Source: Macrotis lagotis
Taxonomy: Eukaryota > Chordata > Mammalia > Peramelemorphia > Peramelidae
Direction of reading: 5' to 3'
NCBI RefSeq assembly: GCF_037893015.1
Contig: NC_133666.1
Coordinates: 257,802,294-257,866,293, forward strand
Length of the DNA: 64,000 nucleotides
The position numbers and the translations under genes are program-made. The notes under the pieces are model-generated. The model saw nothing but the letters and a program-made list of their open reading frames with translations. It did not search any database and was not told the origin of the DNA. This document shows positions 1-64,000 of this stretch, piece by piece (the first letter of the stretch is position 1; every line of letters starts with the position of its first letter).

Positions 1-534
1 CTCTCAGACTATTTATTAAGCAAGACAGTTGCTGGGATTTTCACTATTGCTCTGACTCTCTGGAATGTCCCCCTTTCACCTCAGTCAGTGGAGAAGGAAA
101 ATATAAATTTAAAATATAATGGTAGTGATACACCAGTGTAAGGAATAGTTGAACCAAGAGCAGAATAAGAGTAGTAGAATATAACTCTGAAAAAGGATGG
201 TAAAAGGTTAGTGAATTCAATTTGTTCTTCTGATTTCTGGTTGCCTTCTACATTCGTTTTACTTAGCAATCAAGTTTTTTAAAAAAGCCAGAATCTTCAG
301 ATCTCTTAATATTGGCAAACACTTCAAGACAGAATAAACTTTTTTTGCAGTCACTGAAGTACTATAAAAATAGATGATATTCTGTTGACTTTTTCTCTGC
401 CACCCATGTTCATTTTTAGACCAATGTGAAAAGACTAACATAGATATGCTGGAAAGATTCTCAGCTTGGGATTCTCTAAATGAAAAAAAAAAAATATTAA
501 TAATAATAATAATAATTAAATAGAACTTTTTGGA
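1..534. other. Unassigned AT-rich intergenic DNA
   Basis: No recognisable gene. The short open frames here have no family signature. A simple (TAA)n stretch lies near 490-520, just before a SINE. Confidence 0.5.
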
Positions 535-752
535 TGTTTAGCTGTTCAGTTGTGTCTTATTCTTCATGACTCTGTGGACTATACTGTCTTTAGGGTTTTC
601 TTGGCAAAGATGGAGTGGTTTGGAGTGGGTTGCCATTTTCTTCTCCTGTGAATTCAGGCAAACAGAGGTTAACTGACTTGCTTAGGGTTACATAGTTATT
701 AAGTATCCAAGGTCCAGTGCTCTATCCACTCTTTCACTTAGCTGGTCCCTGG
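535..752 (-). repeat. RTE-tailed marsupial SINE, antisense
   Basis: The text 'ggttttcttggcaaagatgg', followed by a 'gagtgggttgccatttt' motif, is the antisense of the RTE-derived tail found on one marsupial SINE class. The block ends in the tRNA-like head ('ctctatccact...cttagctg'). A sense-strand relative lies at 23,357-23,580. The copy is well diverged and no duplication of target DNA was recognised. Confidence 0.6.
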
Positions 753-1018
753 GGAGAATCTTATCAACCAATATGTCTGTAAAACAATATTAACAGATAT
801 GAAGATTCTGGCTTCCTCTTAAAAGTAAGTGGCAATACTGAAAAGGAAAATACTTTCTTGTTATACTAAAGAAGATGACTCCCTCATGAGTTGGTTATAG
901 GTGAGCAATGTCCTATTCTGTGTAAAAAGCAAAGCACAGATAAGGAGGGTTTTGATCATACCTTTCCTTAGTGTGCTTCCCTCAATTCACATCACTTCAT
1001 GTAAGTCTCGATGATTTT

Positions 1019-1047
1019 CTCTGTCTCTCTCTCTGTCTCTCTCTCTG

Positions 1048-1130
<83 letters not shown>
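1019..1130. repeat. (CT)n microsatellite, about 110 bp
   Basis: Almost pure CT dinucleotides, with a few CTGT and CTGTAT interruptions in the first 30 bases. Open frames reading as Ser-Leu or Arg-Glu repeats are artefacts of this run. It abuts the truncated end of an antisense SINE. Confidence 0.95.
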
Positions 1131-1133
<3 letters not shown>

Positions 1134-1135
<2 letters not shown>

Positions 1136-1233
1136 GTTTTGCAAGGCAGTTGGGTTAAGTGAAGTCACATTTGAACTCAGGTCTTCCTGATTCCAGGGCT
1201 GGAGCTCTATCCACTGTATCACCTAGCTGCCCT
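1134..1233 (-). repeat. Truncated marsupial tRNA-type SINE, antisense
   Basis: Contains 'tttgaactcaggtcttcctg' and 'ctctatccactgtatcacct', the antisense of the SINE head. The central part (TGACTTGCCC...CACACAGCTAG) is missing, so the copy is internally deleted. Confidence 0.8.
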
Positions 1234-1239
1234 GATAAT

Positions 1240-2560
1240 TCTCTTTTTTAAAAGACTCATGTCATTGTAGGGCTTCCCTGTCAATACAATGAATTCTGAC
1301 AGGAATAACCAGGGAAAAGTGAATTCCCACAGGAATAAATCTGACCAACTCCAGTGACCCCAAGTCTTGTATACTTCCTGTATTTCTTTTTTGCATTTCA
1401 ATGACATTGATTGACTCTGTATTAAAGACTTACATGAACTGATGGAAGGAATGAAACACTGTCATTCCTCTCTTTAGGCTATTAACAAAAATGAAACATA
1501 TATTTCTTTAAAAAATAGAAGTGTTTTGGGATGAAAAAGAAAAAAGAAAAATTAAGAAACAATAGATTTATCCTAACCTTATGTTAGGTCTATATTAGTT
1601 GAAGGGTACAAAGATGTTATAGAAGAAAAAAGGAAGAAGGATCTTTGAGTAGTTCAATCCTAGTAGTAACCCTCGTAATTTTAGGTGCTGACCCTGCTGA
1701 GAGGGTAGCAATATTCTGTGCTCCAGAAAAGGAAATGGCTGGCTAATTGGCAAGTACTTTCAGGATGAGATCATCCAGAAAAGGTCAGGGTTGAAAGGAA
1801 ATAGTGACTCTCTACTGAGTGGCACTGAGAAAGCCACTTTCTAATCTGACTAACAAAATAGAAGTCTTGTTTTTTGGGAGGGTGTAACAAGGATGACAAA
1901 TACTGTAGCCCTATGTGTCAGATGATAATTAGCACCAACTTCCAATGATTCACAAGAGGGTAAATGATACTACAAGGGAAATCTTGAAAGGATTATATAG
2001 TTCTGGCAAAAAAAAAATTGAATGCTTGGAATAAGGTAATGTTCTTATCAAAACTTTCACTTTGAGAGTGGAAAATTGGGAAAGTGACAGCCATAGTTCA
2101 TGAACTGAATTTGAATTTCTGGAAAAGAGTTTAATATATAGTTATCATGAACCTTTGGCCAGTGATGTAATACACCTAACAAGAGGAAATCAAAATATAT
2201 CTGGAACCTTGTGAATCTAATATAAAGGTCATAAACTAAATTGATAAACAGAGAGAAAATAGTATACAATTATATGATTCAAGGGAAAAAGTTAGAATGT
2301 AGCAACAAGAGAGGTAAGTGGGAAAATGCTAGAGATATACTGTAATTTAAAAGAGATGAAGTCAATGGAATTTAACTGTGGCCTCAGATATACATACTTA
2401 TGGTAGATCTACCAGCTATGCATAATATATCAGGTAAACAAAAGATACTGATTCAAGGAAGAAAATTTGATCTCATCAATATCAGAAATTTGTTGGAATG
2501 AAATCTGCCTCATTCAAAAGGAACAGAATAGAAATATTTTTTGGCCTTTATATTTCTTTT
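1240..2560. other. Unassigned intergenic DNA
   Basis: No gene or repeat family recognised. Open frames are short and without motifs. Contents are AT-rich with scattered homopurine runs. Confidence 0.4.
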
Positions 2561-2564
2561 GTAT

Positions 2565-3300
2565 TTTTTGTATTTTTTAGCAAATAGTATTTTATTTTTC
2601 CAATTACATGTAAAGCTAATTTTCAACATTCATTTTTTTATCAGATTTATAGTTCCAAATTGTTCTCCTTTCCTCCTCCACAAGATAGCAAACAATCTTA
2701 TATAGTTAATACATGTGCAACATGTTAATAATATTTTTGTATTAGTCATATTGTGCAAGAAGGAATGGAATTAAAAAGGAAATGATACAAAAAACAAAAA
2801 AAAGTGAAAATGATATGCTTTATTCTGCATTCAGACTCTAGAGTTATTTATTTGGGTGTATATAACATTTCCCATCATGAATCTTTTAGAATTGTCTTGG
2901 ATCATTATATTGTTTAAAAGAGCTAAGTCAACCATAATTTATCATTAAACAATGTTGCTGTTACTTTGCACAATGCTCTCCTGGTTCTGCTCATTTCACT
3001 CAGCATCAGTTCATATAACACTTTCCAGGTTTTTTTTGAAGTCCACCTACTCATCATTTCTTCTTTCATACTAGTTTCCCATTATATTCTTGCACCACAT
3101 GTTCAATCATTTCCCAATTGATGAATATCCCCTCAGTCTACAATTCTTTTCCATCACAAAAATAACTGAAATATTTTTATGCTTGTAGGCCCTTTCCCTC
3201 ATTTTTTAGGATCTCTCTAGGATATAGATCTAGTAATGGTATTGCTGCCTCAAAGGGAATACACAGTTTGATTGCCCCTTGGGCATAGTGAAATAAGTAT
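2565..3300 (-). mobile_element. L1 3' end fragment, antisense
   Basis: Starts with the antisense of the L1 3' tail ('ttttatttttccaattacatg') and runs into ORF2 C-terminal sequence ('ctcagcatcagttcat', 'tcatttcccaattgatgaat', 'aatggtattgctgcctcaaa'). It is 5'-truncated and old, with many small differences from the other L1 copies here. Confidence 0.85.
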
Positions 3301-3826
3301 TGTAAACATAGGATTTTTTAGCCTTTCTTCAAAAATATTTGATGCAAAATAAACAAACAAGGAAAAAAGAGAGACCATCAAAAATAAAAATAAATAAAAA
3401 TATTTATTGTACTTTGGTTTTACATTGTCATCATTAGTGAATTATATCTCTATTCCCAGAAAGGAATCCATTTCTTGTAAAAAAAGGAATTAAAAAAGAA
3501 ATCATAACTCAGTAAAACTAAGCAATTATATCAACCAAAATCTAATAATATATGCAATATTAAACATGCCCACCTCCTACTGTTTCAAAAAAAAGGAGAT
3601 ACAATTTCTCACCCATTATTCTGGGTGCTTCTTGGACATTATCATGTCACAGCATTCTATATGGTTCCTTATTGCTGTAATAATTCTGTACATTTTTTTC
3701 TTGTGTTTCTTTTGACCTCAGTTCATGTAAGTGTAGTTATTATAGCAATTAGTATTAAAACCTGTAAGAGCTAGGACAACTATGTTAGACTGGCTATGGA
3801 TAATGTTATCCCTGTCCAGAGGAAGA

Positions 3827-3857
<31 letters not shown>

Positions 3858-3964
3858 CTCTCAGAATTTGATCACTTTATAAAAATTATTTCTTTTATAT
3901 CTATTTCCCTTAATCCTAATTCCTTATTTCAACATTGACTAATCTGTTAACATGCTTATCAAAG

Positions 3965-4100
3965 ATATGTATATACAATGCTAATCTGACTGTTGGCTGT
4001 TGAGGGAAGTAGGGGTGGAAAGGTAGGTGGAAGGAAATTTTGTGATTTAAAAATATACGAGTACATATTGATGGAAAAAATTAAAATAAATATAAAAATA
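3965..4100 (+). mobile_element. L1-type 3' terminal fragment
   Basis: A 'tctgactgttggctgttgag...agggaagtaggggtgg' stretch followed by an AT-rich tail resembles the 3' untranslated end of marsupial L1s, as at 18,525-18,645. Diverged; the assignment is tentative. Confidence 0.45.
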
Positions 4101-4659
4101 TTATGTAAGGTAACTCAATAGTAGGAACTTCCTCTAATACAGATAGGTCCTGATTAGTGTGCCTAATGAATCCTGTGCATGTACTTAAGTTTATTCTATT
4201 TGAAGTTATAATTATGTGAAATATAATTTTTCCTAGCTCAATGGAAATATGCAGTATGAATTCAAATAATTTTACTACTTCATGGCATTTATTAGTTGCA
4301 CTAATCAGGATATAGCTTTACAACATTTGGGGCAATAGTTTTTGAATCAGTGGTTTTCACAAATGCAAAATGAACTTCAAAAGCCTATTAATTGCTACTA
4401 GGTCTGAGGAATTCTCTGAGGGACAGATGGAATTGCACTCTTATCATCACTCCAAACTCTAGCTGCTCTGTGTTTATAGCTTAATTATACTTTATCACAA
4501 TCTATCCTGGATTTTTGCCAGTACTCTTATATAATCTGGGTGTCCAGAATTACCTATTATAGCAATCCCAGATAAGCAGGGTCTCTTTTCTACTCTTGCA
4601 TCCTTAAGGTTCTATATATTTGGGGTCCCTGGTGCTAAATTTCTTACACCCTGTGCTGT

Positions 4660-4995
4660 AACCTAGAATTCAAGGCTTCCTTTTCTATTTCCTCTTTTGT
4701 GGACTCAAGTGCATTGACTTTCTTGCTCTTTCTAGAACAAGATACTCCACTCTTACCTCCAGGTATTTTTCTGTCTCCCAAGTCTCTAATGTTCTTCCTC
4801 TTTATCTCCTACTGCTTTTCCCTGGTTTACTTTAAGTCTTAATTAAAATGCCATTTTTCACAGGAAACTTTTCCTAGCCTCTCTTAATTCAAGTGCCTCC
4901 CTCTCTTGGTTAGTTTCCATTAATACTTTTTTTTATGTATGTATGCATTTATTTAACTCTTTTCCTCTATTAGATTGTGAGATCTTTGGATCTTC
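4660..4995 (+). mobile_element. L2 3' fragment
   Basis: Matches the general pattern of the mammalian L2 3' end: 'aaaatgccatttttcacagg', a 'tcctagcctc' element and 'tagattgtgagatctttgga', equivalent to the consensus 'tagactgtgagctccttgag'. Other L2 remnants lie at 34,590, 45,020 and 49,515. Confidence 0.65.
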
Positions 4996-5382
4996 ATGGA
5001 AAACCTTGATATAAACTCCACCCTTATTATGCCACTTTTTCAATTAAGGGTGCTGGGATTTTCGGTGTGTTTGTTTTTGGTCTGGTACAAAAGCAACTGT
5101 TTAGGCCCCAATAATCAAAGAGGCTCATACAATGGGTTCAGGATTTTGCCAGAAAATGTATTTAGTAACCCAAGATTGAGAGTTGCTACACAATTCCATG
5201 GAGTCAAGTCTGAGAAGCTTTTTGAGGATCAGAGAAGACAGTCTCCAAAAATTCTGAAGAATGGTCTCTTTCCTTGCAATATCCATATTAGGGTCCAAGC
5301 AGTGATCCTTCCACTCAGTATAACTATCAACAGGTCAAGCCAATTATATTTTGTGCATGGCTTATTTCATAAGAAAGTGTGA
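4996..5382 (+). other. 128-codon open frame without recognised homology
   Basis: The longest open frame in the first 25 kb that does not come from a microsatellite or a repeat I can name. It opens with ATG just after an L2 remnant. The conceptual peptide has one hydrophobic stretch near residues 12-29 (LFQLRVLGFSVCLFLVWY) and no further recognisable domain. I see no promoter, splice pattern or Kozak context that favours translation. It most likely arises by chance. Confidence 0.15.
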
Positions 5383-6600
5383 AGATTTTGGTATCATCAA
5401 TAATGATTGAGAGCTTTTGAAAGTGAAAGAATCCGGAGTACATGGAGAAAGTATGGGGTCATCCTGATGGGGGGTGGGAGGGGGGATAGAGGGAAAAAGA
5501 AGACTTCTCTTCCAGGTCCCTTGAGTTAAATGTGTTTGCATAGTGTGTTGGACCAGTGTGACACTTGGGGAGTGGTTTAGCACCTGCCTCCATTATGCAT
5601 GCCATGGGGTGGCCCTCTGAGGAGAGGCCAAGACAGTGATGTTCTATGGTCTTTCCTGACTCAAAGTGTGTGACTTTCAAGTCCAACACATCATTTATTG
5701 TGACTTTAAATGATTGTTGAGCCTGCCTGTAATCTAGAATCTAACTTGATTCACCAGTGAGAGCATGGTCAAGGTCAAAAGTGAAAGTCAAGAGGAAGTG
5801 TTTTAACAGTACAGATAGGATTTTAACAGTGTAAAAGATTATAAAACTTTGTTTCCAATTACAATTATTCCTATGTCCGTAATTTCCTGCATCAAAAGAA
5901 TAAGAACCATTGCAGAGGATAGTTGGGTAGAAAATAGAGAGAAAAATATCCTCATTGCACTCCTGAACAGATGGAGGGAATAGATAAAGAACACAGAAAA
6001 AACTCAGAATCTTGGCAAGGAAGTATAATATAGTATTGATGGCTGAAAAAAATTTCTGGACTTAAGTTGGAGTCCTTTCAAAAGTAGGAAAATGCATGAT
6101 TTTCTCCCAGGATACAGAAACTAGTTGCTGAATTGGAAGTTGTGGGAGCCTTTGTGAGAAGTGAATACTTAGAATCAGACAAAAATAGAAACTATATAAC
6201 CTAAAATTCTATAAAGCAGGTGTCCTTATACCTTGTGTGTCATGGACCTTCTTTAGCAGACTGACAAAACCTATGGTCCTCTTTTCATAATCATGTTTTA
6301 AATGTACAAAATATATACTATTAGAAAATAAACTGCTTGTATTGAAGTAAAAATGTATTTTAACTGATAAATTTTACATGAATTTATAGCCTTCCCAATC
6401 ACAATTGGACAACAACAAATAAAAAATCAAAATGAAAATTTCATCATGAATATCTAGCAAAGAAAAATCCTAGGTTTGTAGTACACCTTGGTTGTGGCAA
6501 GAAAGTTTATGACTCTTAAGTTAATTACCTCTGTGAATATGATGAAATGGTTGTATCATCTTCAGTATTCTGGACCCATGAAACTGAATTGCCCTGAATA
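5383..6600. other. Unassigned DNA with an ancient repeat copy
   Basis: Mostly unrecognised. At 6,217-6,370, 'gtgtgtcatggaccttcttt...aatcatgttttaaatgtaca' resembles 11,828-11,960, so both are copies of one old interspersed repeat whose family I cannot name with certainty. Confidence 0.4.
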
Positions 6601-6787
6601 GAGTTTCAAAGTTTTTCAAAATTGTTTTTATTCATAATGTTGACATTGTATAAATTGTTCTAGTTCTGATCAAGTTATATAAGTTCATATAGGTATCCAT
6701 AGTTCTCTATAACATTTTTATTTCATCATTTCTTATAGTGAAATATTTTGTTACCTTCATAAATTGTATTTGGTTTAGCCATTCTTT

Positions 6788-6941
6788 TTTTTTAGATTTT
6801 TTTCAAGGCAATGGGGTTAAGTGGCTTGCCCAAGGCCACACAGTAGGTAATTATTAAGTGTCTGAGGTCGGATTTGAACCCAGGTACTCCTGACTCCATG
6901 GCCGGTTCTCTATCTATCCATTGCGCCACCTAGCCGCTCCG
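6788..6941 (-). repeat. WSINE1-type SINE, antisense, with target-site duplication
   Basis: Antisense SINE: T-rich head, 'ggggttaagtggcttgccca', 'gatttgaacccaggtactcc', 'attgcgccacctagccgctc'. The flanks repeat 'ttagccattcttt' at 6,775-6,787 and 6,944-6,956, so the insertion site inside the old L1 is exact. Confidence 0.95.
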
Positions 6942-8694
6942 ACTTAGCCATTCTTTAATTAGATAATAGATCACTATTTCTAATTTTTAATTAACATGAA
7001 AAGAATAGAGATATATTGTACACATACTCCTTGGCCCCTTTCTTTGATTTCTATGACAGAGGTATAGATGAGTCGAAGGGTATGTACACTTTGTAAAATT
7101 GGGAGGATAGTTCAAAAATGTTTCCCAGGACAGTTGAAAAAATTCACATTTCTACCAACAATATGCTAGTATGTAGGGTTTCCTACAATCTTTCCAACAT
7201 TTGTCATTTTGCTCTCTGTCAGTTTGATAGGCATGAGTCAGAATCTCAACTTTAATTTGCCTAGCTCTAATTATTAGTGATTTAGAATATTTTTATATAT
7301 CTTGTTAGTGTGGATTTCTTCCTTTGAAAAATTACCTAGTCAGATCCTTTGACCATTAATGCACTGGGGAATGACTTTGAGTAGTAAAGTTCAATGAATT
7401 CCTTATATATATTGCATAGGATATATGTGCAAAAAACTTCTCAAAGTTTTTTTTATCCATTTAAGAATTTTTCTTCTAAGTTTAACTACATTATAATTGT
7501 TCAAGAACCCATAAGCCTTTCAAAAAAGTAATAACTTCTCTACATTTCCCCTACTCTTCTTTTCTCCTCCTCAGAAGGAACCAAACACCAAATCCACCAG
7601 CAGACCTGCAACACTCACCAAAATGAAAAAAAAAATTAAAATGTATTTAGGGATTAAATAAAAATGTAATACAATATGGATAATATATTCATATTATTGT
7701 GGTTCTTTAAATCAATATGCAATTCTCAGGAATCTTTACAAATGATTCACTGAACCCATCTCTATTTTAGTTTGAAGTCTCTTCCCCAGTATATTCTTTT
7801 CCCTTTCTTCTTTAAAAATAATCGAAACATAACAAAAAATGATTCCTGAGACTTCTTATTTTACTAAGACCTCTGAAAATATGAGTTGTATGGGGACATG
7901 TGTATATTATTTCCTCAAATAGAAGGTAAACACTTCACCCTTATTTAGTTCTTTATGATTTCTCACTAGTATTTTATATTTTCTCTTGATTTCTGTGTTT
8001 ATAAGGCAAAACTTCTACTTAGGTCTGTTATTCTTAGAAGGAATGCCTGGAAGTCCTCTGTCTCATTAGTTTTTTTGAATTTCCTGCAGTATAATATGTA
8101 GAGCACTAGGTCAGTTATTTGTGTTTATTGGCCTATATATTTTATTTTCTGAATTATCATATTCTGAATTTTCCATTCATTAAATTACATGTTATCCTGA
8201 GAACTATTTCTCAATAATTCAATTCTTTCTCTCTGATGACTTGAAATCTTTTTTCTTTAACTTTGAAGCTCTGGATTTTGGCTATGATGTCACTGGAAAT
8301 TTTTATTTTTTGGGGGGGGATTTCTTTCAGGTAGTAAATTCATTATATTTTAATTTTGATCTATATAATAGGTCTGGGTTATTTTCTTTCATGATTTCTT
8401 GAAATACATTCAGTAGGCTTTTTAAGACAAGTTTTGAAGGTAGAAAATATTTTTTATCGTATTTCCTTTATTTCTTCTACAAGTCATTTATTTTTGCCAT
8501 GAGATACTTATATTTTCCTGATTTTTTTCTGTTTTTCACTTTTATTTTTTATTATAGTTTACCATTTGTTATTTTAATATGAATGTTAATGTTCTATTCT
8601 TAATGAATCTTTGGTTGGTTGTGCCTTGCCTCTTTTTTCAAAACCATCAAATCTCATTCCAATTTTTTCTACTATAAATTTTATTTAGTTTGGA

Positions 8695-8826
8695 TTTTGT
8701 GGGGCAATGATATTATCAGTGACTTGCCCAAGGTCACATAGCTAGTATCATATCTGAGGTCAGATTTGAACTCAGGTCCTTCTGACTCTAGGTCTGGTGC
8801 TCTGTCCACTGTGCCACTTAATTCCC
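8695..8826 (-). repeat. Marsupial tRNA-type SINE, antisense
   Basis: 'agtgacttgcccaaggtcac', 'gatttgaactcaggtccttc' and 'gctctgtccactgtgccact' are antisense SINE motifs. The copy lacks a clear T-rich end and is diverged, so it is older than the WSINE1-type copies. Confidence 0.85.
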
Positions 8827-9365
8827 CTCTCATTTATTTTTAAAACCCTTTTCTCTACCATTAATTTGATAGTTATTGAATTCTTGATTCAATTCCTCCA
8901 GGAATGCTAGTAGAATCTATGGTTAAGCTGTGGATTTTTTTTTGAGGTTTTGCTTTTAGATATTTTGAAGTTATTCTCTTCTGGGTTTTTGTCTTGAGTA
9001 TTACTGTCACTTGGGCATTAATCTCTGTGGTGGGATTTTTTTTTCTTTTATATGCTTACTTGTTTTCCTATCCTTAATTTTTGATTTTGGCATTTGTGTT
9101 AGGTACAAATCTATACTATTCTTGGAAGAAATGTCTAGTTTCTGTAAAATCCTTGATTATATTCTGTTGGTTTTTGCTGTTGCTCTCATGATAAAGAATG
9201 CTGTATTTCAAAGTCATCTGAAGCTGGTGATTTGAAAACTTTCAGTGCAATAGGTCAAAACTTCCAGGTCAAAGTTTGTCCCTGCCATCTTTGAACTTTG
9301 CAAATTCAAGATCTGGGTTTGGGAATGAGCAGCAAATTGATGGACTTGCCTCTGGATGGAGTTCC

Positions 9366-9611
9366 GTTAGACTTCTAGAGCAATGGACCTGAAATCAAGA
9401 AGAACTGTGTTCAAACCCAGATTTAGGCACTCACTGGCTTCGTGACCCTGGACAACTCCTTTAAAAAAATCTGTTTGTCTCAGCTTCCCCAACTGTAAAA
9501 TTGAGATAATAGCACCTATGTATGCCACATTATGAGTTGTGATAAAAAAGAAATAATATTTACAAAGCACTTAAACTATATAATAAATGACATCTAATAG
9601 ATGCTGAATTC
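9366..9611 (+). repeat. MIR-type CORE-SINE (THER-like)
   Basis: Sense order is tRNA-like head ('gttcaaacccagatttaggc'), the 'tgaccctggacaactcctt' block, 'cagcttccccaactgtaaaa', 'gataatagcacc' and an L2-like tail ('tacaaagcacttaaac...atagatgctgaattct'). The copy is nearly full length. Confidence 0.8.
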
Positions 9612-10136
9612 TCTCCTTCCCTAAACAACATCAGTATCATTGCTTAAGAATTTGTCCTGTCCTGAGTTAAAGAATAAACACAGAAAATATGTACTGCTCT
9701 AGAAGATTCCTCTGTAAAATATATATTTAATGATTTTCAGATCCTTGCACAAGAGGGACAGTTTCTATTGGTATTTTAATATATGGAACGTACAAAGGAG
9801 GGATGAATTTTATTGAACACAGCTTTTTCATTTAGAGTAAATGATACATTTAGATATTTCTGAACATATTTAGAAAGGCAGGAAAATGTTCAATGCCAGA
9901 ATGCCCTGCTTTTCCACTGCCCTCATATCACTAGCAGTGTTGGAATGTGTTCTAATGAAGATTTACAGCTGTCAAACACAGTGATCATTCTCTTCATAAC
10001 ACCATTTTAGTATGCATAGCACTGTTGAACTTATTTCCATTATATCTAAATTTGAAATCCTTTTAATAACGACATATTTCATCTATTTATATAAGATCTG
10101 TCATGTAGATGTGCCAGAACTTTTCCAAAATGGTTT
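9612..10136. other. Repeat-poor unassigned sequence
   Basis: No recognised repeat and no credible open frame. Base composition is mixed, and the sequence lacks the T-rich look of neighbouring L1 debris. It is a candidate for conserved non-coding sequence, judged by appearance alone. Confidence 0.3.
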
Positions 10137-10137
10137 G

Positions 10138-10412
10138 TCCTTCATTCTCGAAAAAGTCTATGACATCAGAGAGGTGATGCCATGACAAGCAAATCAACAG
10201 GATTTGAGTGAGGGGTCACTAACCTCACTTTCTCCTTCAGAGTTGTCTTGGTCCGGTAGCCATATATTAATCAGGATGACTGGAGATGGTCCTGAATGCT
10301 GTGCAATTAGCGTTAAGTGACTTGCCCAAATCAAGTGTCTGAGACCAAATTTGCACTCAAATCTTCCTGGCTTCAAGGCTGGTGCTCTATCCACTGCACC
10401 AAGTTAGCTACT
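10138..10412 (-). repeat. Composite marsupial SINE (MAR1-like), antisense
   Basis: 'tatgacatcagagaggtgat', 'ggatttgagtgagggg', 'ggatgactggagatggtcct', then the shared antisense SINE segment 'aagtgacttgcccaaatcaa...gctctatccactgcacc'. The unique part plus shared head marks a separate SINE class in marsupials. The subfamily name is from memory and uncertain. Confidence 0.75.
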
Positions 10413-11099
10413 CCAGTTATTCCTAAAATAACTGAGAGGTTGTCTGCATATAGATCATTCTATTCCCTAGAAAGTCACAGCAAATGTATGTGTGTGTTGT
10501 CTGCATGTGTATATTTGCATGCTTACTTTGCATGGGTACTTTGATGTCTTATCAAGACATCAAATTATCACCTACATTATAACTGACCTTCCGTCTTCTT
10601 TGATATGGTGATAGAGTCCTCTAGTGCAGATTTCAAACCATCAATGTCTTACAGATGATTCTTGTGTATGCCCCTGGGATCATTCTTTTGTTTTGTTTTG
10701 TTTAGTATTTGATGTATGCTAATGCCACAGTTCTTCTGTTACCGACTCCTTAGGTCTCATTCTTTTTACATAATTGATCTATCTCTTTATGAGTCCATAC
10801 TCGTCTTTGATGTGGTCTTACACAATTTCTCCTTTACTAGTTATGCTTGATACCATGTTGTTATCTATGTACTCTCAAAAAATTTTTCACTGGTCTTGAG
10901 AAGTTTTCCCCTTCTGAATATATGCTTTCCAATGATTTTTCATCTATACAGCATTACTAGAGGATATTGGCATTTTTTTTTAAAAAAAGGAGCTTTTGCA
11001 GCTGCAGTTTGGCATCATTTGCATGGACTATACAATCCCACAAAGCCAATTTTACTAGATAACCTCCTCTTTTTCCATTCTGGACTCATCTCATGGTTC

Positions 11100-11760
11100 T
11101 TTTATGGTGCCCTAATATAATCTATATACTTTTTCTATTTTATTGCTATAAATATTTAGAGATATAATTTTTCCGATTACTGATTTTACTGTATCCATGG
11201 GTTTTGATATATTGAATCATTATTGTCATTCTCTTTAATAAAACTGATTATTTCTATGATTTATTCTTTAACCCACTCATTTTTAAGATTAGTTTTTTAG
11301 TCTCTAATTAGTTTTTAATCTTTATTTCCATTGTCCCTTATTAAATGTAACTTTATTTCACTACCTGAAAAAGGTGCTTTTAATATTTCTGTTGTTATGT
11401 ATTTAACTATAACATTTTTTATGCCCTAATATATGGTCAATCTTTGTACAGTTTCTATGAACCATTGAGAAAAAGGTATACTCCTTTCTATTTCCATTCA
11501 CTCATCTGCAAATATCATTTCTAGTTTATCTGAAATTCTATTCACCTAATTGAATTCTTTCTAATTTATTTTTGGTTAGCTTTATCTAGTTCTAAAAGTG
11601 GAAGATTAAAGTCCCTTATTAGTATAGTAATGGTAGATAAACTCAATGGAGATTCATCATACCAACCATCTTTTTTTTTCAGGTATGTAATTTATTCTTT
11701 ATCTGCTTGGTTTCCTCTATGGTTTACCTTACTTCCTCTGCTAAAAATATAGCAAATAGT
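11100..11760 (-). mobile_element. L1 ORF2 endonuclease-region fragment, antisense
   Basis: Resembles the antisense L1 region at 58,020-58,460: 'tgggttttgatatattg', 'tatatggtcaatctttgtac', 'aaaaggtatactcctttcta', 'aaagtggaagattaaagtcc'. This corresponds to the N-terminal (endonuclease) part of ORF2. It is decayed with no open frame. The preceding 10,540-11,100 stretch is unassigned. Confidence 0.65.
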
Positions 11761-12053
11761 CAGGATTATTGATCGATTTAGAATTTTGAAGACAGAATGA
11801 ACTTTAGATATTTAAATACACAGATTTTTAATCTTTTTTGTGTCATGGAACTCTAAAAGTTTTATGAATTCTTGGAAAAAAGTTTTATGAAATTCCTTCT
11901 TAGAATAATATTTTAAATGTACAAAATAAAATGCACAGGACTACAAAATTAATTATGCTCAAATATTAAAATACTTTTAAAAGAAGAATGGATTTAGAAC
12001 ACTTATTTCAACTAAATCAAGAAACAGTTATTTCTTGATAAAAAGAAGAAAAA

Positions 12054-12203
12054 GGGGTGGCTAGGTGGCATAGTGGATAAAGCACCGGCCTTGGAGTTAG
12101 GAGTACCTGGGTTCAAATCTGGTCTCAGACACTTAATAATTACCTAGCTGTGTGGTCTTGGGCAAGCCACTTAACCCCATTTGCCTTACAAAAAAAACCT
12201 AAG
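12054..12203 (+). repeat. WSINE1-type SINE with target-site duplication
   Basis: Full-length sense copy: 'ggggtggctaggtggcatag', 'ggttcaaatctggtctcaga', 'cttgggcaagccacttaacc', A-rich tail with 'cctaag'. 'aagaagaaaaa' is duplicated at 12,043-12,053 and 12,204-12,214. Low divergence suggests a fairly recent insertion. Confidence 0.95.
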
Positions 12204-12214
12204 AAGAAGAAAAA

Positions 12215-14800
12215 CTCAAGGCATACTGAGAATGACTGTCATAGTTTTCATTTTAGCTATCACAAAACAAATTTTTTTACAATAATGAAAATAATCAAAT
12301 GAGGGGTCTACTAATTCATCTAGAAAACTGAGATACAAAATGAGGATTTTAATGAAGGTATACAAAATTGGAAAAAATAAGGCATACAAAACAGAGTTTG
12401 CAGTGATGCCAGAGAAATATATAACCAGCTAAAGGTTTAAGCAGAACATGAAAGAAATCATGTAAAAGACTAACTCTGACCCAGAAGGAATTTTAGGGAC
12501 AAAAAGATTTATTTAAGTATTGCTATGATTAGCAGAAGCTAAGAGGAAAGAGGGACAAAGGGTAGGAAACCATTGATCCTTAAGCAACCTAAGCCACCAT
12601 GAAAGGGTGAGCAGTAAGGAAAGGTATAGGAGCAAGAGAGGTTACATGGGGAATTATACATCCCAAGAAGGGACTAGCTTCAAGGAAGACAAGTGAGGGG
12701 AGGAGGTAATGAGAGATTTGTTGATGAAGGGCAATAGTTCAAAGAATTAGTCTTTTCACACTTGGGCAGAGAACTTTGTTGTGTTTATGGTTTCAGGAAG
12801 GGGCAAGGTATTTTACTTAAAATTCTGGGGGTAGGGGAAAATACATGGTTAGTATAGAGGGAACAGATTAATAATTATAAAACATATTTCTCTGTCCAAA
12901 ATTTCCTCTTCATTCCAACTCAACAGTCAACTGTGAGAGAAATTTTCTTACAGTATTTCGGGAAAAAAAGTCACACAAAATTGATTACAAAAATTGATCA
13001 GTACCTTTCCAATTTTCTACCTAGTAAAATCAAAGTTTCTCATGGGAATGAGAATCTATCATAATCTCTCAAAGTAGTAATATTAATCCTAATCATCATT
13101 TTAAAAATAACATAAAGGTCTCTTGTGCATAATAAAAGCATAATGAAAGAAGATGAGCCTTTATCCCCGATTTCATAGATTCAAATGAGATAATATATTT
13201 AACATACTCAATCTTCATGTGCTCTGGAAATTCTAGCTACTATCATTATCATGAGTAATTTCATCAATAGTACAGATGGCAACCAATTCAACAACTTATA
13301 AGTCAGGAGGCTGACTATGAATGATGAATTTTTTAGTCATGACAAACTATTTAATGAATTATCAAACCATTAAATTTTCTAGAAAGAGAGATTCATTCAG
13401 AGGGTGTTTTGTTGGAACCCCCAAAATCTTTAAATGCTGACTATGTTTTGATCACTGTATTTAATGCTATAGAGAGAAGAAAAAAAGCAAAACTAATTCT
13501 TCCTCCCTATAGAAGCTTATATTTCAATTAGAGAGGCAACTATATATATATATATGCATATATATATATATACACACACACACATATATATATATATCTC
13601 AGAACATCCATATTTTTCCCTATTCAAATTTCTGATGAAATCTATCCTACTCTTCTTTGCCACAACTATAGACCCCAGTTGAAAGGCTCTTTTCTAGAGT
13701 CTTGAAATAGTCATCAGATTTCTCTATTCAAAAGTGAGATAACCCTGAGAGTCACCAGTTTCATTCTGGGTGTATTCATCACACATAGATGTAAAAAAAT
13801 CTTGCATTGTTATAAATCAGAAGCTTTTCCATCTGTCTAGTCAGACATAGATCTCATTTTTATTAATTATGCAAGACCTATTGGGTTGGTAGAAATAGAA
13901 AAGGAGGTCATGTTGATGTCCTTCCAAATCATACATAAGCTAAATATCTAAAGGTCTAAGTGACAGTATAGGAATATAAACATTCAATACAGACTTTTAA
14001 AGACAATATAAAAAAGCTGCATATTAATTCAACATGCATAAATCTCTATGGATCTCCACATATAATTATATACATAATTAACGTACATATAGTAGTATAG
14101 ATATAGTTAGGGTCTGTATCTTTCTGCATACAAAAGAGAGCTGAGGAGAGATAATCAATGATAGAGAAGAAAGGGATATCAGTGATAGAAAAAGAAAAAT
14201 GAAGAGAGAAGAGAATCTTATATGGAGAAAAGAGACCAAAGACCACATGCTTATATTTGGTCTTTTATGTACTCAATAAATATTAATTTGATTTGGGTTC
14301 CTAAACTAAGAAGAGGACTTTCAAGCCTATTTCATTATTTTGGAGTTTAGCCTCTTTTTATAGAAGTAATCAACAACACCTTGCATTTTCAATTGATCTG
14401 AAATGCTAAGGGATGTTTGTTGTCTACTGGCAATTTTCCCAACAATAAAGCTATCAAAGTTGATTATATCTTACCCAAAGACAAACCAATTTAGGAGAAA
14501 GAATAGCAGTTACCCTGAGAGACTTAAATTTCTCCAAGGAATTATATATTACAAAACTGAAATGAAGTTTAATGTTGACAGAAGTAGATTGAGTTTCCTA
14601 AGAACAAAGTTTATCTCCATTTAAGACATGCTCAAGAAAATTCTAGGGCTGAGGTTTCTGATGTCATTGGTCTTTAATATTAGTGGATAAATACAATGCA
14701 ATAAAGAGTTATTGGGAAAAAGTGAAATATGAATCAGATAAAAGTAAAAGGAATTAGATTTCCAGATACTAGTGAAATAAATACATAGAGAAGTTGTCAT
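12215..14800. other. Unassigned DNA with MIR tail and AT/AC microsatellite
   Basis: A MIR-type tail lies near 13,145-13,260 ('tcaaatgagataatatattt...ctagctactatcattatcat'). An old interspersed repeat ('tagaagcttatatttcaatt') leads into a (TA)n/(AC)n/(TA)n tract at 13,538-13,598. The rest is unrecognised and has no convincing open frame. Confidence 0.45.
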
Positions 14801-14809
14801 TCTACATAT

Positions 14810-17800
14810 TTTTGTTAATATTTTAGTTGTTTTCCAATTATATACACTGATAGTTTTTGGTAAGTTTTTTGGTAAGGATTTGAATTTTACAATTTTTCCC
14901 CTTCCCTTCCCCAATCCCCCCACAGAAAGTAGTCTGATAATTTTTATATTTTTTCCATGCTATACATTGATCAAAATTGAATGCATTCAGAGAAAAATCA
15001 TATCCTTGAGGAGAAAATGAAATATTAGAGATAGCAAAATTATGTAGTACATAAGACACTTTAAAAAATTGAAGGTAATAAACTTGTCTTTGTTTAAACT
15101 CCACAAATCTTTCTCTGGATGCAGATGGCATTCTTCATCTCAGGTACTTTCAAATTGTCCCTGATTATTGCATTGATGAAATGAGTAAATACATTAGGGT
15201 TGATCATCACAGAATGTTGCTGTAAGAGTATATAATATTCTTCTGGTTCTGCTCATCCTGCTCAACATCAGTTCATGCAAGTCTTTCCAGGTTTCTCTGA
15301 AATCCCATCTCTTGGTTTCTAATAGAACAAGAGAGTTCCATAACATACACATACAACCATTTGTTCAGCCATTCCCCAATTGATGGACATTCACTCAATT
15401 TTGAATTATTTGCTGACACAAACAGAGCTATACAAGTGATGTTTTTACCCTTTTTAAAGATTGCTTCAGGGTATAGATCCAGGAGTAGTATTGCTGGATC
15501 AAAGGGTATGTACATTTTATTGCCCTTCGGTTATAATTCCAGATTGCTCTCCAGAAAGGTTGGATGAGTTCACAGCCCTACCAACATTGTAGACTTCCCA
15601 CATCCATTCCAACATTGAACATTGTTATTTCCGGATATATTGGCCAATCTGATAGGTGTGAGATTGTACCTCAGAGCTACTTTAATTTGCATTTATCTAA
15701 TCAGTAATTATTTAGAGCATTCATATAACTATGGATAGTTTTGATTTACTCATCTGTAAATTGCCTTTGTATATCCTTTGACCATATGTCAATTGGGGAA
15801 TTTTTTTTCATAAATTTTGCTTTTGTCAGATTTTGTCAATTTTGCTTTGTCAGAAATACTAGTTGTAAAAATTACTTCCCAATATATAGAAATGCTGAGG
15901 ATTTATATCAGTTTAATTTATAGCCTGTTACTTTGCTAAAGTTTCTATTTCTAGTAATTTTAGATGAATTTTAGAATTGCCTAGGTATATTATCATGTCA
16001 TCTGCAAAGAGTGAGAGTTTTCTTTCTTCCTTCCCAATTCTAATTCCTTCAATTTCTTTTTCTTATCTTATTGCTGAAGCTAATATTTATAATAGAATAG
16101 CAGTGGTAATAATTGGCATACTTGTTTCACCCCTGATCTTACTGGGAATGCCTCTAGCCTATCCCCATTGCATATAATGTTTGTTGATTGTTTCAAATAG
16201 ATACTGCTTATTATTCTAAGGAACAATCCATTTATTCCTATGCTCTCTAGTGTTTTGAGTAGGAAAAGGTGCTGAATTTTGTCAAAGGCTTTTTTCAGCA
16301 TCTATTGAGATAATCATATGAAATCTGTTAGATTCATTATTGATATAATCAATTATACTAACAGTTTTACTCATATTGAACCAACCTGCATTCCTGGGAT
16401 AAATTCTGCTTGATCATAATGTATTATCCTATTGATAACTTGCTGTAATCACTCTTTGCTAACATTTTATTTAAGATTTTTTGCATCTATATTCATCAGG
16501 GAGATAGGTCTATAATTTTATTTCTCTATTTTGATTCTTCCAGGTTATGTATCAATACCATAATGGTGTCATAGAAGGAGTTCGGCAGAGTTCTGTCTTC
16601 ACCTGTCTTCCAAAGGGTATAAAGAGAATTCGAACCAATTATTCCTGAATGCTTGATAAAATTCACTTGTTAAACCATCTGGCCCTAAAGATATTTTCTT
16701 AGGGAGTTCAAAGATAGTTTGATGAATTTCTTTTTCCTTAAATAGGGTTATTTAGATATTTATTTTCTCTTCATGTAACCTGGGCAGCTTATATTTTTGT
16801 AAATATCCATCCATTTCACTTGCATTATCAAATTTATTGGCATACAGTTGGGCAAAATGATTCTGAATTATTAATTTCTGCCTCATTGGTGGTGAGTTCT
16901 TTTTTTCATTTATGTTACTAGTAATTTGACTTTATTGTTTCTTTTTTTAAAATCAAACTAAACTAACAAAACAAACCAACAAATCAAGCTAACTAACCAA
17001 AGTTATCTGGTAGTTCTAGAATTTGGCCACAAAATTCTTTGGTGTTTTCATTTTGGGATCCATTTCAGGAGGTGATTGATAAATCCTTTCAATAACTAAT
17101 TTGCTTTCTGGTTCCATGATACCAGGAAAATTTTCCTTCAAAAGATCCTGAAATATTGAGTCCAGGATCTTTTTTATCCTGTGTGTTCAGGAAGGACAGT
17201 AATTCTTAAATTGTCTCTTCAAGATCTGTTCTCTAGATAGCAATTTTGCCAACGAGGTATTTTATGCTTTCTTCTATTTTTTTTATTTTTTTGGTTTTGT
17301 TTAACATATTCTTGTTGTCTCATGAAATCATTAGTTTTCATGGATTCCATTCTTTGAAATTCATTGGCCTTGGGCCTTGGGCATTGGTCTTGGGCAAGTC
17401 ACTTAACTCCATTTCCTTGAACAAAAAATAAAGAAGTCTTTCTGGGCTAAGGACCAATTTATATTCTCCTCAGAAGTTCGAGCTCTGAGTTAGGGTCTTA
17501 GTCATCAAGGTAGCTTTCAATGGAGCCCCCCCACCTTCATCTGGATTTTCTTCATTTTTCTAGGATCTTGTGTTGAGGGAGAGGCTGGTTCCTCAGAGGC
17601 TTTGCTCCCTGGGCTTAGTAAATCTAAGTATGCCAGCCAAAAGGGGATGCTAGAGGCTTTCTCTGGAGTATTTGTGACCTTGATCTGTGGCCTACTCCCT
17701 AGGTCTGAGGGCATGGAGGGAGCAACAGGGTCTGAATTATCCTTCAACAATGTGTGCTGATGGATCCTTGGGCTATATAGTTACTTATTATTCAGTTAGT

Positions 17801-18310
17801 ACTGAGAGAGCTTTGCTACCCATACCTGAACCTGGAGTTGGGGGAGGGGAGTTTGTTACTGTGTTTGTTCTGAGAAGAGTCTCTTTCTCCGGCAGCGGTG
17901 GGGGGCACTAAACTAGAAAATACAGGGTTGGTGGCCCTGATCTTCCAGGCCAGCAGAGCTGACCAGATTGATGTCTAGCTGCTATGCTGGACCTTTCCTG
18001 TACACTGCACTGGAACTCTTCCTCCAATCACTCTGGAGCTTTCCTGCCCACTTACAAAGCCAAAGCTTCGAAGGCTGGTTAAACCCAGGTCTCATCCCAC
18101 TGCCCCGGCGTTGGCTCTCTGCTCTCTGCTCCTGGCTCACTCACATTCCCTTGAGACAGACTTTATTGGTAGATATACTTCTCATTTGCTCTTTCTGGAT
18201 TTTGTGGATCTTAATTCTGTTAAGAGGCTTGATTCATATTAGTCTGTGGGAAAGCAGGAGACCTTAAGACAGTGTCTGACTTCTCTTTGACATCTTGGCC
18301 ATAAGTCCAT
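14810..18310 (-). mobile_element. L1 with internal deletion, antisense
   Basis: Reading leftward from the 5' end: leader ('gccaagatgtcaaagag' at about 18,305), ORF1 region (about 17,740-17,010), then an abrupt join near 16,960 into the ORF2 reverse-transcriptase region and the 3' end. The minus frame at 16,080-16,301 reads AFDKIQHLFLLKTLESIGIN, a classical L1 RT segment. The ORF2 N-terminal half and ORF1 C-terminal part are missing at the join. A SINE-like tail ('cttgggcaagtcacttaact') lies at about 17,372-17,430. Multiple stops make it inactive. Confidence 0.85.
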
Positions 18311-18444
18311 TTTTTCATTTTTAAAAAATGGAATATAATTCTTTCTAAAGGGCGGTAACATGAGTAGGAAGGAAAAAACAAATAGCTGTGACTTATTAGT
18401 CCACATGGGGCCCTAATTCCTAATTCTGATTAGTTGAAATCCAA

Positions 18445-18765
18445 GTGATACCTGGAAAATATTGGATCATGAAACATTTTATTAAGCAGTCTTTATTAAG
18501 CATTGTTTCTTTTATGATTTTTATATTTGTGATGGTACATGTATATCCTTTATCAGATTATTTGCTGTCTTGGTGGGAAGGGAGAAAAATTTGGAACTCA
18601 AAATGTTGCAACAATGAATGTTTTAAAAAAAATTTCAGTGTTGATTTTTCACCTACCTATTTGGACCTTGTTGTTCAAAAGTATTTAAACATTCAGAGAT
18701 ATCCATGGTTTTGTTTTTACCTTCCAAGAGAAATCACAAAACATCAATTTAATGATTGTCATTAA
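18445..18765 (+). mobile_element. Short L1 3' terminal fragment and flanking unassigned DNA
   Basis: 'tgctgtcttggtgggaaggg...aatttggaactcaaaatg' at 18,555-18,640 matches the sense 3' untranslated end of marsupial L1. The 106-codon open frame across it is non-coding by this interpretation. Confidence 0.5.
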
Positions 18766-18899
18766 CCTAAGTAATAAATTGATTATTAATTACAATGGAA
18801 AAAATATTTTGTGTTTGTACTGCTTACCCAGTAGATTGGAAACATATTGAAGAACCTGTTTCATATTAGTTCCCATTTAAAAATATTGTTTACTTTGTG

Positions 18900-19180
18900 T
18901 GAATCTGATTATATTTCTTTTGTATCTGAATTCTTTTCTTATTGCTGCTTGAAACATTCTTTCCCCTGACAGTTCTGGAATTTGGCTGTGAAAGAACTTG
19001 GAGTTTTTATGCTAGGGTCTCTTTCTGAAGGAGGTTCTGTGAATTCTGTGAATTTTCTTGTTTGAGCAGATTTGGACAGTTTTCCCTTATAATTCCAGCA
19101 TGATGTTTTCTGGGTTTTTTTTTTTTTTGATCAAGGCTTTTGTGTCAACTTCTTTATAAAATTTCTAGTTTCTTTAATAA
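18900..19180 (-). mobile_element. L1 ORF1-region fragment, antisense
   Basis: 'cagttctggaatttggctgt', 'gggtctctttctgaaggagg' and 'tgatcaaggcttttgtgtca' follow the order of the antisense ORF1 C-terminal region seen at 55,560-55,760 and 61,560-61,780. Short and diverged. Confidence 0.5.
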
Positions 19181-19507
19181 TCATCCTCTCAGTGTTCATT
19201 AATGACCGACTGACATGATGGATGGAAGTTCCCTATAGCATTGCCACCAGTCTCCACCTTTAATAGTTTTATCATACATTTCCATCTTAAAATAATTATG
19301 ATATTGGATATTCTTGAAAAAGGTCTGGTAAGAATATATGGAGGAGAGAATCCATTTATTCTTTCTAAGTTTAGAGACCATATGAGTAGAAGTAGACTAA
19401 TAATTAGAAGATATATGGAATCAGATTTTAACTCAATATAAGGAACAACTTTTAAATAATTAGAAAATATAAAAATTCAGAAAAATCACTTTGTGAAAGA
19501 ATAAGTT

Positions 19508-19657
19508 TCAGGGCAGCTAGGCGGTACAGTTGGATAGAGCACTGGCCCTGCAGTCAGGAGGACGTGAATTCAAATCCAGTTTCAGACACTTAATTGCCTA
19601 GCTGTGTGACCTTGGGAAAGTCACTTAACATCATTGCCTTAATTAAAATAGAAAGAA
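19508..19657 (+). repeat. Marsupial tRNA-type SINE
   Basis: Sense copy: 'gggcagctaggcggtacagt', 'attcaaatccagtttcagac', 'agctgtgtgaccttgggaaa', 'cattgcctt' and an A-rich tail. Full length and moderately diverged. Confidence 0.9.
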
Positions 19658-19659
19658 AA

Positions 19660-20530
19660 GAGTTTTCCATAACTGGAAATATTTTATCAGACTGGATAGC
19701 CATTTACATGATTATTGTGGAAAATAATTTTGCATATTGATAGAATCTCCAAATTGGAAGGTTAGTCAGAATATATTATCAATCTCCAAAAGTTTGACTT
19801 CAATAAAGACAAAACAATTAGGTAAATATACCTATTTATTAAATTCAATAGATTTACGGTATACATTCACGAATGGGAGCCAGTTAGAAACTGGCTCAAA
19901 CTTACTCAAAGTAAGAGTTTTGGGCTATCTTTTTATAAGAATTACACAAAGGCCCATAAAATGATTGGTAACAGCTAATGAAATCGCAGTATAATTTTAT
20001 AACTTCCCTGTTTTCAGGATGGCTGCTTCATGTCACATTTGACAGGAATTCCATTTGGGGATGAAAGAATCTTGACTAAGGATATACAGGCTTTGTTATC
20101 TACAAATTTCCAAAAAATCAAGGAATTCTCCCCTTTGTTCATTCTTTGTGCCATTCTCTGACTGTTGATAAAATGGGGCATTGTTATCAGGAAGGTAATC
20201 AGGCATACTTTTTGTTTTTCAAAGGAAGAAACTGACATTTTTACAAACAGAAGTGAACTCTCTACATTCATATTTACAATTGATTATTAGAGGAAGAGAA
20301 ACAGAAAAATTTATGTTTTACAATATCCATTCCAAACTGATCCTGAAAAGTGATACAATGACTTATTGTGTGCACCCCCCACAAAATTATACAATACCCA
20401 CTTTTATGTTTGATGTTTAATCTACATTATTCACATTTTCTTCATGTCTTTAATAAGCCTAGACAATTAACAAAACAATAAAACAAGGCTGGATTTGTAA
20501 TAGTTGCTGATTTCTGAGGTGAAAATGTTC
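19660..20530. other. Unassigned DNA
   Basis: No repeat recognised. Minus-strand open frame 20,014-20,271 (85 codons) has no family signature and probably arises by chance. Confidence 0.35.
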
Positions 20531-20545
20531 CAACTGAAAATTTTA

Positions 20546-20719
20546 TTTATTTTTTTATTTTTATTTTTATTTTTTTAGGATTTTGCAAGGCGATGGGGTT
20601 AAGTGGCTTGCCCAAGGCCACACAACTAGGCAATTATTAAATATCTGAGGCCGTATTTGAACTCAGGTACTCCTGACTCCAGGGCCAGGGCTCTATCCAT
20701 TGCGCCACCTAGCTGCTCC
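20546..20719 (-). repeat. WSINE1-type SINE, antisense, with target-site duplication
   Basis: T-rich end, 'gcgatggggttaagtggctt', 'tttgaactcaggtactcctg', 'ccattgcgccacctagctgc'. The 15-bp target 'caactgaaaatttta' is repeated at 20,531-20,545 and 20,720-20,734. Confidence 0.95.
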
Positions 20720-20734
20720 CAACTGAAAATTTTA

Positions 20735-21154
20735 AAATCAGATCTACAGATCTGTAGATTTCACCCAAAGTATACTATATGATAAGTTCATCAAATTTGA
20801 GAATTCTACAAATCAGAAATTTTATTAAGTCTTTACTTAGATGGTAAATGGTGTAGAGAGAGAGAGAGAGAGATCCCAAAAGACTTGTTTTCAAATGTCT
20901 TCTATAATAGAAGAAAGAGCTGTTAAAAATTAGAACTAGTCAAAAATATAATGAAGTGCTTCAGGGGGTAGTAGGTCCAGTGGCATGCTTGAAACCATCT
21001 CTGTAGATTACTTATTTATAAAATTATGATAAAATATACCAACTACTTTAGTTTGATGAAAGTGTTTTCTAATACTTTTAAATGTGTTAAAGAGCACAAT
21101 TACCAATCTTTTTTCTATGTCATAGGGTTATTATAAGGTTCAAATATAGATGCA

Positions 21155-21189
<35 letters not shown>

Positions 21190-21442
21190 AATTGTAAAGG
21201 TCTATAAAATTGTTTAAAATCATCATCATTAAAGTTTGCTACAGTCCTTAGGAAAACCATTTTATGTCTACTGCAAGAGGTCTATTATTTCAGTTTCTGA
21301 GCAGTGTTGAAAATATTGAATATTTTTACAATTAAAAATATAGAGAAATCACTTATTTTTAGCATATACTCTTTCCTTTGGGGTGTATCAAACACATTGC
21401 TACACACAGAATAATATTATATATTTTAAAAGAAAATACAGC

Positions 21443-21475
<33 letters not shown>

Positions 21476-22115
21476 GAGACTTTCTGTTTTATGTACAATC
21501 CCTTTTCTAGTTCACTTTGTATATACAAATGTCTAATTTGTTATTAAAGCAAAATAAAAATTTAAAAAAAAGTTTTTTAAAAAATATTATATAATGTCTT
21601 CCAAAATGTCTCTCCTGAATAAGTCTGATACCTCAACATTTAGAGATCTTTATTTTTATTGCAGCAGTTCACATGCCCCTTTCCTGTTCAATGACAATAA
21701 GCTCTGGTGGTCTCCACATTACCTATCATACTTCCTAATGATTTAGTCACTTTTTTCAAGCTGAAGACATAAAAATTGAAGTAGTTGGTACTATGTATCT
21801 ATGCTTGCAAAAGCAGTGCTAATAATACAGTAGGTGTAATTTTTGTAAATACTTACTGTATTAAATTGCACTGAATTAAATTTCAGTCTTATAATGTGTT
21901 TCATATCATCTGCCCATTTTTTGTGTAAGAGGACCAATGAGGGAAACAATTTATTTAAATTATAAAGGAAATCTGTATTTCAATTTAAATTCTAGGCTCT
22001 TCAATATTATATATAGAGGCCTAACAGAATGAGGCTTTCTTGCTTATCACTTATAGTATGATTTAAGGAAAGCAGTTGGTGACAAATATCACCATTTATA
22101 TCATTAAAAAAATGT
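20735..22115. other. Unassigned AT-rich DNA with (TA)n runs
   Basis: Two short (TA)n microsatellites (about 21,158-21,186 and 21,444-21,477) and a (GA)8 run near 20,857. No gene or repeat family recognised otherwise. Confidence 0.45.
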
Positions 22116-22116
22116 A

Positions 22117-22275
22117 GGTTCAGCTAGGTGGTGCAGTGGATAGAACACTGGCCTTGGAGTGAGGAGGGCGTGAGTTCAAATCTGGCCTCAGATACACTTA
22201 ATAATTGCTGAACTGTGTGACCTTGGGCAAGTCACTTAATACCATTGCCTTTATTAAAAAAAGAAAAGGGAAAAA
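22117..22275 (+). repeat. Marsupial tRNA-type SINE
   Basis: Sense copy: 'agctaggtggtgcagtggat', 'gagttcaaatctggcctcag', 'gaccttgggcaagtcactta', A-rich tail. A (TG)n tract follows at 22,349-22,371. Confidence 0.92.
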
Positions 22276-23356
22276 AAGAAATGTAACTCTATAAGGAGGA
22301 CACCGTGGAAGGCATTGTAGTGAAGTTTCTTCACATATGTGGGTAGATGTGTGTGTGTGTGTGTGTGTGTGAATGCATACACCTATATTCATACATGTGC
22401 ATATATACTTATACACATATTGATGTGTGTATGAAAGTCTTAAATATATGAAGAGTGAATATGTGATAATCAACCAAAGGTTTATTAGTCACATACAATA
22501 TAACAGATATTATGCTATGTACTGGGGATACCTTTATCATTTTTTAGTGCTACATGGCAAGGTGGGGATTACCCATTTAATTTGAGCTTACAGAGTATAT
22601 AGCATTGGTATAGGGTTTCTATTAGCACCTTCACACTGAACGTATGGACATGCTCCATCGATAGCCAGTTAAGAGGATAAATGGCAAGGCTGTCCACAAG
22701 ATGAATCAGTTGTCTCAGACTCTTGACAGGAGCTAAATATAAGTTATATTTGGAGACCTATTTCTTCCAATATAAATTCCTGTTGGCAGGATTAGGAGAT
22801 AAGAGAAATTGACCTCTTAGGATAGCCCTCAAGGTCATATCAGACCTCATTCAATCAAGTTCTGAATTTGGGAGAAATCTAGCTATGGATTTCATTAATA
22901 AAGAATTTCATCACAAGAAGTGATCTTTTGGCGACAGATAAAATCAATTGAGTAAGAAAACTTGTTTTCCTGCTTTGCTATGCTTAAATATAGAATAAAT
23001 TATTGAAGAGCTCAAAGCAAATAGTATGATTATATTTGAGGAGTAAAAGACCCTTGGCTACAAGCAAATATTGGAAAGGGAAGTTCTTTAAATTATAATT
23101 ACAATTTCCCATAATATTACATTTTAATTTCTTCTTTTTAGAATCAAAAATCTTTATCTAGGAAAGAATACTGTAGATTTTATGACAAATACCACCATGT
23201 GTCCAATAACTTTGGATCTCTTTAGTTTTATTATCAGGATCATATCTGTAGTGCCATTTCTTTTCCAATATTCCAAGCAGTTTATATAATTTTAGAATTG
23301 ATTTTTCTTTAAATGCTTGATAAAAGTTCATTTATAAATCAATCTAGTCCTTATAA
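22276..23356. other. Unassigned DNA with (TG)n microsatellite
   Basis: Contains (TG)11 near 22,349. Otherwise no credible gene or recognised repeat. Confidence 0.4.
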
Positions 23357-23580
23357 GGGAAACAGGTAGGTGATAAAATGGACAGAGAACTAAGTCAGGA
23401 GTAAGGAAAACCTGAGTTCAAATCTGGCCGCAGACTTTTACCAGCTTACTGACATTGGCAAGGCATTTAACGTATCTTTTTCCCCTATCTGTAAAAAGAG
23501 CAGAGACGGAAATGGCAAAATCCTCAAGTTATTTGCCAAGAAAATCCCCAAAGGGGCCATGAATAGTCAGAAAAAAGAGG
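23357..23580 (+). repeat. RTE-tailed marsupial SINE
   Basis: SINE head ('gagttcaaatctggccgcag') followed by 'aaatggcaaaatcctcaagt', 'ttgccaagaaaatccccaaa' and 'ggggccatgaatagtcagaa', the sense form of the RTE-derived tail seen antisense at 535-752. Full length. Confidence 0.8.
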
Positions 23581-26500
23581 GATAGAGTTTCTGGGTAATT
23601 AATAATCAATTTAATAATTAGTTTATCCAATAATCAATAAATTGATGGTCAGTGGTTTATTTCAGGAACCAAAGATACTATTGGAGATTCTGAGTGTTTA
23701 AATATGTTTTTTAAAAGGGAATGCATGATGGAGCAAAGCCAAAATGGCAGAGAGAAGCCATGAACATTTTTAAGCACTCCTGAAATTCCCACAGAAACAT
23801 TAATCAAGCCTCTTAATGGATTTTGTAGTGACAGAATGCATAAAAGAACAAAATGGAACATCTTCCAGCAAGGTCTGTCTTGGTGGTGCATTAGTGTTCC
23901 CAAGGCAGAGAATGAAAAGTCAAATTGAATCAACCAGAAGTTTTAAGTAACAGGAGAGATCTCCAGCAGAAGTTCCTTGATTTCAAACTCAGCAGATTAA
24001 TGACACAACAGACAAGCAGTGAACATTCCAACAGGTACCCCAGCCTTCCATTTAGTCAACATGACTGGACTGGACAGCAAATCACTAGCATGTCCAACCT
24101 AGAAGACCTAACCTAGTAAGCAAGCTGCCAGCATTCCCAACAGGAATGGTTCAGAGAGCAAGCAGTTGAAATTCAAAACACTAATGTCCCAGTTTGCAAC
24201 CCCCTGGAGTTTCCAACATGGAAGATCCCAGGCCAGTGAGTAGACATCTGGGTTTCTCAATACAGAAAGTTGAATGGACCCCTTCCCTAATACAAGAATT
24301 GTGGGATGGTTCCCAGTGAAAAAAAATCAAAATGAGCGAGAAAGTTCAGTGAAAAGCAGGGTCTTTAGATAAGGACAGGCCAAACATCATCTCAAAAGAG
24401 AATGGAAGGAAAAGCCACTATATATAAAGCTGCAGAAGAGAATAGAAATTGGTCTCCATATCAAAAAGATTTGTGGTAGAATTCATAAAGGATTACAGAA
24501 ATCAAGCAGTAAAATTGGGTAAGAAATGCAAGAGAAATTAAACATCTTGCAAAAGGAAGCACAAAAACTGACAGAAGAAAGCAAATCCTATAAAAATTCA
24601 ATTGGGAAAATGAAATGATAAATGAAAAATATGATAGCTCCTTTAAAAATAAAATTAATCAAATAGAAATGGAACTGCAAAAGCTACCTGAAGAAAATAA
24701 TTCATTGATGAATAGACTCAGGCAAATGGAGACTAATAACTTCAATAGACATCAAGAATAAATCAACCAAAAATAAGCAAGCAAACAAACAATTAAATAA
24801 AGAGAATCATTCGAACAATATTAAAAATGAAAAAAAAAGAACAAAATGTAAAATATTTCACTGGAAAAACAATTGACCCAGAAAACAGATCTTGGAGAGA
24901 TAAATTTAAGAATTATTGGACTACCTGAAAACCATGGTTGGAAACAGAGCCTAGTCAACATCTTATAGGAAATCATCAAGAAAAATTTTCAAGTACCAGA
25001 AGGCAAAGAAGTCAATGAAAGAATACATAGCTCACCTCCCAAAAGGGATTGAAAAATGAAATTGCCAACTAATATTGTAAACAAATTTCAGAAAATTCAG
25101 GTGAAGGAGAAAAATACTGAAAGCAGCCAGGAAACAAAAAAACAAAAACAAAAGTCTTAATACTGAGGAGCCCCAGTCAGGATTATGCAAGACCTGGCAA
25201 CATTAATATTAAAGAATCAAAGGATCTGAAATATGATCTTCTGGAGGTCAAAGATGTTTCAATTACAGCCAATAATCGACTACTTAGAAAAACTCAGCAA
25301 TAATTTCAGGGGAAAATGGATATTTTTTCAACTTTCCTGATGAAAAAAAGAGAACTGAACAGAAAATCTGATAATCATTCAGTAGACACAAAATGTACAT
25401 TAAAAAGGTAAACAGATAGGAAGAAAGATCATTTTTCAATAAGATTATAGTTGTTATATACCTTTATGGAAAGAAAAGTCTCATAACTTTTGAGAATTGT
25501 AATTCTATTAGAAGAAATATACTTAGACTGCAGCTGTGGACCTAAATTGATTTGATGAAATTAAAATAGGGGGTTTTATGAGATGGGAGGAAGGGGGATG
25601 CAGGATAGGGTAAATCATATTACATTAAGAGGCACAAAAGGACCTATTACAGTAGAGGGAAAGAAGGGAGGGGATCTTGATTTCTTTAGATTTGCCTCAA
25701 AGACGGAATCAAACACACTCAGATATCTTTCAAAATTCATCTTATTCTTCAGTTATTAGGAAGAGAAGGAGGGACTGATTAAAGGAAGTAATGAAATAGA
25801 GCAAAGCAAAAGGGGAAATAAAAGGTAGGGAACTGATAGAAAGGGGCAAATTAAGAGGGGTGGAATTCAGAGGGATGGTGTGAAAGGAGAAAGAAAAGTA
25901 CAAATAGAGGGGAGATAGGATGGAGGGCAAAAAAGAGTTAGTAATTATAAATGTGAATGTGAATGACATGAACTCTCCCATAAAATTGAAGAGGATAACA
26001 GAGCAGATTAAAAACAAAAATCTTACATTGTTTACCAAAAAACCACATCTGAAACAGAGATCTACACAGGGTTAAAGTTAAAGGATGGAGAAAATATGTT
26101 TCAGTTGAGTTGAAAAAGGTGGGGTAGCAATCCTACCCTCAGACAATGCAAAAACAAAAATAGATCTCATTAAAAGGGATAAGGAAGGAAATTACATCTT
26201 CCTAAATGGTACCACAGACAATGAAATAATTTCAATACTAAACTCCAATCAAGTGGTATAGCATACAAATTCATAGAGGAGAAACTATCTGAGTTAAAGG
26301 AGGGCATAGTAATTTACCCTGGGCAATCTCAACCACTCTCTTTCAGAATTAAATAAATCTAACCACAAAATAGTAAGAAGAAAGTTAAGGAGGTGAATAA
26401 AAAGTTAGAAAAGTTAGACATGACAGACCTCTAGAGAAAACTGAATGGGGATAGAAAGGAAGCTACCTTTTTCTCAGCATATATGGCACTTACACAAAAC

Positions 26501-27551
26501 TTGACCACATATTAGCACACCAAAACATCATAATCCACTGCAGAAAAGTAGAAATATCAAATGCATGATTTTCTGATCATGATGCAATAAAAATAATGTT
26601 AAATAATTTGAAACTAATTAACCTAATTTTAAAGAATGAGTGGATCAAACAAATTCTTGAAATAGCTAATAATTTTATCCAAGACATTGACAATAAGGAG
26701 ACAAATTATCAAAACTTGTAGAATGTAGTCGAAAGAGCTATGGGAAATTTTACATCTCTAAAAGCTTGCATGAATAAAATAGAGAAAAAGAAGATCAATG
26801 AATTGGGCATGTAAATAAAAAAAGCTAGAGAAAGAACAAAGTAAAAATACCCAAATAAAAATCAAATTAGAAATTCTGAAAAATCAAAGGAGAGATTAAT
26901 ATAATTAAAAATAAGAAAGGTATTAACCTAATAAATAAAATTAAGAGTTGGTTCTAGGGAAAAAGCAATAAAAAGATAAGCATTTGGTTAATTTGATTAA
27001 AAAAAGAAGAAAAACAAAATATGAGAATCAAAAATGAAAAAGGTGACTTCACCTCCAATGAGGAGGAAATTAAAGTAACATTTCAGTTACTTTACCCAAT
27101 TCAAAGTCAATAAATTTGACAATCTAAAAGAAATGAATTAATATTTACAAAAGTATGAATTGCCCATACTAACAAAGAAGAAATCAAATACTTAAAGTAC
27201 CCCATTTCAGAAAAAAATAGAAATTTAACAAGTCATCAATGAATTCCCTAAGGAAAAAATCTCCAGAATCAGCAGGATTCACAACTGAATTCTACCAGAA
27301 ATTTAAAGAACAGTTCCATTCAATTGTATATAAACTGTTTTAAAAAGTAGTTGATGGAGTTCTGAGAAATTCCTTTTATGATACCAATATGGCAACGTTA
27401 CCTAAATCAGGAAGAATAAAAAGCAAGAAAATTATATAACAATTTTCCTAATGACTATTGATGAAAAATTTTAATAAAATATTAGTGAAGAGATTACTGT
27501 AAGATGCCACTAGGATAATATGATATTCTCAAGTAGGATTTATACCAAGAA

Positions 27552-27557
27552 TGCAGG
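27552..27557. repeat. Left target-site duplication (6 bp) of the LTR element
   Basis: 'tgcagg' directly before the terminal TGTCGG. The same hexamer follows the other end at 29,165-29,170. The six bases occur once in the L1 reading frame here ('NAGK'), confirming a duplication of target DNA. Six bases is the stagger of betaretrovirus-type integrases. Confidence 0.93.
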
Positions 27558-27777
27558 TGTCGGGGGTCGGCCCTGACCGCCTGGCTGGATAGGACCTCCC
27601 CGGGAGTGAGGTCAGACCAACCCAGAGAAGACACGGCTTCTTAAGGGGAGCAGTGGCTTCGCCTGGTTGGCCTGTGTCGCTTGCTCCAATCGGGTGGTAG
27701 GTTCTGCCCTCGGGGCGGATTGGGGTGGCAGCCCGGAAATAACTCCCTATATTAACCAGCGCCCTGAGCTATTCGGG
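27558..27777 (+). repeat. Inverted U3 arm of the LTR element
   Basis: This 220-bp block is the reverse complement of 28,945-29,164, with about two differences. It starts at the LTR terminus (TGTCGG) and stops inside the LTR just past the TATA-like box, at 'attcggg', where STIMATE sequence begins. In a normal provirus this end would be a same-orientation LTR finishing in U5, so the arrangement is abnormal. Confidence 0.95.
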
Positions 27778-28464
27778 CTTCAAGGTGGTCAGTCTTCGAA
27801 GGTCCTCCTCTGCATCTGACTCTTCCATTTCGTCATCAGCAGACATTAATATTTCCGACTCAGATTCTTCATGGGATGCAGCCCGCCTATACCGGACTTT
27901 ACTTCCATTTCTTGAGTCCAAGCTAGTTTCTTTTTCTTCTAGCTTGGCTTTTGTCTTTCCCTTTTTCATAAGGAAATTATCCACAACCCAAAACATTAAT
28001 GCATTGACGAAGAAAGGAACTATCAGCATGACAATGGCCAACTCCAGCTGGGGGTTCTCAATAGGATTCAAAAGAGCTACCTTTTTCCACTGAGGTATTA
28101 GGAGGACGATGATGATGATGGTTTTCTCAAACATCATGATCACGATGTACAGAGCACACTTCCCAACCCAGGCACCACATTGCAGTGGGTCTCCATATTC
28201 TCCAAATCGAAGGGACTCCCATTGTTGCCACTCCACCAGAATGCTGACGGCTCGCACCCCTGCGTAGATCAGCAGCATCCCCAGGGTGGCATCGAGGAGG
28301 AAGTTGATAAGATACAGTGAACAAGGGTCCTCTTCAGTAAGGTCTGATAAGTAGACATTTGCAAAGTGGATGAATAACATTCCTATGGCTTGTTTGGAGG
28401 TATCAAGAAACCATATCCTCCATGGACGCCTTTCATGCTTTGGTTCTCTGAATCGTTTGATCAT
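27769..28464 (-). CDS. STIMATE: STIMATE (TMEM110) retrocopy open frame, exon 2 onward
   Basis: 231 codons, open throughout, closely matching vertebrate STIMATE from the second exon on. STIMATE is an endoplasmic-reticulum multi-pass protein that promotes STIM1 activation at ER-plasma membrane contacts in store-operated calcium entry. Visible landmarks: [20 protein letters not shown] near the start, hydrophobic segments at about residues 26-40, 51-78, 104-128 and 142-166, and the acidic stretch [20 protein letters not shown] near 205-224. The frame has no introns, so it is a reverse-transcribed copy. It lacks the first 50 or so residues of the parent (partly present at 28,672-28,767) and the lysine-rich C-terminal tail; the last codon and stop come from the LTR arm. 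The start is the ATG just ahead of ATCAAACG; the upstream piece is separated by about 207 bp. Whether it is expressed is unknown. Confidence 0.85.
27774..27777. other. 4-bp microhomology at STIMATE / inverted-arm junction
   Basis: On the minus strand the STIMATE text '...ttgaagcccg' meets the LTR text 'cccgaatagctc'. CCCG fits both the expected STIMATE codons (AAG CCC G) and the LTR, so the join is ambiguous over four bases. This is typical of template switching during reverse transcription. Confidence 0.7.
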
Positions 28465-28671
28465 AAGAAGTCATCTATGGGTCCTTCGGGTCATAGGAAG
28501 TCAGAGCAATAGGTCTTTACTGTGGCAGATCAAACTACAGAAAAGAAAATAGGATTTTGTTGGTGGTGGTTTCAACTTTGTACTCGCTTAGTCAGCCAAT
28601 AGGCAAAATATTTCTTCATTAGCTGCCAACAATGGAAGTATCATGCATGGTAAGAATCCTTCTTCCCCACG
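28465..28671 (-). other. 207-bp insert between the two STIMATE segments
   Basis: Lies at what appears to be the exon 1/exon 2 junction of the parent gene ('FSTLM' before, 'IKRFRE' after). It does not begin with GT or end with AG on the minus strand, so it is not a simple retained intron. It does contain a polypyrimidine-AG stretch ('ttttcttttctgtag' at about 28,537-28,551) and in-frame stops. It may be an alternative exon of the captured transcript or sequence acquired during capture. I cannot identify its source. Confidence 0.5.
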
Positions 28672-28767
28672 CATTAAGGTGCTGAAGGCCACGACGCCGA
28701 GCAGCCCCTGCAGGAAGATGCCGAAGCTGTCCATGAAGGCTCCGTTCTCGCAGCCCCGCTCGTTCAT
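28672..28767 (-). pseudogene. STIMATE: STIMATE exon 1 fragment
   Basis: Minus-strand translation gives [20 protein letters not shown] followed by VAFSTLM, matching the end of STIMATE exon 1 with its first membrane segment. It begins within three bases of the primer binding site, so the parent's first 20 or so codons and 5' UTR were not captured. The open frame starting upstream inside the LTR runs through it, but the residues ahead of CENG are viral or junctional and not STIMATE-derived. Confidence 0.85.
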
Positions 28768-28785
28768 GTCCCTGTTCGGGCGCCA
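28768..28785 (-). other. Retroviral primer binding site, tRNA-Lys type
   Basis: Minus strand reads 'tggcgcccgaacagggac', the 18-base complement of the tRNA-Lys(3) 3' end used by many betaretroviruses and lentiviruses. It sits four bases after the LTR end, as expected for a 5' leader, and directly precedes captured STIMATE sequence, so no packaging leader or gag remains. Confidence 0.95.
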
Positions 28786-28922
28786 GTTCTGTCCGGGGTC
28801 TTCTTCCCCGGACCCCCGAGTGAGCTCCTCAGTGGGCACTGCTTCAGGCGTCCCTGGTATTTCCCTCCCCCGGGAATCAGCGAGGAGGGACTCAGGCAGA
28901 CACGTCTTCAGGAGGCATATGT

Positions 28923-28928
28923 TTTATT
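28923..28928 (-). terminator. LTR polyadenylation signal AATAAA
   Basis: Minus strand 'cctaataaaacata' within the LTR. The inverted arm stops before this point, so the element has only this one LTR-type signal, upstream of STIMATE. Transcripts through the far end would need a signal from elsewhere. Confidence 0.6.
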
Positions 28929-28966
28929 AGGTGCAGAGGGATCCCCCGAATAGCTCAGGGCGCTGG

Positions 28967-28974
28967 TTAATATA
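28967..28974 (-). promoter_or_regulatory. TATA-like box in LTR U3
   Basis: Minus strand 'tatattaa', about 190 bp into the LTR and about 40 bp ahead of the AATAAA signal. The position suits the LTR promoter. It points toward the captured STIMATE sequence. A second copy lies in the inverted arm, pointing inward from the other side. Confidence 0.55.
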
Positions 28975-29164
28975 GGGAGTTATTTCCGGGCTGCCACCCC
29001 AATCCGCCCCGAGGGCAGAACCTACCACCCGATTGGAGCAAGCGACACAGGCCAACCAGGCGAAGCCACTGCTCCCCTTAAGGAGCCGTGTCTTCTCTGG
29101 GTTGGTCTGACCTCACTCCCGGGGAGGTCCTATCCACCCAGGCGGTCAGGGCCGACCCCCGACA

Positions 29165-29170
29165 TGCAGG
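29165..29170. repeat. Right target-site duplication (6 bp) of the LTR element
   Basis: 'tgcagg', identical to 27,552-27,557, after which L1 ORF2 sequence resumes ('aaagagggcatcaaaattat'). Confidence 0.93.
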
Positions 29171-30132
29171 AAAGAGGGCATCAAAATTATCTGTGCAATT
29201 GATCATATCAATAACAAACAGAAATAATATTATTATTTCAATAGCTGCTGAAAAATCTTTTAACAAAATGCAGTGCCCATTACTATTAAAAAACATTGGA
29301 GTGTATAGGAATAAATGGAGTGTTCCTCAAAATGAGAAGCAGTATCTTTATAAAACCATCAGCAAACATTATATTTAATTGGGGATAAGCCAGGAGCATT
29401 TCTAATAAAACCAAAGGTGAAAGAATGATGCCTATTATCAACACTATTATTCACTACTGTATTAAAAATGTCAGCTTTAACAATAACAGAAGAAAAAAGA
29501 AATTGATGAAATTAGAATTGATAATGAAGGAAAAAAAAACCCTTCTTTTTCTGCAGGTGTTAAAGTATACGTAGAGAATTCTAATCAACTAAATGAACTA
29601 AAACACCACTTAAAGCAGTTAGCAACTTTGGAAAAGTTGCAACATAAAATAAACCCACATAAACCATCAAGTTTTATACATAATATCAACAAAGCCCAGC
29701 AGCAAGAGAAAAGAGAAAATCCATTAAAAATTAAAGTAACTGTAGACAACCTAAAATATTTTAGAGTCTAATTGCCAAGACAAACTCAAATACTATATGA
29801 AAACAATTATAAACCACCTTTGACACAAATAAAATCAGTTCTAAATAATTGGGCACATGTAAATTGCTAATGGGTAGGTTGAGCTAATTTGATAAAAATG
29901 ACAATTCTACCTACATTAAATTTCTTATTCAATGCCAAAACAGTCAAACTATCAAAATTACTTTATTGAACTAGTATATACCTAAATTCTTCAGGAGAAA
30001 CAAAAGGTCACGAATATCAAGAGAATTATTGAAAAAATGCAAAGGAAAGAGACCTAGCCAAACTAGAACTGAATCATATTATAAAACATCCATCACCATA
30101 ATTGTCTGGTACTGGCTAAGAAATAGAGTGGT

Positions 30133-30330
30133 GAGGGACAGTTAGATTGCACAGGGGTTGGAACAACATCCCTGGAGTCAGGAGGACCTGAATTCAAAGT
30201 GGTTATATCAGCATCCCTGGAGTCAGGAGCACCTGAAGTCAAATCTTGGTTCAGACATTTATTTACTTAATTGTGTGACCTTGGGCCAGTCACTTAAACT
30301 CATTGTCTTGCAAAAATTAAAAAAAAAAGA
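30133..30330 (+). repeat. Marsupial SINE with internal partial duplication
   Basis: Sense SINE inserted in the L1. The segment 'catccctggagtcaggag' occurs twice (about 30,167 and 30,213), followed by 'ttaattgtgtgaccttgggc' and an A-rich tail. The duplication of the head's middle makes it about 45 bp longer than other copies. Confidence 0.85.
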
Positions 30331-30669
30331 TAGAATGGGGAATCAGTGAAAGAGATTAGGTACAAAAAATAAAAATTCACTTTTTAATTAAAAACTGCTC
30401 TGGAAACAGGAAAATAGTCTGACAGAACAATAGGCACAGAACATCGTATACCCTATAACAAAATAAGGTCAAAATGAGTATAGGATTTAAACATAAAAGA
30501 AGATACCATAGGCAAATTAGGAGGATAAAGAATAGTTTATCTCCCAGGTCTATGGAAAAAGAGAGCATTTCTGAGCTAAGAAGAAATAGAGAACATTATA
30601 AAATGCAAGATGCATAATTTTTATTACATTAAATTGAAAAGTTTTTGCAGAAACCTCTATTGTTTCTGA

Positions 30670-30682
30670 TAAATGACTCATT
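30670..30682. repeat. Left target-site duplication of FOXH1 retrocopy
   Basis: 'taaatgactcatt' precedes the poly(T) of the retrocopy; the same 13 bases recur at 32,733-32,745, where L1 sequence resumes. Confidence 0.92.
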
Positions 30683-32732
30683 CCTTTTTTTTTTAAAGTG
30701 CCTCAGTCATTTATTCCCTTTATCCCTGTGTGCCCTGACCCCCAACAATCTTTGAAGCTCTAGAGCAACCAACACATGTCCTTTTCTCTACCCCTGCACC
30801 CCCACAAGAAAGGTGCTAGTTCTTCCCCTCCCCAGGCTTAAGGGAGGGGCCACAGGCAATGTCCCAGCCTCTTCTTTCAGCCCAGAGATAATATAAACTG
30901 AAGAATAGACAGGACCTGATGAATGGAGGGGGAAATTGTGATAGGAAAGGGTCTAGTGGAAATGCTGGGGGCTCGGGATAGTAGAAAGAATTCTGGGTCC
31001 TGTCAGGAAAATTGGGTTGGGGGTCTAAGTTTGGGTTTTAACTCATTGGATAACCTTGAATACTTCCTTCCCCTCAATGATTTTTTTTTTCTGCAGAATT
31101 AGGGTGCTAAACTCTTGTGATCTCAAGGGTACTTCCCAGTTCTAAGATTCTGTGAAAAAAAACTGTCCCCACAGCTCCAACTAGTATCCAACTACAAAGT
31201 GAGATTCTTCCTCACAGTGGAAAAGGCTGTAATAAAATTTTCAAAAGACTGATTTTTAAAATTTTTTTCTGGTTTTAATTCCCATGATGATTAGAAAGAT
31301 GGTAATAGGAATAGGGTGATAGTCCCTAAGGAGGTACAACAGGATTGTAATTGTGGACCTGGGACTTTGGTATGAAAATGTTTGGGAACCCCCACAATAA
31401 ACCTTATCTCCTTTATTTTTCTTATATGGAATCAGGTGAGGGTGGAGGTTCTGGAAGAAAAGTAAGGAATGTAAGGGAGAGAGATCCTGGTCTAACTTCT
31501 TCACATATTGCACCAGGTGAATAATATACCTGGTTTAGAACCCCTGAGGTTAGGAGAGACCACGTCCAAGGGGTGAGTGACCAACACATCACAGATGCTC
31601 TTGTTGGGTGGCACCATCTAAAAGAGAACATCCAAGTCCCTTAGGGAGCTCCCAATAGGAAGGGCCTGGGGAAGGCAGACACTGAGGGCAAGGTGGAGGT
31701 GGGAGTTGTGCCAGGGGCATCACCCCATTTAGGGTGTATATTGGGGAGTATGATGTGGGAAGTTATCTTCAAAGGGGGAACCTGGCAGTTTCTGATAGAG
31801 GTACCTGATTTGAAGTGCCTTGAATTACAGGAAGGGGAAGGAGAGGACAGGAGCCTTGCTCAGGTGAGAGAGAGAAGGAGGGAGCTGAGACACCCCGGTA
31901 GATACCAATAGTCCTGCTTGGGTTGAGGTACCCTGTAGAAGAGGAACAGGCTGGAGGGGCTAATGTCCCACCTCTGAGGGAGAGGAGGAAGAACATAGTG
32001 GAGTAGGTCCGTGGCTCAACAAAGACGCTACTTGTGACTTGGAGAGAGGGCCCAAGGGCTTGGACACTGGTTCTGAAGTAGAAGAAGAGGAAGATGATGG
32101 TTGTGGGGGCTGGGGCCCTTCTGGAATATTCCCAAGCAAGGAATCAATACTGAATGAGTCCCTGGCTAGGTTGGGGCTAGGTAGTCAAAAAGGACAGCCA
32201 TAGAGAACATACAGGGTCAGGTCCTTGGTAAAGGCTTTTCCCTGACCACCCCTCTCCCCTTGATGGGCCACAGCTGTGTTTTGCCACTGAAATGCCTTAG
32301 CATGGATTTGGTTCATATCCACTGCCCAAAAATTCCTTTTGGCCTGTGGCTTTTCCAGGTTCTTGGGCAACTTATGGAAGCATCAGTTGGAGGAGAGGTA
32401 GTGCTAGATGGAATACTTCCACCCTTCATAGTCATCCTTGAAGAGGGGGAACAGGACTTGGACTTGGTGAATGATCTGGGCCAGTTTGAGCCTCGGGGCT
32501 GGGACAGCCTGGATCACCAGGGATATCATGGCCAGATAGGTGTATGAAGATTTTTTATGCCAAAGGTTTGCTTCTTTCTTTTCTTCTTGGGGGCTCTGGC
32601 TCTGGTTCAGGCTCTAGCCCTTGCTGTGAGGGGCCAGTGTTGGACACCCCCTTGGGGCACTGTGGAAGGGAAGGACTCAGCATTGGGCATAGAAGTCCTT
32701 ACAAAGAGGTGTTGAGCTAGGAAATTGGGACC
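30683..32732 (-). pseudogene. FOXH1: FOXH1 processed pseudogene
   Basis: An intronless copy of the forkhead gene FOXH1, the nuclear SMAD2/3 partner in Nodal/activin signalling. Minus-strand text gives forkhead residues [20 protein letters not shown], then QIIHQVQ and DDYEGWK, then PKNLEKPQAKRNFWAVDMNQ. Further on lie the Ser-rich middle and the C-terminal SMAD-interaction motif [19 protein letters not shown]. The likely original start is near 32,688 and the stop near 31,501. Wing-helix arginine codons have become stops ('SI*HYLSSN*CF' near 32,382-32,400). There is at least one frameshift just ahead of YLAM and more in the middle, plus a further stop near 31,957. A poly(A) tail (T run 30,685-30,694) with AATAAA at 30,710-30,715 and a 13-bp target duplication show L1-mediated retroposition. 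Non-functional. Confidence 0.93.
30710..30715 (-). terminator. Copied poly(A) signal of the FOXH1 mRNA
   Basis: AATAAA on the minus strand, 15-20 bases before the poly(A) tract. It was part of the parent transcript's 3' UTR and marks the retrocopy's 3' end. Confidence 0.75.
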
Positions 32733-32745
32733 TAAATGACTCATT
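32733..32745. repeat. Right target-site duplication of FOXH1 retrocopy
   Basis: 'taaatgactcatt', identical to 30,670-30,682. L1 ORF2 C-terminal sequence resumes after it. Confidence 0.92.
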
Positions 32746-33727
32746 TCTAAACTATATAGAGAATTGAGTCAAATTTGTAGGAATATATGTCATCCCCCAA
32801 TTAATAAAAGATCAAAGGATATGAAAAAGTTATTTTCAAAAGAGAGTAAATCTATCTATAGTTTTATGAAAATTGCTCAAACAATTATTGATTAGAGAAA
32901 TGCAAATTAAAGCAACTCTGAGGTAGCACCTCACACCTATCACACATTGGTCAATATTGCTAAAAAGAAACTGATCAGTGTTAGAGGAATGTGGGAAAAC
33001 TAGGACAGTAATGAATTATTGGTGGAATTATGTAAACAATCCAAGCTTTCTGGGGAGTAATTTGAAACTATGTCCAAAGGGCAATAAAACTGCATAGCCT
33101 TTCATCTAGCAATATCACTACTAAATCTGTATGCCAAAAAGTTCACAAAAAGGGTAAAAAATCCTTCATAGTTACAAAAATACTCAAAGCAGCACTTTTT
33201 TGTGGTGACAAAGAGTTCAAAATTGAGGGCATGTCTATCAATATGGAAATTACTGAACAAATTGTGATATGTGAATTGATGGAGTATTATTGTTCTGCAA
33301 GAAATCATAAGGGATGGGGCTTCAGAAAAGCCTGGAAAAACTTGCATGAACTGATGTTGAGTGAAGTGAGCACAACCAGAACAGCAGCAACATTGCGTGA
33401 CAATCAACAATGAACTTCTTCATCTCAGCAGTCCAATAATAGAAGACAATTCTAAAGGACTTGTGATGGAAAATACCATTCGCATTCAGAGAGGGAACTG
33501 TGGATTCTAAATGGAGATCAAAGCTTACTATTTTCAGTTTTTCGGATTTGATTCTTCTTTCACAGCACGATCAATGTGTATGTATATTTAATAATGTTAT
33601 ATAAGTACAACCTATATTAGGTTGGTTTTTGTTAGGGGGAGGGAGAATGGAAGTGATGGAGGGAGGTGCAAAATTTTTGTTGAAAACTTTTTGCATGTGG
33701 TTGGAAAAATAAAATATTTTAAAAATA

Positions 33728-34106
33728 GGAAGAGAATGCCCCTGACAAAAGAAATTAACCTTGTCTGGTAGAGATTTAAATAAGGAGGTGGGTCAAAATT
33801 CTTCAGTTCTTCTTGTTGAGAACATGGCTTGATCATTATGAGACTCAATCACCTTCAGAAATCCGGGCAGGGGAATCTATCTCCACTCAGACTACTCTAG
33901 TTGGGTTTCTCCTTTATGAGCTGGCTCACCCTAAACTCCAATGGAGGGCATAGGTTCAGTGCTTTGGGGCAAGAATTCGCCTAGATTCTGTTTATAATCT
34001 AAACAGAAGTTAAATCTCCTAGTTGGGTAGTGTCCTGCCCAAGCTTGTCTATTTTGTGAAAAGTATAGTGACAAACTCTGTAGGGACCTATATGAATATT
34101 GGCAGA
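33728..34106. other. Unassigned DNA between L1 and SINE
   Basis: No repeat or gene recognised in this stretch. Confidence 0.35.
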
Positions 34107-34116
34107 CTCATTTTTT

Positions 34117-34270
34117 TTTAGTTTTTTTTTTTTGCAAGGCAAATGGGGTTAAGTGGCTTGCAGAAGGCCACACAGCTAGGTAATTATTAAGTGTCTGAGA
34201 CTGGATTTGAACCCAGGTACTCCTGACTCCAGGGCCAGTGCTTTATCCACTGTGCCACCTAGCCACCCCT
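34117..34270 (-). repeat. WSINE1-type SINE, antisense, with short target-site duplication
   Basis: T-rich end, 'aaatggggttaagtggcttg', 'gatttgaacccaggtactcc', 'ccactgtgccacctagccac'. The flanks repeat 'actcattttt' (about 34,107 and 34,273). Close to consensus, so relatively young. Confidence 0.93.
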
Positions 34271-34589
34271 AAACTCATTTTTAATATGGAGTTTATAATC
34301 AAGGTTGATTCTTTGAGAAAAAGATGGTTTCCTTTTTGTGCATAAAAGCAAAGAAATTGTTTTTATAATTAAGTCAATTGACTTATTCCTAATAAGTTCC
34401 TCTGCCTTGACCATCATGCAGAATCAAGTACTGGAGATAAAGCTTGCCACTTTTTCACTTCTATACTGGCTCCCAAGTGCAGTAATATAGATTTTTCCCA
34501 GTCTCTCCATCTGGGAGGATATTATCTGTTTAATATAGAGTGAACCCTGGGATATAGTTGACACTGATAAGGATTGTGCTTTTACTCTA

Positions 34590-34960
34590 TGATTCTATTT
34601 GTAATTCCTGTCTATTATTCCAATACTTGAAACTCTTCACTGTCTCTCTGTTGCATATAAGAAGAAAATTCATAACTTAATTCCTTCTGACTTTTCCAGT
34701 CTTCTTAAACATTAATCATCTCTATGTACTCTGTGGTACAGTACTGGTCTCCTTAACATTCCTGTCTAGGACATTCTATTTTCTCACTGCATTTTTACCA
34801 ATTGTATCCTATAACTGAAACTCTCCTCATCTCCACCTCCTGGTTTCCCTCACATCCATAATGTCTGATAAAACTCCTCTTTTATGAGAAGACTTTCCTA
34901 GTCCCTTTAAATGCTTCCTTCAGAGATGATTTATCATTTATTCTTCCTTTTGGAAGTACA
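34590..34960 (+). mobile_element. L2 fragment
   Basis: Follows the L2 3' region pattern: 'gaaactcttcactgtctctc', 'ttccttctgacttttccagt', 'tttatgagaagactttccta'. Strongly diverged, but the order is right. Confidence 0.6.
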
Positions 34961-35129
34961 TTAAAATCAGGTCATAGTCTGGGCGAATGAGCAAACATCA
35001 GAAGGAAAAAACATCTGACCAGTGGTATATGGTTTTCTCAAACTGAATTCATTCAGGGAATTGATTGTTTTTGCCAAGTGTTTGACTTCTGCAGAGTAAA
35101 TATTCTAGTTCCTTCAAGTGATCTTCATA

Positions 35130-35770
35130 TGACTTTTTTTCCTTTGCTCACATCATTTGATAACTCCATTTGTGTACATTATCCAGTCTTTCTATTGCTT
35201 CTTTAAATGTCATTTCTAGAGCTCAACTCAATGCTCTAGATATATCCTTATCAAATCAGAGTATAGATGAATGAGATGAACTATTTGGTAATGAACACTA
35301 TGACTAGTTTTAATGCAGTTTAGGATGGCATGAATTTGTTTTTCATTACCATAGGAAACTATTAAGTAAAATTGAATTTGAAGTATATTAAAATTTCTGG
35401 ATTCTTTCACAGAAACTGTCTACTCAAGCTTCTTATACCCTACATTTATGGAATTGGTGTTAATACAAGGGTATAACTTTGTACTTTTAAATTAAATTCC
35501 AACTTATTACATTGTGTTTACCATTCAAGGCTGCCAAGCTCTATTTGCTTCCAGTTTCTTTATTACCTATTATTTTAACCATTCCAGTTTCATATAGTAT
35601 GGAAATTTGATAAGCATGCCAACTTAACCTAAATAATTGATTTAAAACTGTTGAACAATATGGGGCCAAGAGCACATCTCTGTGCTACTTTGCTAGACAA
35701 CTCATCTAAATTGATATTGGTCCATTCATGACTACTCTTTGGGTCTTATAATTTGATAAGTTGTGAGATG
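35130..35770. mobile_element. CR1/L3-like LINE remnant
   Basis: 'gaaatttgataagcatgcca', 'ttgaacaatatggggccaag', 'agcacatctctgtgctac' and 'tactctttgggtc' resemble a well-known stretch of mammalian L3/CR1 copies. Orientation was not settled. The first half is less certain than 35,560-35,760. Confidence 0.5.
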
Positions 35771-35774
35771 ATTT

Positions 35775-35995
35775 TATATCCTGCTGCTTTCTTAAAGTTG
35801 TAGTTTCATGAATTTTTTTAAATTCATTTTCTAAGGTTCTCTAAGTATATCATATAATCTTCAAAGAGGGAAAGTTTTTGCTGTCTCATTGCCAATCCTA
35901 ATTCTTTGAATTCCTTTTTCTTCCCTTAATTTTGATCAGTTCTAACAGTATTATGTCAAAACAAATATTATCACATTATACTCAGAACCATAACA
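35775..35995 (-). mobile_element. L1 ORF2 fragment, antisense
   Basis: 'tcctgctgctttcttaaagt', 'ttctctaagtatatcatata' and 'attctttgaattcctttttc' match the antisense RT region also seen at 15,930-16,070. Confidence 0.6.
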
Positions 35996-36273
35996 TGAGT
36001 GACTTTGTAAATGCAGTTTCAAATTAACATACCTTTATTGGTTTCCTCATCAACTAGCTGCTCTTTCAAAAAATGGAAATGGCATTAATCTGGCATGATC
36101 AATTAAGTTTAAATGTCTTATCGACATCATTGTCATTCATAGTTTACTAAATTTTAGTTATTTTTATAATATTTGGAAACAGTTACTTAACTGAGAAAAA
36201 AAATTACATTTTCTGCCCTATGATGCAAAAATTTTGTTTTCCCTTTGTCTTCATTTTATAAAAGAAGAACTAT

Positions 36274-38866
36274 GGGGGGGCTGCTTGGAGGTAGGAATTT
36301 CCAGAACCTCTTACCCAGGAGACTCCAACTGCTATAAAATTATGATTCTAACCAAATTCTAGAGCAGTAGACCTCACAGAAAGACTGAGTGAAACAATTT
36401 CCCACCCCAAGACAACTATTTCACTGGACTGGGGTTGAAAAGAACTGAAGTTTAGCCTGGGCTGCAACCAAGCCCACCAGCTCCAGTCTTCCGGATACAG
36501 CCCACCAGGTGCCTAGGTTCCTGGGAATACTTGAGTCCAGGACAGCAGGAGTGATTTCCAGACCTCTCAGCCCAGGGAATGCAAAAGAAAACTTGGAGGC
36601 TCAGTGGGGAATTGACACAGCACCAGAATGATCCCAGAGCCCAGGTCAGCACAGGTCTCAGGACAACCCCACCCCAGGAACCTGTGCAGCCACCCCCACA
36701 ATTGCTTCCATTGCTCAGTCCACATATAGTAAAGGAGTTGGAAGTGATTGGAGAGGTCTCCTCTGCTATCCCTGGGGCAGAACTCTGATGCTTTGCCACA
36801 CTCAGATCCAGGTTGCTGTCTGGGGCCCCACACTATAATAGAGGAACAGGGGCCCTCCTCGCACCTCCAGGGCAGAGAGGAGTACCTGTGATTATCCACA
36901 GTCCGGACCAGTCAGAGTCTCTCATAAGACCCTGAAAGAATTAAGAAGCCTGGGTGACATGTCTAAACATCCCCCCCTCCCCCAAATTTGAGTATATTAA
37001 GATCAGGTCATAGCCTGGGATAATGAGCAAAAAACAGAAGAAAAAGAATCTGTCCATAGAAAATTACTTTGGTCCCATGGCGGAGCTTCCATGAAAATAG
37101 GATTTGGTATTAGGCTATAGAAGAACTCAAATAAAGATTTTGAAAATCAAGTAGGGGAAATACAGGAAAAACTGGAAAGAGAAATGAGAGAAATGGAGGA
37201 AAATCATGGAAACCAAGTTGGTAGCTTGGTGAAGAGAGATAAAAAAGCACTGAAAAAAATTACTTGTTAAAAACCAGTTTATGTCAAATGGCAAAAGCAA
37301 TCCAAAAGGTCAACAAGGAGAAGAATGTCTTAAAAACAAGAATTGGTCAGTTGCAAAAGAAGATAAAAATGCTCTCTGTAGTAAATAACTCCTTCAAAGT
37401 AGAATGCAGCTAAGGGAAACTGATGACTTTATGAGAAATCAAGCAACAATAAAAGAAAATCAAAAGAATGAAAAAACTAGAAAAAAATGTGAAATATCTC
37501 ACTGGAAAAACAATTGACCTGGAAAACAGATCCAGAAGAGCTAATTGAAAAGTTATTGGGCTACCTGAAAGTCATGAACAGGAAAAGAGACTAGACTTCA
37601 TTTTTCAAGAAAAAATCCAGAAAAATTGCCCTGATTTCCTAGAAGCAGAGAGTAAAATAAAAACTAAGAGAATATACCAATCGTCTCCTGAAAGAGATCC
37701 CCCCCAAAATGTCCTGCCAGTTATATTATATCCAAATTCCAGAACTCACAAGTCAAAGAGAAAATATTACAAGGAGCCAGAAAGAAACAATTCAAATCTC
37801 ATTGTGCTATAGTCAAGATTTAGTAGCATCTATATTAAGGGCTCCCAGGACTTGGAATATGATATTCCCAAAGGCAAAAGAACTTGGATTATAACCAAGA
37901 CTCAATTACCCAGCAAAACTGAACATTCAAAGATGGACATTCAATATAATAGGGGACTTTCAAACTTCCCTGTTGAAATGACCAAAAATTGAACAGAATG
38001 TTTGATCTTCATGTAAAGAACTTTGGTAAAGCTTGGAGAGGGTAGATGGAAGGTTAAATTATGAGGGGATTTAATGATGCTGAACTGCGTGTATATCTAC
38101 ATAGAAAGAAGAAACTGATAACTCATAAAACCTCATTTTTAAAACAGTTAGAAGGAGCAAATATAGGTAAGGCACAGTAGGGAAGTGAATATAAAGGTAT
38201 AATATAAAAATGGAGTCAATTGGTGAAAAAAAATGTCCTTGGAGAAAGGGAAAGGAGATGTAGAATGAGCCAAGGTATTGAAAATAAAAGTCAAGAAAAT
38301 ACTTTTTTGCAATGGGGGGAAGGTGACGGGAATTTAGTGAGCATTTATTCTCACCAGAAATGACTTAGAGATAAAACAAACGAAATAACTCAGAGAAGAA
38401 ATAGCATCAATCCTCATTAGCATATAAAAATCTATCCTGCATATAGAAAAAAGGAGAGGAAATGGATTGGAGAAAGGGGAAAGGGAGGGGGAGTATAGAT
38501 GATAGAAGTGAGGGAAGTTAATGCTTGGGAGAGGGAATTCAGATACAACAAAGTTTTTGAGGAGGGAAAAAGTGAAAGGAGCATAGAATAAATGGGAGTG
38601 GGGAGGAGTAGGATAGAGGGAAATACAATAAAAATAGCAACTGTGAGAAAAATATCTATGCAACTTCTGTGATGGATTTACAGTAAAGAACACTACCCAT
38701 TCCCAAGACAGAGCCAATGGAATCTGAACACAGACTGAAGGACACTTTTTTCTCTCTCACTTTGTTTTTTTGAGGTTTCTCTATCTTTTTTGGGGGGGAG
38801 GTGGGTTATGTTTACTTTCATAACAATATTATTGTAGCAATGTGACATTAAATAAATAAAAAAACA
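36274..38866 (+). mobile_element. ORF1-only L1 derivative (HAL1-like)
   Basis: A GC-richer leader (36,274-37,000), an ORF1-type region with coiled-coil codons ('agaaatgagagaaatggagg' on) and RNA-binding-domain text ('ttattgggctacctgaaagt'...'ttacccagcaaaactgaaca') to about 38,000, then a purine-rich 3' region and a tail ending 'acattaaataaataaaaaaa'. No ORF2 follows; the whole is about 2.6 kb, matching HAL1 ('half-L1') organisation. The open frames at 36,452-36,899 lie in the leader and are antisense artefacts. ORF1 is broken by several stops. The name is an inference from architecture. Confidence 0.65.
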
Positions 38867-38869
38867 AGG

Positions 38870-39890
38870 ATTAGAGTTTTGTTCCTCTTAGTATTTCTAT
38901 TTAAAGGAAATAAGCTATATTAACTATATTCAAGGATATCAAGAAAAGTAGAAAATGTCTTATATTTCAGGGTATTGGTGGGTAATAATTCTCATAAAGA
39001 ATATAGCATTGAAAGTCAATGTTATCCCAATTAAACTGGAGGCCAGTTTTAACTACTGAGTAAACTGAATGACTTGACTTTCATTTCTTGTTTTCATTGT
39101 TTTCTTGTTCCATGATTCTGGTTAATATATTCTAGGTGAAAAGTAATTCTACTTCCCTTTCTTTTCTAGAAGCCTTGAAGACAGCTGAATCATATCTGTC
39201 TAGACATTGGAAACATCCTTCACTTTAATATGTATAGTCGTGACTTAAGCAAAAATCAAAGAGGTGTGCAATCTGTCTCCACATCAGGGAGCAGATTTGT
39301 AAGCCCCAAATGATTGTCTCTTGCCAAGGTTGATTGTATACTAACTACAGTACCTACCCAGATATTAAGGTTCTAGCAATTAATGAAATTAACTTTGCAA
39401 ATAACATTGGATATATTGAAAACCACTATGTAAAAAAGAAATTTTAAATATATATATATATATATATATATCTGTATATATATATATATATATGCATATA
39501 TATTATATATTGAAGCAAAAGGCACAGCTTTCATATTTTATACTGCTGTATTTATAACTGTAATTAGATTAATTATATCTATACCCTTGCCCATTTCATA
39601 ATATATAAAATAATTTAATGGTACCAGGTTTTTTTTTTTTAAATGCTTGGAGTTGCATTTACATTTTACACTAGTTTTGCATTGATTGTTTTATTTTTAC
39701 TTATGCTGTCTTGGAAAAAATGATTAAGAAACAGAAATAACACAAAAATAAGGCAAAAAAGAACTGATGAGTCAGAAAAATTTATATTTAAATCCATGTC
39801 ATATTGTGGTCAATTTCTGTGGCAAAGGTAGCAGTTTATCTCTTTGATATGATCATTGTGCAGATAATTTGTTGAAATTTTTTTATCCAT
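38870..39890. other. Unassigned DNA with (TA)n microsatellite
   Basis: (TA)n tracts at about 39,448-39,510 with ATCTG and GC interruptions. No gene recognised. Confidence 0.45.
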
Positions 39891-39894
39891 ATTC

Positions 39895-40690
39895 TAACAG
39901 CAATGAGTTTTTGAAAGATTTATTTAATTTGAAATTTGCAATTTTTACCTTAATCTTGCTTCCCTCTCCCCCCCCCCACTAAAGGCAGTTTGTTACTCTT
40001 TACATTGTTTCCATGGTATTCATTGATCTAAATTGAATGTGATGAGAGAGAAATCATATCCTTAAGGAAGAAAAATAAAGTATGAGATATAGTAGAATTA
40101 CACAATAAGAGAACTTTTTTTTAAAAGTCCACAATTCTTTCTCTGGATACAGATGGTATTCTCCAGCTCAGATACCCCAAAATTGTCACTGAGGGTTGGA
40201 CTTAGGAAATGAGCAAGTCCATTAAAGTTGATCATCACTCCCATGTTGCTATTAGGGTATATAATGTTCTTCTAGTTCTGCTCATCTCACTCAGCATCAG
40301 TTCATGCAAATCCTTCCAGGCTTCACTGAATTCCTGTCCCTCCTGGTTTCTAATAGAACAATAGTGTTCCATAACATACATATACCACAGTTTATTAAGC
40401 CATTCCCCAATGAATGGGCATTCACTCAGTTTCCAATTCTTTGCCACCTCAAACCGGGCTTCTATGAATATTTTTATATAAGTGATGTTTTACCCTTTTT
40501 CATCATCTCTTCAGGGTATAGACCTAGTAGTGGTATTGCTGGATCAAAGGGTATGCACATTTTTCTTGCCTTTTGGCCATAAGTCCTAATAGTTCTCCAG
40601 AAAGGTTGCATGAGTTCACAGCTCCACCAACAATGTATTTGTGTCTCAGATTTCCCATATCCCTTCTAACATTGATCATTGTCTTTTTTG
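39895..40690 (-). mobile_element. L1 3' end, antisense, 5'-truncated
   Basis: Starts at the L1 3' tail and enters the ORF2 C-terminus. The minus frame 40,235-40,447 reads ECPFIGEWLNKLWYMYVMEH and continues to ELMLSEMSRTR, the L1 ORF2 C-terminal signature. It stops abruptly near 40,690. Confidence 0.88.
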
Positions 40691-41424
40691 GTCCAATGAT
40701 GCATTTTCAATGGGAAAAAATCTAAGCAAATAATTGTCAAACAAAATCATGGAAAATTTTAAAATTTTGTAATGAAAGAATAAAAATCTTTAAAAATAGA
40801 TATTTTAAAAAAATTTTTTCTCCTATTCTTTCCCACACCAAATAAATCCTTCTTTTCTTATAGACTTTATTTTATTTTAAATACATTTTATTAATACTTC
40901 TTTTATAAATCACAGTCATCCTCAGATACTTTCCTCCTAAAACTTTGTTTAATTGAATTCTCTTGTAGCAAAGCAAAAACCTGAAAAATGCTTGCTATAA
41001 TTACTATTCTTCATTATGGACTTTATGATACAATAGTCACTCCCCCCTCCAGTTTCTTATCATTTCCATTTGAATAACCAGTTTTTCCCTAATAATCAGA
41101 ATCCAGTAAAACTAATGGTTCATTTTGTTGCCGCCTTTACCATTAAGTATGAAATTAACATCAAGGCGGGTTCTGATTTTAGGGGAAGAAGGAGAAGGAA
41201 AGAAAGTAAGGGGAGACAAAAGTGAGAGTGAAAGAGCTGATAGATTTTCACATTGTTTGTATCTAAACATAACATTCAAGCACTACAAAATAATATTCAA
41301 AGTCATTTTGCATTGTTTCCCCAATTCTTCATATAAAGTCTTCCATTTTGACAACTATTACATCATTCAAACATGCATGGACCATTTGATCTGAGTAAAA
41401 AGATAATTTAAGTAAAGAAAATCT
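40690..41424. other. Unassigned AT-rich DNA
   Basis: No repeat or gene recognised. The 89-codon plus frame at 41,125-41,394 has no motif. Confidence 0.35.
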
Positions 41425-41567
41425 AAGATTACATCCTGCCTCAGACACTTACCAGTTATGTGATCCTAAATAGATCATGTAACTTCTGATTGCTTCAGTT
41501 TCACCATCTATAAAATAATGATGATAATAGAACCTACCCTTCAGGTTGTTGTGAGAATAAAATGAGA
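41425..41567 (+). repeat. MIR-type CORE-SINE
   Basis: 'cctcagacacttaccagtta', 'tgtgatcctaaatagatcat', 'cagtttcaccatctataaaa', 'ataatagaacctacccttca' and 'gttgtgagaataaaatgaga' follow MIR/THER order. Confidence 0.8.
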
Positions 41568-41574
41568 ATGTTTT

Positions 41575-41690
41575 GGTTTATTGCAAAGCAATGGAGTTAA
41601 GTGCCTTGTCCAGGGTCACACAGCTAGGTAATTTTTAAGTGACTGAGGTCAGATTTGAACTTGGGTTGTCCTGAGTCCAGGTTTGGTATT
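41575..41690 (-). repeat. Marsupial tRNA-type SINE, antisense, truncated
   Basis: 'caatggagttaagtgccttg', 'gtcacacagctaggtaattt', 'agatttgaacttgggttgtc'. It follows the MIR copy immediately, so it inserted into or next to its tail. Confidence 0.85.
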
Positions 41691-42114
41691 ATATTTAATG
41701 ATCCTATAAGATAATATTTTTAAAACATTTTGTCAACCTCAAAATAATAATTCTTTGCCCTTAAGCAAACTGTCTGACTTTTATATTTGTATCCCTCTTA
41801 TCTTATATAGAAAACCATAGTTAATGGACATATTCATATTCTTCCATCAATGTATTCCATAACCTCTATGACTTTCTAGTCAAGGGAGGGATCATGACTG
41901 AAAAATATTTTTCATCTGTCTGTGACCAATTTGGTAATTAACCTCAAATGACATTTTGGCCAGTATTCTAATGCAAGTCTTGATTGTGATGTCCAGCTTT
42001 GTGTTCTATTGGTATAACTTATGAGAACTTAAAAAGAACAGCTACAAATACTTTTATCCTCTTTCTTGATCTCTTTAAGTATAGGTTTAGTACTACACAC
42101 TAGTGAGTCCTATC

Positions 42115-42770
42115 TCTTGGGAATGAATAAATAAGTTGTGGCATGTGTGGCAGGGAATGCTGTTTTCTACAAAAAAATGGGTAATAGATTTTTCAAAAAG
42201 AGATAAAAATACTTAAATGAACTAAGGTAGTGAACAGAACTAGAATAATAATTATAAAAAATAACAATTTTGAAGACTTGTATGAACTGAAAAATAAAAT
42301 AAGCAGAAACAAGAGAACAATTTATCTAATAATAAAATATAAATAAACATCTTTGAAGGTTATGAGAATGATAATAATTTCAGAGAATTAATGATAAAGC
42401 ATGCTATCCCTGACAGAGGGGTGATGAGTTAGGATACAGAAAAAAATGAGACAAATCTTTTTTGAGCACAAACAGTGAAAGGATTTATTGTGCTTAACTA
42501 TGCATATTTGTTAAAATCAATTTATTTTTCTTTTCTTTTTTTCCAATTGGGTGAAAATAGGAGGAAGAGAATATAAATTTCTTTTCATTACAAAAGGAGA
42601 GATGCTGGATGTGAAATATTGCATTCACTTTGAGATTAGGTTACTACACTTTTAGTTTAACTTGTTTTTTTTTTACTTTCTTACATGAAGATTTTCACAA
42701 AATGGAAGTAATTTAAGAAGTTTGTAATGTAAAAATAAAATACATCAATAAAACTGAAAAGTTTTGGGGA
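42115..42770 (+). mobile_element. Old L1 3' end, sense
   Basis: 'gaacagaactagaataataa', 'tgataaagcatgctatccct', 'gacagaggggtgatgagtta' and 'cttaactatgcatatttgtt' match the 3' end of older marsupial L1s in order. Decayed. Confidence 0.7.
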
Positions 42771-42914
42771 GAACTTGAACTCACTGCCATAATGTGCTTT
42801 TACTTGAGGGACCTTTTGTACAATGGTAGAAAAATGTCCCCAAGAACAATCAGAGAGCTTGAAATTTTAGCCTCACTCAGCTATTTAACCTTTAAAAGAT
42901 TGAACTAGTTAGAA

Positions 42915-43195
42915 AGTGTGACAGTGAATAGTGAACTAGACTTGGAGTTAGAAGAATTGTTTTCAAATTCTGCCTCTGATGTTCAATGGCTAAGTGATCC
43001 TGAACAAATTACTCTATAATTTTTTAATTAATAGTTTAACATTTTATTTTTTTAATTTAAAAAAAAATTATATGGTGCCTCAATTCTTTCCTTTCTATAA
43101 TGGGGCAAACATTCCCTGTTGAAAAGTGTGGATTACAGCCTCATAGGATTCAAAGATTCAAAGTTGAAATAAATTTTAGAAATTATGTAATCTAA

Positions 43196-43244
<49 letters not shown>

Positions 43245-43320
43245 TAGATGAGGACATGGAGTCCCAGACATAGAGGTTTTCCCAAAGTGACTCAAACTAT
43301 TTCATAGTAATTAGCTTCCC
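42915..43320. repeat. SINE fragments and antisense ancient repeat split by poly(T)46
   Basis: 42,915-43,014 is a degraded SINE head ('tagacttggagttagaagaa'). 43,150-43,320 is an old repeat ('attatgtaatctaatc...gatgaggacatggagtccca', similar to 50,960-51,070) whose middle has expanded to an uninterrupted run of 46 T at 43,198-43,243. Confidence 0.6.
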
Positions 43321-44800
43321 ATTCTCAGATCTCTTATTTTATGAGAATTAAATGAGATATCATCTATAAACTACTTTGCAAGTTTTAAAGCACCATTTAA
43401 TTACCAGATACTAGTTCTCATATGACCATAGATAGATAAACAATCTTTCTGTGCCTTAGTTACTTATTTATAGAATGCTGAGGATTTGACCAGTAGGTCC
43501 TTTTTTGCCATCTTAAAAACTATAACTTGAGAAATTCACTTCATTTGTTTGGATTTCAGTTTCTTTATCTACCCACTAAGAGTTTCTAACATAATATTGT
43601 TATTTCTATGGTTGCTTTCTGTTCTAAGTCTTGAGATCCCAAGACCACTGGACTCTCAAATATTTTAATTGCTTTTTAAAATCAATAGATAGTTTCCTCT
43701 TCTCTTTTTAAAAACAAACAAAACAATCTTGTTAACAAATGTGTTTTGCAGACTTTGAAAAACCTAATTAGTAAAATCTAATCTTCATTGTTGGTTGTCA
43801 ATCAAAATATAAACCTCTTGCCACTTATTGCTCTCAGTTGTCTCTCCTGCTGTTAGAGGTTTATTTAAAGAGTTGATCAGAAAGGCAATGAGAGGAAAAC
43901 TCATTTACTCCTTCAGTGGAGATGGTGAAAAGTAGATAGGCCATTATATGTTCAGGTCAATGACTGAAATTCTAAAATATACAGTGATTGAAAAAAAAAA
44001 TTGAGCAGTAACCCAAGCTAAAACTCTTGATGAGAAATACAATACAGTTTAGTGTCATAGAGTGCAGTTTCTGCATGTAAATTTTTCCTCTAAATCATAA
44101 CAATACCTTCAGTTAGAACTGCACCTTTATCTACCACATTTTACTCAGAAAATTATTACTTCGAGAGGTACACCCAGAAATTAAATAAAACATTAAGTTT
44201 TGTGGGTGCTATTAGAATGGAAACCCTAACATTTTATGCCTAAGTCATTACAATGTCAGCAGATAATTTATGAAATCAAATTAATAGCATTAGGTTTCAT
44301 TTCAGGAGCTCAATACAGCATTTTAAAAAGACAAACTGTGACTCTCTTGGAATTTAATTTAAAAAGCCATAGTTGAACAGATGGAGAACAGATAGACAAG
44401 CTGTGATCTAAGCTTATTTTTTTAACCAGTGCTATTTTCCAGTGAGCCAATCATTCCATTGTACCTGAGAAAACTTCAACAAATCAGGATTGCAGAGAGA
44501 GTGTGCCAGAAAATTAAATGTTATTGGAAAACATTACATTTAAAGTGACTCATTTAAAACTATATTGTCTCTTAGTTAACTGTATGGAGTTATTAATTTA
44601 ATGTATCAAGGTGCTATGGCTTTTGAAAGTAAATTACACTTAAATGGCATTCTGATGTGTCCTTAAACCACTGAAGAACTCCCAGAGCATGTCTATGTGA
44701 GAAGGAAATTTACAGAAGCAATTTCCTTGGATTCTGTATAATACAAGGTCTCAGTACCAACAAAGGGCTTGGGGTAAGATTAGGTGAGAAGATTCTACTT
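43321..44800. other. Repeat-poor sequence, possible conserved non-coding DNA
   Basis: The longest stretch without recognisable repeats, particularly 44,050-44,760. It has balanced composition, few homopolymers and many homeodomain-like TAAT cores. No open frame of note. Conservation cannot be judged from one sequence. Confidence 0.3.
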
Positions 44801-45140
44801 TAAATGAAAATAATAACTGACACTTGTTTTACAGTTTAGAGAAAATTTTATATTCATTGTTGCATTGGATTCTTACAAAATCTCTGTGAGCTAGGGCTTC
44901 TCATGGTCCCATTAGACTATTTTTCAATATAATTAAGGAGTAGACAGGTATTTTACCATCAACCTTGGTGTAAAATGAAGGAAAACAGCTTCCTACTTGA
45001 TCCACCACACCATGTAATATATTGTCTTCCCTATTAGAATATGAACTCTCTAAACTTAGTGACTCAATTTTGTATTTGCAGACTTAGTATCCATCACAGT
45101 GATTGACACAGAGTAGACACTTAAATGATTTGCATTCATT
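44800..45140 (+). repeat. MIR-like segment followed by L2 3' end
   Basis: 44,805-44,960 resembles MIR or L2-like text ('tgcattggattcttacaaaa', 'tctctgtgagctaggg'). 45,020-45,140 resembles the L2 end ('tagaatatgaactctctaaa', 'ttgacacagagtagacactt'). Confidence 0.55.
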
Positions 45141-45523
45141 ATTTTATTCAATCAAAATTCTCAGGAAATGTGATCTCTTTGATTGGAGTATTCCTTCTAA
45201 TAATTAAAATCACATACCCTACATGCCTATTCATCCTCTTGTACATGTCTTTCATTCAATTTGCCATAGAGGATTCACCTGACAGGCAGGGGGCTTTTCC
45301 CATGATCTCCTGACATTATGAAGATCCCAATGTAGCATTGAAGATCTCCTAGCACTTGCTTTGACCTTTGCTACAAAACTGATCCATCTTTTTCAACGTG
45401 TATTTCTTTGATGGATATATATTTCTATATCATGAATAGAAGAAACACAAGTTCATAGAGTTAAATGACTAGCCCATATCTACATAGATAGTTTCAATTT
45501 CAGTTCAGCAAATTCAGCATTCC

Positions 45524-45680
45524 TTTTTTTTAGGTTTTTTCCCCCAAGGCAAATGGGGTTAAGTGGCTTGCCCAAGGCCACACAGCTAGGTAATTATTAA
45601 GTGTCTGAGACCGGATTTGAACCCAGGTACTACTGACTCCAAGGCCAGTGCTTTATCCACTATGCCACCTAGCCACCCTT
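45524..45680 (-). repeat. WSINE1-type SINE, antisense, with target-site duplication
   Basis: Near-consensus: 'aaatggggttaagtggcttg', 'gaccggatttgaacccaggt', 'ctatgccacctagccaccct'. Flanked by 'agcattcc' at 45,516-45,523 and 45,681-45,688. Confidence 0.95.
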
Positions 45681-45889
45681 AGCATTCCATTTTTTAAAAT
45701 AGCAATAACACCATAATACATAATAATTTTCAAGTCTTCATTATAATCATGTTTGGTAGGTTGTACTCAGTTGGTGAGACTTGAAATAAAACTTTGTTTT
45801 TAAAATTCTAAAACCAGCATTAATTCTATTTTTATTTTTTCATAGTATAACAGAAAAGATGATGATACATAAAACTGCAAATCTATTAT

Positions 45890-46480
45890 GGACTACAACT
45901 TTAAATGTATAATAGTTATCATATAAATTTCTTTTTTTCCTTTTTTCTTTCCCCACCCTAGAGATGACTATTTGACACTAATATGTATGTGTACACACAC
46001 ACAGACACACACACACACACATACACACACACACACACATAGACACCTATACAAAATCATTCTATATATACTTTTATTTATCAATGCTTTCTCTGCCTGC
46101 AGATGATACTTTTTTACATGTCTTTTGTAGTTAATTTGGGTATTTATAATAGCCAAAATGATTATTTTTTCAAAGTTGTTCATAAAACAGTTGCTACTAC
46201 TGCATACAACATTTATTTGGTTCTGTTCATTTTACTCTTCATTATTTTGTGCAAGTATAATGTCTTTTATATTCATATTTTCTAAAACCCAGTAGTATTC
46301 CATCATGATCTTATACCACAATTTATTCAGCTATGCCATAATTGACAGGCATTCCCATAATTTTCAGTTCTTTGGCACTATAAAGAGAGCATTATTTCTA
46401 CCACATCTTATTATTTCATTCAGTACTTCTTTATGTGGGTGCAAATAATTCTTTCTGTTCCTCCCTTTATAGTACTCTAT
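45890..46480 (-). mobile_element. L1 3' end, antisense, with (AC)n
   Basis: T-rich 3' tail, a long AC-rich run (45,992-46,046), then ORF2 C-terminal antisense text ('gtagtattccatcatgatct', 'accacaatttattcagctat', 'gttctttggcac'). Old. Confidence 0.75.
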
Positions 46481-47830
46481 TGGTCTACCCTTATAAAGGT
46501 GAGGGACAAAAGGGAGCCAGAAAAAAGAGAAATGAATGTAGTAAATTCTCCTTTTTGTCTTCTTTGTAGAAGAAAAGTAGAATTCAGTGGGACATAGTAA
46601 AATATCAATTTTTTCATATGGGGAGAACTGCCTTGAAACATCTTCCCAGTATGCTTTATTATTTGTATAAACATTTCTGTTTTTCCTTTCATTCTGAAAT
46701 GATTTCCATAGTCTTGACTAGATAAAGAGCAGGAACCATCTGTTTAAGATAAGGGAATTGATTTCTTACATAATAGTCATGTATTCCCTTACATTTTTTT
46801 TCCTTTCTTTATCTCTTCATCATTTTTCTAAATAGTGGACAATAGTAGCCTATTTCCACTCTTTGGCATATTGCTATCAATGTCCTCTTGATCAAATTTT
46901 ACACATCTGGGGTTACTTGGAAGTATTATCCCTGAGGGAAGAATGCCAGTTTCTATTATCCTGGACCATCTTTTCATTTGGGAAAAAATACCACAAAGTT
47001 AAAGGAGTCTCTGTTTTTTTTCCCATTGTTATCATTTAGGTGTGGGATCTCATGGAATTTTGATTCTGGAGAGTTGATAGTAAGAAAACCAGATTAAGTT
47101 TCTAATTTCTATACTTGAGTTATTCCAGATCCTAAATGTAATTATTGCTATCCGAAAATTCAGAAAGAAATCATGGGCTATTGGTAGCTTCTCAGGGATA
47201 TGTTTCAAAAATAAATTGTAACTACTCCTTCCACATCAAGACTTTCACCATCATGATTTTCATATACCACAGGTTAGCACAAGAAATTAAAATAGGAAGG
47301 TTTGGAAAGTTTTGTGGAAGCCACAACTGACATATGATGGTCAGCAGATGATAAATAAAAAGATTAGAAACTCCAAAATGCTTAAAATATATGCATAGTA
47401 TTATATCAACTCAAATTTTGAAAGGTACCATAAGCACCTCATAAAAGAAAAAGAAAAAAGCAGACTTCTATGGTATGAAAGGAGAACTAAAAAAAATTTG
47501 GAGGTGATGTGGTCCTAACTCCAGTGATATGGAAGAAATAACTATACACAAAGAAATCCTTTTTGGAGAAGTGAATAAATGAACCAGTCACCATTGATAT
47601 TTTGACACTATACAATGGTAAAACAATTGGTTGCAATGGGAAAAGTGTGTAAATTCCTCAATTTTCTAAGATGTAGAAGATAGAGGATAAAATGGAATAG
47701 AAGTGGGAATTAAATGCTGTTGAGGATGTTAAGAAAGAGGAGATTTGAAATAGTTAGCACAGAGACCTTGGGAGAATCAATTGGATAAAATAATTACTAT
47801 ATCTCAACATCTGAGAATAAGTTGGATGTA
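46481..47830. other. Unassigned DNA
   Basis: No gene or repeat family recognised with confidence. Short open frames only. Confidence 0.35.
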
Positions 47831-47834
47831 AGTA

Positions 47835-47906
47835 TATATATCACATGCATACACATAACTTATTACATATATAATATATAGGTATGCATGTTTGTATATA
47901 TATATG

Positions 47907-47939
<33 letters not shown>

Positions 47940-47942
47940 GAG
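47835..47942. repeat. (TA)n-rich tract
   Basis: Interrupted TATA/CATA repeats directly ahead of the polypurine tract. Confidence 0.85.
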
Positions 47943-47992
47943 AGAGAACAGGAAGAAGAAGAAGAAGAAGAAGAAGAAGAAGAAGAAGAAAA

Positions 47993-48048
<56 letters not shown>

Positions 48049-48220
48049 GAGATAAAGAAAGAAAGAAGGAGAAGGAGGAGGGGGAGAAGGAGAAGGAGAA
48101 GGAGAAGAAGGAGAAGGAGAAGAACAAGAAGGAGGAGCAGGAGGAGGAGAAGGCCAAGGACAAGGACGAGGCCAAGAAGGAGGAGGATTAAGATGAGGAG
48201 GAGGAAGAGTGAAGGAGAGA
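47943..48220 (+). repeat. 280-bp polypurine tract: (GA), (GAA), (GAAA), (GGAGAA)
   Basis: The plus strand is almost wholly A and G: (GAA)n about 47,955-47,990, (GAAA)n about 47,990-48,045, then (GGAGAA)-like repeats to about 48,220, with only a handful of pyrimidines. Overlapping long open frames in four phases (99-144 codons of Glu, Lys, Arg, Ser, Phe or Leu repeats) are artefacts. Such tracts can form triplex DNA. Confidence 0.95.
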
Positions 48221-48224
48221 AAGA

Positions 48225-49510
48225 AATGATAGCATTTAACAATTGAGTTTAGTGTTAGCAGAGGAAGGGAATATCCATCCATTGCAGGTATTGTCAAAAT
48301 TCAAATGCATAAAAGATTAAAAGGGAAGTGATCAGTGAACTATCTGAAAGCCATAATTTGGGAATGACTCTTGTTTTAAGGACACATAGTGATTATTATT
48401 CAATACAATGTGTTCATCCACAGATGTCAGACATTTTGCATATACTGAAATCTTCAGATTCTGAATCCATTATAAAGAAAACCCTAAACTAATTACAAAT
48501 CATGTAACTGAGAACACAATACATGAAACTGCCATTGGCGTGATTTAATACAATGAGCAACCATTTTGATGGACTCATCTTTCCTCCTGAGACTGAGGCT
48601 GCTTACCTTTCATTCATTTGTTAGTAGAGCACATCAGCCTGAGAACACTAGAGGAAACACCCTGCAAATGAGTACTGTTTGATGTTCAGCAACTTTCTGC
48701 AGTATAGCACAGTTTTCCATTATCCTTTTGGTTTGATTATTTTTTAGATGAAGATGATTATAATTGAAGGACAACACTGAAAGACTGATTGTGTATGAAA
48801 TCCTGTGGGAACTCTCCTAGAATCCAACTTACATTTAAGCTGCTGATCTTTCTCAAAGGTAGTTGAATTCATGTTACCTGGGAATTGACCAAACTATGCA
48901 TAGGAACTAGGTTTAGTCTAAAGAACTAGGTTTAGTCTAGAGAAAAGAAGACTCAAGTGGCACATGTTAACTATGTTCAAGTATTTTGAAAGATTGTGTA
49001 AAGAAAGGCTTAGACTTGCTATACTTATTCCCAGAGAGATGAACTGGTAGCAATGGGTGGAACTGCAAAGAGAAGAATTTAAATTTCATCAGGAAGAAAT
49101 TTATAATTATATTGCTCAAAAGAGAATGAATTGATTCGAAAGGTATGGGTTTACAAATACAGAATAAATGACTACTTGTCAATTATCTTATTGTGGGGGT
49201 TACTTTGTTTTTGAGTTGGAAAAGATTACCATTGAATTCCTTTCCAACTTTCAAATTTTGTGCTTCTGTGAGTTTCAAATTGGGAGTTCCATATATGATT
49301 AAAATCACATCTGGATCTTCACAACTATTCCTGACTCATTTTAAAATATAACTATTTTGTACTTATAAACTTAACTAAAGATAGAATAAATGGAAGAAAG
49401 GAAGGATAATTACCTTAGCTAGAAAAAGATTCATCTAATTTTAATTTTGCTTGCCTCCTTATGCATTAAAATATACTTAATTTATTATTATATTAATTTA
49501 TGCAATAGTT
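48225..49510. other. Repeat-poor unassigned sequence
   Basis: 48,300-48,780 in particular has no repeat character and contains short blocks such as 'attacaaatcatgtaactga' that look like conserved non-coding DNA. This is an impression only. There is a short local duplication 'gaactaggtttagtcta' near 48,904 and 48,922. Confidence 0.3.
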
Positions 49511-49514
49511 TAAT

Positions 49515-49630
49515 CTGTAAGTTAGATTGTCAGAAACTTGATAATGACAAAGATTATATTTTATTCTTGTATTTATTACCTCAAGCCTGGCAATAGGTCT
49601 TCATTAAATATGTATTCAGTGAAAGAAAGT
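49515..49630 (+). mobile_element. L2 3' terminal fragment
   Basis: 'acaaagattatattttattc', 'cctggcaataggtcttcatt' and 'aaatatgtattcagtgaaag' follow the L2 3' end. Confidence 0.55.
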
Positions 49631-49978
49631 TAATGTGAATTGTACAGTTGAAATGTATTGTGGTATGAAATAGGATATTTGCTTGTAGTTTTTGATGACA
49701 ACCTGAAGTAAAATTAGGCAGGGGTTAATATACATGAATCAATTTGAAGAGTACAATTTAAAGCATCAGAATCATACAAAACTCTTGGGATCTTATTGTC
49801 TAAATTTCAACAGGGGATATTGTTCCACAAAGTCTGGGAAGTTGTTTAGATAAAATGATGCTCAAGACATAAATGAATCCTTTGAGGAAGAAAAAAAGGA
49901 GAAGCCTAAATATACTGATCTGGAAATTGAGGGGTTTATGACAAATTGTAATGGGAACAGACAATTAAGAAAAGTTTT

Positions 49979-50080
49979 AGGGCAACTTGGTGGTACAGTA
50001 AATGGAGCAGTGACCCTAGAGCCAGGACATCTAGACTCCAGATGCAATCTCAGATGATTACAAGTAACTTTATCACAAAG
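49979..50080 (+). repeat. Truncated marsupial SINE
   Basis: 'agggcaacttggtggtacag', 'agcagtgaccctagagccag', 'cagatgcaatctcagatgat'; only the 5' two-thirds remain. Confidence 0.75.
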
Positions 50081-50545
50081 GCTTCTAAAACCAAGAAGGT
50101 TTCATGTAATGTCCTTTGAAAATCATATCAGTAGTGTTAAAATAATGAGGGAAGTTAGATATAAATGCTAAAGGCAAGAAAAAGTGCTATTCTATGGAAA
50201 AGGGAAAGATGATGGAAGGTTTAAGAATAGTGTTTGATGGTACAATGATTACAGATAACAGAAAAGAGGCATAATTACCCATTATCTACTAATCTTACTT
50301 TCACCCTCAAGGAGAATGATTTAAGACTATCAATGGATAAAACAAATATGTTAGACAAATTGTTATAAGGGATAATTTATTGGTTTCAAATTAGTTCAAA
50401 TCATCAGAATTAAGTAAACTGTTTCCCAGAGCCTTGAAAGGGATGGTAGAGTTGTTGAGTTGTCAGTGATTTATGAAAAAAAAAAGCAACTGATGGATAA
50501 CAAAGTGCTTCAGAATGAAAAACATGAAGTGAACAGATGGACAAC

Positions 50546-50549
<4 letters not shown>

Positions 50550-50625
<76 letters not shown>
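50550..50625 (+). repeat. (GA)n microsatellite
   Basis: Over 70 bp of pure GA. The Arg-Glu and Ser-Leu open frames across it are artefacts. Confidence 0.97.
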
Positions 50626-51384
50626 AGATTGTTATTTGTACTTATATTGAGAGGAAAAAAATATTCTCTGATCATTTGATGTGCTTCAGCCTAAAGGAAA
50701 GTTTCTAAACAATTGCATCTGTGGATCTGTCCATATTCAATAAACACTGCTGCAGAGGTTAATGAGTTCACCATCACTGGAGTTGTTCTAATGGAGGTAG
50801 AATAACTGCTTTTCATAGATATTGCATATTTATGTCCAAGTATTAGTGAGCTAATATTAGACCTGAGATCTCTCTCCCAATTTGTGACTTTGTCAATATG
50901 AAATGCCAGTATTATCTTTTAAATTTATAGTCATGGATTCATAGTGTTGTAAATTGTTAGAACTGGAAATGACATTAGAGGTAATCTAGTCCAATCTATT
51001 CCCATTTTACCAATTAAATAGAGCCACAGACTTTAAGAAACTAACTTTCCTGAATTCATACAGTCATTTAGAATCTACAATTTGCTTTAATAGGAACAAG
51101 TTTTAAATATCAATCTTAAGGGCTTCCTTCAATTAGACTTCCTGGTAATGTAGATTTAGATCTACATTTCCAAATGGAATGATATTTATAAAGTCTGTAT
51201 TCAGCTATTTTTATCAAAATGAATTCATGAGTGATAATTCATACAAAACTTTCAGCAACATCACTCTAAGAGGGATGTTGAAGTATGGAATAGAATGCAG
51301 AAGCAACTGAAAGCAAGGAAACAACAGCAGAATCAACTGAGGTTGGTATTATCCCATGTTGTTACTATGGAGGTTTTTGTATGA
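50626..51384. other. Unassigned DNA with an ancient repeat
   Basis: 50,960-51,070 ('ttagaactggaaatgacatt', 'aggtaatctagtccaatcta') is a copy of the same old repeat family seen at 43,150-43,320. The remainder is unrecognised. Confidence 0.4.
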
Positions 51385-51625
51385 ACACTGTGGTAAATGC
51401 TGAGGAGATGAAAAGAAGGTAAAAACAGAGTCACTGACATCAATTTACATTCTGATGTAAAAGTGTTTTCATTCTGATGATAGAGACAAAACAAATAGTC
51501 ATATGCAAACAGCATACATATGGGGTGAAGAGGAAATAATCCCAGGGAAAATATACTATTACTTGGGAGTTGAAAATTACTCCTCCAACACTTGCCATTT
51601 TGGATAGGTGTGAGATGGTGCCTCA
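51385..51625 (+). repeat. Duplicated composite block, copy A
   Basis: About 240 bp closely matching 53,990-54,222: 'acactgtggtaaatgctgag', 'tgtaaaagtgttttcattct', 'catatgcaaacagcatacat', then an L1 scrap 'aggtgtgagatggtgcct'. Both copies share the same junction between an old interspersed repeat and the L1 scrap. Confidence 0.85.
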
Positions 51626-53989
51626 ACCCAGACTGTGTTCTGACACAGTCAATTTTTCTAATGAAATTAAAAAAAAAAAAAACTAGAGACTTCAGGAAAT
51701 ATAAAAGAAAATCCAGAGGTTCAGCTGAGAAGAAAAGAGCCATTGGACATTTGTAGAAAGTAAGAGAGCTTTCCAAGATGCTGAAAAAAAGTCTTGTGAG
51801 GCAAAAGACAGAGAATAAAGAAAAATGAAACAACAACAAAATGAAGTGGTTAAGCGAAGGTTGAAGTGGGAAATATCTCAGTTTCAGTATTAAAGATGTC
51901 AACTATTAAACTGATAACATGAAATGGGCTATGGACTTTAATTAATTTATATTTCTGTCTTCCAGATGAGGACATAGATGTTACATTGCAGGGTTCAATT
52001 TTGGTAATATTTCTATTATTTTCAAGATTTGAGAATCACAAGAATATATTGTTTTGCAAACTGAATAATTATTTTGTTTCCTGCCCTCACAAACTCACTC
52101 CTCATCTCATATGAGTTATTTATTATAAACACTGAAGATTATTGTGTGGGCAAACTGAAGAGAAAAAGATCAGTAGCATTTAAAGAGAAAAAAAATATTT
52201 CAAGCAAAATTAGGGTAATTGCTAAACTAAGTCTTCTGTTTAATCCTGTGTTTGTTAATCTATTCAATGTTTAGCTATATTTACCCATATTTCAAATTTC
52301 AAAAGGCACTGAATATATGTGTTTATGTATATATTATATATACAAAAATACACACATATTCATATATTTTATGACACTAAGAAAATGTTATTAAATGCTA
52401 AATTTTTATTTTGTCTAAAAAGTTAGGCACAGAAAAAATAGGAGTAAAAAGTTCCCTTTAAGTGAGCTTGTGCTTAAGCTAGTGTTATAAATGATACTGC
52501 ACTTAGTTTATTTTAGGGGTTAATTACCCAAGAAATCTTCTTTGCAAATTTTATGGAAATTGTCATTTACTCTTCTTAATTAAGTACTATCATGATTAAA
52601 AGGGAACCTTAATTTATTTCAATTGCATTAAAGTGAAAAGATAAAGACTTGTAAGCAAAAAAAAATAATTGCATCTTGTTTTCAGGGATGGTATGAACCA
52701 CGCAATTAAAAAAAAACCACTAGCTTAAAGAGAGAAGGCTAGTTTTAAGGACAAATTTAGAATACTGAATCTTCTTTAAGTCATCATTGGATTTATTATG
52801 TAATCCAGAGCTTAGAGAGTGAAACAAGATGAGGGAAATCTGTATAGACTTGTATTTACTCCTTCTCTCTACAATTAACTTTTGGTAATTTTTTCAGGTG
52901 TTTTGAATTTCAGATTCTTGGCACACCTGAACCTTAAGAAGGGGTTTTGGATTAGGGCACAATTCAATTTCTTCATTTTAGGACAAATGATAACCATGAA
53001 GACATCTTAAAATATCATGGTAGGATCTAATTTCCCTTAGAGACATGGTATTTTCACAAATTCATCAAAAAACTAATTTGCTCTCAGGAAGCATTAAGAG
53101 AGGGATGGCTTCAAGGATTAAGGAGGTGATTCTTCCCATGTATTAGACCATGGTCAAAAATCTAGTGATTTATTTTAACAAGGACATTGATTAGCTGAGG
53201 CACATCTAGAAAAGAACAAAGATAATTGTGAATGGCCACAAGTCCATGATCTTCTGGAGGATTTGGTGATATTTAGCATGGAAAATAACTTTGTCTCAAT
53301 GACAGATGTATTTGAGCATTTGAATGGCTTTCTTATAGAAAAAAAGAAATAAACTTTTTCTGTTAGATCCCAGGAGAAAAGACAGGCTAAACCTCTGAAA
53401 TTTAGATTTATCCAAATTGGAAGAGGACTTAGTAGGTAGTGGATTTCCCTTCATGAGATAATGGAGAACAAGGAATAAAAAGTATAGAAAGATTATCACT
53501 AAAGTGATCACATATATGAACAGTTTTCAAATAAAAGTTGCAAGCCATTAATAACCATATAAAATTATTCAAGTAATTAATAAAACTAAATATGCAGATA
53601 AAACAGTTTTGATATAATGCTCCAAGATGATGTTTAATTGAGATATTGATCGATAAGTTATAACATAAAATCTTTTTAATATCATGGCCATATTGGTATT
53701 GACAGTCACTTTAGTAGTGCTGTGGCTATTCCAAATTTCTCTAAGCTCTCATTCTGTCTGTGAAAGTGTTGGAAATATTTTTGGAAGTCAAGATGAAATA
53801 AATGTAGGCAAATTATATTGTATTCTCTCTATGATAGGTTCATGGTAAAACAATAAAAATCATATCTCAGTAATATAACAATTATGAATGAAAAACTGGC
53901 TTTTGGAGTGTGCTGTTGTTGTTACGTTGGCATCTTTGACAAGATAGTATATATATATTATAAAGCCTATAGGGCTTTTTACGTGCCAT
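51626..53989. other. Unassigned DNA
   Basis: AT-rich, with a (TA)/(CA) tract near 52,318-52,365. 52,390-52,960 is repeat-poor. The 189-codon minus frame at 51,333-51,902 spans the duplicated block and a poly(A) run; it shows no domain and is unlikely to be a gene. Confidence 0.4.
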
Positions 53990-54222
53990 ACACTGTGGTA
54001 AATGCTGAGGAGATGAAAAGAAGGTAAGAACAGAGTCACTGACCCTAGTTTACATTCTAATGTAAAAGTGTTTTCATTCTGATGATGGAGACAAAAACAC
54101 AGACAGTTATATGCAAACAGCATACATATGGGATGAAGAAGAAGTAATCCCATAGAAAATAGACTATTACTTGGGAGCTGAAAATCACTGCTCCAACATT
54201 TGCTAGGTGTGAGATGGTACCT
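53990..54222 (+). repeat. Duplicated composite block, copy B
   Basis: Direct-orientation partner of 51,385-51,625, about 2.6 kb away. After the shared part, this copy continues into more L1 ORF2 antisense sequence, whereas copy A diverges. Confidence 0.85.
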
Positions 54223-54352
54223 TAGATTTTAATTTGCATTTCTTGAATGAACAGAGATTTAGAATTTTATTTCTTGTGACTACTAAATTCTTTGATTTCT
54301 TCTTCTGAAAACTGTCTCTTCATATCCCTTTAGCTATTAATTGGGGAATGAT

Positions 54353-54431
<79 letters not shown>

Positions 54432-55915
54432 ACACTTATATACTATATATGAATTTTATTGAAAAATTTTAATCTATTTTTTCAATCACATGCAAAGATA
54501 GTTTTCAATATTCATCCATTACAAGTTTTTGAGTTCCATATTTTTCTGTCATATCATATGCTTGCTCTGCATTCAGAATCCATAGTTTTGTTTTTTTTTT
54601 TTTTTGACTCTTTATGTCTTTGTTTCAAGTATATCTCATGTTAACAACACATTGTTGGGTTCTGATTTCTAATCCATTTTGCTATCTTCTTCCATTTTAT
54701 GGGTGAGTTCATCATATTTACATTCACAGTTACAATTACTGAGTATTTCCCTCTGTCTTATTTTTTGTATATATCCATCTGTCTTTTTACTCTCCTCAAG
54801 ACATTTTTGTTTAATACTACTGCCTTCCTTAATTTTCCCCATTTTATCAATTCTTCCCTTTTGTATGTCCTTTCTTCCTTCTACTTCCTTGTTGTGCAAG
54901 ATAGATTATTATATCAAATTAAAAATGTGCATGTGTATGCATTCTTCCCTGGTTCCTATAAGGAAGATTCAAGCATTCCTTGATTCCCTTTTTGAAAAAG
55001 CTCTTCCTTGCATGCCTTATATGTGAGATCATTTCCCCTTTCTTCCTTGACTTTCACCCTTCTCTTTGTGCACAACTCTGTCACTCTTTCATTTTGTTCT
55101 GGGATTATCCCCAAATAATCACTCAGTCCTGGTCCTTTATGTGTACTTCCTAGTGCCCTAAAATGTTGAAGTTTTAGGATTTACATGTTTCATCTAGTGA
55201 TAGAAGAATGTAAGCAGTTTAACTCGACTGAATCACATAAGATTTTATTTTATCTTTATCTTTTTAAGTTTTTCTTTTGTTTTGTGTTTGAATGTCAAGT
55301 TTTCTATTCAGTTCTGGTCTTTTTATCATGTGTAAAATCCCTGAATTTCATTAAATGACCATTCCCCCCTGTGAAGGATTATATTCCATTTTGCTGGGTA
55401 GCTTGATTGCAATTCTAGTCTTTTGCCTTCTAGAATATTATATCCAAGTTGTCTGCTCCTTTAAGGTGGCAGCTAATCAATCTTGTGTGATCCCAGCTGT
55501 GGCTGTATGATATTTGAATTATTTCTGACTGCTTTGCAATATTTTCTCCTTTATCTGAAAGTTCTGAAATTGGTAAAACTCTGCTGAGAGTTTTCATCTG
55601 GGGATCTCTTACAGGAAGTGATCAGTGGGCTATTTTGACATTTATTTGTCTCTGGATCTAAAATATCAGAGTGTATCATTTGTAATTTCTTGAAATATGA
55701 AGTTTGGGCCTTTCCTTTGATCAAGGTTTTCAGGTAGTTCAGTAATTTTTAAATAATCATTCTTCAATGAACTTTCCATATTAGTTAATTTTCATGAGGT
55801 ATTTTTAAATTTTATTTTATTCATTGTTTTGGCTTTGTTTTATTGTATTTTCTTGTCTCATATAGTGATTAACTTCCTCCTGTTCAATTTCAATTTAGTT
55901 TAATTTTCTTCAATT
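54200..55915 (-). mobile_element. Rearranged L1, antisense
   Basis: ORF2 C-terminal text (54,203-54,350) and a (TC)n(TA)n microsatellite (54,353-54,426). Then an L1 3' end (54,458-54,590, 'caatcacatgcaaagatagt'), ORF2 N-terminal/spacer text (54,620-55,100, 'gttgggttctgatttctaat') and ORF1 (55,280-55,915). The order shows at least one deletion that removes most of ORF2. Confidence 0.7.
54353..54426. repeat. (TC)n(TA)n compound microsatellite
   Basis: About 26 bp of TC followed by about 48 bp of TA. Confidence 0.97.
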
Positions 55916-58900
55916 GATATTTTCTTTTTCCAATTACATCTTATGAAAGTATTTCGACTTTCATCAACTTTCTTTCAACTAACATATGCATATTTTTAAG
56001 TTACATAACTTCCTTCCACCTTCCTTTCCCACCCCTCCTCCCCTTAAGGGCCAACAATCAGGTGAATATAAGACATACACGTTTGCATTTAGTATTTATA
56101 GATTAGTCATTTTTGATATGAGGAATTAGGATTAAGAGAAAAGAAAGAAAACTGTGAAATAGGGAAACAGTTCATAAGAGAAATTTTTTAAAAAGTGAAT
56201 GCAGTGTTCATTCAGATGGGAATAGAATATAGTTGATTTTCCAAGGTTGTCTTAGCTATCTGAACTACTGAGAAGAGCTGCATCCAACAAGGTTGTTCAA
56301 CTCAAAATGTTGCTATTTATGTGTATAATGTTCTCTTGGTTCTGCTCACTTCACTCTGCTTCATTTCCTGTAATTTGTTTGACGCTTCTCTAGAATTCAA
56401 CCATTCTTGGTTTCTTCTAGAACAATAGTATTCTATAACTTTCATATATCATAACTTGTTTAGTCATTCCCCACTGATGGACATCCCCTCAATTTCCATT
56501 TTTTTTTGCCATTACAAAAGAGCTGCTATGAATATTGTGGAACTTGTGGGACTTTTCTCATTTTTCATGATTTCTTCTGGATATAGGCCTACTATTTGTA
56601 TTGCTAGGTTAAAGATATGATCAGTTTTATTGCTCAGTGGAATGGATGGATCAGTTCACAACTACCCCAGTAATGTTCCAATATAATGTTCCAATATAAC
56701 GTGCCAATCCTCCTACAACCTGACCAACCTTGATTATTTTCCCTTTTTGTTATCTTTGTTAATCTGATAAGTGTGCTGTGGAACCTCACAAGGTTTTAAT
56801 TTACAGTTCTCTAATCAATAATGATTTGGAGCATTTTTTCATATGATTTACTATATAATATAGCTTTAATTTCTTCAATTGAAAACTCTCTATGCATGTC
56901 CTTTGACCATTTATCAACTGGGGAATGCCTTGTAACCTTATAAATTTTTTTGTAATTCTCTATATATATTAGAAATGAGACCTTTAGCAGAACTCCTAGT
57001 TATGAAAATTGTTTCTCAGTTTTCTGCTTTCCTTCCAATTTTCTCAGCTTTAATTTTATTAGTTCAAATACTTTTTAATGAAAATAGTCAAAATCATTTT
57101 GCAATTTATAATGTACTGTATTTCTTGCTTGATCATAAATTTCTCGCTTTTCCATAGATCTGACAGAGTATTTCTTGGTCTGTTAATTGGTTTATTGTGT
57201 CACATAATGTATTGTCCTAGTGATAACTTGCTTTGCTAAGATTTCATTTAAGATTTTTGCATCTTTATTCATTAGGGAGATAGGTTTATAATTTTCTTTC
57301 TCTGTTTTGCCTTTTCTTGTTTTAGGCATCATCACCATATTGGTGTCACAGAAAGAGTTAGGCAGAGTTCTGTCTTCACCTATTTTTTCCATATATAGAA
57401 TTGGAACCAATCGTTCCTTAAATATTTGATAGAATTCACTCGTGAACCTGTCTGACACTGGAGATTTTTTCTTAGGAAGTTCATTAATCGATTGTTGAAT
57501 TTAATTTTTTCTGAGATAGGGTTATTTAAATATTTAATTTCCTATTCATTTAAGCTTGGCAACTTATATATCTTTACAAATATTCATCTATTTCACTTAG
57601 ATTACTAAATTTAGTAGCATATAGTTGGGCAAAATAATTCCTCATTGTTACTTTAATTTCCTCCTCATTGGTGGTGAGTTCATCTTTTTCATTTATAGTG
57701 GAAATTTGACTTTCTACTTTCTTTTTTTTAAATCAAATTAACCAGAGGTTTATCAATTTCATTGTTTTTTTCATAAAGCCAACTCTTGGTTTTGTTTATT
57801 AATTCTATATTTTCTTGCTTTTGATTTTATTAATTTCTCCTTTAATTTTTACAATTTCTAATTTGTATTTAATTGGGGGATTTAATTTGTTCTTTCTCTA
57901 ATTTTTTAATTGAATTGTTAGTTAATTGATTTCCTCTTTCTCCATTTTATTCATGTAATTATATAAGGATATAATGTATCCCCTGACAAATGCCTGGTCT
58001 GTATCCCATGAGTTTTGGTGTGTTGTTTTGTTATTATCATTATCTAGGATGAAATCATTGATTCTTTCTATAATTTGTTGTTTGATCCATTTATTCCTTA
58101 GTTTTAGGTCTATATCTCCCTGGCCCATTATGAGGTTTGATTTTTATGGCATTATGATCTGAGAAGGTTGTATTCACTATTTCTGCCTTTCTGCATTTGA
58201 TTATTAGATTTTAATGGCCTATTAGATGGTCAGTTTTTGTGCAAGTGCCATGTGCTGGGGGGAAAAAGTATATTCCTTTCAATCCCTATTCAACTTCCTC
58301 CAAAGGTCTATCATTGCCTATGTTTTCTAACATTCTATTTACCTTCTTAACTTCCTTTCTTGTTTATTTTTACGGTTAGATTAATCTAAATCTGAGAATG
58401 GGAGGTTGAGGTCTCCCACTAGTAGAGTTTTGCTGTCTATGTCAACCTATAACTCATTCAACTTCTCCTTTAAAAATCTGGATGGTAGAATTGTACACTT
58501 GGTGCATATATAATTAGTATTGAAATTGTTTCATTTTCTATGGTACTTTTTAGAAGGATATAGTTTCCTTTCTTATTTCTTTTAACACTATCTATTTTTG
58601 CAACTGCTTTGTCTTTTATAAAGATTGCTACCCCTGCTTTTTGCACTTGAACTGAATCAAAATATATTTTGCTCCAACTTTTTACCTTTACTATGTATGT
58701 ATCTGTCTGCTTCAAATGAGTTTCTTGTAAGCAGCATATTGTAGTATTCTACAATAGACTATTCGCTTATGTTTTATTGGAGAGTTCATCCCATTCACGA
58801 TCAAAGTTATAATTATTAACACTTTAGTGCCCTCCAACTATCTTCACTCTGTTTATATATCCCTCCTTTTCACTTTATCCATATGCCCCAGTATCCTGTT

Positions 58901-59742
58901 TCTGAATACTCCCACCTTCAGTATATTAGCCCCCTTTTATCCAATCCCACCCCCCACTTCTTTGCCCTTTCCCTTTGGCCCCTCTTCCTTCTGTTATTTC
59001 TTCTTTTCCTCCCCCCTTTCCTCTTTTTATACATGAAAGTTAAAATAAGTTTCTGAACTTAACTGATTATGTGTGTTAACTTTAGGCCTAATCTGATGAG
59101 AGTAGGATTCAGGTGGATCTCATGCCCTCCTTTCTTCCGCTCTATTGTGATAGGTCCTTTGTACCTCTTTATGTAATGTGATTAACCCCATTCAATCTCC
59201 CCCATCCACCTGTCTCTTTACTGCCCCCCCAATTTAAGGAGATATTGTTTTTAAATTGTTGAGTCACAGATAACTCATAAGTGTCCATCACTTCAGACTA
59301 AGTACATTATCTCTAATAGAATCACAGTTCTCAAGAGTTATGAGAATCTTTCTCCCAAATGAGGATATAGCAAGTTTCTTCTTACTGGATAGCAGTTTTC
59401 TTTCTATAACCCTATTTTAACCTTTTCATGTGTCTCTTGAATCTCCTATTTGACTTCCAAATTTTCTATTTAACTCTGGTCTTTTCATCAGGAAAAGATG
59501 GATGTCTCCTATTTCAGGAATTGTCCATCTTTTCCCCTGAAAGAGAAGGCTCAGTTTTGCAGGATAGTGCATTCTTGGCTTCATTCCAAGTTCCCTTGTT
59601 CTTCAGAATATCTCATTCCAGGTCCTTCAATACCTTAATGTTACTGGCTCCTTGGTACCTTGTCTCTTCCTGGCTGCTTGCAGGATTTTCTAGTTCTGGA
59701 ATTAGGCCACAATATTCCTTGGAATTTTCATTGTGAGATCCT

Positions 59743-59752
59743 GTATTCTTTC
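59743..59752. repeat. Left target-site duplication of nested HAL1-like element
   Basis: 'gtattctttc', repeated at 63,115-63,124. It lies in the ORF1 sequence of the outer L1, which continues in phase of homology on the other side. Confidence 0.9.
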
Positions 59753-59934
59753 TTTTTTTATTTAATATTTATTCTCATTTTGTACAAATAATGTTTTTAC
59801 ATTAATAAAATAATCTTGTTTAAGAGTAAATGAAATAGCCCCTCCCCCCATAAATATAGACTTGCTTGAGTGATAAAGTAAAGGGGAGAGAAAAAAATTA
59901 AAATTAAAAACAATAATAGTAATAATTATAGGTA

Positions 59935-60082
59935 TGGTCAGGTGGCGCAATGGACTGAGCACCAGCCCTGGAGCCACGAGCACCCTAGCCCACATCCGGC
60001 CCTGTAAACCCAACAGTCACAAAGCCATGTGACATGTAAGCCACCTGTACCTCATTGCCCTGCAAAAACCAAAAAAAAAAGA
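59935..60082 (+). repeat. SINE 1 of a four-copy cluster
   Basis: 'caggtggcgcaatggactga', 'ccagccctggagccacgag', 'cctcattgccctgcaaaaac'. A diverged copy with much of the middle altered. Confidence 0.75.
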
Positions 60083-60112
60083 CCCCAAATAAAATAAAAT
60101 AGTAATAATAGT

Positions 60113-60263
60113 AGGGGGGGCTGGGTGGCAGACAGAGCATTGGCCTTTGAGCCAGGAGCACCTGGGTCCAAATTCAGCCTCAGACACCCAATGATCACCC
60201 TGCTATGTGGCCCCTGGAAGGCCATCAAGCCCCACTTGCCCTGCAGCTGCCAAAAAATAATAA
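60113..60263 (+). repeat. SINE 2 of a four-copy cluster
   Basis: 'ctgggtggcagacagagcat', 'gagcacctgggtccaaattc', 'cagcctcagacacccaatga', 'gccccacttgccctgcagct'. Sense, diverged. Confidence 0.8.
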
Positions 60264-60462
60264 TTATAAAAAATATGCTTCAGTCTTTGTTCCAACACCA
60301 ACAACTCTGTCGTAGGTGGATCACATTCTTTATGATAAGTCCATGGCAAAAGTTTCTTCCATATTTTTCTACCGTTGCCATTGCTGATCACAACTCCCTC
60401 CTTTCGTATTTCTCCACTACCATGTACTATATTATCTCTCTCCTTTCACTCTGACTCTGCTG

Positions 60463-60600
60463 TAGGGTAGCTGAGTGGTACAGCATACAGAACCCCGGCT
60501 CTGGAGCCAAGAGGCCCTGAGCCCCCTACCACCCTTTAGGCCCAGCATCCACTTGGTCCTTATGGTCCTGGACAGGCCATCCAATCCCAGCCCCTTGCAA
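60463..60600 (+). repeat. SINE 3 of a four-copy cluster
   Basis: 'gtagggtagctgagtggtac', 'accccggctctggagccaag', 'tggtcctggacaggccatcc'. Sense, strongly diverged. Confidence 0.7.
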
Positions 60601-60613
60601 GAAGTAAAAAAGA

Positions 60614-60769
60614 GGGGCAGCTAGGTGGCATAATGGATAAAGGACTGGCCCTGGAGTCAGGTGTACCTGGCTTCAAATCCGGTCTCAGACACTTAGTAAT
60701 TACCTAACTGTGTGGCCTTGGGCAAGCCACTTCACCCCATTTGCCTTACAAAAAAACCTAAGAAAAAAA
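60614..60769 (+). repeat. SINE 4 of a four-copy cluster (WSINE1-type)
   Basis: Close to consensus: 'ggggcagctaggtggcataa', 'cttcaaatccggtctcagac', 'gtgtggccttgggcaagcca'. Flanked by 'gaagtaaaaaaga' (60,601 and 60,770), so it inserted into the A-rich tail of SINE 3. Confidence 0.93.
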
Positions 60770-63700
60770 GAAGTAAAAAAGAAAATGTGTTATATCTGAA
60801 CACTGCCCTCCCCTGGTCCATCCTCTCCTCCATCACTCCCATCCCCCCCTTACCGCTGTCCCTCCCTCTCCTTCTTACTATAGATGCCTATACCCCATTG
60901 AGTATATATGCTGTTTCCTCTCCTAGCCACCTCTGATGAGAGCAACAATTCCTTCTTTCCCCCTTGTCTTCCCCCTTTCCATATCATTGTAATAGCTCAT
61001 GGTAATAAAGAAAAATCTTATTATATGAAATATCTTGACCTATTTCCCTTCTCCTTTTTCTTTTTCCTATTACATTTCCCTGTTTTTCTATTGACTCCAT
61101 TTTTACACCATATTTTATCTTCGAATTCAGCTTTCTCCTGTGCTTCAACTATAAAAGCTCCCACTACCTGCTCTATTAACTGAGAAGGTTCAAATGAGTA
61201 TTATCAATGTCATTTTTCTATACAGGAATACATGCAGTTCATCATTATTAAGTCCCTCATGTTTTGCCCTTCTCCTCCAATCTCTATGCTTCACCTGAGT
61301 CCTGTATCTGAAGATCAAAACTTCTGTTCAGCTCTGGCCATTCCAACAGGAACATTTGAAATTCCCCTGGTTCATTGAAAGTCTATCTTTTTCCCTGGAA
61401 GAGGACATTCAGCCTTGTGCGTAGTTGATTCTTGGCTGTATTCTAAGCTCTTTTGCCTTCCGGTATGTTATATTCCAAGCCTTACGAGCTTCCAATGTAG
61501 TTGCTGCTCAGTCCTGTGTGATCCTGACTGCAGCTACATGATATTTGAACTGTGTCCTTCTTGCTGCTTGCAATATTTTCTTTTTGACTTGGGAGTTCTG
61601 GAACTTGGCTGTAATATTTCTAGGGCTTGATTTTTTGGGATCTCTTTCTCGGGGGGATCAGTGGATTCTCCCCATTTCTATTTTGCCCTCTGCTTCTAGA
61701 ATATCAGGACAATTTTCCTGTAGTAATTCTTTTAAAATGATTTCAGGGCTCTTTTCCTGATCATGACTTTCAGGTATTCCAATAATTTTTAAATTATCTT
61801 ACCTATGTCTATTTTCCATATCAGTTGTTTTTTCAATGAGATATTTCACATTTTCTTCTAAACATTCATTTTTTTGGTTTTGAAATATTGATTCCTGATT
61901 TCTGGTAAATTCAGCAATCTCCTTAATTCTATTTTTTGTCTGAAGGATTTGTTCTTCTCAGAGAGTTTTCTTATCTATTTTTTCCATCTGGCCAATTCTG
62001 CTTTTTTAAAGCATTCTTCTCCTCCATAACTCTTTGAACTGTTTTATCCATTTGACCTAAGCTGGTTTTTAGCATGCTATTTTCTTCAGCATTTTTTTGG
62101 ATTTCCTTGACTAGGCTGCTGACTTCATTTTCATGTTTTTCTTGCATCTCTCTCATTTCTTTTCCCAGTTTTTCTTCTAACTCCCTCATTTGATTTTCAA
62201 AGTCTTTTTTGGAGTCTGTCATAGCCTGAGCCCAATTTCTGTTTTTCTTGGAGTCTTTAGATGCAGGAGCTTGTGCTTCCTCATCTTCAAATTGAGTATT
62301 TTGATCCTTCTTGGGTTCATTTGCAAAATATTTCTCAATGGTGTTCCTCTTTTTTCTCTTCTTGCTCATTTTCCTAGCCTGAGCTTGGTTTTGGGTTGCT
62401 TTCTGTGCTTTTGGGACACCCCCACAAGGATCTCAGTGTGTGAAGCTCTGTCTTCCCTCCTGGTCTGTGAATGACCATATGCATCCCCCTCTGCCACGGG
62501 GCTGAGGTGGGGGGGACCGTGCTGTTCTATTGGGGGGGGGGGGCTAGACTGCAATTAGGATCTGAATTTGGGCAGAGCCCCAGAGTCCTGTTCCAGGGAC
62601 AGAGGACAGAGCTCTGCAGTCTCTGTCTTCATTCCCCTCTATTGGTTCAATGGGCTCTTGCCCTGGGGGCTCCTGCTTACAAGCTCTGCCTGCTTCTGTT
62701 TCCTGGAACTCAGATGTGCTGGCTGGCCACTCTGCTCACAGTGTTCCTTGAGGACTGGGCTTCACGTGTTCACTCTGGCAGAAGTCCCCTGCTGTTCCCC
62801 CAATTTGTGCTTGATGCTCCCCAGGGCTTAGCTCAGGAAACCCCCCCCCCCCCGTGTGAGCTGTGGCTCTCAGTGCCCTGGGACTTCCTCCGGGAGGCTG
62901 AAGTTCTTTTGCTCTGGCGGGCTGCCACTCCAATCCTGGGGAACAGAGCCTTTCTGCTCTTTGCAGGTTACCTTGAGTAGGACAACTGCCTCCCTGGGTC
63001 CCTCTTTGAGTTCTGTCTCTCAAAAATTTAGTTAGAGTCTTTATCTTATGAGTTTTAGAGAGAGCACCTAAGACAGGATCCTTTCTTGTCACCGTCTTGG
63101 CTCTGCCCCCCCCCGTATTCTTTCAATAACTATTTTGCCCTCTGGTTCCATGATATTAGGGCACTTTTCCATCACAAAATCCTGTAATATTAAGTCCAGA
63201 CTTTTTTTTTCCTTTTCAATGTTTTCATGAAGCCCAATGATTCTTAGATCATCTCTCCTTGTTCTATTCTTAAAGTCAGTAGTTTTGCTGATGAGGTATT
63301 TTACATTTTCTTCTATTTTTTTGATTTTTTGGTTTTGTTTAACAGATTTTTGTTGTCTTGTAAAGTCATTACTTTCCACAGATTCCATTTTTTTAAGAGA
63401 AGAATTTTCTTTATTTACTTTTTGCAACTCCTTTTTCATTTGGTCAATTCTATTTTGAAGGAGTTTTCCATTTGCCCAAGTGTAGTTTTGAGAGAATCAT
63501 TTTCTTTTTGCATTTGTCCAATTGTATTTTTCAAGAATTTGATTTCTTATTGCAAGATATTAATTTTCTCTTGTATGTCTTTTTCCAATTTTTCCAATTG
63601 ATTTTTAAGCTCCTTCTTGATTTCTTCCAGGAAGTCTTTCTGGACTAGAAACCAATTCATGTTCTTGGTAGAAGTTCTAGATCTCTCTGAGTCAGAGGCT

Positions 63701-64000
63701 TTACATTCTAGGTAATTTTCTATGAACACCCCTTTCTGATGGACTTTCTTCATTTTCCTAGGATATTGTGTTCTGGGATGGAACAAAGAGGTTTAACATA
63801 GAAATCCCTACAGGCTTTGTTCACTTGGCTTAGTAACTCCAAGTGGGCCAGACAGTAAGGAGTGCTGGTCACTTTCTCTGGAGTGTCTGTGCCCTTGATT
63901 TGAGGCCGTCTCCCTAGGCCTGGAGGAGGTGAGGGGTGGCAGCAAGATCTGAATTATTCTTGAACAATGTGGGCTATGCCCTGGAGCATATGTTAACCTC

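Follow-up and report, generated by a model that had tools for sequence, protein, structure and literature searches.

A spliced STIMATE cDNA between oppositely oriented U3 ends in the genome of Macrotis lagotis, a putative product of abnormal retroviral reverse transcription

General features and integration site

The stretch of the Macrotis lagotis genome analyzed here (64,000 nucleotides, hereafter the window) contains a 1,607 bp element in which an intronless copy of the host gene STIMATE lies between a complete long terminal repeat (LTR) and an inverted copy of the U3 region of the same LTR. Read on the minus strand from 29,164 to 27,558, it consists of the LTR, the tetranucleotide GAAC, a primer-binding site, the pentanucleotide ATGAA, the STIMATE cDNA and, at the far end, LTR bases 1-220 in reverse complement. 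The original prediction had proposed just such an order of LTR, Lys-type primer site, spliced STIMATE and inverted U3, and each of these parts was located. We consider it reasonably probable that the element is a single integrated product of abnormal reverse transcription.

Both termini of the element are the start of U3, TGTCGGGGG.., and the outer side of each is abutted by the same 6 bp direct repeat, CCTGCA on the minus strand (TGCAGG on the plus strand), at 29165..29170 beside the 5' LTR and at 27552..27557 beside the inverted arm. Such a duplication of fixed length is of the integrase type, and equal 6-mers at the spacing of the element occur at 40 of 62,381 window positions. The presence of CCTGCA at both ends therefore fits a single integration event best, and the molecule that was integrated would have carried two U3 termini in opposite directions. 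Target duplications of 6 nt are made by betaretroviruses and also by alpharetroviruses (PMC12789967). The attachment sites of retroviruses, one at the end of U3 and one at that of U5, are described as imperfect inverted repeats; the two ends of the LTR agree at 10 of their first 11 bases, which makes two U3 ends plausible as integrase substrates.

The inverted arms (27,558-27,777 and 28,945-29,164) align with each other over 220 nt with two mismatches, at LTR positions 28 and 82 (blastn within the window, E = 8e-110). At a mammalian neutral rate, this divergence suggests an age of about a million to a few million years, a rough guide rather than a dating. The flanks outside the two arms are unique and differ from each other. 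The element stands out from its AT-rich surroundings, with a G+C content of 52% compared with 28-30% in the 500 bp flanks. Elsewhere in the window, a long GA-rich tract of low complexity (47952-48209) has open frames of 110-145 aa on both strands, and the broken coiled-coil frames at 61971-63496 (minus strand) resemble an L1 ORF1 protein by eye, with weak Pfam matches below the curated cut-offs.

The LTR, the primer-binding site and the inverted arm

The complete LTR (28790..29164, minus strand) is 375 bp long and has TG..CA ends (TGTCGGGGGTC...GACCCCGGACA). It contains a TATA box, TATATTAA, at LTR 191-198 (28967..28974, minus strand) and the polyadenylation signal AATAAA at LTR 237-242 (28923..28928, minus strand). 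U3 is assigned to LTR 1-217 (28948..29164, minus strand), with a border to R that is predicted from the distance to the TATA box only, within about 5 nt. Four nucleotides (GAAC) past the LTR end ..GGACA begins an 18-nt primer-binding site, TGGCGCCCGAACAGGGAC (28768..28785, minus strand), which we take to be of the tRNA-Lys3 type. TG..CA ends, a TATA box, AATAAA and a tRNA primer site just inside the 5' LTR are all hallmarks of LTR retroelements, and derivation of the element from an LTR retroelement or endogenous retrovirus (ERV) is supported by their joint presence.

A second LTR of equal orientation behind a polypurine tract, as an ordinary element would have, is missing from the other end, where blastn against the window gives no sense copy. 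The element ends instead in the inverted arm, which carries LTR bases 1-220 with the two mismatches in plus LTR orientation (27558..27777, plus strand). Its TATA box (27748..27755, plus strand; antisense position 191) points antisense toward the body of STIMATE. The arm had been described as the first 220 bp of the LTR; the match is indeed 220 nt long, but its length is not arbitrary and corresponds to the whole of U3 as predicted by the position of the TATA box.

No further LTR copy was detected in the window by blastn of the element, the best other match being 19 nt long (E = 0.086). Pattern scans of viral contigs with the LTR start and with the 18-nt primer site returned 0 matches each. A protein search with an antisense U3 frame, aimed at predicted proteins that overlap LTR copies, gave two candidates, neither with E <= 0.1. 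Folding of the R-U5-primer site region revealed no unusual structure (z = 0.05), and Rfam and tRNA scans found nothing on the element. In another part of the window, Rfam scores 45602-45674 (minus strand) as tRNA-like right at its cut-off (29.8 bits, E = 0.035); ARAGORN does not call this match, which is probably a tRNA-derived SINE.

The captured STIMATE cDNA

STIMATE is a calcium-signalling gene. The identity of the captured sequence is established by a 231-aa open reading frame (ORF; 27769..28464, minus strand) that matches Pfam PF12400 (E = 2.4e-33) and covers STIMATE without the exon 1 part, its last residue and stop codon being supplied by the inverted U3. The first and last STIMATE residues are missing from the copy. 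It begins within a 5'-truncated exon 1 (28671..28762, minus strand; from ERGCEN to ..TTAATGC) and extends, intronless, from exon 2 to ..LK (27778..28460, minus strand), the cDNA as a whole spanning part of exon 1 to the codons for LKP. An extra segment of 210 nt (28461..28670, minus strand) lies exactly between exons 1 and 2. When it is set aside, 259 STIMATE codons align without gaps to marsupial STIMATE, with 3 differing residues in the brushtail possum Trichosurus and 4 each in Gracilinanus and Sarcophilus; a tammar isoform with an alternative first exon differs at 7 of 229 residues. Among the best 120 of 804 protein matches to the 231-aa frame, the best marsupial records (Trichosurus, Gracilinanus and Sarcophilus) are 98% identical across the whole query. 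Records from Pangasius (84% identity) and Marmota (89%) rank higher by E-value than the marsupial ones, and the marsupial assignment therefore rests on identity. That a spliced STIMATE had been captured, as originally proposed, is borne out: introns are absent, and exons 1 and 2 are joined with the frame kept once the 210 nt are removed. A search of solved structures with the STIMATE part gave 0 matches.

The border between exons 1 and 2 was confirmed with 13 exon 1 proteins, examined out of 35 matches: 12 depart from STIMATE right after STLM, and the thirteenth continues into exon 2. A mouse STIMATE record (P0154) also shows other residues past exon 1. The 210-nt segment keeps the splice phase of exon 2, as a cassette exon in a packaged RNA would; it contains an internal pyrimidine tract and AG and would bring in a stop codon. 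As the unspliced start of intron 1 it is disfavoured: it opens with GTGGGG, whereas the intron is expected to begin with GTGAG, in keeping with the R-E or C-E with which 9 of the 12 departing proteins read on. From these comparisons the segment appears likelier to be a cassette exon than the start of intron 1, which falls short of proof. A second ORF, of 59 aa (28588..28767, minus strand), starts with an ATG at the primer-site junction, is in frame with exon 1 and stops inside the segment.

Of the 21 stop-to-stop ORFs of at least 50 aa that overlap 27,300-29,500, two were scanned and gave no viral domain; in line with the original prediction, no viral gene was recognised in the element. A processed pseudogene made by L1 is rejected: the sense strand of the element has no run of 8 or more A, and the target duplication lies outside the U3 ends, not around the cDNA. 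The element instead holds a host mRNA copied without introns and fused to LTR-element sequence, as expected of an LTR-mediated retrocopy.

The two junctions

At the 5' junction, the primer site is followed by ATGAA (28763..28767, minus strand), directly upstream of the truncated exon 1. Positions 58-54 of tRNA-Lys3, when copied, would presumably read TTGAA. ATGAA is equal in length to a copy that stops at U54, and its lone mismatch falls at m1A58; by chance, an NTGAA is present at 506 of the 63,995 window positions. As a rule, plus-strand strong-stop DNA stops at the 18th nucleotide of the tRNA copy due to m1A58, with minor products ending at Psi55 and m5Um54, according to one account (PMC13191261). 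Misincorporation by reverse transcriptase opposite m1A has been reported, dA included, and the m1A-G context, which is that of the tRNA, is described as giving a low C signal and more than one misincorporated base (PMC4787781); dA is therefore compatible with these data and not specifically predicted by them. The pentanucleotide would fit a copy of tRNA-Lys3 over-extended past m1A58 as far as U54, the base at m1A58 being the one misread. It could also be the native leader of the parent ERV; a matching 'primer over-extension sequence' is described in the leader of many Lys3 lentiviruses and spumaviruses (PMC13191261).

The 3' junction contains CCCG (27774..27777, minus strand), which is common to STIMATE, where it represents CCC of a Pro codon and the G of any Val codon, and to the reverse complement of U3, where CGGG is LTR 217-220. 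The identity of the arm reaches LTR 220; given the shared CGGG, the viral part ends somewhere at LTR 216-220. Counted from the first T of the TATA box, LTR 217-222 is 26-31 nt away, and the break therefore falls where R should begin. Judged by the TATA box, the inverted arm would be the whole of U3, ending in the G-run at the predicted start of R. Breakpoints at U3/R have generally been ascribed to first-strand transfer, while the authors of one study argue that some arise via second-strand transfer (PMC5651808). A STIMATE strand that ended in CCC would, in our view, have played the part of minus-strand strong-stop DNA at the G-run of R. Microhomology is limited to the 4 nt of the 3' junction; none could be established at the 5' junction.

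Proposed mechanism and alternative origins

In the established retroviral pathway, the start of U3 at a DNA end is made by polypurine tract (PPT) priming of plus-strand DNA (PMC13191261). Both ends of the integrated DNA are U3 starts; hence plus-strand strong-stop DNA would be needed at each end, a step that we hold with considerable confidence. The full account, with an order of transfers that we infer from one locus, is the one we favour on balance. Inside an ERV particle, plus-strand strong-stop DNA primed at the PPT (U3-R-U5-primer site) would have run 5 nt beyond the usual m1A58 stop of tRNA-Lys3. Its 3' end would then have been joined to truncated STIMATE cDNA and extended along STIMATE. 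At the other end, the favoured version is that the STIMATE strand ending in ..CCC replaced minus-strand strong-stop DNA, was transferred onto the ERV RNA at the G-run that opens R and copied U3, after which a second PPT-primed U3 would have become the other terminus. Alternatively, a U3-only strong-stop DNA may have primed directly on STIMATE RNA through CGGG:CCCG. The two versions predict an identical product and are not separated by the sequence. An integrase supplied in trans would finally have used the two U3 ends. Against the full account stand the need for two abnormal transfers within one molecule, the scant microhomology at the junctions, the U3/R border, which is a prediction, and the reading of ATGAA as native leader.

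That the proteins acted in trans and that reverse transcription was aberrant had been suggested in the original prediction, and both are natural inferences since there is no recognised viral gene between the two U3 ends. Its attribution of these proteins to a class II ERV is only partly sustained: the Lys-type primer site, the short (375 bp) LTR and the 6 bp repeat are compatible with class II, but they are not exclusive to betaretroviruses, as alpharetroviruses also make 6-nt repeats, and no parental gag, pol or env was seen.

The strongest competitor, which we nevertheless regard as rather unlikely, is an ordinary LTR-mediated retrocopy. Minus-strand synthesis would have switched from STIMATE RNA to the ERV leader beside the primer site, second-strand transfer would have been normal, ATGAA would be native, and the 3' end alone would be odd. 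The model accepted for LTR-linked retrocopies is template switching via microsimilarity (PMC5408686), KoRV is described as holding spliced BCL2L1 joined by microhomologies (PMC7910482), and Lys3 viruses can show tRNA-like letters past the primer site (PMC13191261). However, under this explanation it is a coincidence that the 5' junction lies no more than 5-6 nt from the primer site, and no inverted terminal U3 results, so that this end would still need plus-strand strong-stop DNA.

It is very unlikely that a normal LTR-STIMATE-LTR provirus was rearranged after integration, with its 3' LTR inverted and R-U5 lost, or that two insertions occurred in opposite directions. Inversions between repeats do occur, and with two arm mismatches the element is old enough for later events. 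Yet an inversion break exactly at the border of LTR and target would be needed together with an exact deletion of R-U5, and an inversion after integration is rejected on the CCTGCA present on the outer side of both arms, a coincidence as rare as the 6-mer count above. Inverted repeats are also prone to assembly error, and the element might be an inverted collapse or a chimeric join; such an artefact is highly improbable, as it would not be expected to yield target-site repeats, two arm-specific mismatches, unique and differing flanks and a microhomology junction at U3/R. Finally, a Pack-type DNA transposon that took up STIMATE would match in outline (terminal inverted repeats of 220 nt around a gene piece, and a target repeat) but is hardly credible, and we reject it: by structure the ends of the element are U3, part of an LTR that has TG..CA termini, a TATA box and AATAAA and is followed at the proper distance by a Lys-type primer site, and the cargo is intronless cDNA.

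Implications

Most likely the locus is a passive fossil, one that carries an LTR with a promoter and an open, if truncated, STIMATE frame. Host genes in retroviruses are normally read as template switches within a provirus. We raise tentatively, from the architecture of this locus, the possibility of a separate route of gene capture, in which strong-stop DNA would be a prefabricated adaptor: a host cDNA capped with it at both ends would be competent for integrase without a viral body. The locus would then preserve, as a fossil in the genome, a misreading of m1A58 of the primer tRNA-Lys3 by reverse transcriptase. With the TATA box of the inverted U3 facing the gene from behind, the locus would also be a natural convergent-promoter construct, predicted to give sense and antisense STIMATE RNA. 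The presence of a cDNA between two U3 ends in inverted orientation indicates that a U5 end is not required for integration and that strong-stop DNA may serve as a gene-capture intermediate. Its breakpoints would record the m1A58 stop and the U3/R transfer, steps on which most work has been done in vitro or in cultured cells. Any genome can be screened directly for the pattern of a host cDNA between opposite U3 ends; such elements would escape standard LTR finders that demand LTRs of equal orientation. The practical weight of this route hinges on the existence of more than one such locus.

Comparison with known systems

The KoRV-BCL2L1 provirus of the koala (PMC7910482) resembles the Macrotis element in being from a marsupial retrovirus with exact host splice joins, microhomology joints and loss of viral genes. 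As described there, the host gene lies inside env in a KoRV proviral framework with gag and pol mostly replaced, whereas the Macrotis element has no viral body at all and its second end is an inverted U3. The LTR-mediated retrocopies of metazoans (Tan et al. 2016, as presented in PMC5408686) are similar in that cellular mRNA is joined to the cDNA of the element by template switching and inserted by its integrase; the model presented uses the normal ends of the element, while those of the Macrotis element are both U3, in opposite directions. The processed pseudogene obtained with a packaging mutant of RSV (Linial 1987, cited in PMC4997597) is alike in that an encapsidated non-viral RNA was reverse-transcribed and inserted through retroviral infection, and the cited account of it is silent on U3 caps. 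Endogenous betaretroviruses (PMC3621094) share the Lys tRNA primer site and, in type-D-like members, LTRs of 300-500 bp; the Macrotis element differs from them in lacking gag, pro, pol and env. Pack-TIR (Pack-MULE-like) DNA transposons (PMC8277862) also carry gene fragments between terminal inverted repeats, but the repeats of the Macrotis element are LTR sequence and its cargo is cDNA.

We found no report of a host cDNA between inverted U3 ends in the open-licence literature, a weak absence given its thin coverage of older retrovirology. Retroviral capture of spliced host RNA, in marsupials as well, and LTR-linked retrocopies are already known; the inverted U3 terminus may be the new feature that the Macrotis element adds to them.
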